DNA of 64,000 nt, from assembly GCA_958296405.1 (NCBI GenBank), contig OY282519.1, forward strand, positions 914,132 through 978,131. Direction: 5' to 3'. The notes below the pieces were generated by a model that made no database searches, was not told where the DNA came from, and worked only from the letters and a program-made list of their open reading frames with translations. Positions 1-64,000 of this stretch are shown here, in pieces. The stretch comes from an uncultured Pseudomonadales bacterium (GTDB lineage: Bacteria; Pseudomonadota; Gammaproteobacteria; Pseudomonadales; Azotimanducaceae). Position 1 is the first letter of the stretch, and every line of letters begins with the position of its first letter. Made by a program: the position numbers and the translations under genes.

Positions 1-283
1 CCTCAGTAGAAGTCAGCCACATTTTACACCAGTCGATAAATGTTTCGACTGAGCGCAGTTCAAAGGCCGCAAGATTGTACGGTGGATCTTGAATGGCAAG
101 TCGGGCGACCTCTCCACCCATTGCGCTCTTAACCGCACTGACATCGGTTGCATCGAGGCACGCAATGCGATGTCCGGAAACGGTATCCACCCATACATCA
201 CCCGGTCGAAGACGGCAAAATGGAAGCAGCCTTTGCCGTAGTTCTGATGGTGCGTCGAGTCTTGGAAGAGGGTTGTTCTTCAT
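1..283 (-). CDS. N4/N6 site-specific DNA methyltransferase, N-terminal part (runs off the left edge)
   Basis: Reading the minus strand from an ATG at 283 gives an uninterrupted frame of 94 residues to the window edge, with no stop. Residues 66-70 are DPPYN, the catalytic motif IV of N4-cytosine/N6-adenine DNA methyltransferases, preceded by a short strand-rich segment ending in RLAIQ. The motif sits near the N-terminus, which fits the beta-class order in which the catalytic motif precedes the SAM-binding motif; the latter would lie outside the window. The start is preceded only by a weak ribosome-binding site. Base composition is clearly less GC-rich than the core genes from 1.1 kb on, which suggests an accessory or transferred gene. 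Whether it belongs to a restriction-modification pair cannot be seen. The class is well supported; specificity is unknown. Confidence 0.8.
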   Translation of the reverse strand, partial: MKNNPLPRLDAPSELRQRLLPFCRLRPGDVWVDTVSGHRIACLDATDVSAVKSAMGGEVARLAIQDPPYNLAAFELRSVETFIDWCKMWLTSTE

Positions 284-1142
284 GCTTAGAGCGGCTAATC
301 CAGAAAATCTAAAATGTGTAGACTAACCGCAGGCGACTAAGAGGATGCTGGGGAGCGTCGGATAGCCGGAATGAATGGGAAGGCGGCACCCCGGTAGCCG
401 CAGAGGGCGTTTGTCCGGAGCCATGAAAGCAACACGCACCAAATGGCCGGTGGGCAAGGGGGTGTGCAAGCTGTGTAGCGGCAAGGCCTTAGTGATGGCA
501 GCCCGCAAGACGCAACGGAGCGGGGGGCGGAAACGCTGAGAACGAAAGGCGTCGGCGAGGTTTGGAGGCCGCTTCGGTCTTGCCCAGGGCCCTAGGCTAA
601 AGTTGGCGGAACATCGGCAGTGCCAGAGGCGACGTAGAATTGAGGCGGTGCCTGTCACCATTAAAACCATCCACCAACCGAGCTCCGGAAAGTCCAGCGT
701 AACGATAACTCGCGCTCGCCCCAAGCGCACCTATCTTACCCTATGAGGTCCCGCCGTGAGCGACGGACTCACCGATTCATCGCGACCAGAGGTTTCGTTG
801 TTGGGTCCGTCACTGAACTGATGGGGTGCCGCAGGGCGAGTCGCCGAGAAGAAACTCCCGCAGCCGGTGGATTGGAGGGTTGAGGTGCCGGAACTGGTGC
901 TCTGACGACCGGCCGGTCTATGCGTCGCCGTTTCACCTTGAATGCCCCCGACTGCCAGCCGGCGGCACCCCGCCTGCGCTCGGCCTCGCCACGACTCCCG
1001 CCCGCGGGCACGATGCGCCCATCGCGCTCTATCCGGCGGCGAATGTCCAGAGAGCGTCGCTTCCCCAACGGCCTATGGGCTCATCCTGAGCGAACCGGCG
1101 TTGGCCGTTGCGCGGCGCCGCCGAAACAGGCACCGTGGCCAG
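284..1142. other. Long region without a convincing gene
   Basis: About 860 bp separate the divergent methyltransferase start (283) from mnmC (1143). Open frames exist on both strands (for example 323-730 on the minus strand and a 39-codon basic frame at 422-540 on the plus strand), but none shows a recognisable domain, a good ribosome-binding site or clean codon structure. The stretch up to roughly 740 is less GC-rich than the core genome and contains G-rich runs on the plus strand, so a structured RNA or a decayed mobile element is possible. I cannot assign either. From about 740 the composition rises towards the chromosomal average. Confidence 0.5.
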
Positions 1143-2960
1143 ATGCAGCCTTTGGTGCATCGTGTGCTGCCGCCGGCCCGCATCCGATGGCATGGCGCCC
1201 AGCCCATTTCCGTGGAGTTTGGGGACATCTACGGCGACGTCGACGGCGTGGCCGAGGCGGAGCGCGCCTTCGTGGCGCCGGCGCGGCTTGCCGAACGGTG
1301 CGCGGACGCGACCACGTTCACAGTGGGGGAGCTCGGCTTTGGTGTTGGGCTCAACTTCGCCGTCGCCGCCGAGCGGGCGCTCGGAACGTCCGGCGCCCGC
1401 CTGCACTACATCGCGTTCGAGGCCGCTCCGGTGGCCGCCGCGGATCTGCGGAGCGCTGCCTGTCAGTCCGGCATCGGCGTACACCGCGAACTGGCCGCGG
1501 CGCTGCCGCCGCGCATCTCTGGTTGGCATCGGCGCCGCTTCGCCGCGGGACGGGTGCAGCTCTCCCTGTTCTTTGGCGACGTGAGCGCTGGGTTGGCGGA
1601 TCTCGATGGGCGCTGCGCCGGCGTGGACGCTTGGTTCTTGGACGGCTTCGCTCCGCGTGTGAATCCCGCCATGTGGAGCGATGCGGCGTGCGTCGCCTTG
1701 GCGGGCCTGTCGCGTCCGGGCGCCACCGTCACCACCTATTCTGCCGCCGGGGTCGTCAAGCGGGCGTTGCGCGGCGCCGGCTTTGCGGTCGAACGCATCG
1801 ATCAGCGCCCGCACAAGCGTCACACCCTCTTGGGGCGCTTTCCTGGGCGCTGGACGCCGGCGCCCACGCGGCGGCCGGCGGCAACCATCCACGGCGCCGG
1901 TTTCGCCGGCTGCGCCGCGGCGCGGGCGCTTGCCGAGCGCGGCGTGTGCGTGACAGTGCGCGATCTCGCTGTCGCCGCAGCCGCCTCCGGCATTCCCGGC
2001 GCCGCGTTGCATGGGCGCCTGCTTGCGGATGGCGGCGCCGCGGCCGCTTGGCGCGCCCACAGCTATGCCTTTGCGACGTGGCGTTGCGGCGCCATGCGCG
2101 GGGTGCGCCGCTGCGGCGCGCTGCAGCTGCCGGGCCCCAATGCGAGCGCCGAACGGCTCGAGAAGCTCGCCACGGCGTTGCCCGATGATTGGTTGGCGCC
2201 AGTTGCGCCGGCGGCCGCGGCGGACTTGGCTGGGCTTGCCGCTGCGCCTGCCGGCCTGCACTTGCCGCACGCGGGGGCGGTGGACGGGCCGAGCTTCTGT
2301 GCCGCCTTGCTCGATCATCCGTGCATCGAGTTCCAACGCGCGGCCTGGCACGTTGAGGGCCAAGTGCCGGATGGGAGCGCCGCGCCGGGTGCATCCGCAG
2401 ACGCCGTTCAAGTGCTTGCCAATGGCGCTGCGGTGGCGGCTGCGGTGCCGGAACTGGAAGTGACCGCTCTGCCGGGCCAGGCAGACCTCTTTGCCGGGCG
2501 GCTGCGAATGTCCGTGCTCGCGGATGGCTACTTCGCGCCGGCTGCCGGCGGTTGTTGGACGGGTGCCACCTATGAATATCGGCCGTGGGCGCCTGGCGCC
2601 GCCACGGCGGCGAATGGCACCCGCTTCGAGGCGTTGTTCGGCCGCCCGCCGGGGGCGCGCCGCGCCACGTTTCGAGGCACCCGCGCCGTCACGTCGGACC
2701 GCGCGCCCATCATCGGCCAAGTGGATGCAGCCACCTATGTGAGCAGCGGCCACGGCTCCGCCGGCGTGGTCTCCGCGATGCTGGCCGGCGAGTGGATAGC
2801 GAGCCTCGTGTGCGGCGAGCTGCCGCCGGTTACGCGGGAGGTCGAAGCCTTGTGTCGGCCTGGGCGCTTTCGAGACCGGCAGCGGCGCCGGCCGAATCCG
2901 TTTCTCCGCCGGCCGGCAGAGCGCTTTGATCGCAACCGGCGAACGCGCGAGCGCCGATGA
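1143..2960 (+). CDS. mnmC: Bifunctional tRNA 5-methylaminomethyl-2-thiouridine biosynthesis protein MnmC
   Basis: A 605-residue protein carrying out the last two steps of mnm5s2U synthesis at the tRNA wobble position. The N-terminal methyltransferase half (about 1-230) shows the SAM loop ELGFGVGLNF and the downstream WFLDGFAPRVNPAMW segment typical of MnmC(m). The C-terminal half (about 245-600) is an FAD-dependent oxidase with the dinucleotide-binding motif HGAGFAGCAAARAL and a conserved TSDRAPIIG segment near the end. The open frame extends upstream to 942, but residues before the chosen ATG at 1143 are arginine/proline-rich and lack family similarity; from 1143 the protein aligns with the usual MnmC start (positions ending in FGDIY). 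It converges with serA and overlaps that gene's 3' end by about 130 bp. Confidence 0.9.
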   Translation: MQPLVHRVLPPARIRWHGAQPISVEFGDIYGDVDGVAEAERAFVAPARLAERCADATTFTVGELGFGVGLNFAVAAERALGTSGARLHYIAFEAAPVAAADLRSAACQSGIGVHRELAAALPPRISGWHRRRFAAGRVQLSLFFGDVSAGLADLDGRCAGVDAWFLDGFAPRVNPAMWSDAACVALAGLSRPGATVTTYSAAGVVKRALRGAGFAVERIDQRPHKRHTLLGRFPGRWTPAPTRRPAATIHGAGFAGCAAARALAERGVCVTVRDLAVAAAASGIPGAALHGRLLADGGAAAAWRAHSYAFATWRCGAMRGVRRCGALQLPGPNASAERLEKLATALPDDWLAPVAPAAAADLAGLAAAPAGLHLPHAGAVDGPSFCAALLDHPCIEFQRAAWHVEGQVPDGSAAPGASADAVQVLANGAAVAAAVPELEVTALPGQADLFAGRLRMSVLADGYFAPAAGGCWTGATYEYRPWAPGAATAANGTRFEALFGRPPGARRATFRGTRAVTSDRAPIIGQVDAATYVSSGHGSAGVVSAMLAGEWIASLVCGELPPVTREVEALCRPGRFRDRQRRRPNPFLRRPAERFDRNRRTRERR

Positions 2961-4107
2961 CGCTGTCGATGGCCTCGAACCGGCCCAGCAGCGACGCGGT
3001 GGGCTCAGCCGCAATGTCGATGAGGTTGTAGGCCACGTCGTCGCGGCTCTTGTTGAGCATGTCGATGACGTTGATGTTCGCGTCTGCCAACACCGACATC
3101 ACCTGCCCCAGCGTGCCGGGCACGTTGCGGTTGATGACAGCGATGCGATGTCCCTCGGCCTGGTCAAGGAACACGTCGGGAAAGTTCACGGAGTTGACGA
3201 TGTTGCCGCAGCGCAGGAAGTCCATGAGCTGATCCGCCGCCATGACGGCGCAGTTCTCCTCTGCCTCGGTGGTGCTCGCGCCCAAGTGGGGCGTGGCGCG
3301 CACACCCGGCCCCGCGCCCAGCGTGGTGCTCGGAAAGTCCGAGAGATAGGCGCGCAGGCGGCCGCTGGCCAAGGCGTCCGCGATGGCTGCTTCCACCACG
3401 ATCTGCTGCCGGGCGAAGTTCAACAGCGTGGCGCCGGGCCGCAGCGCGCCGAGGGCTGCCGCGTCGATCATCCCAACCGTGTCGGCCAAGGCCGGCACAT
3501 GCAAAGTCACATAATCCGAGCGCGCGAGCAGCGCTGCCAAGTTGTCCATGCGCGCCACCCTGCTCGGCAGGCGCCAAGCGGCGTCCACAGACAGTGCCGG
3601 ATCGTAGCCCACCACGCGCATGCCGAGGTCCAACGCCGCCCGCGCCACCTGCGACCCGATGGCGCCCAATCCCACCACGCCAAGCGTGCGGCCTAAGAGT
3701 TCGCGACCTTTGAAGCGTCGCTTCTCCCCTTCCACCAGACGGTTCAGCTCCCGCTCGTCCGTGATGTGGGAGAGTGTGCCAACGAACTCAAGGCCGCCGG
3801 CGATGTCGCGCGCGGCCAGCAATAGGGCGGCGAGGGTGAGCTCCTTCACCGAGTTGGCGTTTGCGCCGGGGGTGTTGAACACCACGATGCCGCGCGTCGT
3901 GCAGACATCCACCGGCACGTTGTTGACCCCGGCCCCGGCGCGCGCCACGGCAGTGACACGCGCACCAAGTTCCACCGCTTCGAGCGGATGGCTGCGCAAC
4001 AGGATGGCGTCTGGGGCCACCACGCCCGCACCCACCTCGAATTGCTCGGCGGGGAAGCGTGAAAGGCCGCGGGCGGCTATCTGGTTATAGGTTCGAACCT
4101 TGAACAT
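2830..4107 (-). CDS. serA: D-3-phosphoglycerate dehydrogenase
   Basis: Oxidises 3-phosphoglycerate to phosphohydroxypyruvate, the first step of serine synthesis. 425 residues from MFKVRTYNQ. The NAD-binding motif GVVGLGAIGSQVARAAL lies in the middle, followed by the D-2-hydroxyacid dehydrogenase signatures HVPAL and PHLGASTTEAEEN; a C-terminal ACT domain begins near HRIAVINRNVPGTLGQVM. It is the short SerA type with one ACT domain. The last 40 or so residues overlap mnmC, are low-complexity and were probably gained by loss of an earlier stop. It is the last gene of the minus-strand operon that includes hda and overlaps the preceding glycosyltransferase by 23 nt, so translational coupling is likely. 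No normal ribosome-binding site precedes the ATG; a C-tract occupies that place instead. Confidence 0.92.
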   Translation of the reverse strand: MFKVRTYNQIAARGLSRFPAEQFEVGAGVVAPDAILLRSHPLEAVELGARVTAVARAGAGVNNVPVDVCTTRGIVVFNTPGANANSVKELTLAALLLAARDIAGGLEFVGTLSHITDERELNRLVEGEKRRFKGRELLGRTLGVVGLGAIGSQVARAALDLGMRVVGYDPALSVDAAWRLPSRVARMDNLAALLARSDYVTLHVPALADTVGMIDAAALGALRPGATLLNFARQQIVVEAAIADALASGRLRAYLSDFPSTTLGAGPGVRATPHLGASTTEAEENCAVMAADQLMDFLRCGNIVNSVNFPDVFLDQAEGHRIAVINRNVPGTLGQVMSVLADANINVIDMLNKSRDDVAYNLIDIAAEPTASLLGRFEAIDSVIGARAFAGCDQSALPAGGETDSAGAAAGLESAQADTRLRPPA

Positions 4108-5338
4108 GCGTGTGTGGGGGGGGGGGGGGGGGGGGGTGAAGCGGCGCATTTAAGCATCGTTCGTCGATGCCCTTCAATGGGCGCTGTGTTCCGCTGTTTG
4201 GTTGGATCTTGGCGCCATTGCGCCTGTGGGCGTCGGCGTCGAGGATGCCCGCCATCACGTTCGCGTAGCCGTCTATTGAGGTTTGCGCTGCATATCTGGC
4301 CGCAGCGGCCTTCAGCAGGCTTGGCGCCACGGGGTTGTCCAAGGTCTTGAGAATGGCCGTTGCCAAGGCTTCGGCATCGTGGACTGGCGTGAGCGCACCC
4401 CATTTGCCGTCCTCCAAGATCTCGCGCGGCCCGGTCGGGCAATCTGTGCTCACCACTGGCGTGCCGCAGGCCATCGCCTGAATGAGGGCGTTCGGCAGCG
4501 CCTCGTAAGTGGAGGAGAGGGCGAACACTTGGGCTTGGCGCATGTACGGCAAGGGATTGAGTTGGAACCCCGGGAAGTCCACCAAGCGCGAAATGCCGAG
4601 CGAAGTGGCCAGCCGATTCAGGCGCCGCCGTTCCGGGCCCTCGCCGACGATGACCAAGCGCACCGGTCGGGCATTGGCCACGCGGGCCACGGCGCGAAGC
4701 AAGTGGGCATGTCCCTTCAGCGCCACCAAGCGTCCCACAGCCAAGATCACCGGCGGCCCGGAGCCACCGAACCAAGGATGCGCGACAGGCGCCGCGGCCT
4801 CTTCCTCATGGTCGGCCCACACCACAGGATCGTGAATGACGCGCACTAGATGCGCTGCCCGCGGCGCGACGCGCTGGAGATCAACCGCCACTCCCTTGGA
4901 TACTGCAACGACGGCGCGAGCGGCTGGAAACAGGTGCCTCTCCAGCGTCATCGCAGCGCGTTCCTTCAAGTTCGCATCCGCGTACCGCAGCGAGAAGTTG
5001 CTCGTGCGCAACGCGACCATCGGCACCGGCCGCTGGAGACACTTGTTCGCCAGCAATGCCACGGCATTGGCGTGTGGGTGACTGGAAATGAGCACGTCCG
5101 GACGCTCGCGCCGCAGATGTCGAACGAGCGGCAGCAGGCTTGAGAGCGTGCGCCGGCAGCCCAAGTCCACCAGCCGGACATGCTCCGGCACGATGTCGAG
5201 GAAGTGCCCCACGGCGCTCGCGGCCGCAAGTTCCACTTGGAAGCCACGTTCCGTCAAACCCCTCGCCACGTTGAGCATCGCCCGTTCCGGGCCGCCGCCG
5301 TCGAGCGAAGGAAGGTAGATCGTGACGCGATGGCCCAC
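4085..5338 (-). CDS. Family 4 glycosyltransferase
   Basis: A 417-residue GT-B fold glycosyltransferase. The GTG start at 5338 is chosen because an AGGAG ribosome-binding site lies six bases before it and the family N-terminus (VTIYLPSLDGGGPERAM) begins there. The C-terminal half has the donor-binding signature ILAVGRLVALKGHAHLL and the segment EALPNALIQAMACGTPVV, in which the second glutamate of the usual EX7E motif is Q. The last about 20 residues are a proline run made by the homopolymer tract and are unlikely to be functional. It follows the murG-like gene with a 74-bp gap and overlaps serA. The acceptor is not predictable; an envelope polysaccharide or lipid-linked sugar is likely from the family and neighbours. 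Confidence 0.82.
   Translation of the reverse strand: MGHRVTIYLPSLDGGGPERAMLNVARGLTERGFQVELAAASAVGHFLDIVPEHVRLVDLGCRRTLSSLLPLVRHLRRERPDVLISSHPHANAVALLANKCLQRPVPMVALRTSNFSLRYADANLKERAAMTLERHLFPAARAVVAVSKGVAVDLQRVAPRAAHLVRVIHDPVVWADHEEEAAAPVAHPWFGGSGPPVILAVGRLVALKGHAHLLRAVARVANARPVRLVIVGEGPERRRLNRLATSLGISRLVDFPGFQLNPLPYMRQAQVFALSSTYEALPNALIQAMACGTPVVSTDCPTGPREILEDGKWGALTPVHDAEALATAILKTLDNPVAPSLLKAAAARYAAQTSIDGYANVMAGILDADAHRRNGAKIQPNSGTQRPLKGIDERCLNAPLHPPPPPPPHTHVQGSNL
4116..4136. repeat. 21-base homopolymer (G on plus strand, C on minus strand) at the glycosyltransferase/serA junction
   Basis: Twenty-one consecutive G on the plus strand. Read on the coding (minus) strand it is a C-tract that encodes the run of seven prolines near the end of the glycosyltransferase, and it lies 8 nt upstream of the serA ATG. 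The present length puts the glycosyltransferase stop at 4085-4087, inside serA. Loss of one C would shift that frame into the serA frame and produce a fused protein. Such tracts slip readily in replication; they also cause sequencing and assembly error, so the exact length is uncertain. Confidence 0.9.
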
Positions 5339-5412
5339 GCAAACTCCTAGCTGCCTGCCGGCGGAATGGCCAAGGTAACGGCGCATTGTAGAGCAGGTGC
5401 GGAGCCGTTGGA

Positions 5413-6522
5413 CTAACGAAGCGTGGTGCCGGGCGATGGCTCGGCCGTCTGCCCCAACCCGGCAGCCGCCAGCAGTTGCGCGACGATGAGCGCCACGCTG
5501 TCCGGCGGGCGGAAGCCCGCCAAGGCACGCCGCCAAACGGTGCGATCGCGATGCAGCGCGTGCGCCGCGGCCACGAGCCCGGCTGCGTCCAGGTCCGCGT
5601 CTTGAAGCACCAGGCTGTAGCCACGGCCCTGCGCATAGGCCGCGTTCTCGATTTGATCGCCCCGGCTTGCCGTCGCCGGCAATGGCACCAAGAGATTCGG
5701 CTTGCCCAAGCAGAGCAGCTCATAGAGCGCGTTGGCGCCGGCGCGGGACACGACCACATCCGCCGCCGCCAAGATGTCGCCCCAACCGTCGGCAACGAAC
5801 TCGCGCTGGACATAGCCGCCGGCGGCTTCATCGGCGCTGCCGGCGCTCAAGTTGCCGACGCCCCGCACATGCAAGACATCGAAGGTCTCCGTCAGGGCCG
5901 GACGGGCGGCGTCGGTCACGGCGTTCAGCCGGCGGGCGCCCAAGCTGCCGCCGACCACCACCATGAACGGTCGCGCACCGGAGAAGCCGGCGGCGGCGAG
6001 CCCCTTGTCACGGTTCCCTTGGATCAAGGCGGCGCGCACCGGCGTGCCGGTACACACCACCTGCGCCGAGCTCACGCGGGTGTCGCTGAAGGTGACGCAC
6101 AACGTCTTGAGGAAGGGCAGCGAGAGCCGGTTGGCGAGGCCTGGCGAGCGATCAGACTCGTGGGCGACGACTGGAATCCGGAGCAACCAAGCGGCCACCA
6201 CCGTGGGGAATGCGACGAAGCCGCCCTTGGAGAACACCACGTCCGGCCGGTGGCGCCGCAAAATGCGCAGCGCTTGCAGCGCGCCGAGCGGCACGCGGAA
6301 CGCATCCACCGCGTTGGCAACGGAAAAGTAGCGTCGCAGCTTGCCGGAACGCACACTGTGGTAGGGGATGCCGAGGGGTGTCACGAGGCGTTCCTCCAGC
6401 CCGGAATCCGAGCCGATGTAACTCACCTCCCAGCCACTTGCCAGCAGCGCCTCGATCACCGGCAGCGCTGGCACGACATGCCCGGCGCTGCCGCCACCCG
6501 TCACGACGGCCTTGGCTGGCAT
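5413..6522 (-). CDS. MurG-like UDP-N-acetylglucosamine transferase
   Basis: 369 residues of the MurG family, which adds GlcNAc to lipid I at the inner face of the cytoplasmic membrane. Visible are the glycine-rich loop GGGSAGH at 9-15, the mid-protein FSKGGFVAFPTVVAAW segment, and the donor-site stretch VVSRAGANALYELLCLGKP. The segment HESDRSPGLANR resembles the Firmicutes type (HESD..PGLAN) more than the HEQN form familiar from E. coli. It starts directly after the hda stop and lies in an operon with hda, a glycosyltransferase and serA rather than in a division/cell-wall cluster. It may therefore be either the cell's MurG or a paralogue acting on another lipid-linked sugar; the sequence alone does not decide. 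Confidence 0.75.
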   Translation of the reverse strand: MPAKAVVTGGGSAGHVVPALPVIEALLASGWEVSYIGSDSGLEERLVTPLGIPYHSVRSGKLRRYFSVANAVDAFRVPLGALQALRILRRHRPDVVFSKGGFVAFPTVVAAWLLRIPVVAHESDRSPGLANRLSLPFLKTLCVTFSDTRVSSAQVVCTGTPVRAALIQGNRDKGLAAAGFSGARPFMVVVGGSLGARRLNAVTDAARPALTETFDVLHVRGVGNLSAGSADEAAGGYVQREFVADGWGDILAAADVVVSRAGANALYELLCLGKPNLLVPLPATASRGDQIENAAYAQGRGYSLVLQDADLDAAGLVAAAHALHRDRTVWRRALAGFRPPDSVALIVAQLLAAAGLGQTAEPSPGTTLR

Positions 6523-7179
6523 CTACAGGGTCAGTGCCCGCTTGACCAACGGCACGGTGACGCGCCGGCCAGTTGCCATCGCTTCGCGGTCGATGGCGTC
6601 GAGCAGGGTCAACAGCGTTGCCAGATCGCGGTTGGCGTGCAAGAGGAGGTAGCGCACGGCATCGTCGCCGAGATCGATGCCGCGGTCTTTGGCCGCCCGC
6701 ACGAGGGCCGCGGCCAGGGCCTCTTCGGTTAACGGGCGCACCTCGAAGACAGCGGCGCCGCGCAGTCGGGAAGCCAGGTCCGGCAGCGCGAAGCGCACTT
6801 GCGCGGGCGGGCGGCGGCCGGCTACGGCGAGCACATGGCCGCGGGCGAATTGCTCGTTGAAGAGGCGGAACAACGCCTCCTCCGCGACGGCGTCGTCGAA
6901 CCAAGTGTCCACGTCGTCGATCACCACCCGCTCGAACGCCTCGTAGCCATCGAGCTCGCGGACCTCCCGCGCCGGCACGTAAACGCCACCGTCCTCTCGA
7001 CACAAGGCTTGCAGCAAGTGGCTCTTGCCAACGCCAGAAGCCCCCCACAGCCAGAAACACGCGAAGCCGTCAGGCGTTTGGCGCAAGCGCTCGATGAGTT
7101 CACCGTTGGCGCCGGCGACGAAGCGGCTCCAAAGAAACCGCTCGCGCAAGGGGAAGCAGAGCGGCAACTGTTGGCTCAT
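6523..7179 (-). CDS. hda: DnaA regulatory inactivator Hda
   Basis: A 218-residue DnaA-like AAA protein without the DNA-binding domain. In complex with the DNA-loaded sliding clamp, Hda stimulates ATP hydrolysis by DnaA and so prevents over-initiation. Walker A is GASGVGKS at 46-53 and Walker B VVIDDVD at 85-91. The N-terminus QQLPLCF (3-9) matches the clamp-binding motif of Hda proteins. The ATG at 7179 overlaps the pgsA-like stop (ATGA), and the stop is directly followed by the murG-like start. Position next to a CDP-alcohol phosphatidyltransferase and DUF2066 is common for hda in gammaproteobacteria. Confidence 0.93.
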   Translation of the reverse strand: MSQQLPLCFPLRERFLWSRFVAGANGELIERLRQTPDGFACFWLWGASGVGKSHLLQALCREDGGVYVPAREVRELDGYEAFERVVIDDVDTWFDDAVAEEALFRLFNEQFARGHVLAVAGRRPPAQVRFALPDLASRLRGAAVFEVRPLTEEALAAALVRAAKDRGIDLGDDAVRYLLLHANRDLATLLTLLDAIDREAMATGRRVTVPLVKRALTL

Positions 7180-7742
7180 GGCAGCTGTCCCCACTGCCGG
7201 GCGGCGCGGCCTCCCCAAGTGATGACGTAATCGAGGCCAGAGATGATGGAGAGCAGGGCGACCAAGGCGAACCCCCACGGGTCCACCAGCGCCGCGGCGA
7301 ACGCCGACAGCTGCGCCACGTCGATGAGCTGCACCAGCACGGCGATCAACATGCCGATCTGCACCGCGGTGTTGGCCTTGCTGATGAATGAGGGGTCCAT
7401 TTCGACGCGTTGGAACTTCAGGCGATAGGCCGCCGCGCCACCGAGGATGATCAAGTCTCTGGCAATGGCGATGATGGCGAGCCAGAGCGGCACATGGCCT
7501 TGCAGCACCAGGATGACGAAGGTCACCCCGACAAGCAGCTTGTCCGCGAGGGGGTCTGCGAACGCGCCGAATCGCGTCGTCCAAGCAAAGCGGCGCGCCA
7601 GGGCGCCATCGAGCGCGTCGGAGGCGCCTGCCAGCGCAATGAGGACGAGGGCGCTCATGTAATCGCCGCGCAGCAGCAGCCAGACCGTGGGCGCAATGAG
7701 CACGATGCGCACCACGGTGATGAGGTTGGGGACGTGGCGCAC
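7176..7742 (-). CDS. CDP-alcohol phosphatidyltransferase (PgsA-like)
   Basis: A 188-residue integral membrane enzyme. It carries the complete family signature D-x2-D-G-x2-A-R-x8-G-x3-D-x3-D (D42, D45-G46, A49-R50, G59, D63, D67) and several hydrophobic segments. Such enzymes transfer a phosphatidyl group from CDP-diacylglycerol to an alcohol, in PgsA glycerol-3-phosphate. Gene position next to hda and DUF2066 is typical of the second CDP-alcohol transferase of gammaproteobacteria, so the exact alcohol is not certain. Start is GTG at 7742, 3 nt after the DUF2066 stop. Confidence 0.85.
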   Translation of the reverse strand: MRHVPNLITVVRIVLIAPTVWLLLRGDYMSALVLIALAGASDALDGALARRFAWTTRFGAFADPLADKLLVGVTFVILVLQGHVPLWLAIIAIARDLIILGGAAAYRLKFQRVEMDPSFISKANTAVQIGMLIAVLVQLIDVAQLSAFAAALVDPWGFALVALLSIISGLDYVITWGGRAARQWGQLP

Positions 7743-7745
7743 GGT

Positions 7746-9068
7746 TCAGGGCCGCCGTTGGGTTGCGGCGTCGGCTGCCGGCGCCCGGATGGAGGCGGCA
7801 GTCCACAGGAGGCGCAGTCGCGCCATTGGTTCGGCGTTGCCAGGGGATGGCGCGTCCGTCGCCAGCTCGAAGGCGTTGCTGGCGGCGAGCAAGTTGCCAA
7901 GTTGTTCGCGGGACGAGCGCGTGACCACGCGCAGTTTGATGGCGTCCGCAGTGGCTTCGATGAGCTCCACGCGGTCCAGATAGGCCAGCCCCGCGAGATG
8001 CCGCAACAGGCCGGCGTAGCCGGCGACGGAGTTGGCGCCGCGCACTTCGAGCTCCACAAAGCTGGAATCGGCGCCAGTCACGGCGAAGCGGCGCGCCAGC
8101 TCGTCGCCGGCCGCATCCACGGCGCGCATCGCGCTGGTGGCGGCGTCCGGCGTCTCAAGCTGCAGCGGCAACTCGGCATCGTCGAACCAAAGCTGCCAAT
8201 CCGTCAGCCATGTTCCGGCGGCGCCGCGTCGCGCTCGGCCGAGGATGATGTAGTCTGGCTGGTAGCGTGCGGAGGCTTCCCGAATGGTGTAGGCGTAGCC
8301 GCGCCACAGCGTCGCCGGCAGGATGCGGTCTCGATCTTCGAGATCATAGAGCGGCAGCCTGATCTCGATGCCGCGTTCGCTGGCGCGTTTGCGCAACGCG
8401 ATGGCGACGGGATGGTGCGATGCGCTCGACAGCACCACGCTGTGGGTGGGCTGGGCGTGCGCGGGCGACTTGCCTCGCAACGCAACGTCGAGGGCGGTGG
8501 TGGGCGGTGGATGAGTGCCGGCCAAGTCTCTGGCGCCAGCGTCGGGAACGTCGAGATTCGCCGCCGCGCGTTCCTGCGGCTCGGCGGCCATCGTGGGCGC
8601 CGCGCCGGCTGCTGCGTCGTCTGGCTCAAGGCCGCTGACTGGCTCTGGAGTGTCCGCGTCGTCGTCCGCCACCACCACCCACGCCAACGCCACCGGCCGG
8701 TCCGCCGCCCAAATGGGCAATGCGGCTTCGGCGATCAGCTTGTGCAGCGCTTGTGGCGCGAAACTTACCGCAAGGCGCGTTGCGCCGCCGTCGGCAACGA
8801 AGCTATAGCGTTGGTAGTAGCGTTCCGGCGCGGCGAGCGCGGCGGCGATGGCTGGTTCGCGGGGCACCTCAGTGAGCCCAGTGAGCCGCATCAACATGGT
8901 GTCGAGGGCTTGTTGGGCGGCGGCGTGGCGGTCTGCCGGCGTGCGCGACGGCACTGGAGTTTCCACTTCGTAAAGCCACTCCAGCACGGCGGCTTGGGCG
9001 CTGAGCGCGCAGCACAGTGCGGCGCCCGCGAGGAGCGAGTGGCGGTTGCGTCTCAAGGTGGAGGCCAA
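7746..9068 (-). CDS. DUF2066 domain-containing exported protein
   Basis: 440 residues with a clear signal peptide (basic start, hydrophobic stretch 11-26, cleavage near AQA). The mature protein shows the DUF2066 pattern, including the early segment RLTGLTEVPREPAIAAAL and a C-terminal region with RYQPDYIILGRARR. Function is unknown; the gene is regularly found upstream of the CDP-alcohol transferase and hda in gammaproteobacteria, as here. The middle (about 150-215) is an alanine/proline/aspartate-rich linker. It is the first gene of the operon running to serA. Confidence 0.8.
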   Translation of the reverse strand: MASTLRRNRHSLLAGAALCCALSAQAAVLEWLYEVETPVPSRTPADRHAAAQQALDTMLMRLTGLTEVPREPAIAAALAAPERYYQRYSFVADGGATRLAVSFAPQALHKLIAEAALPIWAADRPVALAWVVVADDDADTPEPVSGLEPDDAAAGAAPTMAAEPQERAAANLDVPDAGARDLAGTHPPPTTALDVALRGKSPAHAQPTHSVVLSSASHHPVAIALRKRASERGIEIRLPLYDLEDRDRILPATLWRGYAYTIREASARYQPDYIILGRARRGAAGTWLTDWQLWFDDAELPLQLETPDAATSAMRAVDAAGDELARRFAVTGADSSFVELEVRGANSVAGYAGLLRHLAGLAYLDRVELIEATADAIKLRVVTRSSREQLGNLLAASNAFELATDAPSPGNAEPMARLRLLWTAASIRAPAADAATQRRP

Positions 9069-9150
9069 CGGTGGGCGGTCAATGGGAACTTGGGGTTTCG
9101 GAGGATGCCGAAGCCCATGTTACAAACTGGCGAAGGGTGGTGAAAACCGG

Positions 9151-9187
9151 TGTGTTCGCGGTGTGGCCCAATGTGTTCGCGGTGTGG
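9151..9187. repeat. Two direct repeats of 16 bp
   Basis: The 16-mer TGTGTTCGCGGTGTGG occurs at 9151-9166 and again at 9172-9187, a period of 21 bp, about two helical turns. It lies in the 221-bp gap between the gcv operon end (9290) and the DUF2066 start (9068), on the side where the promoter of the DUF2066-serA operon should be. A paired operator or a simple duplication are both possible. A small hairpin-forming GCCGGC pair follows at about 9199-9214. Confidence 0.5.
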
Positions 9188-9289
9188 AATGTGTCCCGCC
9201 GGCATCTGCCGGCACCCCTTCGCGCGGTGCCCGCAGCCTCGTGGAGCGCGGCGGGCTTTATTCGGCTTGGCAGGGTGGCAAGAGCAGAT

Positions 9290-10735
9290 TCACTGCGGGC
9301 GCCACCTGAGGTCGAGTTCCCTGGCCGCTTTCACGTCATCCAAGCGTTTCACGGGCATGGCATGGGGAGCGGTGCGCACGGTTTCCGGGTCACTCTTGGC
9401 CTCGGCGAGGATGCATTCCATGGCCGCCACGAAGGCATCCAACTCCTCCTTGCACTCCGTCTCGGTGGGTTCGATGAGCAAGCACTCCGGCACCATTAGC
9501 GGAAAGTAGGTGGTCGGCGCGTGAACGCCGAAGTCCAGCAGCCGCTTGGCGAAGTCCATCGCGGTCACGCCGTGGCGCCGGGCCAACGCCGCCAGCGTGA
9601 TGATGAACTCGTGGCTGGCGCGACGCTTGGGCCATGCGAGGTCGAAGCCGGCGTCCTTCAAGCGGGCCGCGAGGTAGTTGGCATTCAAGGTGGCGAACTC
9701 GCCAACCCTGCGCTCGCCCTCAGTGCCTAGCATGAGCGCGTACGCCAAGGCCCGCAGCAGGATGCCGGCGTTGCCCATGAAGGCTGACAGCCGGCCAATG
9801 GATTGCGCCGGCTCTACCCATTGGTAGTCGTCATCCGTGCGCTCAACGATCGGACCGGGCAGAAACGGCGCGAGCCGCGCCGTGGCGCCAACCGGCCCGG
9901 CGCCGGGGCCGCCGCCCCCGTGGGGGGTGGCGAATGTCTTGTGCAGGTTGAAGTGCAGCACGTCGAAGCCCATGTCGCCGGGCTTGGCCTTGCCAAGAAT
10001 GGCGTTCAAGTTCGCGCCGTCGTAATACAGCAGGCCGCCGGCGTCATGCACGATGTCGGCGATGTCCGTTACGCGCCGCTCGAACACGCCGCAGGTGGAC
10101 GGATTGGTCATCATCAGTCCGGCGGTGTTGGCGCCCACCGCGGCCTTCAAGGCGTCCAAATCCACGTCGCCGTGGTCGCGCACCGCCACTTCCCGCACGG
10201 TGCAGCCGCACATCGCCGCCGTTGCGGGATTGGTGCCGTGGGCACCGGCCGGCACGAGGATCTCACGCCTTGAGGCGTCGCCTTGGGCGTCGTGCCAAGC
10301 GCGGATCATGGCGACGCCGGCGAACTCGCCTTGGGCGCCGGCCATGGGCGTCAGGGACATCGCCGGCATCCCCGCGGCGTCCTTGAGGAGTTCCTGCAGG
10401 TCGTGCAGGCAGGCGAGAAAGCCTTGGCTCACGCTGGCGGGCGCCAACGGATGGCGGGCGAGGAAGCCCGGCTCGCTGGCGGCGCGGTGAGCGCCACGCG
10501 GGTTGTACTTCATCGTGCAGGAGCCGAGCGGGTAGAACTGCGAGTCGATGGAAAAGTTGGCGCGCGAGAGGTTGGTGTAGTGGCGCAGCGCCTGCAGTTC
10601 CGACACCTGCGGCAGGCGCGGCGGCGCGTCGCGGCGCAACTCGGGGGGCAGGTCGTCCGCCGCGGCGGGGCTGGGGCGCTGGGCGCCGGCGCCGCGGCCG
10701 GGCTGCGAGAGATCGAAGATGGTCTGCGCGCCCAT
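9290..10735 (-). CDS. gcvPB: Glycine dehydrogenase (decarboxylating) subunit 2, P-protein beta part
   Basis: 481 residues, the C-terminal half of the glycine cleavage P-protein encoded as its own gene. It carries the PLP lysine in NLHKTFATPHGGGGPGAGP and the conserved PLGSCTMKYNPR segment near the N-terminus. Its ATG shares one base with the gcvPA stop (TGATG). The two subunits together decarboxylate glycine and pass the aminomethyl group to the lipoyl arm of GcvH. The open frame extends further upstream, inside gcvPA, but MGAQTIF is the natural start. Confidence 0.93.
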   Translation of the reverse strand: MGAQTIFDLSQPGRGAGAQRPSPAAADDLPPELRRDAPPRLPQVSELQALRHYTNLSRANFSIDSQFYPLGSCTMKYNPRGAHRAASEPGFLARHPLAPASVSQGFLACLHDLQELLKDAAGMPAMSLTPMAGAQGEFAGVAMIRAWHDAQGDASRREILVPAGAHGTNPATAAMCGCTVREVAVRDHGDVDLDALKAAVGANTAGLMMTNPSTCGVFERRVTDIADIVHDAGGLLYYDGANLNAILGKAKPGDMGFDVLHFNLHKTFATPHGGGGPGAGPVGATARLAPFLPGPIVERTDDDYQWVEPAQSIGRLSAFMGNAGILLRALAYALMLGTEGERRVGEFATLNANYLAARLKDAGFDLAWPKRRASHEFIITLAALARRHGVTAMDFAKRLLDFGVHAPTTYFPLMVPECLLIEPTETECKEELDAFVAAMECILAEAKSDPETVRTAPHAMPVKRLDDVKAARELDLRWRPQ

Positions 10736-12090
10736 CAGTTGCTGAGCGCCCCCCGCAACGCCGTCGCGAAGCGCTCGATCTCCGCGCTGGTGCGCCGCTC
10801 CGTCGCGCACACCAGCACGCAGTGCGCGAGCTCCGCGAAGTAGGGGCCCAAGGCAAGGCCGCCGAGCAGGCCGTCCCGCGCCAGCGCTTCCACTACCGGC
10901 GTGGCCGGGCGCCCAAGGTCGATGACGCATTCATGGAAGCAAGGTGCGCTGAAGCGGCGCGGCCGCCCCAGGGCCTGCACCAACTCCCGCGTCTTCGCGC
11001 ACGAGGCGGCGGCCACTTCGCGCAAGCCGGCAGCGCCCAATAGGCTCATGTGGATGGTCGCGGCGGTGACGAGCAAGCCTTGGTTGGTGCAGATGTTGGA
11101 GGTGGCCTTGGCGCGGCGGATGTGTTGCTCGCGGGCTTGCAGGGTGAGGGTGAAGCCCGCTTCGCCGCGCGCATCTTCGGTGCGGCCGACGATGCGCCCC
11201 GGCAGTTGCCGCACCAAGGCTTGACGCGAGCACAGAAAGCCGAACGACGGCCCGCCCGAGGCCATGGGCACGCCCAACGGCTGGCCATCGCCGCACACGA
11301 TGTTTGCGCCGACGCTGCCCCAGGCGGATGGCGGCTTGAGCAGCGCCAACGACAGCGGATTGACGCAAGCCACCAACAGCGTGCCCCGCTCCGCCGCCCA
11401 ATCCGCGATGGCGTCCACATCTTCGAGCACGCCGAAGAAGTTCGGCTGCTGCACCACGAGGGCCACCGGCGGCGGCGCGAGGCCGTCCAGCGCCGTGAGG
11501 TCTACTCGGCCGTCTTCGCCGTAGGGCAGCATCGGCACGTCGATGCCTTGGTTGCACACAATGCTGCGCGTCGCCCGCACGTACAGGGGATGTACGGCCC
11601 CGGCCATGGGCACCGTGCGCGGCCAGCCGGCGCGGGCCGCCTTGCGGTTGGCGCGCACCGCCATCAGCACCGCTTCGGCGAGGCCGGCGCCGCCTTCGTA
11701 GACGGAGGCGTTGCAGGCGTCCATGCCGGTGAGCTCGCAAAGCATCGTCTGGAACTCGTAGATCACCTGCAGCGTGCCTTGGCTCGCTTCCGCCTGATAG
11801 GGCGTGTAGGCCGTCATGAACTCGCCGCGGCTGGCGAGGTCCCACACCGCGGCGGGGATGTGATGGTCGTAGCAGCCGGCGCCGACGAAGCAGGGCCCCA
11901 TCGCATCTTGAGCCGCCCGCTCCGCAAAGCGGCGGCGCATCTCCATCTCCGACAGCCCCGCCCGCGGCGTGCCCGACGGCGCGCTGCGCAAGCGGTCTGG
12001 GATCTCGTCGAAGAGTGCCTCGATGTCCGCGACGCCGATGGCGCGCAGCATCGCCGCGGTGTCCGCGTCCGTATGGGGAATGAAGGGCAT
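10735..12090 (-). CDS. gcvPA: Glycine dehydrogenase (decarboxylating) subunit 1, P-protein alpha part
   Basis: 451 residues corresponding to the N-terminal half of the single-chain P-protein. The start MPFIPHTDADTAAMLRAIGV is typical, and the segments YTPYQAEASQGTLQ and SVYEGGAGLAEAVLMA are characteristic of the subunit, which lacks its own PLP lysine. It lies between gcvH (9-nt gap) and gcvPB (1-nt overlap). The split P-protein differs from the fused GcvP of E. coli and Pseudomonas. Confidence 0.93.
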   Translation of the reverse strand: MPFIPHTDADTAAMLRAIGVADIEALFDEIPDRLRSAPSGTPRAGLSEMEMRRRFAERAAQDAMGPCFVGAGCYDHHIPAAVWDLASRGEFMTAYTPYQAEASQGTLQVIYEFQTMLCELTGMDACNASVYEGGAGLAEAVLMAVRANRKAARAGWPRTVPMAGAVHPLYVRATRSIVCNQGIDVPMLPYGEDGRVDLTALDGLAPPPVALVVQQPNFFGVLEDVDAIADWAAERGTLLVACVNPLSLALLKPPSAWGSVGANIVCGDGQPLGVPMASGGPSFGFLCSRQALVRQLPGRIVGRTEDARGEAGFTLTLQAREQHIRRAKATSNICTNQGLLVTAATIHMSLLGAAGLREVAAASCAKTRELVQALGRPRRFSAPCFHECVIDLGRPATPVVEALARDGLLGGLALGPYFAELAHCVLVCATERRTSAEIERFATALRGALSN

Positions 12091-12099
12091 GGCGCGGGG

Positions 12100-12519
12100 T
12101 TAGGCGTCCTCGCCGTCGGCGTCGTCCTGCGCGGCGCTTTCGCAATGTTCCGAGTAGGCGCTTGCATCAAGGAGGTCTTCCAGCTGGGATGGGTCGCTGG
12201 GTTCGATGGCGAAGAACCAGCCGCGGCCGTATGGGTCTTCATTCACCAGCTCGGGCGCGTCCGCCAACGCATCGTTCAGCGCCACCACGGTGCCGGACAC
12301 GGGGGCGTAGATGTCGGATGCCGCCTTCACGGATTCCACGACAGCGGATTCCTCCGCTGCTGAAACGTCTTGGTCGAGCTCCGGCAACTCGATGTACACC
12401 ACGTCGCCGAGTTGCTCTTGGGCGTAGTCCGAGATGCCGACCACCACGCGCCCGTCGTCATCGAGGCGCGCCCACTCGTGGGTTGGCGCGTAGGCGAGTT
12501 CGCCCGAGAGTTCGTTCAT
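12100..12519 (-). CDS. gcvH: Glycine cleavage system H protein
   Basis: 139 residues. The lipoyl domain begins [22 protein letters not shown] and the lipoylated lysine is K65 in [16 protein letters not shown]. The lipoyl arm carries the aminomethyl group from the P-protein to GcvT. The C-terminal about 15 residues after YSEHCE are an acidic tail (DDADGEDA) longer than in most homologues. Confidence 0.95.
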
Positions 12520-12529
12520 GTGGCCTCCT

Positions 12530-13621
12530 CTACTCGAAGGTGCGGGCGCCGTCGCGCCAAAACGGTGGCCGCAGCAGCCGCGCCGGCTTCGGCTCGCCGC
12601 GCACTGTCACCTGCGCTTCGCCGGCCGCGTCGCGGGGCACTCGCGCCAGCGCCACGCTGCAACCGAGGCTGGGCGCGAACACGCCGCTGGTGATCACGCC
12701 GTCCCCAGCAGCCGTGGCGACGCGCATGCCGCGGCGCATGACGCCGCGTTGCGTCAGCGCGAGCCCGGTGAGCTGCGCCGCGGGCTTTGCGCCGCGTTGC
12801 GCCTCCAAGGCGTCGCGGCCAATGAAAGCGCGCTCCTTTGGTGCCCAAGCCACGGTCCAGCCGAGGTTGGACTCAAGCGGCGACGTCGTCTCGTCCATGT
12901 CGTGTCCGTACAGATTGAGGCCGGCTTCCAGCCGCAGCGTGTCGCGCGCGCCGAAGCCGATGGGGCGCACCCCGCCCTCTGCGAGGCGCTGCCACAGCGC
13001 CGCCGCATCATCGTAAGGCGCCAGCACCTCCAAGCCATCTTCGCCAGTGTAGCCCGTGCGGGCGATCATCCATGTGCCGGCCGTCAATGCTTGGAACCGT
13101 TTCAGCGCCGCAGCGCCGCTGTGCCCGGTCGCCGCCACGAAGCGCTTGACGGCGGCCGGGCCTTGGATGGCGACCATGGCTAAGTCTGGCCGTTCCTCCA
13201 CGGCGACTGTGAAGTCCGCCGCCCAGCGCGCACACCAACTGAGAACCCGCTCGCGGGTGGCGGCATTGGCCACCATCCGGAATCGATCCGGCAGCCGAAA
13301 CGCGATGACGTCGTCGACGATGCCGCCACGCTCGTTCAGCAGGGTTCCATATAGCGCCTTGCCAGGAGCGTCAAGCCGCGCCACGTCGTTCGCGATGAGC
13401 TGGCGCAAAAGAGCTTGCGCATGGCCGTTTCCGGCGTGTGCATCCAGCATGTCGATGATGGTCATGTGCGAGACGTCGAACATGCCGGCGTCGGCGCGCA
13501 CGGCGTGGTGCTCTTCTATCTGTGAACCGTAGCGCAGCGGCATGCTCCAGCCGGCGAAGTCGATCATCACGGCGCCGGCGCTGCGATGCAGGGCATGGAG
13601 TGGTGTGCGGCGCAGTGCCAT
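12530..13621 (-). CDS. gcvT: Aminomethyltransferase, glycine cleavage T protein
   Basis: 363 residues. GcvT releases ammonia from the aminomethyl-lipoyl arm and forms 5,10-methylene-tetrahydrofolate. The N-terminal folate-binding domain contains [20 protein letters not shown], with the invariant FDVSHM and the later GDDxL-type region; the C-terminal barrel contains [12 protein letters not shown]. It follows the ubiH-like gene by 7 nt and precedes gcvH by 10 nt, so co-transcription is likely. Orientation ubiH-gcvT-gcvH-gcvP matches other gammaproteobacteria. No glycine riboswitch was recognised upstream of the operon. Confidence 0.94.
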
Positions 13622-13628
13622 CTGCCGG

Positions 13629-14825
13629 CTAGAGGCGCTGCGCCAATGGGCCCTTGCCCATGGCTTCCAGAATGAGTTGTCGTTTCACCGCGGCGGTCTC
13701 ATCGACCCAGCGCACGCCGATGTTTCTGGCCCAACGCTGCACGGGGCCGGCGCAGCCATAGGCGCCGCGCAACGCCGTCATCAGCGCGGCCATGCCTTCG
13801 CTGCGCAGGCGCCGCCGGGCTGCGAAGCCACGCCATAGGTTGGCGCGGCCCAGGTCCGGCTCGCCTTGGCGCGCCGTCGCGACTACCCGCGCCACATCCT
13901 CCAAGCCGAGGTTGACGCCTTGGCCGGCGAGAGGATGCAGGGTGCGCGCCGCATCCCCCAATGCCAACAGACGCGGGCGCGGATTGCAGTTCGCCACCAC
14001 CCGTTGCGCCAACGGCGCCAGCGCGCGCCGCTCGATGTCCTCGACGCTGCCCAAGGCGCCCTCCGAAGCCGCCTCGAGCGCTGTGGCGAACGCTGCATCC
14101 GGGAGCGCGGCCAAGCGCTCGGCGGCCTTTTGGTCGAGGCTCCAGATGAGCGAGACGGCGCGGGGATGGCGCAGCGGCAACAGCGCGAGCGGGCCGCCGG
14201 CGCCGAACCGCTGCAGCGCCGTTTGATTGTGGGGCTGTGCAAACAGCACCGCGGTGGCGATTGCGGCGTCCCCTTGGCCGCGCCCGAGCGCCTTGACGCC
14301 GGCCAGCTCGCACACCTGCGAACTGGCGCCATCCGCCGCAAGCACCAGCCGCGCCGCGATCTCCCTTGGCGCCGCGGCCGCCGCCCCGTTCGGCGCGGCC
14401 AGCGTGAGCCGCAAGGCTGTGGCCGCTTCGTTGAGCCCCACCACGTCGCCGACCACGATGTCGACGTTCTCGCCTTGGTCGCACTCTTGCCACAGAGCCG
14501 CTCGCGCTGGGCTCGCTTCGACGACCCAAGCGAGGGCGAGGGCGCCCACGGCGTCGGCGGCGAACTCGATGCAGCCGGTGCCATGTTCTTCCCACACCTT
14601 CATGCGGCGGATGGGCGTCGCCTCGACGTGGCCATCGAGCAGTGCCAGAGACGCTTCGTTGAGGGCGATGGTTCGCAGGTCAAAGCCCAAGCGCTCGGCT
14701 TGCGCTTGCGGGGCTGCACGGTCGATCAACGTGACGCGCCGGCCGGCGCCGCCGAGGGCCAACGCCGCGGCTGCGCCGACCAACCCGGCGCCGACGATGG
14801 CCACATCGTAGGTGCCGTCAGCCAT
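13629..14825 (-). CDS. UbiH/UbiI/UbiF-family FAD monooxygenase (ubiquinone ring hydroxylase)
   Basis: 398 residues with the N-terminal FAD motif VAIVGAGLVGAAAALAL, the mid-protein LVLAADGASS and the C-terminal GDAARTLHPLAGQGVNLG typical of ubiquinone biosynthesis hydroxylases. The start overlaps the pepP stop by 8 nt. In E. coli this position holds two genes (ubiH and ubiI); here there is only one, so this enzyme may hydroxylate more than one ring position, as reported for some single Ubi hydroxylases. The position alone does not say which carbon, so no symbol is given. Confidence 0.85.
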   Translation of the reverse strand: MADGTYDVAIVGAGLVGAAAALALGGAGRRVTLIDRAAPQAQAERLGFDLRTIALNEASLALLDGHVEATPIRRMKVWEEHGTGCIEFAADAVGALALAWVVEASPARAALWQECDQGENVDIVVGDVVGLNEAATALRLTLAAPNGAAAAAPREIAARLVLAADGASSQVCELAGVKALGRGQGDAAIATAVLFAQPHNQTALQRFGAGGPLALLPLRHPRAVSLIWSLDQKAAERLAALPDAAFATALEAASEGALGSVEDIERRALAPLAQRVVANCNPRPRLLALGDAARTLHPLAGQGVNLGLEDVARVVATARQGEPDLGRANLWRGFAARRRLRSEGMAALMTALRGAYGCAGPVQRWARNIGVRWVDETAAVKRQLILEAMGKGPLAQRL

Positions 14826-16164
14826 TCATCAACGCCTCGATGTCATCGATGGCCTTGGGCACCGCCGCGGACAAGATGTGGATGGCTGCGTCGCCCGCTC
14901 CAGAGCCGGCCGCCTTGCCGATCACGATGTCGTCTTCAATGCGAATGCCCATGCCGCGCCACGGCGGCGGCACCGGGTTGGCGGGATCGTCGGGGAAGTA
15001 GAGGCCGGGTTCGATGGTGAGCGCCATGCCGGGCTGCAGCGCCCGCCACGCGCCGTCGATCCGATAGGCGCCGACATCATGCACGTCCATGCCCAGCCAG
15101 TGCGAGCACCGGTGGATGGTGAATGGCTCGTGGGCCTTGTCCTCCAGCGCTTGGTCGACGTCGCCATCGATGATGCCGAGCGCGATCAGGCCCTCGGCGA
15201 GCACCCGCGCCGCGGCCTGATCTGGCGCGTCGAAGGTGGCGCCGGGCCGCGCCGCGGCGAGGGCTGCGCGTTGCGCGGCCAACACCACTTCGTAAAGGTC
15301 TCGCTGCGGCGGCGAGAAACGCCCGTTCACCGGGAAGGTGCGCGTCACGTCGGCTGCGTAGCACCGGTACTCGCAGCCGGCGTCGATGAGCACGAGGTCG
15401 CCGTCACGGAGCGTGGCATCGTTGTTTGTGTAGTGCATCACGCAGGCGTTGGCGCCGCCGGCGACGATGGGCGGATACGCCGCCGCCGGCGCCCCGCGGC
15501 GCATGAACTCGTGGCGGAGCTCCGCTTCGAGCTCTGCCTCCGCCATTCCGGGGGCGCAGTGGCGCATGGCGCGCAGGTGCGCGGCGGCGGTGATGTCCGC
15601 GGCTTGCCTCATCAGCCGGCGTTCCACCGGAGACTTGAAGAGCCGCTGTTCGTGCAGCACGCGCTCCAAGGCGACGATCTCGTCTGGCGCCGCGCCGCCC
15701 GATGGCGCCCGCGCCCGCAGGGCGCCGACGCTTTCTATGAGCTGTTGATCGAAGGCTGGATGCTCGCCGAGCGCGACGTAAACGCGGGAGCGGCCGGCCA
15801 ACAGTTCCGGCAACGCGCCGCCCAACTCGCCGTGCGGCAGCGCCGCATCCAAACCTAGTGCGGCCGGCGCCCGCTCCGGGCCAAGCTGTTCGCCCCGATA
15901 GCGCTCCATGCGTTCATCCCGCTCTTGGCAGAACAACACGGTGGCGCCGTCTTCCCGGCCAGGGGCGAGCGCCAACAGGCAGCCGGGCTCCTCGAGGCCG
16001 GTGAGGTAGTGGAAGTCGCTGTCTTGGCGGAACGGGTGCTCGACGTCCCGGTTGCGGTAGCTCAAATCGGCGCTTGGCACGAAGGCCACCGAGCCCGCGC
16101 CCATCAAAGCCATGAGCCGCGCCCGCCGGCGGCGATACTCTGGCAAGCCGACGGCAAGGTTCAA
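14818..16164 (-). CDS. pepP: Xaa-Pro aminopeptidase
   Basis: 448 residues of the M24B metallopeptidase family, which removes an N-terminal residue before proline and binds two manganese ions. The pita-bread domain shows the ligands in VLIDAGCEYRCYAADVTRTF, HRCSHWLGMDVHD, LTIEPGLYF and IRIEDD. The N-terminal half contains the family segment QDSDFHYLTGLEEPG. The start is a TTG at 16164 with a weak GAGG upstream; no better ATG precedes the conserved N-terminus. It opens the operon pepP-ubiH-gcvT-H-PA-PB, an order shared with E. coli and Pseudomonas. Confidence 0.92.
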   Translation of the reverse strand: MNLAVGLPEYRRRRARLMALMGAGSVAFVPSADLSYRNRDVEHPFRQDSDFHYLTGLEEPGCLLALAPGREDGATVLFCQERDERMERYRGEQLGPERAPAALGLDAALPHGELGGALPELLAGRSRVYVALGEHPAFDQQLIESVGALRARAPSGGAAPDEIVALERVLHEQRLFKSPVERRLMRQAADITAAAHLRAMRHCAPGMAEAELEAELRHEFMRRGAPAAAYPPIVAGGANACVMHYTNNDATLRDGDLVLIDAGCEYRCYAADVTRTFPVNGRFSPPQRDLYEVVLAAQRAALAAARPGATFDAPDQAAARVLAEGLIALGIIDGDVDQALEDKAHEPFTIHRCSHWLGMDVHDVGAYRIDGAWRALQPGMALTIEPGLYFPDDPANPVPPPWRGMGIRIEDDIVIGKAAGSGAGDAAIHILSAAVPKAIDDIEALMNG

Positions 16165-16435
16165 GCGCGTCGCCTCGAAGCCTCGAAGTGGAGCAAGCCG
16201 CGAATGCTAGCAGACCAAGGGCTTGGCCGAGCAGCCAAAGAACGCCTTGGCCGGGCCTCCGTCCGGCCAGCTCTGGCAATCCACGAAGCCCGGCAGAGGA
16301 TCGGCCGACGATCAAGATCGCTCTCGCGACGCCGTCCAGAAGGCGCTGAGCCCGCTGCCGAGCCCGCACAACACTTCACAAAGGCCTCGGTTCGCGGGAC
16401 ACTAGCCTTGCGGTGCGCAAGGGCGGAGACGGCGC

Positions 16436-16654
16436 TTGGCAGAGGCAGGCTCATCCGATTTTGCGCCGCTGAAGGCGCGCGTCGACGAACTCATCGCGTT
16501 GAGCCGCCGGCTGGCAGCCGAGAACCACGCCTTGCGGACGCGGATGCGGTCGCTGGCTGCGGAGCGCGCCCAGCTGTTGGAGCGGAACGAACGTGCCGAG
16601 AGCTTGGTCGAATCGATTATCGGCCGTCTGAAAGCGCTGGAGCAGGAGCCATGA
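16436..16654 (+). CDS. Short coiled-coil protein of the TIGR02449/ZapB-like family
   Basis: 72 residues, almost entirely one predicted coiled coil (about 11-68, heptads rich in leucine, arginine and glutamate). Small coiled-coil proteins of this family lie directly upstream of zapA in many gammaproteobacteria. The stop overlaps the zapA start (ATGA), so the two are co-translated. A TTG start at 16436 is chosen because GGAG lies about eight bases before it. A role in Z-ring organisation is inferred from the family and neighbour. Confidence 0.8.
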   Translation: MAEAGSSDFAPLKARVDELIALSRRLAAENHALRTRMRSLAAERAQLLERNERAESLVESIIGRLKALEQEP

Positions 16655-16941
16655 GCAAGACGATCACCGCGACCATCCAGATTTTGGACAAATCCTACGA
16701 AGTGAGTTGCGCCGCCGAGGAGCAAGACGAACTGATCGCCTCCGCGGCCATCGTGGATGATCGGATGCGCAAGATCCGCGCCGCCGGCAAAGTGGTGGGG
16801 CTGGACCGCCTCGCCGTCATGGCAGCGCTCAACATCGCGCACGACTATCTGAAGACCAACGCCGCCGCCGCCGAGCAAACCACGGCTCTGTCGGAACGCA
16901 TCGCAACGACCATCGAGGAAACGAAATCGTTGCCCACTTGA
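16651..16941 (+). CDS. zapA: Cell division protein ZapA
   Basis: 96 residues. ZapA binds FtsZ and cross-links protofilaments at mid-cell. The globular N-terminal domain starts MSKTITATIQILDKSYEVSC, followed by ASAAIVDDRMRKIRAAGKVVG and RLAVMAALNIAHDYL and then the C-terminal helix that forms the coiled-coil tetramer. Overlaps the upstream coiled-coil gene by 4 nt. The 6S RNA gene follows, as in E. coli. Confidence 0.93.
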   Translation: MSKTITATIQILDKSYEVSCAAEEQDELIASAAIVDDRMRKIRAAGKVVGLDRLAVMAALNIAHDYLKTNAAAAEQTTALSERIATTIEETKSLPT

Positions 16942-16964
16942 CGCGCCGCGATGCGGGCGTCGGC

Positions 16965-16970
16965 TATACT
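16965..16970 (+). promoter_or_regulatory. Probable -10 box of the 6S RNA promoter
   Basis: TATACT lies 6-7 bases before the inferred 5' end of 6S RNA. A TTGACG sequence at 16938-16943 is 21 bp further upstream, too far for an ideal -35 box, so the -35 assignment is open. Confidence 0.5.
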
Positions 16971-16976
16971 CGCCGG

Positions 16977-17190
16977 CAGTCTCCTGAGGCGCGCGCCAGT
17001 TGGTGTCGTCCTTGAGCCGTTAAGAAGTAAAAGGGGAGTCCGCTGTGGGCCCGGTGTGCAGGCCCGATGCCGGACGGCCATCGCCGCTTTGGGGTGGCTG
17101 CCGCGGGAAGCCTTGTGCGTCCATACGAATCCCCGCTCTGAGCCTAGACGGCTCAGGGCAAGCCCAACAGCGGCGTCATCGGGAGACGGC
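16977..17190 (+). ncRNA. ssrS: 6S RNA
   Basis: 6S RNA binds the sigma-70 RNA polymerase holoenzyme by imitating an open promoter and down-regulates transcription in stationary phase. The gene lies exactly between zapA and the 5-formyl-THF cyclo-ligase gene, its conserved location. The two ends pair (GTCTCC at 16979-16984 with GGAGAC at 17182-17187). The sequence follows the E. coli RNA: a CCTTGAGCCG segment in the 5' half, GGGAAGCCTTGTGCG in the middle, and the 3' hairpin CTGAGCC-TAGAC-GGCTCAG (17138-17156) followed by AGCGGCGTCAT. Exact ends are estimated. Confidence 0.87.
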
Positions 17191-17238
17191 ACCAAGCCGG
17201 GCGAGCGCTCGTCCCGCCTTGCGCCCAATGGCCGGCGC

Positions 17239-17835
17239 GTGACAGCGCCGGCCGGTGCCGCGCATGGTGCGCTGCTGTCATTGCGCCGGCGCTTGCGCGC
17301 CCGCCGCCGCGCCCTGACACCCGCCGAGCAAAGCCGCCACGCCACCGCCATTTGTCGCTGGTTGACAGCCTCGGCGCTGCCGCTCAAGGGCTGGGTTGCG
17401 GCCTATGCCGCCTTCGATGGCGAACCAGACGTGTGGCCCTTCATCGCCCGCCACCCGCGTTGCGCCCTGCCGGTGGTGGAGTCTGCGACGCGGATGACGT
17501 TCCGCTCCCACCGTGTCGGCGAGCCGCTCACCGCGAATCGCTTTGGCATCGCCGAACCGGCGCGGGGCGCCCCGGTGTCGGTGCTCAAGCTGTCCGCGGC
17601 GTTGACTCCATTGGTTGCCTTCGATGACGCCGGCCGGCGGCTTGGCATGGGCGCCGGCTTCTACGACCGCCGTTTCGCCGCTTGCCGCCACCCGGTGCTC
17701 ATCGGCGTCGCCCACGAATTGCAGCGCGTGCCGCGGCTTCGGCAACAGGATTGGGACGTGCCGTTGGATGCTGTGGTGACAGAGTCTGGCTGGCGCTGCT
17801 TCACGGCGCGGGGGCGCAACCTGCGGCTATACTGA
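17239..17835 (+). CDS. ygfA: 5-formyltetrahydrofolate cyclo-ligase
   Basis: 198 residues. Uses ATP to convert 5-formyl-THF to 5,10-methenyl-THF and so returns folate to the one-carbon pool. The N-terminus LRRRLRARRRALTPAEQSR and the C-terminal signature PLVAFDDAGRRLGMGAGFYD with the nucleotide-binding G-x-G-x-G-F-Y-D pattern are clear. GTG at 17239 is the best start by family alignment; the open frame upstream of it lies in the 6S RNA. The zapA-ssrS-ygfA order matches E. coli. Confidence 0.92.
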   Translation: MTAPAGAAHGALLSLRRRLRARRRALTPAEQSRHATAICRWLTASALPLKGWVAAYAAFDGEPDVWPFIARHPRCALPVVESATRMTFRSHRVGEPLTANRFGIAEPARGAPVSVLKLSAALTPLVAFDDAGRRLGMGAGFYDRRFAACRHPVLIGVAHELQRVPRLRQQDWDVPLDAVVTESGWRCFTARGRNLRLY

Positions 17836-17839
17836 GGCG

Positions 17840-18397
17840 GTGGCCGTTCGCAAGATCATCCGCATGGGGCACCCCAATCTGCGCCGGCCGGCCCGCCCGC
17901 TGTTGTTGGAAGAATTGCAGAGCGCCGAGCTGCAGCGATTGGTGGCGGACATGATCGACACGTTGCACGACTATGGCGGCGTCGGCCTCGCGGCGCCGCA
18001 GGTGAACGAGGGCGTGCGCCTTGCCATCGTGGAGGTGGCTGGCGGCGCCACCCGCTACGGCGAATTGCAGCAAGTGCCGCTCACCATCTGCGTGAACCCG
18101 GAAATCGACGTGCTCGACGAGCGCACGGCCGGCTACTGGGAGGGCTGCCTGTCCGTTCCGGGGCTGCGTGGCTATGTGGAGCGGCCGCAGAGCATCAGCG
18201 TGCGCTTCACGGATTTGCACGGCCAAGCGCAGTCGCTGCGCGCCGATGGCTTCCTCGCCACCATCTTTCAGCATGAGTTCGACCATCTCGATGGCCGCCT
18301 GTACATCGACCGCATTGAAGACCCGGCGAAACTCGCGTTCGAGGACGAATACGCGCGTTATGTCTTGCCGCTAGAAGCGGCGGACGCAAGCGCCTGA
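17840..18397 (+). CDS. def: Peptide deformylase
   Basis: 185 residues. Removes the formyl group from nascent peptide N-termini. All three motifs are present: GVGLAAPQ at 47-54, EGCLSVPG at 101-108 with metal ligand C103, and HEFDH at 145-149 with the two histidine ligands and catalytic glutamate. GTG start 4 nt after the cyclo-ligase stop. It is not beside fmt here; genomes often carry more than one deformylase, so this may be a second copy. Confidence 0.95.
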
Positions 18398-18429
18398 CCC
18401 CCGGTTGCGCTGACCGGCGTCGCGCACCG

Positions 18430-19104
18430 ATGTCTCATGAGCAGGATGCCCTGAAACGCGCGGTCGCCGCCGCTGCCGTCGAGGAACTTGAATCGAAGCT
18501 CACGCGGGATGCGGTGGTGGGCGTGGGCACCGGGAGCACGGCCAACTTCTTCATCGATGCCTTGGCCGCCGTGCGCCACAAGTTCGACGCGGCCGTCTCC
18601 AGTTCCCTCGCTTCCACGGCGCGTTTGCGGGCGCATGGCATCCCGGTGCTGGAGCTGAACGCGGCGGCTGCCGTGGCGGTGTATGTCGATGGCGCGGACG
18701 AAGTGGACCCTTCCAAGGCCCTCATCAAGGGCGGCGGCGGCGCTTTGACCCAAGAGAAGATCGTTGCCACGGCGGCGGATGAGTTCATCTGCATCGTGGA
18801 TGGCTCGAAGTGCGTCGACCAACTCGGCCAGTTCCCGCTGCCTGTGGAGGTCATCCCCATGGCGCGGGGCTTGGCGGCGCGGGCGTTGGCGGCCCTCGGC
18901 GGGCAGCCGGCGTATCGCCAAGGCTTCGTGACGGATAACGGCCACGTCGTCCTCGACGTGCATGGCCTCGACTTGGGCGACCCAGATGCGCTCGAGCGGC
19001 AAGTGAACGGCATCGTGGGGGTGGTGGAAAACGGCCTCTTCGCCGCTCGGCGCCCGGACACGGTGTTGGTGGGCACGCCGACCGGCGTTGTGCGCCGCGC
19101 CTGA
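18430..19104 (+). CDS. rpiA: Ribose-5-phosphate isomerase A
   Basis: 224 residues. Interconverts ribose-5-phosphate and ribulose-5-phosphate in the pentose phosphate pathway. Signatures [33 protein letters not shown] and the catalytic glutamate in QEKIVA are intact. It lies 32 nt after def and converges with fba. tkt, a few kb away, belongs to the same pathway. Confidence 0.95.
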
Positions 19105-19131
19105 AGCGTCGCTGCCCCCGGTCGCTGGCCG

Positions 19132-20154
19132 CTAGGCAGCCTCCTCCATCGCCGCGCCGTACTCTCCCAAGGTGGCAGCGCCGTTCAGCCGCGCCCGCAA
19201 GGCCAATTGCCGTTGCGCGGCCGCGGCGTTGGCTGCCTCGCCGGCCCAAGCCTGCAGCGCCGGCTCCTGCAGCGCGCGTCCGAACGAAAAGCTCAGCCGC
19301 CACGGGGCGTCGCCGCGTGCGTTCATGGCGTTCAGGTGCTCGGTGGCGCGCACCGCCGTTTGGCCGCCGGAGAGGAAAAAGATGCCGGGCACAGCCGCCG
19401 GCACGGTGCTCAAGAGGCATGCCAATGTGCGCTCCGCCACTTCGTCCACGCCCGCCTGCTGCGGGCAATCCTTGCCGGCCAACACCATCGATGGCTTCAG
19501 CACGGAACCTTCGAGATGCACGTCCTGCTCCGCCAACGCGGCGTACAGCGCGCGCAGCGTGACGCGGCTCACGGCGTCGCAGATGTCGATGTCGTGGTCG
19601 CCGTCCATCAGCACTTCGGGCTCGACGATGGGCACGATGCCGGCTTCTTGGCAGAACGCCGCGTACATCGCCAGCGCTTGGGCGTTGGCGCGGATGCAGG
19701 CGGTGCTTGGCAGCCCGTCGCCGATGGCGATGACAGCGCGCCACTTGGCGAACCGAGCGCCCAATTCCCGGTAGCCGTTCAAGCGTTCGCGCAAGCCGTC
19801 CAAGCCCAGTGTGGCCTTCTCGCCCGGGTGCAGCGGCATGGCCGCGGCGCCGGCATCCACCTTGATGCCAACGAGGCTGCCGGCCGCGGCGATCAGCGCT
19901 GGGAACGGCGTGTCGTCTGCGGTGGCTTGGCGGATGGTCTCGTCGAACAGGATGTAGCCCGAGAGATGCTCCGCGCAGCCGGGCGCGGTGAGCAGCAGTT
20001 CCCGATAGGCGCGCCGATTCGCTTCGTCGCAAGGCACGCCGATGCCGTCGAAGCGCCGCTTGCAGGTTGGGTGGCTCTCGTCCATCGCCAGGATGCCCTT
20101 GCCGGGGGCGGCCATGGCGTTCGCCGTGTCTTCAAGGGTCGTCCGCCAGCCCAT
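19132..20154 (-). CDS. Class I fructose-bisphosphate aldolase
   Basis: 340 residues of the class I (Schiff-base, metal-independent) aldolase family, which cleaves fructose-1,6-bisphosphate to triose phosphates. The N-terminus LEDTANAMAAPGKGILAMDES, the segment VPIVEPEVLMDGDHDI and the Schiff-base lysine region EGSVLKPSMVLAGKD are characteristic. The ATG at 20154 begins the conserved N-terminus; the upstream open frame (to 20214) is not family-like. It is the last gene of the operon tkt-pgk-hydrolase-D2HGDH-like-fba. Many gammaproteobacteria have a class II aldolase in the equivalent operon. Confidence 0.9.
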   Translation of the reverse strand: MGWRTTLEDTANAMAAPGKGILAMDESHPTCKRRFDGIGVPCDEANRRAYRELLLTAPGCAEHLSGYILFDETIRQATADDTPFPALIAAAGSLVGIKVDAGAAAMPLHPGEKATLGLDGLRERLNGYRELGARFAKWRAVIAIGDGLPSTACIRANAQALAMYAAFCQEAGIVPIVEPEVLMDGDHDIDICDAVSRVTLRALYAALAEQDVHLEGSVLKPSMVLAGKDCPQQAGVDEVAERTLACLLSTVPAAVPGIFFLSGGQTAVRATEHLNAMNARGDAPWRLSFSFGRALQEPALQAWAGEAANAAAAQRQLALRARLNGAATLGEYGAAMEEAA

Positions 20155-20220
20155 GCTCTCAGTCCGTTCGCCGCGGGAAACCCAAGTGTGTCCGAGTGCC
20201 GCCCGTGAGGGCAAGCGCTG

Positions 20221-21609
20221 TCAGGCGGCAAGCAGTTTGCCGGGATTCATCACGCCAAGCGGGTCAAAGACGCGCTTCACCGCGCGCATCAGCGCGATTT
20301 CCTGCTCACTGCGCGAAAACGTCAGGAAGTCGCGCTTGGTGAGGCCGACGCCGTGTTCGGCGGAAATGCTGCCCCGGTGGGACTGCACGGCCTCGAACAG
20401 GAGCGGGCTGATGCTTTGGCAACGCGCTTGGAACGCCTCAAGGGAAAGGTGCTCCGGCTTCAGGATGTTGAGGTGCAGGTTGCCGTCGCCGATGTGGCCG
20501 AACCAGCACACGTCGAAGGCTGGATAGCGTTGGGCGACGAGGTGGTCGATTTGGGTGAGGAACGCCGGCATGTCGGACACCCGCACGGCCAAATCGTTCT
20601 TGTGCGGTGTGCAGGACGCGATGCTCTCCGAGATGCCGTCGCGCAACGCCCAAAGCGCCTTGGCTTGCGCGTCGGATTGGCTCATCACGCCATCGGCGGC
20701 CCAGCCGGCCTGCAACACAGTTTGGAAGGCTTGCAGCGCCGCGACCTCCGCGTCCGCGTCGAACTCGATGAGCGCGTAGAACGGCGCCGGGGCGCCGAGG
20801 GGGCGCGGCCCGCCGCGGTGTGCGAGCACTTTCGTGAGCGCGAGCTCAGAGAAGAACTCGAACGCAGAGAGCGTGACGCTGGCCTGGAAGCGCTCCAGCA
20901 CCCGCAGAATGTCGGCGAAGCGTTCGATGCCCAGCACGATCACCCGCTGCGGGGCCGGCGCCGGCAGCAGCCGCATTTGCGCTTCCACCACAAAGCCCAG
21001 TGTGCCCTCGGCGCCGATGAAGAGATGGCGCAAGTCGTAGCCAGTGGCGTTCTTCACCAAGCCGTGGTTGCAGTCGAGCACGTCCCCGGCGCCAGTGACG
21101 ACCTTGAGGCCGGCAATCCAGTCTCGCGTCAGGCCATAGCGAATCACTTTGACGCCGCCGGCATTCGTGGCGACGTTGCCGCCGATTTGGCTCGTGCCGC
21201 TTGAGGCGAAGTCCACCGGGTAGAAGCAGCCACGCGCCGCGGCGTACTCCTGCAAGGCTTGCGTCGGCACCCCCGCTTGGCAGCGCACGAGCTGGTCCGT
21301 CGCGTTGAAATCGAGGATGCGGTTCATGCGGTCGAACGAGACGACCACCTCGCCGTTGGCGGCCACGGCACCACCAGAAAGCCCGGTGCGGCCACCCGAA
21401 GGCACCAAGCCAACGCGACGCTCGTTGGCGAGGCGCGTCACGGCCACCACCTCTGCGACGCTTTCGGGAAAGACGATGGCGAGCGGCGCGATGTTGAAGC
21501 CGCGCGTCCAGTCCGTGCCCCAGAACTTCAGGTCTTCGGGCGCAGTTTTGACGCGCCCGGGGCTGAAGATGGCTTCCAAGGCGTCGCGCATGGCCGGCAG
21601 TATAGCCAT
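20221..21609 (-). CDS. FAD-binding oxidoreductase, D-2-hydroxyglutarate dehydrogenase/GlcD-like
   Basis: 462 residues of the vanillyl-alcohol-oxidase-type flavoprotein family. The FAD-binding PCMH domain shows VPSGGRTGLSGGAV and SSGTSQIGGNVATNAGG; the C-terminal domain has HIGDGNLHLN with metal-binding histidines and ends EHGVGLTKRDF...MNPGKLL. D-2-hydroxyglutarate dehydrogenases are often linked to serA, because SerA can reduce 2-oxoglutarate to D-2-hydroxyglutarate; serA is in the same window about 16 kb away. Glycolate oxidase GlcD or a D-lactate dehydrogenase are alternatives that the sequence does not exclude, but glcE and glcF are absent here. Confidence 0.8.
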   Translation of the reverse strand: MAILPAMRDALEAIFSPGRVKTAPEDLKFWGTDWTRGFNIAPLAIVFPESVAEVVAVTRLANERRVGLVPSGGRTGLSGGAVAANGEVVVSFDRMNRILDFNATDQLVRCQAGVPTQALQEYAAARGCFYPVDFASSGTSQIGGNVATNAGGVKVIRYGLTRDWIAGLKVVTGAGDVLDCNHGLVKNATGYDLRHLFIGAEGTLGFVVEAQMRLLPAPAPQRVIVLGIERFADILRVLERFQASVTLSAFEFFSELALTKVLAHRGGPRPLGAPAPFYALIEFDADAEVAALQAFQTVLQAGWAADGVMSQSDAQAKALWALRDGISESIASCTPHKNDLAVRVSDMPAFLTQIDHLVAQRYPAFDVCWFGHIGDGNLHLNILKPEHLSLEAFQARCQSISPLLFEAVQSHRGSISAEHGVGLTKRDFLTFSRSEQEIALMRAVKRVFDPLGVMNPGKLLAA

Positions 21610-21640
21610 CGCTTCGCCGGCCTCCGCCTCTGTCGCCGCT

Positions 21641-22510
21641 CTATAGGCGCGTGTCCAAGAACGCGTGCATCTGACGCTGGGTCGCCGCGCTCTCGTTCAC
21701 CAAGTGATGGCGGGCGCCGGGAATCTCCAACAGGTCCACCTTGAACAGGCGCTGCAGCACGGCGAGGTTGTGGCGGGCGTCCACCGTGCCGTCGCGCCCG
21801 CCTTGCACGACGATGACGCGCTGATTGGTGGGCGGATGCGCCTCGAACCGCCGAATCCAGCGAGCCAGCGCCGTGGCCCACTGCACCGGCAGAGACCATG
21901 TTTGCAGCGGGTCTTCACGCAGGAAAGCGAGGAATGTCGTGTCCGTGGAGTTGCTCGGCGCCTCGCGCGGCAAGCGGGTGAGGAACGGCCGCGCCAGAGG
22001 GAGCGCGAGCCGTGCCAACGGCCAGCCCTTGGGCCGCACCAAGGGCGCCAGCAACACCGTCTTGTCGAAAGCCGGCGCCGCCGGCCGCATGAGGCGCTCC
22101 ATCAGCACCGCGCCGCCCATGCTCTGGCCCACAGCGCACAAGGGTCTTGGCAACGGCTCCTCCGTGGCCGCCAACACCGCCTGCAGCGCGTCCACATACA
22201 AGTCGAAGGAGGCGATGGTCGCCCGTTCCCCGGTCGATAGCCCGTGCCCCGGCTGATCGTAGGCCAGCACGGCGAAGCCGCGGCCCAAGAGGTAGCGGAT
22301 CAGGTGACCGTAAAGCCCCACATGGTCGTAGTAGCCATGCACCACCACTGCGGTGCCCTTGGGTGCGCCGGCGGGAGCGAAGCGCTGCGCCACGAGCCGT
22401 TCGCTTCCCCAGTGGACATCGAAGCACTGCTGGCCCAAGTCCAGGTCGTAGAAACGGCGGTAGTCCTCGCCGAAGCCGGACGCAGGGTTGAAGGCCCCCT
22501 CACCGCGCAC
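21641..22510 (-). CDS. Alpha/beta hydrolase (monoacylglycerol lipase/lysophospholipase-like)
   Basis: 289 residues. The oxyanion segment VVVHGYYDHVGLYGHL, nucleophile elbow GQSMGG and a late aspartate and histidine (QGGRDGTVD and GARHHLVNE) form the expected catalytic triad. The family hydrolyses acylglycerols or lysophospholipids; the real substrate is unknown. Start GTG at 22510 overlaps the pgk 3' end by 11 nt. It sits inside the glycolytic operon, where gap or pyk genes are found in related bacteria. Confidence 0.75.
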   Translation of the reverse strand: MRGEGAFNPASGFGEDYRRFYDLDLGQQCFDVHWGSERLVAQRFAPAGAPKGTAVVVHGYYDHVGLYGHLIRYLLGRGFAVLAYDQPGHGLSTGERATIASFDLYVDALQAVLAATEEPLPRPLCAVGQSMGGAVLMERLMRPAAPAFDKTVLLAPLVRPKGWPLARLALPLARPFLTRLPREAPSNSTDTTFLAFLREDPLQTWSLPVQWATALARWIRRFEAHPPTNQRVIVVQGGRDGTVDARHNLAVLQRLFKVDLLEIPGARHHLVNESAATQRQMHAFLDTRL

Positions 22511-23660
22511 GCGCTTTGAGCATCTCGATGGCGGGCAGCGGTTTGCCCTCGACGAACTCTAGGAAGGCGCCACCGCCGGTGGAAATGTATGACAGCCCAT
22601 CGCGCGCGCCGTTCTTGTCGATGGCTGCGATGGTGTCGCCGCCCCCGGCGATGGAGAAGGCGGCAGATTCGGCGATGGCTTCGGCAACCACGCGGGTGCC
22701 TTCGCCGAAGTGGTCGAGTTCGAACATGCCCAAAGGCCCGCTCCAAAGGATGGTGCCGGCGGATGCAAGCGCGGCCTTGGCTGCCCGCGCGCTCGCGGGG
22801 CCGATGTCCAGGATGCGCTCGTCCGCAGCCACCTCGCCACGGCGGCGCAGCACCGCGGACGTATCGGCCGGTTCGCCGCTCGCCGTCATCGCGTCCACCG
22901 GCGCCAACACCTCCACCTTCGCCTCGATGCGACGCGCCACATCGACCAAATCGGCGTCGAGGAGCGAGGCGCCGACCTGCCACCCGCGCGCAACGAGAAA
23001 GACATTGGCGACGCCGCCACCGACGATGATGCGGTCTGCAATGTCGGCCAATGCCTCCAAGGCGCGCAGCTTCGACGACGCCTTGGCGCCGCCCACCACG
23101 GCCACCAACGGGCGTGCGGGGTCGGCCAAGGCGCGCTGCAAGGCCGTCACCTCCGCTTCGAGCAGCGGCCCCGCGCAGGCGATGGCGGCGTGTCTGGCAA
23201 CGCCGTGGGTGGAAGCGTGGGCGCGGTGGGCCGTGGCGAAGGCGTCCATCACGAACACGTCAAAGGGCGCCGCCATGCGCCGCGCGAGCTCGTCGTCGTT
23301 CGTCAACTCGCCGTCTAGGAAGCGGATGTTCTCCAACAGCATGGCTTGGCCGGCCGCGATGTCGATGTCGAAGTTGCCGAGCGCCACCAACGGCACCTCT
23401 TGGCCGAGCCCTTCCCCTAGCAACTCGGCCGCGTGGGCCAACGAGAGCGAGCCGTCCCACTGCCCCGGCGTGGGGCGCCCGACATGCGACGCCACCATCA
23501 CCGCGGCGCCCTGCTCCACGCAATGGCGGATGGTCGGCAGCGCCGCTTCGATGCGGGCGGCGTTCTGCACCTCGCCGTTTCTGATGGGGGTGTTCAGATC
23601 TTCGCGGATGAGCACGCGCCGGCCTTTGAGCGGCACGTCGCGCATCGAGATCATTGGCAT
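22500..23660 (-). CDS. pgk: Phosphoglycerate kinase
   Basis: 386 residues. Transfers phosphate between 1,3-bisphosphoglycerate and ADP. The N-terminal domain shows [11 protein letters not shown] and [13 protein letters not shown]; the C-terminal domain [26 protein letters not shown] and [12 protein letters not shown]. The start MPM at 23660 aligns one-to-one with E. coli Pgk; an ATG at 23654 (ATGA overlap with the tkt stop) is an alternative. Both starts overlap the end of tkt, so the two are coupled. Confidence 0.95.
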
Positions 23661-25636
23661 CGGGCGCAGACTTCTTTGATGGCGGCCACCACCGCCGGCG
23701 CGTTCATGCCCAAGGCGTCCATGGCTTCGGCGCCGGGCGCGGAGAGGCCAAAGCTGCTGATGCCGACGACGGCGCCGTCGAGGCCCACGAACCGCCGCCA
23801 AATGTCGGGATGCCCCGCTTCCACGGCCACGCGGGCGCGGCAGCCAGGCGGCAGTACAGCATCTTGGTACGCCGCCTCTTGGCTTAGGAACACGTCCACG
23901 CTGGGCATGGACACCACCCGCGCGCCCAAGGGTTCCACCGCCTGCGCCGCGGCGACGGCGAGTTCCACTTCGGAGCCGGTGGCGATGACGATGACATCCA
24001 GGTCGCCGGCTTCGGCGCGCAGCACATAGCCACCCTTGGCGATGGCGCTCGCGTCTTCCCGGGGCTGGCAAGGGATTTTTTGCCGGGTGAGCGCCAAGGC
24101 AGTGGGGCCGTCGCGCCGCGTCAGCGCCGCCGCCCAGGCGTAGGCCGTCTCCACGGCGTCGCATGGGCGCCACAGCGAGAGATTCGGCGTCGTCCTGAGA
24201 TTGGCGAGCTGCTCCACGGGCTGATGGGTTGGCCCATCCTCGCCAAGGGCCACGCTGTCATGGGAGTAGACGAGGATGTTGCGCACGCCCATCAGCGAGG
24301 CCAACCGCACCGCGTTGCGCGCGTATTCCATGAACACGAGGAACGTGCCGGCGTAAGGGATGATGCCGCCGTGCAGCGCCATGCCATTGGTGATGGCGGT
24401 CATGCCGAACTCGCGGACGCCGTAGCTCATGTAGCGGCCACCCTCGGCAAGGCTGCCGGCGCCGTTCCAGCGGGTGCCGTTGGAGCTCGTCAAATCCGCG
24501 GAGCCGCCGAAGAGCTCAGGCAGGTTCGGGCCGAGCGCGTTGAGGCACGCCTGCGACGCCTTGCGCGTCTCCAGCGCTTCGCCGGCGGCTTGCGCGGTTT
24601 CGGCATAGGCGAACAGCGCATCGCTCCAACCTGGGGGCAGTGCGCCGTTCATGCGCCGCTCGAACTCGGCGGCCAGCTCTGGATGGGCGCTTCGGCAACG
24701 GTTGAGGACGCGCTGCCAAGCTGCCTCGTGGTCGGCGCCGGCAGCGGTCATGTCCCAGGCTGCATGGATGTCGGCGGGAATCTCGAAGGGCGCATGCGGC
24801 CAGCCAAGGCGCTGCCGCGCCGCGGCGATCTCGGCGGCGCCCAACGCGGAGCCGTGGGCATCCGCCGAGCCTTCCTTGTTGGGGGCGCCGAAGCCGATCA
24901 CGGTCTTGCAGCAGATCAGCGTTGGCCGCTCGGCCTCGCCCATGGCCGCCTGCAGCGCGGCGCGCACGCTGTCCGCATCGTGTCCGTTCACGTCGGGCAG
25001 GACGTGCCAGCCGTAGGCGCGAAAGCGCGCCGCCACATCTTCGGTGTGCCAGCCCGTCGTCTCGCCGTCGATGGAGATGCCGTTGTCGTCGTAGATGCAG
25101 GTGAGCTTGCCGAGGCCCAAGGTGGCCGCCAGCGCGCTCGCCTCGTGGGAAACGCCTTCCATCATGCAGCCGTCCCCGGCGAACACCCATGTGCGGTGAT
25201 CGACCAGCGCCAAGCCTTCGCGGTTGAACTCGCGCGCCAGCAGCGCCTCCGCAAACGCGAGCCCCACGGCGTTGGCCATGCCCTGGCCGAGCGGCCCCGT
25301 GGTCGTCTCAACGCCTGGGCAGTGGCCACGCTCCGGATGCCCCGGCGTCTTCGAGCCGAGTTGTCGGAACCGCTTGAGGTCGTCGATGCTGACGTCGTAG
25401 CCGGTGAGGTGCAGCGCCGCATACAGCAGCATCGAGCCGTGGCCGTTGGAAACCACCACCCGGTCGCGGTTCCACCAGTCGGGATTGGCTGGGTTGTGGC
25501 GCAGCACCTCGCGCCACAACACTTCCGCCACGTCGGCGAGCCCCATGGGCATGCCGGGATGGCCGCTGTTGGCGCGTTCGACCGCGTCCATCGCGAGCGC
25601 CCGGATGGCGTTCGCGCGGTCCTGTCGGGAGGGCAT
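23651..25636 (-). CDS. tkt: Transketolase
   Basis: 661 residues. Thiamine-diphosphate enzyme of the pentose phosphate pathway. N-terminal [18 protein letters not shown], the ThDP/Mg motif [13 protein letters not shown]...[10 protein letters not shown], and the pyrimidine-domain sequences GVREFGM and [18 protein letters not shown] are all present. The ATG at 25636 is 108 bp from the divergent metK gene, so both promoters probably lie in that gap. First gene of the tkt-pgk-...-fba operon; no gap gene lies between tkt and pgk. Confidence 0.96.
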
Positions 25637-25712
25637 GGGCGTCTCGGAACATGTGGCCGAAAAGCGGAGTATCCCAAAAGGGGGCGCAAGGTTCTCGGCG
25701 CCGGCGGTGCGA

Positions 25713-25718
25713 TACAAT
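25713..25718 (+). promoter_or_regulatory. Candidate -10 box for metK
   Basis: TACAAT occurs 26 nt before the metK ATG in the 108-bp divergent tkt/metK gap and matches the sigma-70 -10 consensus at five of six positions. A convincing -35 element was not seen. No SAM or SAH riboswitch fold was recognised in the short leader. Confidence 0.45.
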
Positions 25719-25744
25719 GGCGCGCCCGCCCAGCGGACGATTCC

Positions 25745-26899
25745 ATGCCCGGTTTCAGCGTATTCACTTCCGAATCCGTGTCGGAAGCGCATCCCGACAA
25801 AATGGCCGATCAGATTTCGGATGCGGTGCTCGACGCCATGTTGGAGCAGGACGCCGAGGCGCGCGTGGCCTGCGAGACGCTCATCAAAACCGGCATCGTG
25901 GTGCTTGCCGGAGAGTTCCGCTCCAGCGCCAAGGTGGATTTGGACCGCTTGACGCGCCGCGTCATTCGCGAAATCGGCTATGACGACCCGGCCCTCGGCT
26001 TTGATCCGGCGAGTTGCGCTGTCATCAACGCGCTGGGGCAGCAGTCCGCAGACATCGCCGTCGGCGTGGATGCAACGTCCGAGCGGGAGCAGGGCGCCGG
26101 AGACCAAGGCCTCATGTTCGGCTACGCCAGCGACGAGACGGACGTGCTGATGCCGGCGCCCATCACCTTCGCGCAACGGCTGATGCGCCGCCATGCTGAC
26201 GTGCGCCGCAATGGCGCGGTTGGCTTCCTGCGCCCAGACGCCAAGAGCCAGGTGACGCTGCGCTACGACGGCGACGAGCCGGTCGGCGTGGATGCCGTGG
26301 TGCTCTCCACCCAACACGCCCCCGATGCATCGCCCACCGACATCGAGGAAGCGGTGATGGAGGAAATCATCAAGCCAGTGCTGCCGGGCAACTGGCTCAC
26401 CGGGGAGACGGCGTATCACATCAACCCCACCGGCAGTTTCGTCACCGGCGGCCCCGCCGCGGACTGCGGCCTCACCGGGCGCAAGATCATCGTGGACACC
26501 TACGGCGGCATGGCGCGGCATGGGGGCGGCGCGTTCTCAGGCAAGGATCCATCGAAGGTGGACCGTTCCGGCGCCTACGCGGGGCGCTATGTGGCGAAGA
26601 ACATCGTTGCCGCCGGCCTCGCCAAACGCTGCGAGATCCAAGTGAGCTACGCCATCGGCATCGCCGAACCCACATCTATCCGCGTCGAGACCTTTGGCAC
26701 CGGCACGGTGGACGATGCGAGCATTGAACGCTTGGTGCGCGAGCACTTCGATCTCCGCCCGCGCGGCCTCATCGACATGCTTGACCTGAAGCGGCCGATC
26801 TATCGCGCCACCGCCGCCTACGGCCACTTCGGACGCGATGAGGGCGACTTCACATGGGAACGCACAGACAAGGCGCAGACGCTGGCCGCCGCGCTTTAG
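25745..26899 (+). CDS. metK: S-adenosylmethionine synthetase
   Basis: 384 residues. Makes SAM from methionine and ATP. Begins [20 protein letters not shown] with the ATP-binding histidine, has [12 protein letters not shown], the lysine-rich [10 protein letters not shown], and the C-terminal P-loop [19 protein letters not shown]. The ATG at 25745 matches the family start. The metK/tkt divergent arrangement is shared with Pseudomonas relatives. A 37-bp gap precedes gshB. Confidence 0.96.
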
Positions 26900-26936
26900 C
26901 GCACCGCGCCGCGCCCGCATAAGGCCAGCGCAAGCC

Positions 26937-27914
26937 ATGCCCCACGTCGCCTTCCTCACTGATCCGCTCGCGAGCTTCGATCTCAAGAAGGACAGCACCC
27001 TCGCCATGATGCGCGCCGCCGCGCTGCGCGGTTGGCGGGTGACCTGCTTTGAGCAATCGGACATGGCGTGGCGCGATGGCCGCGCTTGGGCGACGCTGCG
27101 CGACGTGGAGATTGATGCAGCGTTCCTGGAATCGCTGGACCCGGCCTTGGCGCCGACGCCGTGGCATCGCCTCGGCGCGCCGGTGGAGACGGACCTCGGT
27201 GCGCCAGACCTCATCATGATGCGCAAAGACCCGCCGTTCGACTTGGAGTACATCTACGCGACGTACTTCTTGGAACACGCCGCGGCGCAAGGCGCGGCGG
27301 TGGTGAACGCGCCCGGGAGCCTGCGCGACTGCAACGAGAAGTTCTTCGCGTCTTGGTTTCCGGATTGCGTGCCGCCGCTCATCATCGCCCGCCGCCCAGA
27401 ACGGCTGGCGGATTTTCACGCCGAGCATGGCGACGTGGTGTTCAAGCCGTTGGACGGCATGGGCGGCGTCAACATCTTCCGCGCCCGGCACGACGATCCG
27501 AATGTGGGCGTCATCATCGAAAACCTCACGGCGCGCGGCACGCGGCAGATCATGGCGCAGCGGTTTGTGCCGGAGATCGCGGCGGGGGACAAGCGCATCC
27601 TGTTGATCGCCGGCGAACCGGTGGAGTACGCCTTGGCGCGCATTCCGCGAGCTGGCGAATCGCGTGGCAACCTCGCCGCCGGAGGCACCGGCGTCGGGCG
27701 CCCGTTGACGGAACGGGATCGCTTCATCGCCGGGCGCGTGGGCCCCGAGCTCAAGCGCCGCGGCATCCTGTTCGCCGGCATCGATGTCATTGGGAACTAC
27801 CTGACGGAGATCAACGTCACCTGCCCCACCTGCATCCGCGAGTTGGATGCGCAGTTCTCACTGGACATCGCCGGTGATTTGATGGACCGGTTGGCGGAGG
27901 AGTTCGGCCTGTGA
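26937..27914 (+). CDS. gshB: Glutathione synthetase
   Basis: 325 residues. Joins gamma-glutamylcysteine and glycine. ATP-grasp features: MMRKDPPFDLEYIYATY, FKPLDGMGGVNIFR (ATP-binding), MAQRFVPEIAAGDKRILLI, and NVTCPTCIRELD with the C-terminal glycine-rich loop region. The order gshB-tonB-yqgE-yqgF is conserved in Pseudomonas and relatives. The stop overlaps the tonB start (GTGA). Confidence 0.94.
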   Translation: MPHVAFLTDPLASFDLKKDSTLAMMRAAALRGWRVTCFEQSDMAWRDGRAWATLRDVEIDAAFLESLDPALAPTPWHRLGAPVETDLGAPDLIMMRKDPPFDLEYIYATYFLEHAAAQGAAVVNAPGSLRDCNEKFFASWFPDCVPPLIIARRPERLADFHAEHGDVVFKPLDGMGGVNIFRARHDDPNVGVIIENLTARGTRQIMAQRFVPEIAAGDKRILLIAGEPVEYALARIPRAGESRGNLAAGGTGVGRPLTERDRFIAGRVGPELKRRGILFAGIDVIGNYLTEINVTCPTCIRELDAQFSLDIAGDLMDRLAEEFGL

Positions 27915-28705
27915 CCGGCCTCGGCGATGCTTGGGCGTCCTGGCGGCTGGCCGCGGCGCTTGGCATTGCCGTCGCCCTGCATCTGGCGCTCCTCTTTGGG
28001 TTGGGCTCGCCCTTTCCTGCGCTCACGGCGCCGCGCTCGGTGATTGAAGTGACCTTGGCCGCGCCGAAGATGGCAGATGCGTTGCCTGCCAAGCCGCTTG
28101 CTGAAGCGGAAACTGACGTTGCGGAGTTTGTGCCGGCGCCGACCGTGGAGTCGGTGTCTGCATCCCCAACGCCCGATGCTGTGCCGGAAGTCGCACATGA
28201 GGCGGTATCGGAAACTCCGGCAGCGAAGCCGGCGCCCGCCCCGCCCGATCGCCCTGTCTGGACAGCGCCGCGTGAAGCCTATGCGGGTTTGGTGCGCGAC
28301 GTGGCCAAGCTGGGCGCCGCCACACCGCCGCAGCGTGGAGACGTTCGCGTGCGTCGCCTCGATGCCGCGGCGCCGCAAATGAGCGAAGACGCCTACTATC
28401 TGGCCGCTTGGCGGCGCGAGGTGGAGCGCGTCGGCAACCTCAACTATCCGCAGGCAGCGCGGGAGCAGCGGCTCTACGGGCGGCTGCGGCTGCTGGTCGC
28501 CATCGCCGCGGATGGCAGTTTGCGCGACGTGCGCGTGCTCGAATCCTCCGGCCATGCCGAGCTCGATGCCGCGGCGCTGCGCATTGTGCGCTTGGCGGCC
28601 CCCTATGCGCCGCTGCCGCCGGCCATGCGCCGGGACACGGATGTGCTGGAGATCGTGCGCACCTGGCAGTTTGTGAAGCAGCGCGGCGGGCGCTTCCATG
28701 CGTGA
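27911..28705 (+). CDS. TonB-family energy transducer
   Basis: 264 residues. One N-terminal transmembrane helix (about 12-32), an alanine/proline/glutamate-rich periplasmic linker (about 50-115), and a C-terminal TonB domain with YPQAAREQRLYGRLRLLVAIAADG-type features (for example VRVLESSGHAELDAAALR). Transmits proton-motive force from ExbBD to outer-membrane receptors such as the one at 61-63.6 kb. GTG start overlaps gshB by 4 nt. The position after gshB is the usual place of a TonB paralogue (TonB3-like in Pseudomonas). Confidence 0.85.
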   Translation: MTGLGDAWASWRLAAALGIAVALHLALLFGLGSPFPALTAPRSVIEVTLAAPKMADALPAKPLAEAETDVAEFVPAPTVESVSASPTPDAVPEVAHEAVSETPAAKPAPAPPDRPVWTAPREAYAGLVRDVAKLGAATPPQRGDVRVRRLDAAAPQMSEDAYYLAAWRREVERVGNLNYPQAAREQRLYGRLRLLVAIAADGSLRDVRVLESSGHAELDAAALRIVRLAAPYAPLPPAMRRDTDVLEIVRTWQFVKQRGGRFHA

Positions 28706-28888
28706 AGGCTTGGTCGCGGGCGTGTTCGCAGTCCGATGCCGCGCCCACTAGGGGAGCAGCCAGCATGTCGTCAGCCCGCTCGTCTGGGAGGTGGATTGCG
28801 GTAGCATCCGCCGCCTGATTGCCGCGCATCCCAACGCTTGATGCCGCGGCGGCACCAACGTCTAAGCAGATAACGGAGTGAGTACGCG

Positions 28889-29650
28889 ATGAAGCCTGTC
28901 TGTCTGGTCATCGGCGCCGGCGCCGGCATTGGCGGCACCGTCGGCAAGCGGTTCGCCAAAGAGGGCTATCACGCGGTGCTTTGCCGCCGCACGGATCAGG
29001 CCGGCCTCGACAAGCTGGTGGACGCGATCGAAAGCGAAGGCGGCTCGGCGTCGGGCTTTCTGATGAACGCGATCGCGGCAGATTCGATCGAGGAGCGCGT
29101 GGCGCAAGTGGAGGCGGACGTCGGCCCGATCGAGGTCGCCATCTACAACCTCGGCGCGCAAATCGGCGACCGGTCGTTGGACAACACCAGCGCCAAGGCA
29201 TTCGAGATGGGTTGGCGGCTCGGCACGCTGGGCCTGTTCCGGCTGGCGAAGGCCGCCTGCCCGTACATGGTGGAACGTGGCGGCGGCACGCTCATCGTCA
29301 CCTCCGCCACCGCCGCGGTGCGGGGCAATGCCGGCCAGCACTCCCACGCGGCCGCGATGGGCGGGCGCCGCCTGCTCTGCCAGACGTTGAACGCCGAACT
29401 CTCGCCGCGCAACATCCACGTCGCCCATGTCGTCGTCGATGGTTCGGTGGACGCGCCCGACACGCTGGGCAAGATGCTCGGCGCCGAGCGGTTCCAAGCC
29501 CTGCGGGACACCAAGGGCGCCGAAGACGGCCTCATGCTGCCGGAACGCATCGCGGACACATACTGGCACATCGCGGGGCAGCATCGCTCGGTGTGGACGC
29601 ACGAGTTGGATCTGCGCTCCTTCTCAGACCTGCCGTGGTGGAACCACTGA
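28889..29650 (+). CDS. Short-chain dehydrogenase/reductase-like protein lacking the Tyr/Lys catalytic pair
   Basis: 253 residues with a Rossmann fold: glycine motif VIGAGAGIGGTVGKRF at 7-22, IYNLGA at the usual NNAG position, and catalytic-type serine S139 in VTSATAAVRG. Where SDR enzymes have Y-x3-K, the sequence is H153-A-A-A-M157, so both the proton donor and the lysine are replaced. The rest of the fold, including NIHVAHVVVDGSVD, is intact, and there is no frameshift. The protein may bind NAD(P) without classical catalysis. It interrupts the common gshB-tonB-yqgE order, which suggests insertion. Confidence 0.8.
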   Translation: MKPVCLVIGAGAGIGGTVGKRFAKEGYHAVLCRRTDQAGLDKLVDAIESEGGSASGFLMNAIAADSIEERVAQVEADVGPIEVAIYNLGAQIGDRSLDNTSAKAFEMGWRLGTLGLFRLAKAACPYMVERGGGTLIVTSATAAVRGNAGQHSHAAAMGGRRLLCQTLNAELSPRNIHVAHVVVDGSVDAPDTLGKMLGAERFQALRDTKGAEDGLMLPERIADTYWHIAGQHRSVWTHELDLRSFSDLPWWNH

Positions 29651-29676
29651 CGCCGGCGTTGGCGTATGATGGCGGC

Positions 29677-30237
29677 GTGGCCAGCGCATCGCTCAAGAAC
29701 CAATTCCTGCTCGCCATGCCGAACCCGCAGTCCTTAAGCGACTACTTCGGCGACACCATCACCTACATCTGCCGGCACAACCGGGAAGGCGCCTTCGGGC
29801 TGGTTGTGAATCGGCCGCTTGAGATGACGGTGGGCGACATGCTGCAGCAACTCAACCTGCCCTGCGATTTCGACGCGGCGGCGCCCGTCATCGAGGGCGG
29901 CCCCGTGCGCCGAGATTGCGCGTTCATCCTGCACACGGACGACATGCGGGTGGACCAAAGCCTCGGCGTTGGCAACGGCTTGGCGCTCACCACAGAGATG
30001 GAGCTGTTGGCCGCCATCGCCGGCGGCGGCGGCCCCCGCCACTACCTGCTCGCGCTCGGTTATGCGGGTTGGGGGCCTGGCCAGTTGGAAGGGGAGCTCG
30101 AACGCGATGTCTGGTTGACCTGCCCAAGCTCCAAGTCTGTGATCTTCGACGTGCCGTTCAAAGATCGCGTGAGCGCAGCGGCGAAGAACATCGGCATCGA
30201 CTTTTCGCTCATGTCCGGCAAGATCGGCCACGCTTGA
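29677..30237 (+). CDS. yqgE: YqgE/AlgH family protein (UPF0301)
   Basis: 186 residues. Begins SLKNQFLLAMPN, then TYICRHNREGAFGLVVNRPLE, GGPVRRDCAFILH, LLALGYAGWGPGQLEGEL and ends MSGKIGHA, the full pattern of the family. The biochemical function is not settled. GTG start at 29677. Paired with yqgF 5 nt downstream, as in nearly all gammaproteobacteria. Confidence 0.93.
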   Translation: MASASLKNQFLLAMPNPQSLSDYFGDTITYICRHNREGAFGLVVNRPLEMTVGDMLQQLNLPCDFDAAAPVIEGGPVRRDCAFILHTDDMRVDQSLGVGNGLALTTEMELLAAIAGGGGPRHYLLALGYAGWGPGQLEGELERDVWLTCPSSKSVIFDVPFKDRVSAAAKNIGIDFSLMSGKIGHA

Positions 30238-30242
30238 CGGCG

Positions 30243-30668
30243 ATGGCGCATCTCGCGTTCGACTTCGGCCTTTCCCACATTGGCGTGGCGGTGGCCGAGC
30301 CGCGCGTCGGCACGGCGTCGGCGCTCTGCGACATCAAGGCGCGCTGCGGCGTGCCCCTTGGCCCGGCGCTGGATCGGCTGGTGGACGAGTGGCGCCCAGA
30401 AGGCTTCGTCGTCGGCCTGCCGTTGAACATGGACGACACGGAAAGCGAGATGAGCGCCGCGGCGCGGCGTTTTGGCGCATGGCTCAGCAAGCGCTATGCC
30501 ATCGGCGCGCAGTTTGCGGACGAACGGCTATCCACCTTCGAGGCGGTTTCGCGGGGCGGCAGCCACGCAACCGCGGCCGAAGTGATTGCCGAAACATGGC
30601 TCAACAGCGAGGCGCCGGCCGGCGGCGTGGGCTTGCATGTCGGCACGGCGTCACGTCACGCTGGCTGA
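30243..30668 (+). CDS. yqgF: Putative pre-16S rRNA nuclease / Holliday junction resolvase-like YqgF
   Basis: 141 residues with an RNase H-like fold: AFDFGLSHIGVAVAEP carries the first catalytic aspartate, GLPLNMDDTESEMSAAARRF the second motif and DERLSTFEAVSR the acidic third motif. The family is needed for maturation of the 16S rRNA 5' end. The C-terminal helix reads AAEVIAETWLN, where many homologues have DSLAA...LLEDWL. Follows yqgE with a 5-nt gap. Confidence 0.92.
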   Translation: MAHLAFDFGLSHIGVAVAEPRVGTASALCDIKARCGVPLGPALDRLVDEWRPEGFVVGLPLNMDDTESEMSAAARRFGAWLSKRYAIGAQFADERLSTFEAVSRGGSHATAAEVIAETWLNSEAPAGGVGLHVGTASRHAG

Positions 30669-30746
30669 CGCGACGCCGTTGCGGGTCATCCGTGCGCGGC
30701 TGCGTTCTAACCCACGCCGCTTAGGCGTTCGCCAAGGTCGGTGACG

Positions 30747-31724
30747 ATGCGATTCATCATCTACGGTGCCGGCGGCATCGGCGGCGCGGTCGGCGCGCGG
30801 CTGTTCCAGAACGGCGAACAGGTGCTTCTCATCGCCCGCGGCGCCCACTTGGATGCCCTGCGCAGGGACGGGCTGCGCTTCATCACGCCGTCTGCGGATG
30901 CGCGCCTGCCCATTCCCGCCGTGGGCAGCCCCGCCGAAGCCGGCTGCAAGGATGGCGACATCGTGCTGCTGTGCATGAAGAGCCACCAAACCGAGGCGGC
31001 GCTGCGCGAACTCTACGCCGTCGCCGGGGACGCGGTGCCGGTGATCTGTTGCCAAAACGGCGTGGACAACGAGCGCATGGCGGCGCGGCGGTTCCGCCGC
31101 GTGTACGGGATGGTGGTGTGGCTGCCGGCGGAACACTTGGTGCCGGGCGAGGTGGTGCATGGCGCCGAAGGCCCCGCCGGCCTTTTGGATGTGGGTTGCT
31201 ATCCCACCGGCGTAGACCGCGTGGCCGAACAAGTCGCCGCGGCGTTGACCGACGCCGGCTTCACCGCCCAGCCAGACGCGGCCATCATGCGCCACAAGCA
31301 CGCCAAGCTGCTTGCCAATCTCGGCAATGCGGTGCAGGCCGCATGCAATGAAGCGCCGCGAGCTGTCATGCGCTTGCTGCGCGACGAAGCGCTGGCCTGC
31401 TACCAAGCGGCGGGCATCGACTGCGCGGCGGCCGCTGAGACCCGAGAGCGCCGCGCCACCGGCATCCGCGCCTTGCCGGTGCCTGGGCACGAACGCAACG
31501 GCGGGTCTTCTTGGCAGAGCGTGCAACGCGGCACCGGCAACATCGAGACAGACTTCCTGAACGGCGAAATCGTGCTGCTGGGCCGCTTGCATGGCGTGCC
31601 CACGCCGGTGAACTTGGCGCTGCAGCGCATCGGCAACCGGCTGGTGCGGGAGGGGATGGCTGCCGGCAGCTATAGCGTCGAGGCGCTGATGCAGGAGATT
31701 GCCGCGGCGCAAGCCTCGGGCTGA
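30747..31724 (+). CDS. Ketopantoate reductase (ApbA/PanE) family oxidoreductase
   Basis: 325 residues. N-terminal NADPH-binding motif MRFIIYGAGGIGGAVGARLF, then VLLCMKSHQTEAAL and VICCQNGVDNERMAAR, and a C-terminal helical domain with KLLANLGNAVQA and FLNGEIVLLGRLHGVPTPVN typical of PanE-like enzymes. Reduction of 2-dehydropantoate to pantoate is the founding reaction, but paralogues with other substrates are common, so no symbol is given. ATG at 30747 is preferred over an in-frame GTG six bases earlier. Confidence 0.82.
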   Translation: MRFIIYGAGGIGGAVGARLFQNGEQVLLIARGAHLDALRRDGLRFITPSADARLPIPAVGSPAEAGCKDGDIVLLCMKSHQTEAALRELYAVAGDAVPVICCQNGVDNERMAARRFRRVYGMVVWLPAEHLVPGEVVHGAEGPAGLLDVGCYPTGVDRVAEQVAAALTDAGFTAQPDAAIMRHKHAKLLANLGNAVQAACNEAPRAVMRLLRDEALACYQAAGIDCAAAAETRERRATGIRALPVPGHERNGGSSWQSVQRGTGNIETDFLNGEIVLLGRLHGVPTPVNLALQRIGNRLVREGMAAGSYSVEALMQEIAAAQASG

Positions 31725-31740
31725 GCGCGGCGCCGCCGGC

Positions 31741-32076
31741 CTAGAGGGCTTCGGCGAACTTCGCTTCGGTGCGCAGGTAGTTCTCGCGGCCGGGGTTCTG
31801 ATCCATGATGCGTTCCCAAGCGTCGCTGCCAAAAGCCTTGGCCATCCCCGCGTTCCGCGCCGCCATGGAATCCCAACGGATGATCCAGGTGACGGTGGCG
31901 GTGCCGAGCTCGTCCTGTGGCTTGCCGGCGACTTGCGGCGGCTCGTCCAGGTTCAGCCAGAAGCCCACGAGATCCATGTGGCTGCGGATGTATGGCAGCG
32001 CCACGTCCGTTGCCCAAACGCGGTACTCGGCGAGCCGCTCCGGCGCGTAATGGTAGTTGCGAATTTCATAGATCAT
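31741..32076 (-). CDS. NIPSNAP family protein
   Basis: 111 residues, a ferredoxin-like (dimeric alpha/beta barrel) small protein. MIYEIRNYHYAPERLAEY, GFWLNLDEP and TVTWIIRWDSMAARNAGM are characteristic. The function of bacterial NIPSNAP proteins is unknown; many are encoded with catabolic genes. It ends the three-gene minus-strand unit that begins with the putative selenoprotein, 55 nt after the serine hydrolase. Confidence 0.83.
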   Translation of the reverse strand: MIYEIRNYHYAPERLAEYRVWATDVALPYIRSHMDLVGFWLNLDEPPQVAGKPQDELGTATVTWIIRWDSMAARNAGMAKAFGSDAWERIMDQNPGRENYLRTEAKFAEAL

Positions 32077-32131
32077 CTCTCTGTCGCTTCTCCCAATTCC
32101 CCCAGTTGGCGGGAACAATGTTCGTGTGCGC

Positions 32132-33340
32132 TCACCCCGGGTTGTCGTCCAAGTGCTGCGCCAATGCTGCGAGGAACGCGCCCCGGCGTTCGCTGAACGG
32201 CTGCCCCACCGCCACCGGCCAAGCGCTGTGCGTGACCACCACCAAGCGGCGCGCCGGATCAATGTGGATGGATTGCCCGAAGATGCCCAAGGCGTTGAAG
32301 GCGCCGTCACCCTGCAGCCACCAAAGATAGCCATAGCCGGCGTAGCCCTTGGCCGGCGTCGTGGATGCCGCCATCCAGCCCGCCGGCAGCACCCGTTCGC
32401 CGCTCGCCAGCACCCCATCGGCCAGCGCGAACAGGCCGATGCGCGCGTAATCCCGCAAGGTTGCGCTGATGCAGCAGCCGCCGAGCTCGCCGCCATCTGC
32501 GCCATGGGTCATCCAGTTCGCCGGCGCCTGCATGCCGAACGGCCGCCAAACCTTTTGCGAGAGGTAGGTGGCCAGGTTGTTGCCGATCGCCGCCCGCAGC
32601 ACGGCGCCGACCAGGTTCGTCTCAGCCGTGTTGTAGTTGAACACTTCGCCGGCGACGCCCACGCGCTCCTTGGCGGCCAGCGACCGGTATAGGTCCACCA
32701 AGTTCGGCGGCATGGTGTTCACGTCGGAGGCGGGGTCCGCATAGTCTTCGTTCCAAGCAACGCCGGAGGACATCTGCAGCAGGTCGGCAATGGACACGTC
32801 GTCGTAGGCGGTGCCGGCGAGGCGCGGCAGGTAGCTCGTCACCTTCTCTTGTGCAGACTCGATGTAGCCATCTTGGATGGCCGCCCCGATCAACATGGCC
32901 ACCACGGATTTGGCGACGGAGAACGACACCCACAGGCTGTCTGCATCGTTGCCGGCGGCGTACCGCTCAAGCAGCACTTGGCCATCCTGCAGGGCGATGA
33001 GGCCCACCACATGGTTGTGTTCCATGAAGCCTTTAATGTCCAAGGGCTCGCCCTCCGCCTCAAAGCGGAGGTCGTCGATTGGCGTGGCGGCGGGCGGCAT
33101 GGGCGAAGCGGCGTCGCCGGCGGCGATGACGCGCGCCGGGAAAATCGCCGCGGTGTTGCGAAAGCCAGCCACCTTTTGCTCGGCGGTCCAAAACAGGAAC
33201 GATTCCGGGGCGCCGAAGTGGCGGGCGTCCTCGGCTGGATCAACATGGGGCGGGCCGCCGAATGTAGTGCCGGCGAGGGCGATGACGCCGAGCGCCGCGC
33301 ACAGCGTTGCAACGCGGCGCCGCAGGCGTGTCGGCGTCAT
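32132..33340 (-). CDS. Exported serine hydrolase, beta-lactamase/esterase (class C-like) family
   Basis: 402 residues with a signal peptide (hydrophobic 11-26). Catalytic S-x-x-K is S141-V-A-K144 in SFSVAKS; the tyrosine motif is in FNYNTAETN and the third motif region is VVVTHSA. Such proteins act as D-aminoacyl-, acyl- or carboxyl-ester hydrolases more often than as true beta-lactamases. The ATG at 33340 overlaps the stop of the upstream GrdB-like gene (ATGA), so the two are translationally coupled. Substrate unknown. Confidence 0.85.
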   Translation of the reverse strand: MTPTRLRRRVATLCAALGVIALAGTTFGGPPHVDPAEDARHFGAPESFLFWTAEQKVAGFRNTAAIFPARVIAAGDAASPMPPAATPIDDLRFEAEGEPLDIKGFMEHNHVVGLIALQDGQVLLERYAAGNDADSLWVSFSVAKSVVAMLIGAAIQDGYIESAQEKVTSYLPRLAGTAYDDVSIADLLQMSSGVAWNEDYADPASDVNTMPPNLVDLYRSLAAKERVGVAGEVFNYNTAETNLVGAVLRAAIGNNLATYLSQKVWRPFGMQAPANWMTHGADGGELGGCCISATLRDYARIGLFALADGVLASGERVLPAGWMAASTTPAKGYAGYGYLWWLQGDGAFNALGIFGQSIHIDPARRLVVVTHSAWPVAVGQPFSERRGAFLAALAQHLDDNPG

Positions 33341-34209
33341 CCAGCGCGCACCTTGCCGGCATCGCGCCGGGCTTGGCGTTCATTGCGCCGCGCCGCGCCC
33401 ATCGCCGCAAGCCGTTGCATGTTCTCCGGCAGCACCTCCATGTAGCGTTGCCGCCATGCGTGGCTGCCCCACTCGTAAGGCGTCTGTTGAAACGCGCCCG
33501 GCGCCGTGGCGGATTCGAGCATGTCGATGGCGGCGCCGACGATGGCGCGCTGCATCTCGGCGTCGTAGGGCTTCCCGCACGGATTGCCGAGCGGAAAGTC
33601 CGTGAAGACGTGGCGCGGCGCACCGGCGTGCGACACGATGTCCAAGGCCGAGCCCACGATCACCGTGGGGATGCCGGCGGATTCAAGCGCGCGGGCGACC
33701 AGACACACGGTCTGGTGGCAGACGGGTCACAACGGCACGAGGAGTGCCACGTCCACGCCGTCTGCTTGGCAGCGCTTGAGGATTTCCGGCGCATCCCCCT
33801 CGATGGTGCGGCGCTGGCTGTACTCCGTGGGCACGCAGTGAAAGCGCTCCGCCAAGCGGCCGATGCGCCCTGCCGCCGCCAGCTCCTGCAGCCGGTCTAT
33901 GGGGCAATAGGAGTTCAAGTCCTCCATGTGGGTGGCGCGCTTGTCCCACGCCAAGTCGTCGGCGTACAGGCGCGGCGGCGGCTCGGCGGTGGCGTTGGAC
34001 GCCACCGAACGCGGGTCTGACTCCACGCGGTCGTACAAGGCCGCGGTGGTGATCAGCCCCACCGTGGACTCCGCCAGCGGCCGCTTCAGCGCGGCGAATG
34101 GCACGTCATCGTGTTGCGCCCATTGATAGGACTTCTCGAACCCCTGCGCCTCGTAATAGCGGCGCGTGCGGTCCATGTAGCGTACGGGTTGGGTGTTTGC
34201 GTCGTTCAT
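33337..34209 (-). CDS. GrdB-family (glycine/sarcosine/betaine reductase B-like) protein, probable selenoprotein with in-frame UGA (U161)
   Basis: Read as one frame from ATG 34209 to the stop at 33337 this gives 290 residues, with a single internal TGA at 33729-33727. The protein matches the GrdB-like family of proteobacteria on both sides of the TGA: upstream LITTAALYDRVE and the acidic HMEDLNSYCPIDRLQELAA, downstream GIPTVIVGSALDIV and HVFTDFPLGNPCGKPYD. The TGA falls at VPL-U-PVCHQTVC, so U161 and C164 form a U-x-x-C redox motif; I recall Cys-containing relatives with CPVC here. A SECIS-like hairpin starts 11 nt after the TGA. Decoding UGA as selenocysteine is therefore likely. A recent nonsense mutation is the alternative. 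The reading frame on both sides shows no other damage. Reaction unknown; thiol/selenol reductase chemistry is inferred. Confidence 0.78.
33698..33716 (-). promoter_or_regulatory. Putative bacterial SECIS element
   Basis: On the coding strand, ACCAGAC and GTCTGGT pair perfectly (7 bp) around the 5-nt loop CGTGT. The loop begins 17 nt after the UGA and has G at its second position. Known bacterial SECIS elements lie just downstream of UGA, with a small apical loop 16-37 nt away and a G among the first two loop bases. The stem lies inside the conserved coding segment HQTVCLV, so some of the pairing could be chance, but the fit to all three criteria is good. Confidence 0.7.
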
Positions 34210-34322
34210 GGCGGCATCATCGCTTAGGTGGCGCGGTGCGCGCAACTGCCGCCCGCAGGAGCCCTCGATGGTGAGGCGAGAGCGACCTACCATTGGCACA
34301 CTCCACGCGCAGGCTTCATGTC

Positions 34323-34574
34323 ATGGCCATCACACTCACCGTCACCGCCAAGGGACAGATCACGCTCCGAAAGGATGTGCTCCAGCACCTCGGAGTGCGG
34401 CCCGGCGACAAGCTCAGCATCGATCTGCTCGCCGATCATCGCATTCAGCTGCGACGGAACCCGGGGAAACCGGTGTCGACGATTTTTGGGTTGCTGGCGC
34501 AGTCCAACACGGAGCGCCTGTCGATAGAGGAGATCGGGGAAGCCTCCGCCGCCGGCTGGGCGGGTGAAGAGTGA
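34323..34574 (+). CDS. AbrB/MazE/SpoVT-type antitoxin, apparently orphan
   Basis: 83 residues. The swapped-hairpin DNA-binding domain is clear: ITLTVTAKGQITLRKDVLQHLGVRPGDKL, about residues 3-31. The C-terminal tail (GLLAQSNTERLSIEEIGEAS) is the usual toxin-binding type. ATG start at 34323. A PIN or MazF toxin gene would be expected to overlap the stop; the 88 bp that follow contain no such start, and the next gene is on the other strand. It is divergent from the selenoprotein operon, so it could also act as a local regulator. Confidence 0.82.
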   Translation: MAITLTVTAKGQITLRKDVLQHLGVRPGDKLSIDLLADHRIQLRRNPGKPVSTIFGLLAQSNTERLSIEEIGEASAAGWAGEE

Positions 34575-34662
34575 GGATGTGCATCGCTACCGGCGCAGCG
34601 GCACTGGCGGCTGCCAGACAGCCGATCAACAGGCGGACGCCAACCCAGAGCCGATCTCCGAA

Positions 34663-35175
34663 TCAGCCTTGTCGGTAGTAGTACGTGGTTGTCGTGCTTC
34701 GGCGCGGGCCTTCGCGGCGTACGAGAACGAGGTTGGCTTGGGCTTGGAACTTGCGGCCTTCCAACGCGCTGCAGACATTGGGCGTAACTTGGCGCAGCCC
34801 CATTTCGCGCTGGACGTCGCCAGCGCGGATGGCAAGCGTTTCATTGCCTGATTCGCGCCACCGCGTCACATAGTTCTCAATCGCATACCGACGAATTTCA
34901 TCCGCTTGCGACACCGGCGCCGAACGGGGCGCCGGTCTGTGGGCCGGAACAGACGACCGCGGCACTGCGCCACTGCTGGATGCGAGCGCGTTCCTATTGG
35001 GCGCGTTGGCAGCTTTGCGCGACTCCCGAAGCAGAGCCACTTCCGTTGCCTGCGTTTCCGCCCTGACGGCGCGAAGAAGGCGAACGGTGGTGTCCAAGGC
35101 CCGATCCACGAAACGCCCCAACCCCTCGCGCAGCAACTCAAGCGCCCGGCCGACGTCGGCCGTGTTTCGAGACAT
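34663..35175 (-). CDS. Uncharacterised protein with Swt1-like HEPN start and basic C-terminal domain
   Basis: 170 residues. The N-terminus (VGRALELLREGLGRFVDR, about 8-25) resembles the first helix of Swt1-type HEPN domains found in defence proteins. The rest of a HEPN domain and its R-x4-6-H catalytic motif are not present, so this is either a truncated domain or a resemblance. A serine/proline-rich linker (70-88) leads to a C-terminal domain (about 90-168), possibly winged-helix, with RAGDVQREMGLRQVTPNVC and EGPRRSTTTTYYY. A GGGA ribosome-binding site precedes the ATG. Function unknown. Confidence 0.6.
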   Translation of the reverse strand: MSRNTADVGRALELLREGLGRFVDRALDTTVRLLRAVRAETQATEVALLRESRKAANAPNRNALASSSGAVPRSSVPAHRPAPRSAPVSQADEIRRYAIENYVTRWRESGNETLAIRAGDVQREMGLRQVTPNVCSALEGRKFQAQANLVLVRREGPRRSTTTTYYYRQG

Positions 35176-35316
35176 CCCATCGTCTCCCTATCAGAACGAA
35201 TGAGCGTAGCAAACGCGCAACGAAGGTAGCCAGAGTGCGCCCTTGCCCGCCCGCACGTCCGCAACCCGATGGTTGTGGCTACACTCGCACGAGGCAGAAG
35301 CAGGGGAGGGCAGCCG

Positions 35317-36591
35317 ATGTCGGGGCCGCTTGAGGGGCTCAAGGTGGTGGAGTTGGCGACGGCAATCCAAGGGCCCGCCGTCGGCCTTTACTTCGCCAAC
35401 ATGGGGGCGGAGGTGATTAAGGTCGAGCCGCCGACGGGCGATCCCAGCCGCCATTTCCGCGGCGCCAACAACACGCTGCCGGCGGATGCCTTGGGCTCGC
35501 AGTTCGTCGCCATGAACAAGGGCAAGCGCTCCGTCGTGCTGGACATGCACACGGAATTGGGCCGCGCCGTGATGCAGCGCCTGTTGGAGCGGGCGGACGT
35601 TTTCTTCAGCAATTTCCGCGCCGCGGCGCTCGCCCGCATGGGCCTCAGCCTAGAGGCGTTGCCGGCGCAGCACCCGCGGCTGGTGGTGGGCCATGTCAAC
35701 GGGTTTGGGCCCTTGGGCGAGGATGCAGACAAGGCCATGTTGGATGGCGCCGCCCAGGCGCGTGGAGGCCTCGCGGCCATGAGTGGGGCGCCGGGCGCGA
35801 CGCCCATGCCGCCGGGGGCTGCGGTGGCGGACCACGCCGGCGCCATGCAACTGGCGTTGGCCTGCGTCACGGCCTTGGTGCATCGCGGCGCCACCGGGCG
35901 CGGCCAACTCGTGCGCACCTCTTCCTTAGGGGCGCAGCTTTGGCTGCAGATGTGGGAGCTGCAACACTCGGCGCTGACTGGCGTGGCGCTCAGCCGCGAT
36001 GGTTCGCACAATCCGAGCATCAAGGCCCCTTATGGGGTGTACACCTGCGCGGATGGCGTGCCGATTCTGTTCGTGGTGGCGATGACAGACGATGCGTGGA
36101 CGGCGTTTTGGCTGTTCGCGGATCGTCCGGAGGCGTTGCTCATGGAGGAGTGGGACACGCCGGGCAAGCGCATCGGCGTGACCGGCGACGATGCCGGCCT
36201 TGCGGAGATTCGGGCGTTGGTGCGAGACGCCTTCGCCGCCAAGCCGTTCGCGGAGTGGGAGCAGTTCCTCGCCTCGCAGCCGGAGATCATCTGGGAGCGG
36301 GTGCGCGGTTACGACGACGTGTTGAATGATCCGCAGAACCTGGCCAACGGCTATGTTCAGGACATCGACTTGCCGGTGACGGGCAGAACCAAGACCGTCG
36401 GCACGCTCATGGACTTTGCCGCCACCCCAACCACGCTGCCGGCGCCGCCGCCGGGGCTGGGGGAGCACACCGCGGCAGTGATGGCCGACTTGGGGTTTGG
36501 CGCCGCAGACGTCGAAGCGGCGCAAGCGCACGCGGCCGCCGTGCGTGAAGAGATGCACGCGGCCAGTTGGATGAGAACCAAGCGCGCCTAG
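35317..36591 (+). CDS. CaiB/BaiF family CoA-transferase
   Basis: 424 residues of the class III CoA-transferases, which move CoA between carboxylic acids through an aspartyl-CoA thioester. N-terminal GLKVVELATAIQGPAVGLYFANMGAEVIKVEPP and NKGKRSVVLD are typical; the catalytic aspartate is D172 in AVADHAGAMQLALA. The ATG at 35317 follows a strong GGGGAGG ribosome-binding site; the frame is open upstream to 35269. Substrates cannot be predicted. A decayed partial copy lies at 37357-37437. Confidence 0.88.
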   Translation: MSGPLEGLKVVELATAIQGPAVGLYFANMGAEVIKVEPPTGDPSRHFRGANNTLPADALGSQFVAMNKGKRSVVLDMHTELGRAVMQRLLERADVFFSNFRAAALARMGLSLEALPAQHPRLVVGHVNGFGPLGEDADKAMLDGAAQARGGLAAMSGAPGATPMPPGAAVADHAGAMQLALACVTALVHRGATGRGQLVRTSSLGAQLWLQMWELQHSALTGVALSRDGSHNPSIKAPYGVYTCADGVPILFVVAMTDDAWTAFWLFADRPEALLMEEWDTPGKRIGVTGDDAGLAEIRALVRDAFAAKPFAEWEQFLASQPEIIWERVRGYDDVLNDPQNLANGYVQDIDLPVTGRTKTVGTLMDFAATPTTLPAPPPGLGEHTAAVMADLGFGAADVEAAQAHAAAVREEMHAASWMRTKRA

Positions 36592-36735
36592 CGGCGCCGC
36601 CGGCGCTCTCGGCGGCTGCCTCGATTTGACCAACCGCGCGTCAATGCCGCGCCGGCCCTCATTGAAGCCGTTTTGCAGGCCATGCCTCAATGCACTATGG
36701 TTGCTTCAACCCACGCGATGCCGAGAGAGCTCACC

Positions 36736-37140
36736 ATGATTAGGCACATTGTGACGCTTGCCGTCTTGTTGCTCACGCCATTGGGGGCGGCAGCCAAGGA
36801 TGGACTGCACCCAGCTAGGCCAACAGCTGTCCTTGTTGGCAATGACGGCCGCTCAACGATGCTGCTACACCCGTCCCCGGAAGATAATGGCTTCCGCTGC
36901 GACGCCGTAGAACTATACGCCACCACCGAAACGCGACGGCGCATTATGTTGGAGACCGTTTTGGCCCACTCGCCTCACCTGCCGGGTTTGTCATTCTGGC
37001 TGGAGGATCCAAGCGGGAGTCGAACAAGGTGCCGTGCGACCACGGTAGTGAGAACCTTTCTCGCGGTTGACGGGCAGCTGCGAATCGCGCCGGAACTGAT
37101 GCGCCGCAACGCTCAATCGGGCGACGCCATCGGACCCTAG
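36736..37140 (+). CDS. Small exported protein of unknown function
   Basis: 134 residues. MIRHIVTLAVLLLTPLGAAAKDG is a convincing signal peptide with cleavage near AAA. The mature part has no motif I recognise; it contains two cysteines and is rich in charged residues. The start at 36736 has a purine-rich GAGAGAG stretch upstream. GC content is lower than that of its neighbours, which suggests a recently acquired gene or one under weak selection. Confidence 0.6.
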   Translation: MIRHIVTLAVLLLTPLGAAAKDGLHPARPTAVLVGNDGRSTMLLHPSPEDNGFRCDAVELYATTETRRRIMLETVLAHSPHLPGLSFWLEDPSGSRTRCRATTVVRTFLAVDGQLRIAPELMRRNAQSGDAIGP

Positions 37141-37356
37141 CAGCCAACTGTCCGGCAAGGCCCAACACAGGCTAGGACGATTTCGTCGCGCTCGTCGGTG
37201 CTGGCACCGCCGCCCGCGAAGAGGGTGGCCCACACGTTCTGCGCCATCGCGGTGTAGCGGGAGGCGCGACGATTCGACCCGCTTCCTCCGCCCGACGCGA
37301 ACGCGCCGACGATGCCCGCTAGCACCGATACCGATGCGCCTCAGCTGCCAAGCGGT

Positions 37357-37437
37357 GCATGGGGTGTACCTACGCGGATAAGGTGCCGATCTTGTTCATG
37401 ATGGCGGCCTGGATCGGGCCAACCGCGCATCAATGCC
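37357..37437 (+). pseudogene. Decayed remnant of a CoA-transferase gene and its 3' flank
   Basis: About 50 bp at 37357-37406 match 36029-36084 inside the CoA-transferase gene at 35317-36591 (encoding GVYTCADGVPILF), with a 2-bp deletion and several substitutions. The adjoining CAACCGCGC...TCAATGCC segment (about 37409-37437) matches the sequence just after that gene's stop (about 36620-36650). The remnant therefore carries the gene's middle and its downstream flank with everything between deleted. No open frame survives. The rest of the 37141-37509 gap shows nothing recognisable. Confidence 0.7.
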
Positions 37438-37470
37438 AAGCCCGCCGCTTTGCTCGGCGCCTGAAATGGG

Positions 37471-37492
37471 TAGAATCCCCGCTCTCTAGAGC
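37471..37492 (+). promoter_or_regulatory. Candidate promoter and palindromic operator upstream of the small-protein/acyl-CoA synthetase pair
   Basis: TAGAAT (37471-37476) resembles a -10 box; a weak TTGCTC is about 15-16 bp further upstream. The palindrome GCTCTCTAGAGC (37481-37492) lies between it and the GGAGGG ribosome-binding site at about 37494-37500 and could be a repressor site. Confidence 0.35.
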
Positions 37493-37509
37493 GCGGAGGG
37501 CATTCATCC

Positions 37510-37815
37510 ATGGCGGGTCTCGCAACAGGGGCGCGGCTCAAGAGCACCGTCTGCAACACGGAAATCATGGTGATCGCCGCCCCGCAAGAGGAGGTTGAAC
37601 TCACTTGCGGCGGAGCGGTGATGAGCGCGGATGGCGCCGGCAACGGCGGCGCGGTGGATGCTGGCTTTGCCGACGGCACCACGTTGGGCAAGCGCTACAC
37701 CGATGCGGAAGGCAAGCTCGAGGTGCTGTGCGTGAAGGCGGGTGAGGGGTCGCTCGCGATGGGCGGCGAGCCGCTCAAATTGAAGGACGCGAAGAAGCTC
37801 CCGAAGACGGACTGA
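37510..37815 (+). CDS. Small conserved protein encoded upstream of acyl-CoA synthetase
   Basis: 101 residues, no signal peptide. Contains three cysteines (STVCNTEI, ELTCGGA, LEVLCVKAG) and a lysine-rich end (KLKDAKKLPKTD). I associate short proteins of this kind with neighbouring acyl-CoA ligase genes but cannot assign a function. A GGAGGG ribosome-binding site precedes the ATG. The acyl-CoA synthetase follows after 61 bp in the same direction, so they are probably co-transcribed. Confidence 0.6.
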   Translation: MAGLATGARLKSTVCNTEIMVIAAPQEEVELTCGGAVMSADGAGNGGAVDAGFADGTTLGKRYTDAEGKLEVLCVKAGEGSLAMGGEPLKLKDAKKLPKTD

Positions 37816-37876
37816 GAGCCGCTCCGCGCAGCTGGCTTGACGCCAAACGCGCCGGCAGCGGGGTTGAGGGGAACCC

Positions 37877-39385
37877 ATGAACATCATGATGCTGCTTGAG
37901 ATGGCGGCGTCGGGCTTTGGCGACCGCACGGCATTCGTCGATGCCGAGGCCGGCCGTTCGATCACCTGTCAGCAGCTCTACGACAGCGCTGGCGCCGCGG
38001 CGCGCGAAGTGGCGGGTTCCGGGGCGCGGCGCTTCGCCATGATCGACGTCACCAACCTGGCCTTCCCGGTGGGCCTGTTCGCCAGCGCTTGGGCCGGCGT
38101 TCCCTTCGTGCCGATGAACTATCGCCTGACGGACAGCGAAATCGACGCGCAGCTCGAACGGGTGAAGCCGGCTTTGCTGGTTGCCACGGACGACCGCATC
38201 GATCGTTGGGGCGCTGCCGAAGGCGTTGTCGCCCAGCCCCGGTCGGGCTTTCTGGACGCGGCGTTGGCGGGGGGCGAGGCGCCGCCGCCGTGGTCCATGG
38301 ACGGCGACGACATCGCCGCGCTCCTGTTCACCAGCGGCACCACCGGCGCCCCCAAAGCCGCGGTCCTGCGGCAGAAGCACTTGGTGTCCTACATCTTGGG
38401 CGCGGTGGAGTTCATGTCTGCAGATGAAGCCGAGACGGCGCTCGTCTGCGTGCCGCCATACCATGTGGCCGGCATCGCCGCGGTGCTGAGCTCCGTCTAT
38501 TCGGGGCGCCGCGTCGTGCAGCTCCCGCACTTCACGCCAGAAGCGTGGATCGATCTCGCCCGCGCCGAGCGGGTGACCACGGCGTTTGTCGTGCCGACCA
38601 TGCTGCACCGCATCGTGGACGCCCTGCAGGGCGAGTCCAGCGCGAACATGCCGCACTTGGAGTCGCTGTCCTTCGGCGGCGGCAAGATGCCTCTGCCGGT
38701 GATAGAGCGGGCGATGCAGCTGTTTCCAGACACAGACTTCACCAATGCCTACGGCCTCACGGAGACCAGTTCCACCATCACCCTGTTGGGGCCGGACGAG
38801 CATCGGGCGGCAGCCGCCAGCAACGATCCAGCGGTGAAGAAGCGGCTCACGTCGGTCGGCATCCCGCTGCCAGGCATCGAAATCGAGATTCGCGACGACG
38901 CCGGCCAGCCGTTGGGCGTCGGCGGGCATGGCGAGGTGTTTGTGCGCGGCGAGCAGGTGTCCGGCGAGTATGAGGGGCGCGGCAGCCAAACCGACGCCGA
39001 TGGCTGGTTCCCCACCCGCGATGCCGGCTATCTGGACGCCGCGGGTTACTTGTTCCTTGCCGGGCGCGCCGACGACATCATCGTGCGCGGCGGCGAGAAC
39101 ATGTCGCCGGGGGAAATCGAGGACACCCTCATGGAGCACGAGGCGGTGTTCGATGCCGCCATCGTGGGCGTTCCAGATAAGGAGTGGGGCGAGGCGGTGG
39201 CGGCTGCGGTGGTGTTGGAGCCGGGCGCGGAGGTCACCGCGGAGACGCTTCAAGGTTGGGTCCGGGAGCGGCTGCGTTCGTCCCGCGTGCCGGTGCGCTT
39301 GGAGTTCTGGCCCGAACTGCCTTACACCGAAACTGGCAAGTTGTTGCGCCGGGTGGTGCGCGAGAAGCTGAGCAGCCCCGGTTGA
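37877..39385 (+). CDS. AMP-dependent acyl-CoA synthetase/ligase
   Basis: 502 residues of the ANL superfamily, which activates a carboxylic acid as acyl-adenylate and then acyl-CoA. The P-loop-like motif is FTSGTTGAPK at 151-160; further signatures are AYGLTETSS, GWFPTRDAGYLDAAGYLFLAGRADDIIVRGGENM and the C-terminal catalytic lysine region PYTETGKLLRR. The substrate is not predictable (medium-chain, aromatic and bile-acid-like substrates occur in the family). Neighbouring CoA-transferases and an enoyl-CoA hydratase suggest a catabolic CoA-thioester route. Confidence 0.9.
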   Translation: MNIMMLLEMAASGFGDRTAFVDAEAGRSITCQQLYDSAGAAAREVAGSGARRFAMIDVTNLAFPVGLFASAWAGVPFVPMNYRLTDSEIDAQLERVKPALLVATDDRIDRWGAAEGVVAQPRSGFLDAALAGGEAPPPWSMDGDDIAALLFTSGTTGAPKAAVLRQKHLVSYILGAVEFMSADEAETALVCVPPYHVAGIAAVLSSVYSGRRVVQLPHFTPEAWIDLARAERVTTAFVVPTMLHRIVDALQGESSANMPHLESLSFGGGKMPLPVIERAMQLFPDTDFTNAYGLTETSSTITLLGPDEHRAAAASNDPAVKKRLTSVGIPLPGIEIEIRDDAGQPLGVGGHGEVFVRGEQVSGEYEGRGSQTDADGWFPTRDAGYLDAAGYLFLAGRADDIIVRGGENMSPGEIEDTLMEHEAVFDAAIVGVPDKEWGEAVAAAVVLEPGAEVTAETLQGWVRERLRSSRVPVRLEFWPELPYTETGKLLRRVVREKLSSPG

Positions 39386-39427
39386 TCGGGCCTTAGCGAG
39401 TTCAGCCGGCCGGAGCCGCCGGCGCGG

Positions 39428-41800
39428 TCACTCGGGCGGCTTGTCGAAGAGCACGCCGGCGTCCATGAGTTCCATCACCGCCGCTGCGCTGCATCCCAGC
39501 CACGCTTGCAGCACTTGGGCGTTGTCCGCGCCGAGCTTTGGGCAGGGCGTCCAATCACGGGGCGAAATGCCGGGCATCTTGATGGGATTGCCGGGCATTG
39601 GCGTGCCGCCGGCTTCCAGCGGCACGAAAAAGCCGCGCACCGCCACCTGCGCGTCCGCCACCATGTCTGGCGTCGCGTTCACCGCGCCGGCCGGCACCCC
39701 GGCGTCCAGCAACAACTGCTCCGCTTCGGCCTTGTCGCGCTGCGCTGTCCAAGCGGCGATGGCGGCGTCGATGCGCTCCTGCTCGCGCGCTCTGGCCGCA
39801 AGCCCCAACCGCGCATCGCCAGCGTTGCCCAAGGCGTTGCAGAGCGCTTGCCAATCCGCGTCGCCGCGGCATGCGATGGCAACCCAAGCGTCGTCTCCGG
39901 CGCAGGGATAGACGCCGTGCGGCGCCATCCGCCGGTGGCGATTGCCGATGCGCCCCACGGCGCCGCCGAGCTGCTGTTCGATGAGCCAAGGCCCGCAGTG
40001 CGCCGCGCCGGATTCGTGCAGCGCCATTTCCACAAAGGCGCCGCGGCCTGAGGCGTCGCGTTCGCGCAGGGTGGCGACCACCGCTGCGGCCGCATTCACC
40101 GCGGCAATGGGGTCCATCAACGCCATGCCGGTGTTGCGTGGTTCGTCGGGCGCATAGCCGAGCACATGCGTCAAGCCGGACATCACCTCGACGGTGGGGC
40201 CGAAGGCCACGCGGTCGCGGTACGGGCCTTGGGTGCCAAAACCCGGCATGGCGATGTGGATGATGGCGGGGTTGGCGGCTTTGAGCGCGTCGTAGCCCAA
40301 GCCGAGGGCTGGCATGGCGCGGGCGCTGAAGTTCTCGATCACAATGTCCGCGGCGGCCGCGAGCCGCAGAAAGGTGGAGCGCCCCGCCGGCGCCTTGAGG
40401 TTGATGCCGACGCTGCGTTTGTTGCGTTGCAGCTTCACGAACACGGCATTGCCATTCCACGGTTCGTGCCGCGCATCCCCCAGCCACCCGGCTAGGTTGA
40501 GCTCGGTGGGGACGGCCCGCGGGCCGCGCCCGAACGGTGCCTCGATCTTCACCACCTCGGCGCCGAGGTCGGCGAGGATGCGGGTGGCGAGGGGGCCAGC
40601 CCAAACGTGGGTGAGGTCGAGGATGCGCACGCCGCGCAAGGGCCCATCCACGGGAGGCTTGGCGGGTGCCCTTGGGTGGGGTGCGTCCGAGCGTTCGCGG
40701 CGGCGGTTGGTCGTTGCCGCCGCACCGTGCCCTGCTGCGTCGCCGCGCGGCGAGAAGGCCGGCTCGCCATCTCCGGCCGGCAACGGCCTTGGCGGCGACA
40801 AGCGCTTGGTGGGCGGCGGCGTCCCGCTCACACGCCAAGCGCGGCGCGGCGAGCGCACCGGGCCGTGGGTGCCGCCGGCCACGGTTTGCCAGAAGTCTCG
40901 CCCTGCCAAATGCGGGTCCGCGAGCACGTCATCCAGCGTCTGCACGATGCCGAGCGGCACGCGTGCGGCCGTGGCGCGTTTCTCGATGGCGGCCCGCGAC
41001 AGCGGCGCCAACGCCGCGGCGATGATCTCGTGCAGCGCGTCACGGTTCGCGCGCCGCAGCGGATTGGTGGTGAAGCGCTCGTCCAAGATGAGTTCGGGCC
41101 GCTCCAAGAACGTGGCGAAGGCATCCCAGAAGCCCGGCACCACGTTGACGTAGGCCCAGCCGTCCGCGCAGCGGAACATGTTGGTCGGCACGACGTACCA
41201 AAAGTCGTTGCCGTGGCGACGACGAACCTCGCCGGCGCAGTGCCACATCACGGTGGTGAACTGGCTCAACGCCATCACCGTCTCCAACATGCCGATGTCG
41301 ATGGCCTTGCGTTCTTGGCCCAAGCGGCTGGCGTTCGCGGCGACGAAGGCGAAGCCACCGCTCTGGAACTCCGCATAGTGGCCGGGGAGCGTCAGCGGCG
41401 GGCGTTCGGCATCGCCGATGATGTAGGTGTAGCCAGCCATCGCCAGCAAGGTGTTCGGCGTGGCGGCGCAGTCGCGCTTGGGGCCGGTCAACCCGAACGG
41501 CGTGATGGCCGCCTTGATGGGCGTGTCCCAAGCGTCGAAGCCGAACGCGGCCAATGCGCTTGCCGTCGGCGCCTCCGCCACCACCACGTCGGCCTCACTG
41601 GCAAGCGTTTGGATGGCCGTCGGGTCGTCCGCTTGAACGCGGCGCTTGCCGGCATGGAGGTAACAGTCCAATGCCAGGTCGCTCACCGCGCCGGGAGCGA
41701 GCGGCTCGGCTTCCGCCCGCACCACTTCGCAACCGGCTTGGACAAACAGCCGCCCGCAGTAGCCGGCCGCGAAGCCGCCAATCTCCAACACCCGATCCAT
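39428..41800 (-). CDS. Tandem (two-domain) CaiB/BaiF CoA-transferase
   Basis: 790 residues: two CoA-transferase family III domains in one chain, about 1-330 and 395-785, joined by a low-complexity linker rich in proline, arginine and alanine. The second domain starts GPLRGVRILDLTHVWAGPLATRILADLGAEVVKIEAP and has an aspartate in ALMDPIAAVNAAA, where the catalytic residue is expected. The first domain is weaker: at the corresponding place it reads HYAEFQSGGFAFVAA with no aspartate, so it may be structural. Fused family III transferases of this length occur elsewhere. The stop converges with the acyl-CoA synthetase end (42 bp). Confidence 0.85.
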   Translation of the reverse strand: MDRVLEIGGFAAGYCGRLFVQAGCEVVRAEAEPLAPGAVSDLALDCYLHAGKRRVQADDPTAIQTLASEADVVVAEAPTASALAAFGFDAWDTPIKAAITPFGLTGPKRDCAATPNTLLAMAGYTYIIGDAERPPLTLPGHYAEFQSGGFAFVAANASRLGQERKAIDIGMLETVMALSQFTTVMWHCAGEVRRRHGNDFWYVVPTNMFRCADGWAYVNVVPGFWDAFATFLERPELILDERFTTNPLRRANRDALHEIIAAALAPLSRAAIEKRATAARVPLGIVQTLDDVLADPHLAGRDFWQTVAGGTHGPVRSPRRAWRVSGTPPPTKRLSPPRPLPAGDGEPAFSPRGDAAGHGAAATTNRRRERSDAPHPRAPAKPPVDGPLRGVRILDLTHVWAGPLATRILADLGAEVVKIEAPFGRGPRAVPTELNLAGWLGDARHEPWNGNAVFVKLQRNKRSVGINLKAPAGRSTFLRLAAAADIVIENFSARAMPALGLGYDALKAANPAIIHIAMPGFGTQGPYRDRVAFGPTVEVMSGLTHVLGYAPDEPRNTGMALMDPIAAVNAAAAVVATLRERDASGRGAFVEMALHESGAAHCGPWLIEQQLGGAVGRIGNRHRRMAPHGVYPCAGDDAWVAIACRGDADWQALCNALGNAGDARLGLAARAREQERIDAAIAAWTAQRDKAEAEQLLLDAGVPAGAVNATPDMVADAQVAVRGFFVPLEAGGTPMPGNPIKMPGISPRDWTPCPKLGADNAQVLQAWLGCSAAAVMELMDAGVLFDKPPE

Positions 41801-41863
41801 GCCCGTCAGATCGGCCGCGGGCCGCCGCCCGCCAGTGCCGGGGGTGAGCAGGGGGGGACGCCG

Positions 41864-42826
41864 TCAGCCATCATGGAGTTCGTCGATCAGGCCCCAGTCC
41901 AGCGCGGTGCGCACGTCGATGCGCGCGCCGGTGAGCGCCATGTAGGCCAAGCGATGGCGCCCGATGCGGGGCAGGATGCTTGCCGTGCCGCCGGCGCCGG
42001 GCACCAGCCCCATCGACACTTCCGGCAATACGAAGAAAGCATCGGAGCGGGCGCTGACGTGGCTGGCGAACGCCGGCAGTTCGATGCCGGCGCCGATGCA
42101 GGCGCCATGCAGGCGTGGACGCACGCGATCGCGCAAACGCTCCATCAACGCCGCGGCGCTGCGGGTGGCGCGCGATGCATGCGCCACCGCGGCGTCCTTG
42201 GCTTGGCCGAACTCGTCGAGGTCGCCACCGGCGCTGAAGCAGCGCCCGGCGCCGCGCAGCACCGCGCGCTCGATGTGCGGCGCGTCGGCGAGGCATTGGA
42301 GCGCTGCGCACAGCGCGTCGCGCATCTCGGCGGAATAGGCGTTCCGCCGGCCGGGGCGGTTTAGCGTGAGCGTCGCCCGGCAGTCGTCAATGTCCAGCAG
42401 CACCGCGGGCGTGGCATCCAGCGCGCGCGGTGGCTTCGCGTGCCGTTGGCCGAGCCACCGCTGGAACTCGGCCCCGTGCTGCAGCGTGGAGTAGGCCAGC
42501 GATTCGGCGAACAGCCGGTCTGCCACGTTGGCGCGTTCGTTGTGGCGCAGCAGTTGCATCAGCGTCATGGCCGCGATGGGATGCTTGGCAATGGCTTGGG
42601 CGACCTCCTCGGCTTGCGCCCGCGTCGTGGCGACCACATCCACTGTCGGCGGCGCCGCGCCGATGTCGCCGATGCCCACCACCGGGCACTGCGGCGGCAA
42701 GCCGGCCGGTGTGCGCGGCTCGGCGCCGTCGAAGGCAACGATGACGCATGGCGTGCCGCAGAGCGGCGAGAATGTCTCCGCGCTGGCAGGCGAGCGCAGC
42801 CGCGCCAGCAACTCGGCGAGCGTCAT
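41864..42826 (-). CDS. Enoyl-CoA hydratase/isomerase family protein
   Basis: 320 residues. The crotonase fold occupies about 140-320: TLNRPGRRNAYSAEMRDAL, GAGRCFSAGGDLDEFG (oxyanion hole) and LHGACIGAGIELPAFAS followed by MGLVPGAGGTASILPR. The usual crotonase glutamate after GLVPG is replaced by the GAGGT segment, so hydratase chemistry is not certain. The first about 135 residues are an alanine-rich extension without clear homology. It is followed (63-bp gap) by the tandem CoA-transferase in the same direction and is divergent from the amidohydrolase. Confidence 0.8.
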   Translation of the reverse strand: MTLAELLARLRSPASAETFSPLCGTPCVIVAFDGAEPRTPAGLPPQCPVVGIGDIGAAPPTVDVVATTRAQAEEVAQAIAKHPIAAMTLMQLLRHNERANVADRLFAESLAYSTLQHGAEFQRWLGQRHAKPPRALDATPAVLLDIDDCRATLTLNRPGRRNAYSAEMRDALCAALQCLADAPHIERAVLRGAGRCFSAGGDLDEFGQAKDAAVAHASRATRSAAALMERLRDRVRPRLHGACIGAGIELPAFASHVSARSDAFFVLPEVSMGLVPGAGGTASILPRIGRHRLAYMALTGARIDVRTALDWGLIDELHDG

Positions 42827-42939
42827 CAGGTCGCGCAATGGTTTCGTCTTGCCTCCAAAACGCGGTTGAGCCGGGTTGAGTCCGCACGGTGTGTGGCAGC
42901 GTGCGACACCGGTACTATACCGAAAAGGAAATTCTCCCC

Positions 42940-44283
42940 ATGTTGTTGATTCGCAACGCAGAGGTCGCGGCGTTGGCGCCGGCGGCGGGTCGTGGCGCCG
43001 CGGCACTGGATGTGCGTTGCCGCGGCGAGCGCATCGTGGAGATTGGCCGGGGCTTGGCGCCAGCGCCCGGCGAGCGGCTGCTCGATGCGCGTGGCGGTGC
43101 GCTCCTGCCTGGGCTGCACGATCATCACCTGCATAGTTTCGCCCTCGGCGCTGCGCTGCGCTCGACGCCTTGCGGGCCGCCCGAGGTGACGACCTTGGAG
43201 CAGCTGCGCGCCGCGCTTGAGAGTGCGCCGGGCGCTGGTTGGGTGCGTGGCGTTGGCTATCACGAATCCGTGGCTGGGCGGCTCTGCCGCGACCGCCTCG
43301 ATGCGCTGCTGCGCGAGCGTCCGGTGCGGGTGCAGCATCGCTCCGGCAAAATGTGGTTCCTCAATTCCGCCGGCGTCCGCGCCGCGGGTTTGGAGGCAGC
43401 ATCCGATGGCAGGATGTTCCGCGCCGACGAGGCGCTGCGCGATTGGGGCGGCCCCGGTGCGGACATTGCCGGGGCGTCGCGCCTGCTCGCGCGCTACGGG
43501 GTCACTGGCGTCACCGATGCGACGCCCGGCAATGATGTTGAGACGGCGGCGGCGCTGAAGCGACGCGGCATGCGGCAGCGCGTCGTGCTGATGGGCGGCG
43601 AATCGCTGCGCGAGGGCGCTCTGAAGATCATGCTGGACGAGCACTCCCTGCCAACGTTCGATGCCTTGCGCGGCCGCATCGAACGCGCCCACGGCGCCGC
43701 GCGCCCCGTCGCCATTCACTGCGTCACCCGCGCGGAGCTGGTGTTCGCGCTGGCGGCGCTCATCGATGCCGGAGCGGGGCGAGAAGACCGCATCGAACAT
43801 GCGTCGGTGGCGGATGCAGACGGGCTGGCGCTGGTGGTGCAGGCTGGGGTCACCGTTGTGACGCAGCCGAACTTCATCGCCGAGCGTGGTGCGCAGTACC
43901 TGCGGGAGGTGGCGCCGGCGGCGCATCCGCACCTGTATCGATGCCGCGCGTTCATCGACGCCGGCGCCCCGCTGGGCGGCGGCACCGACGCGCCGTTCGG
44001 CAAGCCCGACCCGTGGGTGGCGATGCGCGCCGCGGTGACGCGGCAAACGGCGGACGGGCGCCCGATCGGCGGCGCGGAAGCACTGACGCCGGAGCGGGCC
44101 TTGGCGCTGTTCACCACGCATCCTGCCGACCCCGGCGGTGCGGTGCGAGAGGTGGCGGTGGGCGCGTCGGCAGACCTTTGCCTGTTGGACCGCCCGTGGG
44201 CGCAGGCGCGGGAGACCCTCTTGAGCGAGCACGTCGCAGCCACCGTCATCGCCGGCGCCATCGCGTTCACGCGAAGCGCCTAA
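42940..44283 (+). CDS. Amidohydrolase family protein (YtcJ-like)
   Basis: 447 residues. N-terminal beta-sandwich LLIRNAEVA...RLLDARGGALLPGLHDHHLH with the metal-binding H-x-H motif, later histidines in AIHCVTRAEL and EHASVADADG, and the aspartate in GGGTDAPFGKPDPW. The C-terminus returns to the sandwich domain (GASADLCLLDRPW). The family hydrolyses cyclic amides or related bonds; substrate unknown. AAGGA lies about ten bases before the ATG, and a TACTAT sequence (42913-42918) may be the -10 box. Confidence 0.85.
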   Translation: MLLIRNAEVAALAPAAGRGAAALDVRCRGERIVEIGRGLAPAPGERLLDARGGALLPGLHDHHLHSFALGAALRSTPCGPPEVTTLEQLRAALESAPGAGWVRGVGYHESVAGRLCRDRLDALLRERPVRVQHRSGKMWFLNSAGVRAAGLEAASDGRMFRADEALRDWGGPGADIAGASRLLARYGVTGVTDATPGNDVETAAALKRRGMRQRVVLMGGESLREGALKIMLDEHSLPTFDALRGRIERAHGAARPVAIHCVTRAELVFALAALIDAGAGREDRIEHASVADADGLALVVQAGVTVVTQPNFIAERGAQYLREVAPAAHPHLYRCRAFIDAGAPLGGGTDAPFGKPDPWVAMRAAVTRQTADGRPIGGAEALTPERALALFTTHPADPGGAVREVAVGASADLCLLDRPWAQARETLLSEHVAATVIAGAIAFTRSA

Positions 44284-44400
44284 GGGCTGCCCCCCTCGGC
44301 GCGGGGTCTCGCGCCGTCTGCGCCGTTCAACGCGGCTTCTCGGCTAACCTATGCCGCGGCAACTCGCTGCCCACATTCACCGCGGGCGCAGAAGGGGAGG

Positions 44401-46308
44401 TTGCGACTGGTCGACAAGCTCCGTCCGTGGCTGTTGTGGGGGGTGCGCACCGGGCTGGGACTGCTGCTGCTCACGCCCCTCGTGGTCACCACCGAGACGG
44501 TGTTCCCCTATGTGGTGGGGAAGGCGGTCTACGCCCGCTCGCTCATCGAAATCGTCTTTGCGCTGTGGGCGGTGTTGGCACTGACGACGCCGGCTTGTCG
44601 CCCGCCGCGCTCCCGGCTGCTGCTGCTGCTCGGCGGCGGGCTGCTGGCGGCGCTCGCCGCCGCCGCGCTCGGCGTCAGCCCGCAGCGCAGCCTGTGGTCG
44701 AACTATGAGCGGATGGGCGGCGTCATCGACATGGCGCATTGGTTTGCGTTGGCATTGGTGTTGACAGCCGTGGTGCGTTCGCCGCGGCAATGGCGGATGC
44801 TGCTCAACGGCAACTTGGCGGTGGCGTTGACGGTGGCGCTGCTGGTGGTGCTGAGTTCGCTGGACATCCACCCGCCCTTCTATGGTGACTTGGTGGAGCG
44901 TGACTATCCGCGCCGCGCGGCGTCGCTCGGCAACGCGACCTATCAGGGTGCCTACATCTGGATCAACATGGTGTTGGCGTCGGGCTTCCTCGCTTGGTCA
45001 TTCAGTGGCGGCGATGGCGCCGGTCGCCAAGGGCGGGCGGCCGCGGCGCGGCTTTGGGGCAATCGGCTTTTCTGGGCGGCCACGGTGGCGCTTGCGTTCT
45101 GGTCGTTCAACATGAGCGGCTCGTATGGCGCGTTCATCGGGCTGGTGGCCGCGGTGTCCGGCGTCTGCTTGATGTACGCCGTGCTTGGCCAAGCGGGTGA
45201 AGTGCGTCGGCTTGCGCGCGTCGGCACCGGTGCGTTGGTGGGGGCGTTCGTTGCCTTGGGTGCGCTGTTTCTCTCCGTGACGGACAACGCGGAGATCTAC
45301 TACAACGCCCTCATGGAGCGCTTGCTGCAGATGGATTTGGAGGATCCAAGCGTGCGCGCCCGCTTGGTCTCGTGGCAAACCGGCTTGCAGGCGTTCGCCG
45401 AACGGCCGTTGCTCGGTTGGGGGCCAGACAACTACGGGGTGGCGTTCGGTCGCCATGTCGGGGAGGCCGGCGTGTCGGTGGACATCCACGATCGCGCCCA
45501 CAACGACCTCATCGAACGCGCCGCCGCCGAGGGCTTCCTCGGCCTCCTCGCGCATGTGGCGCTTTGGGCTGCCACGTTCTTCGTCATCTGGCGCGGCGCT
45601 CGACGCCTCACCGGCAGCGCGAGCGCATTGCCGGTCTTCGTGGGCGCGGTGCTGATTGGCGAGTTCGTGCAGGGGCTTTCGCTCATCGATAGCCCATCCA
45701 ACACGCTGCAATACATCCTGCTGCTTGCTTTCTTGGTGGCGGTGGAGGGACAGGTGTGTCCGCCGGTGCGCTGGCTCGGTTGGCTGGGCGGTGCGCCGGC
45801 GATGCTGAAGGCGCGCGGCCGCCGCGCTGCGCGCGCCGTGGCCGGGGCTTTGGCTGTGGCGGTCTGCGCGGGCGGCCTCGTTGCCAACGTGCAGATCCAT
45901 GCGTCGGCGCGCGCGCTCTCGGACGCCTTGGACGCAGCGGCCGCGGGGAACCCAACCGGTGCCCTTGCCGCTTTCGAGCAGGCGATGGGGGGCTTCCCGC
46001 CCCTCGCCAACGGCGCGCGGCATTTTTACTTCGCCTTTCTTGGAGATTATTGGATCAGCCTGCGCGCCCTCGAACCGGATGCCGCGGTGCGCGAGTTGCG
46101 ACGCGCAGATGCCGAAGCCGCCACCGCGGTGCAGGTGGAGCCGGAGAACTGGCGCATTGGCCACACGCTGGCGGGGCTATACCGGGCAGTCGCCCAGACG
46201 GAGCCGGGCTACGCCGCGGTGGCGCAGCGCCATGCGGCGCGGCTTGCGGAACTGACGCCGGAGTGGAGCGTCTATGACCTGCCGGTGGAGAAGGCACCTT
46301 GGCAATAG
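44401..46308 (+). CDS. O-antigen ligase/polymerase-like membrane protein (Wzy_C domain)
   Basis: 635 residues with about 11 transmembrane helices in the first 480. The periplasmic loop bears the family signature FAERPLLGWGPDNYGVAF and DRAHNDLIERAAAEGFLGLL, typical of WaaL/Wzy/PglL-type proteins. The soluble C-terminus (about 490-635) is helical and alanine-rich, resembling TPR-like repeats. It would join sugars or lipid-linked glycan to an acceptor at the periplasmic side. The start is uncertain: TTG at 44401 directly abuts a GGGGAGG ribosome-binding sequence. No other polysaccharide genes lie nearby. Confidence 0.8.
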   Translation: MRLVDKLRPWLLWGVRTGLGLLLLTPLVVTTETVFPYVVGKAVYARSLIEIVFALWAVLALTTPACRPPRSRLLLLLGGGLLAALAAAALGVSPQRSLWSNYERMGGVIDMAHWFALALVLTAVVRSPRQWRMLLNGNLAVALTVALLVVLSSLDIHPPFYGDLVERDYPRRAASLGNATYQGAYIWINMVLASGFLAWSFSGGDGAGRQGRAAAARLWGNRLFWAATVALAFWSFNMSGSYGAFIGLVAAVSGVCLMYAVLGQAGEVRRLARVGTGALVGAFVALGALFLSVTDNAEIYYNALMERLLQMDLEDPSVRARLVSWQTGLQAFAERPLLGWGPDNYGVAFGRHVGEAGVSVDIHDRAHNDLIERAAAEGFLGLLAHVALWAATFFVIWRGARRLTGSASALPVFVGAVLIGEFVQGLSLIDSPSNTLQYILLLAFLVAVEGQVCPPVRWLGWLGGAPAMLKARGRRAARAVAGALAVAVCAGGLVANVQIHASARALSDALDAAAAGNPTGALAAFEQAMGGFPPLANGARHFYFAFLGDYWISLRALEPDAAVRELRRADAEAATAVQVEPENWRIGHTLAGLYRAVAQTEPGYAAVAQRHAARLAELTPEWSVYDLPVEKAPWQ

Positions 46309-46392
46309 TCTGGAGCGCTCATCGAGGCTGTGGCGGCCCGCAGCCGATGCCAGCCGCGCATGGCAGAGCGGCCAAGCGCCCAGCGGGTGGCG

Positions 46393-47592
46393 TCAGCGAA
46401 TGGCGCCCGCTTCCCGCAACGCGCTGAGTTCCGCGCCGGCGAGCCCCAACTCACCGCCCAGCACTTCGGACGTGTGCTCGCCTAGGAGCGGCGCCCGGCG
46501 CAGTGGCACGTCCGAGGCTGACATGCGCGGCGCGAAGCCGAGCAGGGGCACCTCCCCGTGGACCGGATGGTCGATGGCGTGGACGAAGCCGCGTTCCACC
46601 AGATGCGCGTCCGTGTGCAGCTCGGCCGTGTCGAGAATTGCCGAACAGGGCACGCCGGCGTCGCCTAGGGCCTGCATCGCCTCATGCTTCGTGCGCTGGC
46701 GCGTCCACATCGCGATCTCCTCGTAGAGCGCCGCTTCGTTGTCGATGCGGGTGGAGAGGTCGGCGAAACGCTCATCGACCAGCAAGTCTGGCCGCTCAAT
46801 GGCCACGCACAGGTCATCCCAGTGGCCATCGGTGATGGGCATCACGAAGGCCCAGTCGTTGGCGCCGAACGGCTTGCAGGGATAGAGGCCCACCGGCGGC
46901 AGGCCGCCGCCGCTGCCGGCGCGTGGCGCGGCGCGTGTGCCCCATTCGCCGCCCAAGGCGATGCGTGTGCGCATGAAGTAGGTCATCGCTTCCTGCATGG
47001 AAATGTCGATGCATTGCCCTTGGCCTGTTCGGAGCCGCTGCACATAGGCCGCCAAGATGGCCATCCCCAACTGCACGCCGGTGCCTGAGTCTCCGGTGGT
47101 GGGGCCGGGGATCAGCGGCCGCCCGTCCACCTCGCCGGTGATGGACAGGGCCCCGGCGGCGGCTTGGGCAATCATGTCGTAGCTCTTGAAGCCGGCGTAG
47201 GCGCCGTGTGCGCCGAAGCCCTTGAGGCGAGCGTAGATGAGTGGCGGATGCACCGCCTTCAGCGTTTCGTACTCAAGCCCCAGCCGCTCGATGACGCCAG
47301 GCCCGTAGTTCTCCACGAATGCGTCGAAGCGCGGCAGCAGGCGCATGAAGAGGTCTCGCCCAGCGTCGCTGCGCAAGTTGATGGCGATGCTGCGCTTGTT
47401 GGCGTTCCAGTTGCAGAAGTAGGTGGAGTAGCCGTTTTCGGCGGTGCGCCCCACGGCGCGTCCCGGATCCCCAAGCTCGGGTGCTTCCACCTTCACCACG
47501 TCGGCGCCGAGCCACGCGAGCGCTTGCGTACACGAGGTGCCGGCCTCGTATTGGGTCATATCCAGGATTCTCATTCCATCGAGCGCAGGCAT
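46393..47592 (-). CDS. CaiB/BaiF family CoA-transferase
   Basis: 399 residues. Begins LDGMRILDMTQYEAGTSCTQALAWLGADVVKVEAP; the catalytic aspartate is D168 in PGPTTGDSGTGVQLGMA. The ATG at 47592 is preferred to an in-frame GTG six bases upstream. It is the third CoA-transferase gene of the window and is not closely similar to the other two. It lies between the O-antigen ligase (convergent) and the YtjB-like gene (same strand, 58 bp). Confidence 0.88.
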   Translation of the reverse strand: MPALDGMRILDMTQYEAGTSCTQALAWLGADVVKVEAPELGDPGRAVGRTAENGYSTYFCNWNANKRSIAINLRSDAGRDLFMRLLPRFDAFVENYGPGVIERLGLEYETLKAVHPPLIYARLKGFGAHGAYAGFKSYDMIAQAAAGALSITGEVDGRPLIPGPTTGDSGTGVQLGMAILAAYVQRLRTGQGQCIDISMQEAMTYFMRTRIALGGEWGTRAAPRAGSGGGLPPVGLYPCKPFGANDWAFVMPITDGHWDDLCVAIERPDLLVDERFADLSTRIDNEAALYEEIAMWTRQRTKHEAMQALGDAGVPCSAILDTAELHTDAHLVERGFVHAIDHPVHGEVPLLGFAPRMSASDVPLRRAPLLGEHTSEVLGGELGLAGAELSALREAGAIR

Positions 47593-47650
47593 GGGCACGT
47601 CTCCGAGCAGCGGTGACCATCAATTTAACCCGTTGCGGGCGGCGGCGTCC

Positions 47651-49123
47651 TCAGCCCTTCACGCTGTCCACGATGTGGCAACGGCCCAAGGTGGTGGCCG
47701 CCAAGGCGGCGACGCTGCGTTTGGCGATGGCGGTGGTACGCACACGCCCAAGTTGCTTGATGCCGCGCAGGGCGGCCTCGCTCACTGCCAGCCGGCGCGA
47801 CGGCGCGAGGGTTGCGAGCAACAGCGCGTCCGCCAAAGCGTCGCCGCGGTGCGCGTCGGTGTGCTCCGCTCGGTGCAAGGCGCAGCGGAACTGGGCGCCA
47901 TCGCGTTCAGCGGTTTCGATGCGGCGAGCGAGCTCAAGCCCGGCGGCCGTAGCTTGCAGGCCATTCGTGGCTGGGAATCGCAGCAGCGCGTCGGCGTCGC
48001 GCGGGCCGTCGGCCACGCCGCCATGGGCGCGGGCGACATCGTGCGCCACGTTTCGCGCAGCGTTTAGTGCCTTGGCCTTCGTGGCGGACGGCAAACGGTC
48101 GGCATTGAAGAGGCGCGCCACCAGCACAAGAGGCGGCTCGCGGCTGGCGGCTGCCTCGAGCGCGGCCGCTGCGGTGGGGGCTGGCGCCTTCGCTGCCGGC
48201 GTGGTGGCAAGTGCCTCCGGTTGCGGAGCTCGCTCCGCGGGTGCGTCGGGGGCATCTGGCTGGGCGGATGCATCGGACGCGTCTGGCTCGGGGACTGCAT
48301 CGGATGCGTCCGGCTCGATGGCCGTAACGGGTGCGTCCGGTTCGGTGCCCGTCACGGCCGTCTCTTGCTCGGTGGCCGTGGCCGATGCGTCCCGCTCGAT
48401 GGCTGCCTTGGATGCGTCTGGCGTTCTCTCGGTGGCGGGTGCGTCAGACACTACCTCGGTGGCAGGTATCGCGGCCTCGGCGGCGAGGGCGGGCACGGCG
48501 TCCGCAGCGCTGCCCTGCCCTCTGGAGTCGGCGGTGCTTGGCGTTGGCGTGGCAGGTTCTGCCGGGGCGGGCGGCTTGGCCCTCGCTAACCAAGCTGAAT
48601 GTAAAGCGAGGGCCAGCGCGGCCGCCAGCGCCCCAGCCCAAATGGGCCACACGCTCATGATGAGCGCCAAGGACTCGGGCTTGAAGCGGTCTGCGTCCAG
48701 CACGACCCGCGCAAAGCCCGCCAAGCTGTCGTCCACGGTCACGCTCGCCGGGTAGTGCGCGGCATTGGGTTGGCTGGTGGCGCTGCCGGCGAATGCCAAG
48801 GTGCGGCCGTCCACGGTGTAGAAACTGCAGCTCCGCACGCCGTCGAGTTCGATGATGCGCTTGGCTAGGCTCTCCAGCTCCAAGCGTTTCTGCTGCACGA
48901 CATGGGGCAAGCCGAGCTGGGCTGTCATGCTGGCCGTCGTCGCGCCGAAGCGATCCATCCGCGCTTGCGCTTGGGCGCTGAGTGCCAAGTCGATCAACGC
49001 CACTGCGGCGCCGGCGCCGGCCAACAACCCGGCCAGCGCCAGCCACGCGCACGCCGCCCACGCTGTAGACAAGCGTTTGACGATCGTGGCCAGAGGCGAT
49101 AGCGTCAAGGCGCGGCGTCGCAA
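47651..49123 (-). CDS. YtjB/AhpA-like membrane protein divergent from serB
   Basis: 490 residues. Two transmembrane segments (about 22-48 and 152-180) flank a periplasmic sensor-like domain. The cytoplasmic part begins with an alanine/proline linker and seven 9-residue repeats (235-297), then a 170-residue globular domain (about 325-490) that may be a degenerate nucleotide-cyclase-like fold. The divergent position next to serB is that of YtjB/Smp in E. coli, which is much shorter (about 215 residues) and lacks the C-terminal domain. Start is TTG; a second TTG at 49108 is possible. Function unknown. Confidence 0.65.
   Translation of the reverse strand: MRRRALTLSPLATIVKRLSTAWAACAWLALAGLLAGAGAAVALIDLALSAQAQARMDRFGATTASMTAQLGLPHVVQQKRLELESLAKRIIELDGVRSCSFYTVDGRTLAFAGSATSQPNAAHYPASVTVDDSLAGFARVVLDADRFKPESLALIMSVWPIWAGALAAALALALHSAWLARAKPPAPAEPATPTPSTADSRGQGSAADAVPALAAEAAIPATEVVSDAPATERTPDASKAAIERDASATATEQETAVTGTEPDAPVTAIEPDASDAVPEPDASDASAQPDAPDAPAERAPQPEALATTPAAKAPAPTAAAALEAAASREPPLVLVARLFNADRLPSATKAKALNAARNVAHDVARAHGGVADGPRDADALLRFPATNGLQATAAGLELARRIETAERDGAQFRCALHRAEHTDAHRGDALADALLLATLAPSRRLAVSEAALRGIKQLGRVRTTAIAKRSVAALAATTLGRCHIVDSVKG
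48233..48421. repeat. 27-bp tandem repeat, seven units, inside the YtjB-like gene
   Basis: Seven consecutive units of 9 residues (27 bp): PDASKAAIE, RDASATATE, QETAVTGTE, PDAPVTAIE, PDASDAVPE, PDASDASAQ, PDAPDAPAE (residues 235-297 of the minus-strand protein). They are acidic, alanine-rich and probably disordered or a flexible spacer. Whole units could be gained or lost without changing the frame. Confidence 0.8.
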
Positions 49124-49207
49124 GAAACGTCGGCCGCGATGGCTGGGCGCGCCGCGGCGACAGCGCCGGGTGGTTGACGTTTGGCAGGCATGGCGGCGTG
49201 GCGTCAG

Positions 49208-50434
49208 ATGGCGAGTTCTCCAATTTTACTTGCAACGGTGTCTGGGCACGATGCGCCGGGATTGTTGGCGATGCTCACATCGACGTTGGCGCGCCATCGG
49301 GCGCGGGTGCTGGACATCGGCCAAGCCGTCATCCATCGGCAGCTCAACCTTGCCATGTTGGTGCAGCTGCCGGCGGGGCAGGATGTGGCCGCGGCGCGCA
49401 AGGCGCTGTCGCAGGCGGCCCAAAGCGCCGGCGTCACGGCGCGGTTTCAGCCCATCAGCCCTGCCGCGTATCGGGACTGGGTGGCCGGGCGCGGCAAGTC
49501 CCGCTATATCGTCACGCTATTGGCGAACGGCATCAGCGCGGAGCAGTTGGCGCGCGTGGCCAGCCTCATTGAACGGCATGGCTTGAACATCGACACGGTG
49601 CGGCGCTTGTCTGGACGGGTGCCGCTGGACGGCGCGAGCGACCCGGCGCGCGCCAGCGTGGAGATGTCGGTGCGCGGCCCCGCCGCCGGGCAGCGCGAGT
49701 TGAAGGCCGCGCTTTTCGAGGCGGCCGGCGAGCTCGCGTTCGACTTCAGCGTGCAGGAAGACTCGGTGTATCGGCGCAACCGCCGCTTGGTGGCGTTCGA
49801 CATGGATTCCACCCTCATCGACGCGGAGATCATCGACGAACTGGCGGCGCGACACGGCGTTGGCGCCGAGGTTGGCCGCATCACCGCGGCGGCGATGCGG
49901 GGCGAGGTGGACTTCAAGGAGAGCCTCAAGCGGCGCGTCGCGCTCCTCGCGGGGTTGCCGGAACCTGTGCTCGTGGAAGTCGCCGCGCGCGCGCCCATCA
50001 TGGATGGCACGCATCGCTTGATGAACTCGTTGCGGCGCTTGGGTTACCGCACCGCGATCATCTCCGGCGGCTTCGAGTACGTTGGCCGCCGGCTGTGTGA
50101 CGAGCTGGAGATCGACGACCTGTTCGCCAACTCCATGACCGTGGCGAACGGGCGCCTCACTGGGGAACTGCAAGGCGACATCGTGGACGCCGTCGGCAAG
50201 GCGCGCATCCTGGCTGGGCTCTGCGAGCGCGAAGGCATCTCGCCGCATCAGGCCATCGCCATTGGCGACGGCGCCAATGACTTGCCGATGCTCACCGCGG
50301 CGGGCCTCGGCATCGCCTTCCACGCCAAATTGGTGGTGCGTGCGTCGGCCGGCCACGCCATTTCGAACTTTGGGTTGGACAGCGTGCTCTATCTGCTCGG
50401 CTTCTCAGATCGCGAGATCGCCCAAAGCCAGTAA
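49208..50434 (+). CDS. serB: Phosphoserine phosphatase
   Basis: 408 residues. Final step of serine synthesis. Two N-terminal ACT domains (about 5-80 and 100-180) precede a HAD phosphatase domain with motif I FDMDSTL at 197-203, GVDFKES-type cap residues (GEVDFKESLKRRVALL), SGGFEYVG and IGDGANDLPML. ATG at 49208 is chosen because it begins the conserved start MASSPILLATVSGHDAPGL; two earlier in-frame starts exist at 49181 and 49190. Confidence 0.94.
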   Translation: MASSPILLATVSGHDAPGLLAMLTSTLARHRARVLDIGQAVIHRQLNLAMLVQLPAGQDVAAARKALSQAAQSAGVTARFQPISPAAYRDWVAGRGKSRYIVTLLANGISAEQLARVASLIERHGLNIDTVRRLSGRVPLDGASDPARASVEMSVRGPAAGQRELKAALFEAAGELAFDFSVQEDSVYRRNRRLVAFDMDSTLIDAEIIDELAARHGVGAEVGRITAAAMRGEVDFKESLKRRVALLAGLPEPVLVEVAARAPIMDGTHRLMNSLRRLGYRTAIISGGFEYVGRRLCDELEIDDLFANSMTVANGRLTGELQGDIVDAVGKARILAGLCEREGISPHQAIAIGDGANDLPMLTAAGLGIAFHAKLVVRASAGHAISNFGLDSVLYLLGFSDREIAQSQ

Positions 50435-50500
50435 CCGTGCGCCACAGCCCAGCGCTGGGCGGGCGGCGCTATCATTGCCCGGCGCTGACGGATTGCGGGC

Positions 50501-51073
50501 ATGGCGACGTACTCCACCAATCAATTCCGGGCCGGCCTCAAGGTGTTGCTGGAAGGCGACCCTTGTTCGATTTTGGAGAACGAGTTCGTCAAGCCTGGCA
50601 AGGGGCAGGCGTTCAACCGCGTCAAGTTCAGGAACCTCAAGACCGGGCGTGTCTGGGAGCGCACCTTCAAGAGCGGCGAGACCATTGAGGGTGCGGATGT
50701 CGTCGAGTCTGACATGGAGTACATCTACACGGATGGAGATTTCTGGCACTTCATGAAGATGGATGGCTCCTACGAGCAGGTGGCGGCGTCGGCAGACGTG
50801 GTGGCGAATGTCGTCGATTGGTTGACCGAGCAGGGCGCCTATGCCGTCACCCTTTGGAACGGCGAGCCGATTTCCGTCACGCCGCCGAACTTCGTGGAGC
50901 TGGAAGTCACCACGACAGACCCCGGCCTCAAGGGCGACACGGCGCAAGGAGGGAGCAAGCCGGCCACGCTGTCCACTGGCGCGTCCATCAAAGTGCCGCT
51001 GTTCGTCAACGTCGGCGACATGCTGCGCATCGACACGCGCACGGGCGAATACGTGAGCCGCGTCAAGGCATAG
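50501..51073 (+). CDS. efp: Translation elongation factor P
   Basis: 190 residues. Helps ribosomes through polyproline stretches. The modified lysine K34 lies in [15 protein letters not shown]; the three beta-barrel domains are complete and the protein ends [11 protein letters not shown]. Directly followed (4-nt gap) by epmA, whose product attaches lysine to K34. Confidence 0.96.
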
Positions 51074-51077
51074 CCCG

Positions 51078-51938
51078 GTGGCGGCGCAGCACTGGACGCC
51101 AGCCTGCCCGCTGTCGGCGCTCAAGGCGCGCGCCGAGATGCTGCGAGCCATTCGCGCCTTCTTCGATGCCCGCGGGGTGATGGAGGTGCAGACGGCTGCG
51201 CTGGCGTCGCGGGGCGCCACAGACCCTGCCATCGCCCCCATCACCACCGGCGATGGGGGCGTTCTGCAGACCTCGCCGGAGCATCAGATGAAGCGCCTGC
51301 TCGCCGCCGGCGCGCCGTCCATCTTTCAGATCGGGCCGGTGTTCCGCGCCGGCGAAGCCGGGCGTTGGCACAACCCAGAGTTCACGATGCTGGAGTGGTA
51401 TCGGCTGGACTTCGACGCGCCGGCGCTGATGGACGAAGTGGCGACGCTTGTGGACATGCTGCTCGGCGTCGCCGCGTATGACCGGCGTTCGTATGCAAGC
51501 CTCGTCGGCGTGCCGGCGGCGCAATTCGACGCCTTCGCGGACGACGCATTGGATTTGCGTGTGGCCGAAGCGCTGGCGGAGCTGCCGGCCGGGCGCGTGT
51601 TCATCACGGACTATCCGGCGCGTCAAGCAGCCTTGGCGCGGGTGTCGGGCCCGGTGGCGGCGCGCTTCGAGTTGGTGGTGGATGGCGTCGAGGTGGCCAA
51701 CGGCTATCACGAGTTGCAGGACGCCGCGGTGCTCCGCCAACGCATGTTGCGCGATAACGCCACGCGCTTGGAACGCGGCTTGCCGGAGGCGCCGCTGGAC
51801 GAGGCGCTGCTGGCCGCTCACGAGCATGGCCTGCCGGACTGCGCCGGCGTCGCCGTGGGCCTAGACCGTCTGCTCGCCTTGCAGCAGGGCGCTTCGAGCT
51901 TGGCGGAGGTGATGCCGTTTCCGGCGGACCGCGCCTAA
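51078..51938 (+). CDS. epmA: EF-P--(R)-beta-lysine ligase
   Basis: 286 residues, a class II lysyl-tRNA-synthetase-like protein without the anticodon-binding domain, the EpmA/PoxA/GenX type. Signatures: LKARAEMLRAIRAFFDARGVMEVQT (motif 1 region), LQTSPEHQMKRLLAAG (motif 2) and GVAVGLDRLLALQQG (motif 3). It lysylates EF-P at K34. GTG start 4 nt after efp. The aminomutase EpmB is not in the window. The stop overlaps the convergent psd end by 4 bp. Confidence 0.92.
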   Translation: MAAQHWTPACPLSALKARAEMLRAIRAFFDARGVMEVQTAALASRGATDPAIAPITTGDGGVLQTSPEHQMKRLLAAGAPSIFQIGPVFRAGEAGRWHNPEFTMLEWYRLDFDAPALMDEVATLVDMLLGVAAYDRRSYASLVGVPAAQFDAFADDALDLRVAEALAELPAGRVFITDYPARQAALARVSGPVAARFELVVDGVEVANGYHELQDAAVLRQRMLRDNATRLERGLPEAPLDEALLAAHEHGLPDCAGVAVGLDRLLALQQGASSLAEVMPFPADRA

Positions 51939-52768
51939 GCCTCAACCCCTGCTGCTGCGGCGGTGCCCAATGCCTGCCCCATCCGCACGCGAACGCCGGG
52001 CGTCAGGTGCGGCGCAAAGCGCATCGCGCCGGGCGGGAACAGCGCGATCACCGTGGAGCCCAACAGGAACCGGCCGAGCTCGGCGCCGCGCTCGAAGCGC
52101 TGGTCTGCCTCGCGAACGCGGTAAGCGCGGTAGGGGGATTCCGGGCCGCGCCAGACGGTTTCGATGCTGCGCACGATCAGCGCTCCCACCATCACTAGGG
52201 CGAAGTTGTCGAACAAGCACACCAACCGCTCGTTGCGGGCAAAGAGGCTCGGCACCGCGGCGGCGGTGCGCTGGTTCACGGCGAAGGCGCTGCCGGGCAC
52301 CTCCACCGTGCGCACAAGGCGGCCGGCCGCCGGCGCGTGGACGCGGTGGTAGTCCCGCGGGGCGAGATAGATGATGAAGAACTCGCCGCCGTCGTACTGC
52401 GCGGCGACTGCCGCGTCCGTGAGCAGGGCGGCGGCCGCAAAGCGCTGTCCCTTCGCTTGCAGCAGACGCCCATGGTTGATGCGGCCGAACTCGGTGAGGC
52501 GGCCGTCCGCGGGGCTGGTGATGGCTGCGGGGTCCGTCGGCAACGGGCGGGCGCCGGGCGCCAGCGGCCGGGTGAAGAACTCGTTGAAGGAGCGGTAATC
52601 GGCGATTCGGCTAGGCGCTGCCTCGCTCAAATCCACCGCGTAGGCGCGGGCGAAGGCGCGGATCAGGGGCTGCGCCAGCGGCGGCCAATCGGAGCGAGCG
52701 AGTGCGCCCAGGGCGCGGGAAATGGCGTGTTTGGGCAGCGCATGCTGCAAGGCGGCGAAGGTGTTCAC
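51935..52768 (-). CDS. psd: Phosphatidylserine decarboxylase proenzyme
   Basis: 277 residues. Makes phosphatidylethanolamine at the inner membrane. The autocleavage motif L-G-S-T at 236-239 (pyruvoyl group from S238) is intact; DYRSFNEFFTRPLAPGARP, SPADGRLTEFG and YLAPRDYHRVHAP are also typical. ATG at 52768. Convergent with epmA and divergent from orn; no operon partner. Confidence 0.94.
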   Translation of the reverse strand: MNTFAALQHALPKHAISRALGALARSDWPPLAQPLIRAFARAYAVDLSEAAPSRIADYRSFNEFFTRPLAPGARPLPTDPAAITSPADGRLTEFGRINHGRLLQAKGQRFAAAALLTDAAVAAQYDGGEFFIIYLAPRDYHRVHAPAAGRLVRTVEVPGSAFAVNQRTAAAVPSLFARNERLVCLFDNFALVMVGALIVRSIETVWRGPESPYRAYRVREADQRFERGAELGRFLLGSTVIALFPPGAMRFAPHLTPGVRVRMGQALGTAAAAGVEA

Positions 52769-52911
52769 GGTGCTGCGGCGTCTCGTGGGCGCACATGACG
52801 CGGCGCCGTGGATGCTCGCCCGGAGCGGGGATTGAATCCCAAACGGCGTCGTTGCAGGTGATGATATATGCTGGCCGCCACGCCTGCCGACGCCCCTGCA
52901 TGGATGGTTGC

Positions 52912-53466
52912 ATGAGCGCCAACCTCGTTTGGATGGACCTCGAGATGACCGGCCTCGACGCAGAGACGGACGTCATCCTAGAAATTGCCGCCGTGGTGAC
53001 CGATGCGGACCTGAACGTCATCGCGGAAGGCCCCGCCATCGCCTTGTCGCAGCCGGAAGCGGTGCTCGCCGCGATGGACGATTGGAATGCAACGCATCAC
53101 GGCGCTTCGGGGCTGCTTGAGCGGGTGCGCCGGGAAGGCGTGGGCGTGCGCGAGGCCGAAGCACGCACGCTCGCGTTCGTGGAGCGCCACGTCGCGGCCG
53201 GCACGTCGCCGCTGTGCGGCAACTCTGTTTGGCAAGATCGTCGCTTCCTCGCCAAGCACATGCCCACGCTCAACGCGCACATGCACTATCGCATCATCGA
53301 TGTGTCGAGCGTGAAGGAACTCGCGCACCGCTGGCGCCCCGACGTGGCGGACATGGTGGAGAAAAAGGGCGCTCACTTGGCGCTTGAGGACATTCGCGAA
53401 TCCATCGCGGAGCTGCGGCTTTACCGGGAGCGGTTCTTCCAAGCGCCGCCTGCCCCGGGCGCTTGA
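52912..53466 (+). CDS. orn: Oligoribonuclease
   Basis: 184 residues. 3'-5' exoribonuclease that degrades short oligonucleotides, including pGpG. DEDDh motifs: DLEMTGLD with D9 and E11, IIDVSSVKELAHRW, and the late H and D in LALEDIRESIAEL. ATG at 52912. Next to queG in convergent orientation, as in many gammaproteobacteria. Confidence 0.95.
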   Translation: MSANLVWMDLEMTGLDAETDVILEIAAVVTDADLNVIAEGPAIALSQPEAVLAAMDDWNATHHGASGLLERVRREGVGVREAEARTLAFVERHVAAGTSPLCGNSVWQDRRFLAKHMPTLNAHMHYRIIDVSSVKELAHRWRPDVADMVEKKGAHLALEDIRESIAELRLYRERFFQAPPAPGA

Positions 53467-53545
53467 GGGAGGCCGTACGTCGGGACGTGGGTTGCTTGGG
53501 CGCGGGCGGGCGCATGTGCAACGTGTTGCCACGCGCCGGTGGATG

Positions 53546-54628
53546 TCAGGCGTTGGCGCTCCCGTGCGTCGCGTCGCGCTTGGCCTCTTGGCGTTCGAGC
53601 GCCCAGTCGATGTGTTCGCGCACCATGTCATCGGCTTGGCCGCGTCGCGCTCGCAGCAAGGCGACGAGCCGTGCGCTGTGCGCGGCGTTGCCGGCTGCCA
53701 CGGCGAGGTTCCGCAGCCACTGCCGATAGTTGATGCGCCGCAGCGCCATGCCCTGCGTCTTGGCGAGGAAGGTAGCTTCATCCCAGCCGAGGAGTTCCGC
53801 CAAGTCTGCATCGTCCAAGCCGTGCCGGGGCGCGAAATCCAGCTCTGCGCTCATGCGGGCAAACCGGTTCCACGGGCAGATCGCTTGGCAATCGTCACAG
53901 CCAAACACCCGGTTGCCGACCGCTTCCCGGAGTTCGAGCGGCATGGCGTCTTTGCTCTCGATGGTGAGGTAGGCGATGCAACGGCGCGCATCGAGTTGCT
54001 TGGGCGCGATGATGGCGTTGGTCGGGCAGATGTTGATGCAGGCCTTGCACGCGCCGCAGCGGTCTGTTGCGAGTTCGTGCGCCGGCGTCACCGGCAGGGG
54101 CGCGTTGGTGAAGATCTCGCCGATGAAGAAAAAGGAGCCGGCGGCCTCGTTCAACAGCAACGTGTGCTTGCCGACCCAGCCAAGCCCGGCCTTTTCCGCC
54201 AGCGGCTTCTCCAACACGGGGGCGGAATCCACGAACGCGCGAAACTGCCCTTCGGACACCTGCTCATCGATGCGCTTGGCAAGCCGGACCAGCCGCCGCC
54301 GCACCGTCTTGTGGTAATCCCGCCCGAGGGCGTAGCGGGAGATGTACGCGCCATCGCCCTCTTGCCGCGGCGGCTTCGGCACGGCGCCTGGCAGGTAGTC
54401 CATCCGCGCCGAGATGACGCGCACGGTGCCCGGCAGCAGCTTGTTCGGACACAGGCGTTTCTCCAGATTGCGCTCCATGTAGCTCATCGAGCCGTGGAAG
54501 CGCCGCGCCAGCCAACCCCGCACAGCTGGGGCGTAGGCGGACAAATCGACATCCGCGATGCCCACCTGTTGGAAGCCCAACTCCCGCGCCCAAACGCGGA
54601 TGTCGGTGGCAAGGCGTTCTAGATGCAT
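53546..54628 (-). CDS. queG: Epoxyqueuosine reductase
   Basis: 360 residues. Cobalamin-dependent, final step of queuosine synthesis in tRNA. Two iron-sulfur motifs: CGACKACINICP and CDDCQAICPWN. The N-terminus begins WARELGFQQVGIADVDL. C-terminal HEAT-like end MALRRINYRQWLRNLAVA. The final residues (QEAKRDATHGSANA) are a short tail. The orn/queG neighbourhood is conserved, but no nnr or tsaE follows. Confidence 0.94.
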   Translation of the reverse strand: MHLERLATDIRVWARELGFQQVGIADVDLSAYAPAVRGWLARRFHGSMSYMERNLEKRLCPNKLLPGTVRVISARMDYLPGAVPKPPRQEGDGAYISRYALGRDYHKTVRRRLVRLAKRIDEQVSEGQFRAFVDSAPVLEKPLAEKAGLGWVGKHTLLLNEAAGSFFFIGEIFTNAPLPVTPAHELATDRCGACKACINICPTNAIIAPKQLDARRCIAYLTIESKDAMPLELREAVGNRVFGCDDCQAICPWNRFARMSAELDFAPRHGLDDADLAELLGWDEATFLAKTQGMALRRINYRQWLRNLAVAAGNAAHSARLVALLRARRGQADDMVREHIDWALERQEAKRDATHGSANA

Positions 54629-54759
54629 GGCTGCGGCGGCGGGCGATGTGCGCTCGGTGGCGGCGGGCGTGCAGCGATGGTCAGAAGCCTTCGCGGGCAG
54701 CGCACGCGGCCAGCCTCTGGTTGGCGCAGGTTAGGCGTGGGTGTCCACCGAGTGGATGG

Positions 54760-54836
54760 TGGTGGGCGTGGCTGGACTCGAACCAGCGACTTCTGCCATG
54801 TGAAGACAGCGCTCTAACCAACTGAGCTACACGCCC
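54760..54836 (-). tRNA. tRNA-Val (anticodon CAC)
   Basis: On the minus strand, 5' GGGCGTG pairs with CACGCCC near the 3' end. The D arm GCTCAGTTGGTTAGAGC, the anticodon stem CTGTC/GGCAG with loop TTCACAT (anticodon CAC, decoding GTG), and the T arm with GTTCGAGTC are complete. A discriminator A and an encoded CCA follow. Length 77 nt including CCA. Lower-GC accessory genes lie immediately on the 5' side. Confidence 0.92.
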
Positions 54837-55151
54837 CATCGAGGCACCTCGCCGCAACGGCGCCGAAGCGCCGCAAGATTGGCGCGGAAACGCTTGAGCG
54901 TCAAGGCCATGTTCGGCTCAGCCCCTTCTGGGTGGCGTCGCGCCCAGCCATCGAACGCTGCTGCGGCGCTTGAACTCGATCCGGCCCTTTGAAGAGAGTG
55001 TCGGAGGGCACGGCCCGCCCGCGATGCGCGACGGCTTGTCACCTCGACATCGTCCGTCGGTTGATGCCGACCTCCTTCAAAGGCCGTGGTCGGGCCGGCA
55101 ACAGATTCGGCGGATAGCTGTACTCGCCAGCTTACTTGCTCTATGACTCTA
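54837..55151. other. Intergenic region between tRNA-Val and the DUF262 gene
   Basis: 315 bp. A short minus-strand frame (54827-55042) starts well but has no recognisable domain. No repeat of the tRNA 3' end that would mark an attachment site was found here. GC content falls from the tRNA towards the DUF262 gene. Confidence 0.4.
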
Positions 55152-56867
55152 CTAGTCTCCCCATTCTTTGCGCACCCAATCGAGGATCTTCTTCTCCCTT
55201 CTCTTGCATGTTCCTTTGCTCCATCCAGGAGAGGCTTCCAGCATGTCCGCTACCTCCGATGCATGATGAAAGCCAGTTTTTCGATAGGTGGCTGCCTTCT
55301 CTCGAGGCGGTTTGTTGCTAAGCCGCGAGTTCATTCCGGGCGGCAACAACATCAAGTTCCCCATAGAGTGCTTGATGTCATCCGGCGCCGTACTCTGCGG
55401 ACGAATGTGCTCGATCGAGAGATTGGCTTCTTTGGCCCAGATAAACTCCCAGTGGTTGTTGTCGATGCTTTCTCCGCTCTTTTCCGCCAAGTGCTCTTCG
55501 TAACGGAACAGCAAGTATCGTAGTTGGTCGGTCCAGTCCGTATAGCAGTCGGCGTTTCCCGCTGTTTCGGGACGAAACCCGCTGCGCATTTTCTCTATCC
55601 CATCTTCAATGGGGTACATGGAGCCGATCCTTCGAATACGTTCGTAGACATCCTCGAAGGAAATGTCGGTGTTCACGATATCCCAAGCGAGCCGGCAGTA
55701 GTCACCGACGCCCGTCCTAGCGTCTTTGTCGTGCAGGCCGTAGATCCGAAAAGAGACCCTTTCCCAAATCGCTAGTAACTCACTCACTTCCTCATCGCGG
55801 AAGTCCCCAGCGTTCAATGCTACCCCTAAGAGTCGAGCCTGTACTATTGCCGTAACTGCTTCTTGGCGACGATTCAAACGCACTGCTTGGCAGGCTTTGG
55901 TAACGTCCGATACCCATCTGGCTACTTTGCGTATACTACTAGCACTAGTCCCCGCACGGTCACGTAGCACGTCTACGGCGGCTTCTTCACTCAAGAGTTT
56001 GCTTGGTCTATCCTCGAGGTACAGCGTGGCTGCAAATCTCAGCGCCTCCGTGTCAAGGTCTTTGCGAAGACCGATAGTGGCGTGGATGTCTCGCCAGGTA
56101 TTGTGCAATTGATCGATCAAACGTTCGCGAATCACTCTCTTCCTAATCGAGAACGCTAAACCCATCATTGCGGTCTTGAGCTTGTCAAGCGAGGCGACAA
56201 GAATGCCTCGACTGTTGAGCACTTCGAAAACCGTGTAGACAGTCTTCTCGTCCGAGGTCTCGTAGAGAACAAACATGAGCTGGTGCTTTATGAGATTTGC
56301 CAAGCCAAGTAGCGTCAAGCCTCTGCCTACCCAGGCATCGACGAAGCGCCGGCATTCATGGATGGCGGAGAGTAAGTTTCTGTCGGCTAGCGTCCTAGCC
56401 GTATCCGTGCTTGGTGCCGTGCCTTTACGCAAATACGTTTCGAAGAAGTGGCTAGAGTCATGGTTGGTCTGTAGAAGAAGAAGGTCTTCGCTCTCTTGTT
56501 TAATCAACAGAGTCTCTAGCTTATCTGCCTCGCGCCGCTGCCCATCGTCCTCTTGGTCGAGAGCATAGCGGATCGCGTTGAACAAGATGACTAGTGTGGT
56601 CAGTCGTTGTTGGCCGTCAACGACGTCCAGATGGATGAATCTATCGGTGTCTAATTTGACTTTGCCGCGACGGCGGCAGACGAGCATTGCCATAAAGTGT
56701 ATCGTTTCATCATCTTTCTCTTTCTCGAGGCTCTCAATATCATCGAAAAGATCATCGCGCTGCCGCTTGGACCAGCTATAGGATCTTTGGTATTCTGGAA
56801 TTGTAAAGAGGCGGTTGCTGAGCAACTGGATGAGACTGCAGTAGTCTGGCGGGATAAGGTTGGTCAT
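55152..56867 (-). CDS. DUF262/DUF1524 (GmrSD-like) nuclease
   Basis: 571 residues. N-terminal ParB-like DUF262 domain with IPEYQRSYSWSKRQRDDL, DVVDGQQRLTTLVILFN and EVLNSRGI; a long helical middle; and a C-terminal DUF1524 HNH-like domain with SIEHIRPQ and MGNLMLLPPGMNSRLSNK. GmrSD-type enzymes couple nucleotide hydrolysis to cleavage of modified phage DNA; some family members have other defence roles. A near-perfect AGGAGGT ribosome-binding site lies before ATG 56867, so the longer upstream frame is rejected. Base composition is distinctly less GC-rich than the core genome, indicating transfer. Confidence 0.85.
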   Translation of the reverse strand: MTNLIPPDYCSLIQLLSNRLFTIPEYQRSYSWSKRQRDDLFDDIESLEKEKDDETIHFMAMLVCRRRGKVKLDTDRFIHLDVVDGQQRLTTLVILFNAIRYALDQEDDGQRREADKLETLLIKQESEDLLLLQTNHDSSHFFETYLRKGTAPSTDTARTLADRNLLSAIHECRRFVDAWVGRGLTLLGLANLIKHQLMFVLYETSDEKTVYTVFEVLNSRGILVASLDKLKTAMMGLAFSIRKRVIRERLIDQLHNTWRDIHATIGLRKDLDTEALRFAATLYLEDRPSKLLSEEAAVDVLRDRAGTSASSIRKVARWVSDVTKACQAVRLNRRQEAVTAIVQARLLGVALNAGDFRDEEVSELLAIWERVSFRIYGLHDKDARTGVGDYCRLAWDIVNTDISFEDVYERIRRIGSMYPIEDGIEKMRSGFRPETAGNADCYTDWTDQLRYLLFRYEEHLAEKSGESIDNNHWEFIWAKEANLSIEHIRPQSTAPDDIKHSMGNLMLLPPGMNSRLSNKPPREKAATYRKTGFHHASEVADMLEASPGWSKGTCKRREKKILDWVRKEWGD

Positions 56868-57266
56868 GGCCGACCTCCTAGGAAAAGAACATTTTACCAT
56901 ATTCGCATGCACGGCTTTTTCGTCACCGACTATTGGCAGCCTGCTGGGTGAAGAGGATGGGTCGGGCGGTGGGCGCGGGTCAGCCCTTGGCGCCAGCGTT
57001 CGGGCGTGCTCGGCGTTCTTCGTCGAGTTGGACGGCACTTGGTCGAGCTAGTGAGGGGACCGGGGCAGCTACACTTCATACGCCGAAGGCGGGCGGCGAT
57101 GTTCGGAACGCCAGTTTGGGACCATGTGGAGGCAGCAGCCGAAGGACTTGACGGCGGAGAGCGTCCGCGACATGGAGACGGTGGCCGGACGATTCGCAAG
57201 CCAAAAGTCGCCGAGTTACCTTGAAAATCCGTACATGAAGTCCGGTTTTTCAAGATAATCGTATCC
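56868..57266. other. Divergent intergenic region within the accessory segment
   Basis: 399 bp between the DUF262 start and the AAA ATPase start. Several short frames cross it (for example 57006-57224 plus), none recognisable. GATAAT at 57254-57259 shortly before the ATPase start may be a -10 box. The stretch is GC-rich in its middle, unlike the DUF262 gene, so it may mark an insertion boundary. Confidence 0.4.
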
Positions 57267-58427
57267 ATGACACCTTGTGCCAACTACATGGCTCAGATCG
57301 AGACGGCGCTTCGTCGGTCTCCCGTGACGGCGCTGCTCGGCCCTCGCCAATGCGGCAAGACGACGCTCGCCCGATTGTTTGGCGACCGTCTCGCGGCCAC
57401 CTACTTCGACCTCGAGTCCGAGCGGGACGTGCGCCGTCTGGCCAATCCCGAGCTGGTCTTGGGAGAACTGCGCGGATTGGTCGTGTTGGACGAAATCCAG
57501 CGCTTGCCGGCTCTGTTCAACGCACTCCGAGTATTGGTGGACCGGCCGGATGCCGACACCCGGTTTCTCATTCTCGGCAGCGCATCGCCACACTTGGCGC
57601 GCGGGGTCTCGGAATCCTTGGCTGGACGTGTCGAGTTCATCGAACTCGCCGGTTTCGACCTGTCGGAGACAGGTGTCGAGCATTGGCGCCGGCTATGGCT
57701 GCGCGGGGGCTCGCCCCGCTCGTATTTGGCGGAATCGGACGCGGACAGCATGGCTTGGCGCGATGGCTTTCTGCGCACCTTCTTGGAGCGCGACATTCCG
57801 CAACTCGGCATCGCCACGCCAGCCGCCGCGATGCGCCGCTTCTGGACCATGCTGGCGCATTTGCACGGCCAAACTTGGAACGCCACGGAGCTCGGCCGCG
57901 CGATGTCCGCCACCGACAAGACCATGCGGCGCCATCTGGATTTGCTCACCGGCACTTTCATGGTGCGGCAACTGCAGCCTTGGTTCCAGAACGTGGCCAA
58001 ACGCCAAGTGAAGGCGCCTAAGGTGTATGTGCGCGATCTTGGCATCCTGCATGCGCTGCTGGACGTCCCCAACGAGGCAGCGTTGCTATCGCATCCCAAA
58101 GTCGGCGCCTCGTGGGAGGGTTTCGTCATCGAGCAGGTGCTGCGGGCGTTGCGACCGGCCAACGCGTGGTTCTGGGCCGCGCACGGCGGTGGCGAAGTGG
58201 ACCTGCTCGTCACGATCGAAGGCCATCGCATCGGCTTCGAGGTGGAGTTCAACGAGGCGCCGACGGTTACCCGAGCCATGCACAATGTGGTCGATACGTT
58301 GCAGTTGGAACACCTATTCGTGGTTTGTCCGACGCCGCACGCTTACCCGGTCGCCGAGCGCATCAGCGTTTTGCCAGTTACGCAAGTGGTCGGCTTGCCG
58401 GCGCGTTTGGCGAGTTTCGTGAGCTGA
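57267..58427 (+). CDS. AAA ATPase with DUF4143 domain
   Basis: 386 residues. Walker A is GPRQCGKTT (about 25-33) and Walker B VVLDEIQR (72-79). The C-terminal DUF4143 part contains a winged helix and a restriction-endonuclease-like fold (WEGFVIEQVL...GGGEVDLLVTIEG). In the usual E-x-K position the sequence is E-V-E (GFEVEFN), so nuclease activity is doubtful. These ATPases are widespread and mobile; some resemble toxin-antitoxin or archaeal ATPase modules. Function unknown. GC content is higher than in the adjacent DUF262 gene, so the two may have separate origins. Confidence 0.83.
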   Translation: MTPCANYMAQIETALRRSPVTALLGPRQCGKTTLARLFGDRLAATYFDLESERDVRRLANPELVLGELRGLVVLDEIQRLPALFNALRVLVDRPDADTRFLILGSASPHLARGVSESLAGRVEFIELAGFDLSETGVEHWRRLWLRGGSPRSYLAESDADSMAWRDGFLRTFLERDIPQLGIATPAAAMRRFWTMLAHLHGQTWNATELGRAMSATDKTMRRHLDLLTGTFMVRQLQPWFQNVAKRQVKAPKVYVRDLGILHALLDVPNEAALLSHPKVGASWEGFVIEQVLRALRPANAWFWAAHGGGEVDLLVTIEGHRIGFEVEFNEAPTVTRAMHNVVDTLQLEHLFVVCPTPHAYPVAERISVLPVTQVVGLPARLASFVS

Positions 58428-58509
58428 AGAGGTGCCGGCGGCCGCCGTTGACCAACCTGCCCGTTAACGGTTAGATGGTTGCCGGTTCACCTCAAGGCGG
58501 CAACCTGTT

Positions 58510-58827
58510 GTGAAAACGACCATCGAGCTTGCGGACGATCTGGCCAAGCGAGCGAGAGCCCATGCGGCCAAGGAAGGAACAACCCTGCGCGCCCTCGTCG
58601 AGCGCGGCCTGCGCAGCGTGCTAGATGCTGATGAAGAGTCGAGGCATCCCCAAGCGCGGGGTGTGCGTTCGCCATACGCGGTGGCTGACGACTCGAAGTG
58701 GCTTGGGCAATCCGGGCGCTTCCAGTTGCGGGATGCGAGCGTTGGCGGGTGCGGCCTGCGCGGGCAGTTTCGGGAAGCGGGGTGGCGCCGCGTGAGGGCA
58801 GCGATTTACGAGGGCCGCGGTGGTTGA
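58510..58827 (+). CDS. VapB-type (ribbon-helix-helix) antitoxin, apparently orphan
   Basis: 105 residues. N-terminal ribbon-helix-helix MKTTIELADDLAKRARAHAA...TLRALVERGL; the C-terminal toxin-binding tail FQLRDASVGGCGLRGQFREAGW...AIYEGRGG is that of VapB antitoxins. About 25 residues between the two (roughly 44-68) are extra compared with typical lengths. GTG start at 58510. The partner PIN-domain toxin should start at the stop, but only the esterase follows, so the toxin is missing. Confidence 0.78.
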   Translation: MKTTIELADDLAKRARAHAAKEGTTLRALVERGLRSVLDADEESRHPQARGVRSPYAVADDSKWLGQSGRFQLRDASVGGCGLRGQFREAGWRRVRAAIYEGRGG

Positions 58828-58862
58828 TCGCGGCGGCGCCACTAGCAGGAGGAGTGCCTGGC

Positions 58863-59855
58863 ATGGCTAAGGGGATGACGCGGCGGGTGGCGCTCGGGGC
58901 GCTGGCGGCGGCCGGTGCGCCGGTGTTCGGCATGGACTGGGAGAACTACCAGCGCTTGGGGCTCGACCGTCCGTTCATGGATGGCGGGCTGGAAGCCGCA
59001 GTGAATGGCCGCTCGAACATGGAGATCCTCGATGCGTTGGCCGTGCCGGAGGACGCGCAGTACAACCCGTGCGCGGAAGCCTACCCGGGCGCGGACGTGC
59101 CGCGCGGCACGGTGACCGAAATCCGCGAGTGGGGCGACACCGAGGTCTATCGGGGCACGGTGCGCGACGTTTGGATCTACACGCCGGCGCAGCTTGAGCC
59201 GGACACGGCGACGCCGCTCATGGTGTTCCAAGACGGCCAAGGCTATCTGGATGGACAAGGCCCGGTCCGTGCCACGGCAGTGCTGGATTCGCTGATCCAT
59301 GCCGGTGAACTGCGGCCAACGGTCGCCGTGTTCATCATGCCCGGCCGCCGCTCCGGGATGACGCAGGCGGAAGCCGTGCAGCAGCGCAGCTTCGAGTACG
59401 ACAGCCTCACGGACGCCTACATGCGGTTCCTCGTCGGTGACCTGCTGCCGTTCGCGGAAGCCACGGCCGGCGTGCGCTTCGAGCGCGACCCGGCGCGGCG
59501 CTTGATCTGCGGCATATCGAGCGGCGGCATCTGCGCGTTCAACGCGGCGTGGCACAACCCGGAGGCATTTGGCCGGGTGCTGTGCCATGTGGGTTCCTTC
59601 GTGAACATCCGCGGCGGCCACAACTACCCGTACCTGGTGAAGTCCACGCCGCGCAAGCCGTTGCGGGTGCTGCTGCAGAGCGGGCGGCGAGACGCGAACA
59701 TCATCGTCGGCAACTGGCCGCTCGCCAACAAGATGATGGCCGCGGCGCTGGACTACGCGGGCTATGAGACGCGCTTCGTCTTCGGCGAAGGCGGCCACAG
59801 CCTCCGCCACGGCGGCGCGATCTTCGCGGATTCGCTGCGCTGGCTGATGGCCTGA
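58863..59855 (+). CDS. Exported esterase of the enterochelin-esterase/esterase D family
   Basis: 330 residues. The N-terminus MTRRVALGALAAAGAPVFG resembles a Tat or Sec signal. The nucleophile elbow is GISSGGICAFNAAW; the catalytic histidine is probably in EGGHSLRHGG and an acid lies between them. A strong AGGAGG ribosome-binding site precedes the ATG at 58863. Similar proteins cleave siderophore esters or sugar esters; with a TonB-dependent receptor 2 kb away a role in uptake is possible but unproven. Confidence 0.8.
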   Translation: MAKGMTRRVALGALAAAGAPVFGMDWENYQRLGLDRPFMDGGLEAAVNGRSNMEILDALAVPEDAQYNPCAEAYPGADVPRGTVTEIREWGDTEVYRGTVRDVWIYTPAQLEPDTATPLMVFQDGQGYLDGQGPVRATAVLDSLIHAGELRPTVAVFIMPGRRSGMTQAEAVQQRSFEYDSLTDAYMRFLVGDLLPFAEATAGVRFERDPARRLICGISSGGICAFNAAWHNPEAFGRVLCHVGSFVNIRGGHNYPYLVKSTPRKPLRVLLQSGRRDANIIVGNWPLANKMMAAALDYAGYETRFVFGEGGHSLRHGGAIFADSLRWLMA

Positions 59856-59922
59856 CGGGCGCCGCCCGGAGGGGTTGGTTCATGGCGCTCAAACATCGTC
59901 CTTATCTTGAGAGTTGGAACCC

Positions 59923-60327
59923 ATGCCCGCCGTGCGTTTCGATGCGCACTCACTCCCATGCTCCTGTGCGAGGATGTGCCGGCGTCCGTCGCGTTCTATG
60001 TCGATGTGCTGGGCTTTGCTGTGCGCGAGAAGTTGGACGACGTGGGCCGCAGCGGCTGGGCATCGCTCGCGCGCGGGAGCGTGCGGGTGATGTTGTCAAG
60101 CCCCGCCTACATTCCCGCCGCGCCCAAGGTGGAGGGCCGCTTCACCCAATGCATCCATTACTTCTATGTCGATGACGTGGCCGCGCTGCGGGAAGCAGTG
60201 CTCGCCGCCGGCGCTGTGGCCAGCGATTTGGCGGTGCGTTTCTACGGCAGAGTTCGAGGTGGTGGACCCAAGCGGCCATGTGCTGCTGTTCGCGCAGGAG
60301 ACCAGCGATCCGCCAACGCCGGAGTGA
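59923..60327 (+). pseudogene. VOC-family (glyoxalase/bleomycin-resistance-like) gene with two frameshifts
   Basis: Protein similarity is spread over two frames: MPAVRFDA at the start, then LTPMLLCEDVPASVAFYVDV through AVRFYG in a second frame, then EFEVVDPSGHVLLFAQ to the stop in the first frame again. The breaks are near 59946-59950 (equivalent to two inserted bases) and near 60247-60250 (one inserted base), a net change of three. The total length (405 bp) is a multiple of three. With both breaks the gene would not make a normal VOC protein. Sequencing error is an alternative, though the neighbouring genes are undamaged. Confidence 0.7.
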
Positions 60328-60575
60328 GCGCATGGGGCGCGTGCGCGCGGCGGCGGATTGGCTGGTGGGCAGCGACGGCTTCGTGGGCGGGAGCAATCCG
60401 GTTGCGCCGCCTTGCTTGAGTGGCGCGTCTTGGTTGGGCAGCCTAACCGCGCCCTGCGCCAAAGCCTGTCTCAACCGTCTTGGGCCGCGCTTGGTCGATG
60501 GCTTAGAGTGGCTCGCGCATGTCTTGCATCCACGCATCCATCCACCGGCCGCTGGGCCGACGCCAACATGGCTCG

Positions 60576-61253
60576 ATGATGGCGCTGCCCCAGCCACCGC
60601 TTGAGGGCGCGGTGCAGTTGCCGTGTGGGGTGGGTGCGGATGTTTGGCACCATCCAGCTCTCTTGAGCAAAGCGGAAGCGGATGCCCTGCTAAGCGATGC
60701 CGAAACTTGGAGCTACGCCCAAGAGCGCGTTCGCGTCTTTGGCAAGGAGCACGATGTGCCTAGGCTCACCGCATGGTTCGCCGACGCGGGATTGACCTAC
60801 ACCTACTCCGGCCTCGCGCTTTCGCCAACGCCGTTCCCGCCAAGCCTCGATCAGTTGCGAGCGCGACTGCAAGCGGCCACCGGGCTCACCTTCAACTCAG
60901 TGCTCGCGAATCGTTATCGAGACGGGCGCGACAGGATGAGCTGGCACGCCGATGACGAGCCGGAACTTGGCGATGCAATCCACATCGCGTCGATCAGCCT
61001 AGGCGTGGCGCGAACGTTCCGGCTGCGAGCCAAGGAAGGCCGCCGCCGCGGGCTCGACATCGATCTGGCCCACGGCAGCCTTCTGGTGATGCGCCATCCA
61101 ACGCAGCGCCATTGGGAACACTGTTTGCCGGCGCGCGCCGGCGTGCGGAACCCAAGGGTGAACCTCACGTTCCGCCGCATCTTCCAAACGCGCCGGCGCA
61201 ACGGCCAAAGCGGCCGCCGCGCCGCGCGCGGTCAAGGCGCCAAAGCGGGCTAG
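60576..61253 (+). CDS. AlkB-family 2-oxoglutarate/Fe(II) dioxygenase
   Basis: 225 residues. The iron ligands are in SWHADDEPEL (H-x-D) and HWEHCLPA; the 2-oxoglutarate arginine is in NPRVNLTFRRI. SISLGVARTFRLR matches the AlkB nucleobase-lid region. These enzymes repair alkylated bases; family members also act on RNA. The ATG at 60576 is the best start; the upstream frame is not family-like. The last 20 residues are basic and low-complexity. The stop overlaps the convergent receptor gene by 4 bp. Confidence 0.86.
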   Translation: MMALPQPPLEGAVQLPCGVGADVWHHPALLSKAEADALLSDAETWSYAQERVRVFGKEHDVPRLTAWFADAGLTYTYSGLALSPTPFPPSLDQLRARLQAATGLTFNSVLANRYRDGRDRMSWHADDEPELGDAIHIASISLGVARTFRLRAKEGRRRGLDIDLAHGSLLVMRHPTQRHWEHCLPARAGVRNPRVNLTFRRIFQTRRRNGQSGRRAARGQGAKAG

Positions 61254-63634
61254 CGCCCCATTCGGTAGCTCACCTCCAAGCCGAAGCGACGTGGCTCGCC
61301 CCAGTACTTGGTGATGGTTCCGGAACGGCTGTCGCCGCTGGACAGGTCCACCGCGGTGGGATAGTAGAGGCGGCCCAACAGGTTAGTGCCCCAGAGTGAA
61401 ACGGTGGTTTGGCCATCCGCCAAGGCCCAACTCACCCGGGCGTCCAACAGCCCGTACTTGCCCTGCCGCGATGACCGCACCGTCTCCAAGGTGTTGAACA
61501 AGCGCCCCCGGAACGCCCAGCCCACTTGCGCGTTCAAGGTGCCGCCGTTTGCCAGTGCTTGATTGTTGCCGACGGCGACGCTGTAGGTGTAGGGCGAGCC
61601 GCGCACCACCTCGGTGTCCGAAAGGTCCCGCGTGATGGTGACCTCTTGGAAGTTGACGAGTTGGTTGTCCTGCACCGTGAACTCGTCGTACTCGCCGTCC
61701 ATCCAGCCGAAGGAGCCCAAGGTGTAGAAGCCGGCGCCGAGTTCGGCGCGGAATTCGCCTTCGATGCCGTAGAGCGTGGCGTCTTGGGCATTGATGAGGT
61801 CTGCCGTTGGGTTGCCGTCCACCAGCCGCCCCACTGTGATTTGCTGGTTCTCGTAGCTGTTGTGGAACGCGGTGAGGTTCAGCAGCACCAAGCCACCCTT
61901 CCAAGTGGACTTCAGGCCGCCCTCCCAGTTGCTGGAGATCTCCGGCTCGAACGGACGCATGCGCACGTCTTGGTTGAAGCCGCCGGACGAGTAACCCTTG
62001 CTCCAGCCGAGATACAGCATGGCGTTGTCCAGCACGTTCCAACTGAAGATGACGCGGGGCGTCACTTCGTCGAATGACGTATCGATGAAGCAGGTGGTGC
62101 CGTCAACCGGGGGGGGCGTTCCTGGGGGGCAGACCAGCGTCGGGTCTGGAATGCCAATGGAGAGGATTTCCGTCCGCTCAAACTCGCGGTCGTCTTCCGT
62201 GTAGCGCGCCCCCGCGGTGACGGACCAGTTCTCGGCAAAACGCCAAGTCACTTCGCCGAACACGGCGCGGGAATCGTTGTAGCCATTCATGTACTGGGTG
62301 CGGCTGCCGCCGATTTGCACGCCGCCTTGGGCGAACTGGCCGAAGGTGAGGCCGGGAACGAACGACGGCGCGCACCAGATGGGCCAAGTTGCGCAGTCCG
62401 GCACGGCGGCGCCGCGCAGAATCGGCACATCGACGATGTTCAGCGCCTCCTCCTCAAAGGCATAGATGCCAACCACCCAATCCAAGGAGTCTTCAAGGGC
62501 GGTGCCGGCCAGCCGCAGTTCGTGCGACCACTGCTCGGCAGGGTTGTCGTCCACGCCGAGCACTTCAAGAAACGAAGACGATGTCGCGTTGTCAGACGCC
62601 CAGCCCCACGAGCCGTTGAACTCGGTGACATCGCGGTAAGACACGAGGTAGGTGAGGTCTCCAAAGCCAATGTCGAAGTTCATGTCCAAGGTGAAGCTGT
62701 AGGCGTCCACTTCGGACTCGGGGTTCGGGTCGTTTTCGCTGGAACGATAGGGGCGCGTGGCGTTGCAGGCCTCGCGAATCTCGTCGTAAACGTTGAAGAC
62801 GAAGGCCATGAGCGGCAGAAAAGCGCCGGTTTGCGAGCCGTCCGCCGGCTCCGTCCACTCACAACTGCCGAGGGCGGAGAGCTCGCGGGCGCGCTGTGCC
62901 TCGATGATGAAGTCGGCCGTGACGCGGTCGTTCGGCGTGTAGCGGAACGAGAGCCGGGCGCCTTGGGAGTTTTCGTCGTTCCAATCCTCACCGGTGGCGG
63001 TGTTATGGACATAGCCGTCGGACTCGCGGTGCTGGAAGGCGAGGCGGGCGGCCAGCGTGTCGCTGATGGGCACGTTCACCATGGCTTCCGTGGTGAGGAT
63101 GCCGTCGTTGCCGACGCCGGCGCCGACGGAGTAATCGAACTCGTCGCGTGGACGGTTGCTGATGACATGCACGAGGCCGGCGGTGGTGTTGCGCCCGAAC
63201 AGCGTGCCTTGGGGGCCGCGCAGCACTTCCACCCTTTCGATGTCCAGGAAGTCGAACACGCCGCCTTGCGGCCGCCCGAGGTAGATGCCGTCCACGTAGG
63301 TGCCAATCTTCGGGTCATGCACGGGCGCCCAGTTCACTTGGCCGATGCCGCGCAGAAACACCTGCGCCGTGTTCTTGTTCACGCCAGAGTTGAGGAACTG
63401 CAGGTTTGGCGTGACGTTGGTGAGTTCCCGCAGGTCGTGAATGCCGCGGTCGCGCAGCATCTGTTCAGACATGGCAGTGATCGGAATGGGCACGTCCTGT
63501 GCGGATTCCTCGCGGCGGCGGGCGGTGACGATGAGCTCTTCGAGCGGCTGAGCGCCGTCCTCTTGCTGTGCATGGACCGCCGGCAATGTCAGAACGGCGG
63601 CCAAGGCCAAGCCGAGTATGAGTTTGAGACGCAT
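61250..63634 (-). CDS. TonB-dependent outer-membrane receptor
   Basis: 794 residues. Signal peptide MRLKLILGLALAAVLTLPAVHA, then the TonB box/plug region with EELIVTARRREESAQDVPI, the plug motif RGPQGTLFGRNTTAGLVHV, and a 22-strand barrel ending WGEPRRFGLEVSYRMGR. This architecture is that of sponge-associated and marine TonB receptors often linked to uptake of organic compounds. An AGGAG ribosome-binding site lies seven bases before the ATG at 63634. The ligand is unknown. Confidence 0.9.
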   Translation of the reverse strand: MRLKLILGLALAAVLTLPAVHAQQEDGAQPLEELIVTARRREESAQDVPIPITAMSEQMLRDRGIHDLRELTNVTPNLQFLNSGVNKNTAQVFLRGIGQVNWAPVHDPKIGTYVDGIYLGRPQGGVFDFLDIERVEVLRGPQGTLFGRNTTAGLVHVISNRPRDEFDYSVGAGVGNDGILTTEAMVNVPISDTLAARLAFQHRESDGYVHNTATGEDWNDENSQGARLSFRYTPNDRVTADFIIEAQRARELSALGSCEWTEPADGSQTGAFLPLMAFVFNVYDEIREACNATRPYRSSENDPNPESEVDAYSFTLDMNFDIGFGDLTYLVSYRDVTEFNGSWGWASDNATSSSFLEVLGVDDNPAEQWSHELRLAGTALEDSLDWVVGIYAFEEEALNIVDVPILRGAAVPDCATWPIWCAPSFVPGLTFGQFAQGGVQIGGSRTQYMNGYNDSRAVFGEVTWRFAENWSVTAGARYTEDDREFERTEILSIGIPDPTLVCPPGTPPPVDGTTCFIDTSFDEVTPRVIFSWNVLDNAMLYLGWSKGYSSGGFNQDVRMRPFEPEISSNWEGGLKSTWKGGLVLLNLTAFHNSYENQQITVGRLVDGNPTADLINAQDATLYGIEGEFRAELGAGFYTLGSFGWMDGEYDEFTVQDNQLVNFQEVTITRDLSDTEVVRGSPYTYSVAVGNNQALANGGTLNAQVGWAFRGRLFNTLETVRSSRQGKYGLLDARVSWALADGQTTVSLWGTNLLGRLYYPTAVDLSSGDSRSGTITKYWGEPRRFGLEVSYRMGR

Positions 63635-63819
63635 AGGGTTCTCCTCTTGCGCAACTTTGGTGCGAAAGATCGTGCGTGGCTGGGAAAGCCACGGTGACCT
63701 TCGGCATTGTAGCCGCAATCCTCGGCAAAGCCCGACCCTTGGCGAGGCCCGGCATGCAACGTGCGGGTGCGTCGAGTGGTGTCAAGAGGCTGAAAGGGAT
63801 CATCACCTTCTGGACAGTG

Positions 63820-63847
63820 CCGCGCCCAAGGAAGCCCTTGGGCGCGG
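63820..63847. other. Perfect 12-bp hairpin between the receptor gene and the next gene
   Basis: Arms of 12 bases (63820-63831 and 63836-63847, CCGCGCCCAAGG and its complement) with the 4-nt loop AAGC. It is not followed by a T-run on either strand, so it is not a classical rho-independent terminator. It could be an operator-like palindrome, a REP-like unit or an attenuator for the downstream gene. Confidence 0.6.
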
Positions 63848-63892
63848 CGGTTCGGTAGCCTATGAGTTGACAACAACATGGGAGACCGAACG

Positions 63893-64000
63893 ATGCGGAT
63901 GTTGGCACAAGACAGGGCGTTCCACCTGAATTTGCGGGTGGACGGGACGGACGACGCGGAGGCGCTGCGGCGGCTGCGGGAGCTGGAGGGGATCGACCGG
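63893..64000 (+). CDS. Start of an unidentified protein (runs off the right edge)
   Basis: 36 codons from an ATG at 63893 with a GGAG ribosome-binding site about 9 bases earlier. The reading frame is open to the window edge: MRMLAQDRAFHLNLRVDG followed by an acidic, arginine- and leucine-rich stretch. I do not recognise the family from this short piece. Confidence 0.55.
   Translation, partial: MRMLAQDRAFHLNLRVDGTDDAEALRRLRELEGIDR

Follow-up and report, generated by a model that had tools for sequence, protein, structure and literature searches.

A predicted stand-alone selenoprotein of the PrdB/GrdB superfamily in an uncultured Pseudomonadales bacterium

The locus and its neighbours

The window analysed here is a stretch of 64,000 nucleotides from the genome of an uncultured Pseudomonadales bacterium, which consists of one contig of 3.83 Mb and is 98.31% complete. 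The minus strand of the window carries a predicted selenoprotein gene of the PrdB/GrdB superfamily, followed by genes for a serine hydrolase and a NIPSNAP-domain protein (Table 1). An earlier note on this DNA had described the frame from 34209 to 33337 as open but for a single TGA, and translation of the minus strand confirms this, with codon 161 the sole internal TGA among 290 codons (34209-33340). When this TGA is taken as selenocysteine (Sec), the protein contains the motif VPL-U-PVCHQTVC, with U161 and C164, exactly as first noted.

The start of the serine hydrolase gene overlaps the stop of the selenoprotein gene by four bases (ATGA), and its frame is open for 402 codons, which upholds the remark that the coupled downstream gene is intact. 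A serine hydrolase also lies directly downstream in 5 of the 20 loci taken from species genomes, and the same five loci have the NIPSNAP gene. Acyl-CoA-ligase-like genes are found near the window gene and in four of the 20 loci, a weak hint of acyl-CoA work. The neighbours of some relatives include extradiol-dioxygenase-like, luciferase-like monooxygenase and AurF-like genes, and in the window's own genome a P450-like gene, scoring below the models' cut-offs, lies near a paralogue of the selenoprotein gene. From these oxygenase-type neighbours and the P450-like gene, it is likely that the host bacteria use oxygen.

Table 1. Features of the window, with the paralogue of the selenoprotein gene elsewhere in the same genome.
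Feature	Position	Strand	Details
Predicted PrdB/GrdB-superfamily selenoprotein gene	33337..34209	-	290 residues; terminal stop TGA 33339-33337
In-frame TGA taken as selenocysteine, residue 161	33727..33729	-	From translation and the TGA column of relatives
U161-P-V-C164 redox motif	33718..33729	-	From the alignment of 30 rows
Cys211 in GNPCG	33577..33579	-	From the alignment; possible extra redox Cys
Candidate SECIS hairpin	33698..33716	-	7-bp stem; 5-nt loop CGUGU with G second; UGA-to-loop spacing 17 nt
Serine hydrolase, beta-lactamase-like (PF00144)	32132..33340	-	Downstream, overlaps the selenoprotein gene
NIPSNAP-domain gene	31741..32085	-	After the serine hydrolase
Small MazE-type antitoxin-like gene	34320..34574	+	Divergent from the selenoprotein gene; 21.5 bits, below the cut-off of 24.7
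6S RNA (Rfam RF00013)	16978..17189	+	67.8 bits
tRNA-Val (cac)	54760..54836	-	
Second PrdB/GrdB-superfamily gene (outside the window)	C1:3115323..3116468	-	381 residues, longer than the window gene

Selenocysteine at codon 161

The earlier note had pointed to the selenocysteine machinery as the place where its reading could fail, and all four components are present in the genome. Profile searches return selA (514.5 bits), selB (376.4 bits) and selD (267.7 bits), each over its cut-off and with selA adjoining selB, and a tRNA-Sec scores 69.7 bits and is called SeC by ARAGORN, with the anticodon tca. The selD gene also encodes a pyridine-nucleotide oxidoreductase domain, joined at the N-terminal side (Ndh-SelD type); PMC2398784 names this type of fusion. 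The selD match is without an internal stop, so SelD itself would be without Sec.

The earlier note had placed a SECIS-like hairpin within 33690-33730, and it was located just 3′ of the UGA. The constraints given for bacterial SECIS elements in a figure legend are a loop of 3-9 nt, a stem of 4-16 bp, a G within the first two loop positions, a spacing of 16-37 nt and a minimum free energy (MFE) of at most -7.5 (PMC13188914, Fig 2A). The hairpin satisfies all of these in its loop (5 nt), stem (7 bp), loop G (second position) and spacing (17 nt), and the MFE is -15.6 kcal/mol for 54 nt. Rfam returned no SECIS match at the hairpin. For the window gene alone, the full stem was reached in 177 of 5000 synonymous draws. 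Across 25 Sec rows (21 distinct), 93.2% of cells are paired and covariation is 0.254 compared with 0.080 after shuffling (0/500), and across 50 Sec rows (43 distinct) the values are 91.0% and 0.405 compared with 0.124 (0/500). In this larger set, double changes occur in five of the seven stem pairs, and shifting the partner by 1-3 columns brings pairing down to 18-33%; support is weak for the outermost A-U pair (25 of 43 rows). The five Cys rows, in contrast, are 60.0% paired against 61.1% when shuffled. The hairpin thus covaries in Sec copies and not in Cys copies. One Cys copy (TGC) retains six of the seven pairs, which may be what is left of the SECIS of a Sec ancestor.

Relatives were collected from a class draw of 369 genomes, in eight of which the family is present, and from a further 20 loci in species genomes. 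Among the 30 mapped copies, window gene included, 25 have TGA and five have TGC as codon 161, placing the same TGA column in 24 other loci, of which one is the same-genome paralogue and one a near twin. In the alignment of these 30 rows, columns 161, 162 and 164 are invariant when Sec is counted as Cys, and homology continues on both sides of the in-frame UGA, as the earlier note had claimed. The C-P-V-C homologues that it mentioned were found among the Cys copies, and Cys/Sec exchange falls at exactly this column. Cys211 is present throughout the close Sec clade (20 rows) and missing from the Cys rows and from three PrdB sequences, and may be an additional redox cysteine. A separate order scan gave 41 matched places in 27 of the 390 genomes drawn, 39 of them with one TGA (in one case along with a TAA) and two with none. 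Of 30 order-scan loci examined at column 161, 28 have TGA, one has TGT and one is too short to reach it; since five of the 28 TGA loci repeat genes already counted, these add 24 new distinct copies, 23 with TGA and one with TGT. Taking the mapped copies, the annotated PrdB and the order loci together, every copy read at column 161 has TGA or a Cys codon, and a homologue with neither, which the earlier note had named as a possible counterexample, was not seen. Within the organism's own family, 16 of the 18 genomes listed, its own included, carry the gene.

The occurrence of selA follows the state of codon 161. Of the 28 family-bearing genomes, 24 gave a match, namely all 24 with a Sec copy (23 over the cut-off, one as a 34-bit fragment under it), and there was none in the four genomes where only a Cys copy was found. 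One genome has a Cys copy together with a Sec paralogue near selA. In two class genomes, selA and the Sec paralogue are about 4 kb apart or less. The 381-residue paralogue in the window's own genome has TGA at the same column, with the motif U-P-L-C, and its own SECIS-like hairpin, whose letters differ from those of the window gene. In a bin labelled Chloroflexota, the family gene is 98.7% identical over 600 bases to one of a gammaproteobacterial bin, and the neighbouring genes also resemble each other, reflecting either mis-binning or recent transfer. A tree of 61 rows has Sec as the majority state and on the outermost branches, and requires at least three state changes; under a midpoint root, placed for drawing only, Sec to Cys would be the simplest direction. 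For proline reductase, a 2006 table lists zero Sec/Cys conversions (PMC1794560).

Purifying selection persists after the TGA. In 11 pairs, dN/dS (NG86) ranges from 0.06 to 0.38 on the 3′ side and from 0.08 to 0.31 on the 5′ side, with the 3′ value exceeding the 5′ value in nine of the 11. A pseudogene, or a sequencing error turning the Cys codon TGC into TGA, would take a change of one base, and Cys homologues exist. However, the identical TGA recurs in many distinct genomes, and this conservation, together with selection 3′ of the codon, the covarying SECIS and the co-occurrence of selA, led us to reject a defect as having a negligible probability; the same evidence supports the argument of the earlier note against a decaying pseudogene. 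It is also very improbable that the UGA is an ordinary stop followed by a separately started second gene, or is decoded as some other amino acid. An ORF with a GTG start (33708) does begin just 3′ of the TGA, but the Cys copies read as single open frames across the site, and decoding as another amino acid is countered by the full Sec machinery and by the site, which was Sec or Cys in all copies that could be read. As predicted from the DNA, the window gene is almost certainly a genuine selenoprotein gene. The selenoprotein family itself has been catalogued since 2005 as 'PrdB', and the window gene is an additional member.

Relation to PrdB and GrdB

The label 'GrdB-family' given at first reading is imprecise: the nearest named model is PrdB, and the match to that model is itself below cut-off. 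Among NCBIfam models, D-proline reductase PrdB (TIGR04483) comes first with 109.8 bits (E 1.3e-31; cut-off 300), or 103.4 bits, also under the cut-off, in a whole-genome scan. Pfam GRDB (PF07355, cut-off 22) scores 20.8 bits with the full-length protein and 23.7 with the segment preceding the TGA, and does not match the segment after it, while TIGR01917 (33.4 against 602.2) and TIGR01918 (41 against 65.45 bits) both fall short. The match to GrdB is weak; PF07355 ends just before the Sec site, TIGR01918 spans it, and the GrdB model is 431 long compared with the 290 residues of the window protein. PrdB of Clostridia and Lactobacillales is homologous along about 200 residues at about 30% identity and has Sec at the same column, in UGTCHR rather than UPVCHQ, although the N- and C-terminal parts of the window protein are longer. 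Closer in identity (44-46%) are alphaproteobacterial proteins from Roseomonas and Haematobacter, named in RefSeq 'glycine/sarcosine/betaine reductase selenoprotein B family protein', which have CPVCHQ or CPICHQ at the site, with Cys where the window protein has Sec. By published description, the marine metagenomic PrdB shares with the window protein the family label, the UxxC motif and the occurrence of both Sec and Cys forms; 42 Sec sequences are reported from the Sargasso Sea (PMC1088965) and 235 Sec and 110 Cys sequences from GOS (PMC2398784), and PrdB is among the commoner selenoprotein families in marine surveys (PMC1088965; PMC2398784; PMC9402790).

An assignment of the protein as a true PrdB of D-proline reductase, or as the GrdB subunit of a glycine-type reductase, working with a pyruvoyl partner is unlikely. 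In favour of this assignment, PrdB is the top NCBIfam match, and in three Bacillota plasmid records the annotated prdB has TGA at the same column and shares Sec-x-x-Cys in a common UxxCH motif. Against it, the scores lie far under the curated cut-offs, and a profile search for the PrdA/GrdE pyruvoyl partner (PF09338) matched none of the 28 family-bearing genomes, including the window's own (98.31% complete), nor two alphaproteobacterial plasmids with Cys copies, whereas the positive control matched in 3/3 Bacillota prdB records, two of which have prdA annotated beside prdB. Additionally, there are no prd or grd genes among the neighbours scanned. The assignment was rejected on the scores under the curated cut-offs and on the missing PF09338 match. 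The window protein belongs to the PrdB/GrdB superfamily and yet seems to stand alone, since its genome gave no match for a pyruvoyl subunit of the PrdA/GrdE type.

Proposed activity of a stand-alone selenoprotein

Taken together, the computed evidence (codon 161, Sec machinery, SECIS covariation, exchange of Sec and Cys, selection and a partner search without a match) makes a working, predicted stand-alone selenoprotein with hairpin-directed Sec161 highly probable. SelB and Sec-tRNA would decode UGA 161 as selenocysteine, with insertion directed by the hairpin directly 3′ of it. In the alpha/beta fold of the 290-residue product, the active-site U-x-x-C would mark the beginning of a helix preceded by a beta strand. 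In an AlphaFold model (pLDDT 91.7, pTM 0.91), residue 161 lies at the turn between a strand (154-158) and a helix (162-177), a predicted position consistent with a helix-capped nucleophile; PDB matches of the model were generic alpha/beta folds. Sec161 would act as the nucleophile, C164 would close a selenenylsulfide, and cellular thiols would recycle it. A small substrate with an already activated bond would be reduced, and a pyruvoyl Schiff base would not be required.

D-proline reductase is thought to act through a pyruvoyl-proline adduct (PMC10298544), and since no PF09338 match was found, the window protein should not reduce D-proline in that way. For a GrdB-like protein of Synergistota, Sec attack on the C-F bond of fluoroacetate has been proposed (PMC10838667), so the PrdB/GrdB superfamily is thought capable of other leaving groups, although the Synergistota system also contains a second protein-B subunit (PMC10838667). 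The stand-alone protein is most likely a putative thiol-recycled selenol reductase. Reductive C-X bond cleavage is a possible activity, held at rather less than even confidence, with the remaining weight mainly on thiol/peroxide-type redox work.

Standard gene callers halt at TGA and would split or shorten this selenoprotein gene. Additionally, the name 'PrdB' for a marine selenoprotein family may mislead on function, because the names of its relatives imply anaerobic amino-acid reduction, the partner subunit of which was not found here. We tentatively suggest that the proteobacterial 'PrdB' might be a separate, pyruvoyl-independent selenol reductase rather than a D-proline reductase, cutting an activated carbon-heteroatom bond (for example in an alpha-substituted acyl compound) in seemingly oxygen-using bacteria, where Cys would repeatedly have taken the place of an ancestral Sec, and genomes with Cys copies only would have lost the Sec machinery.
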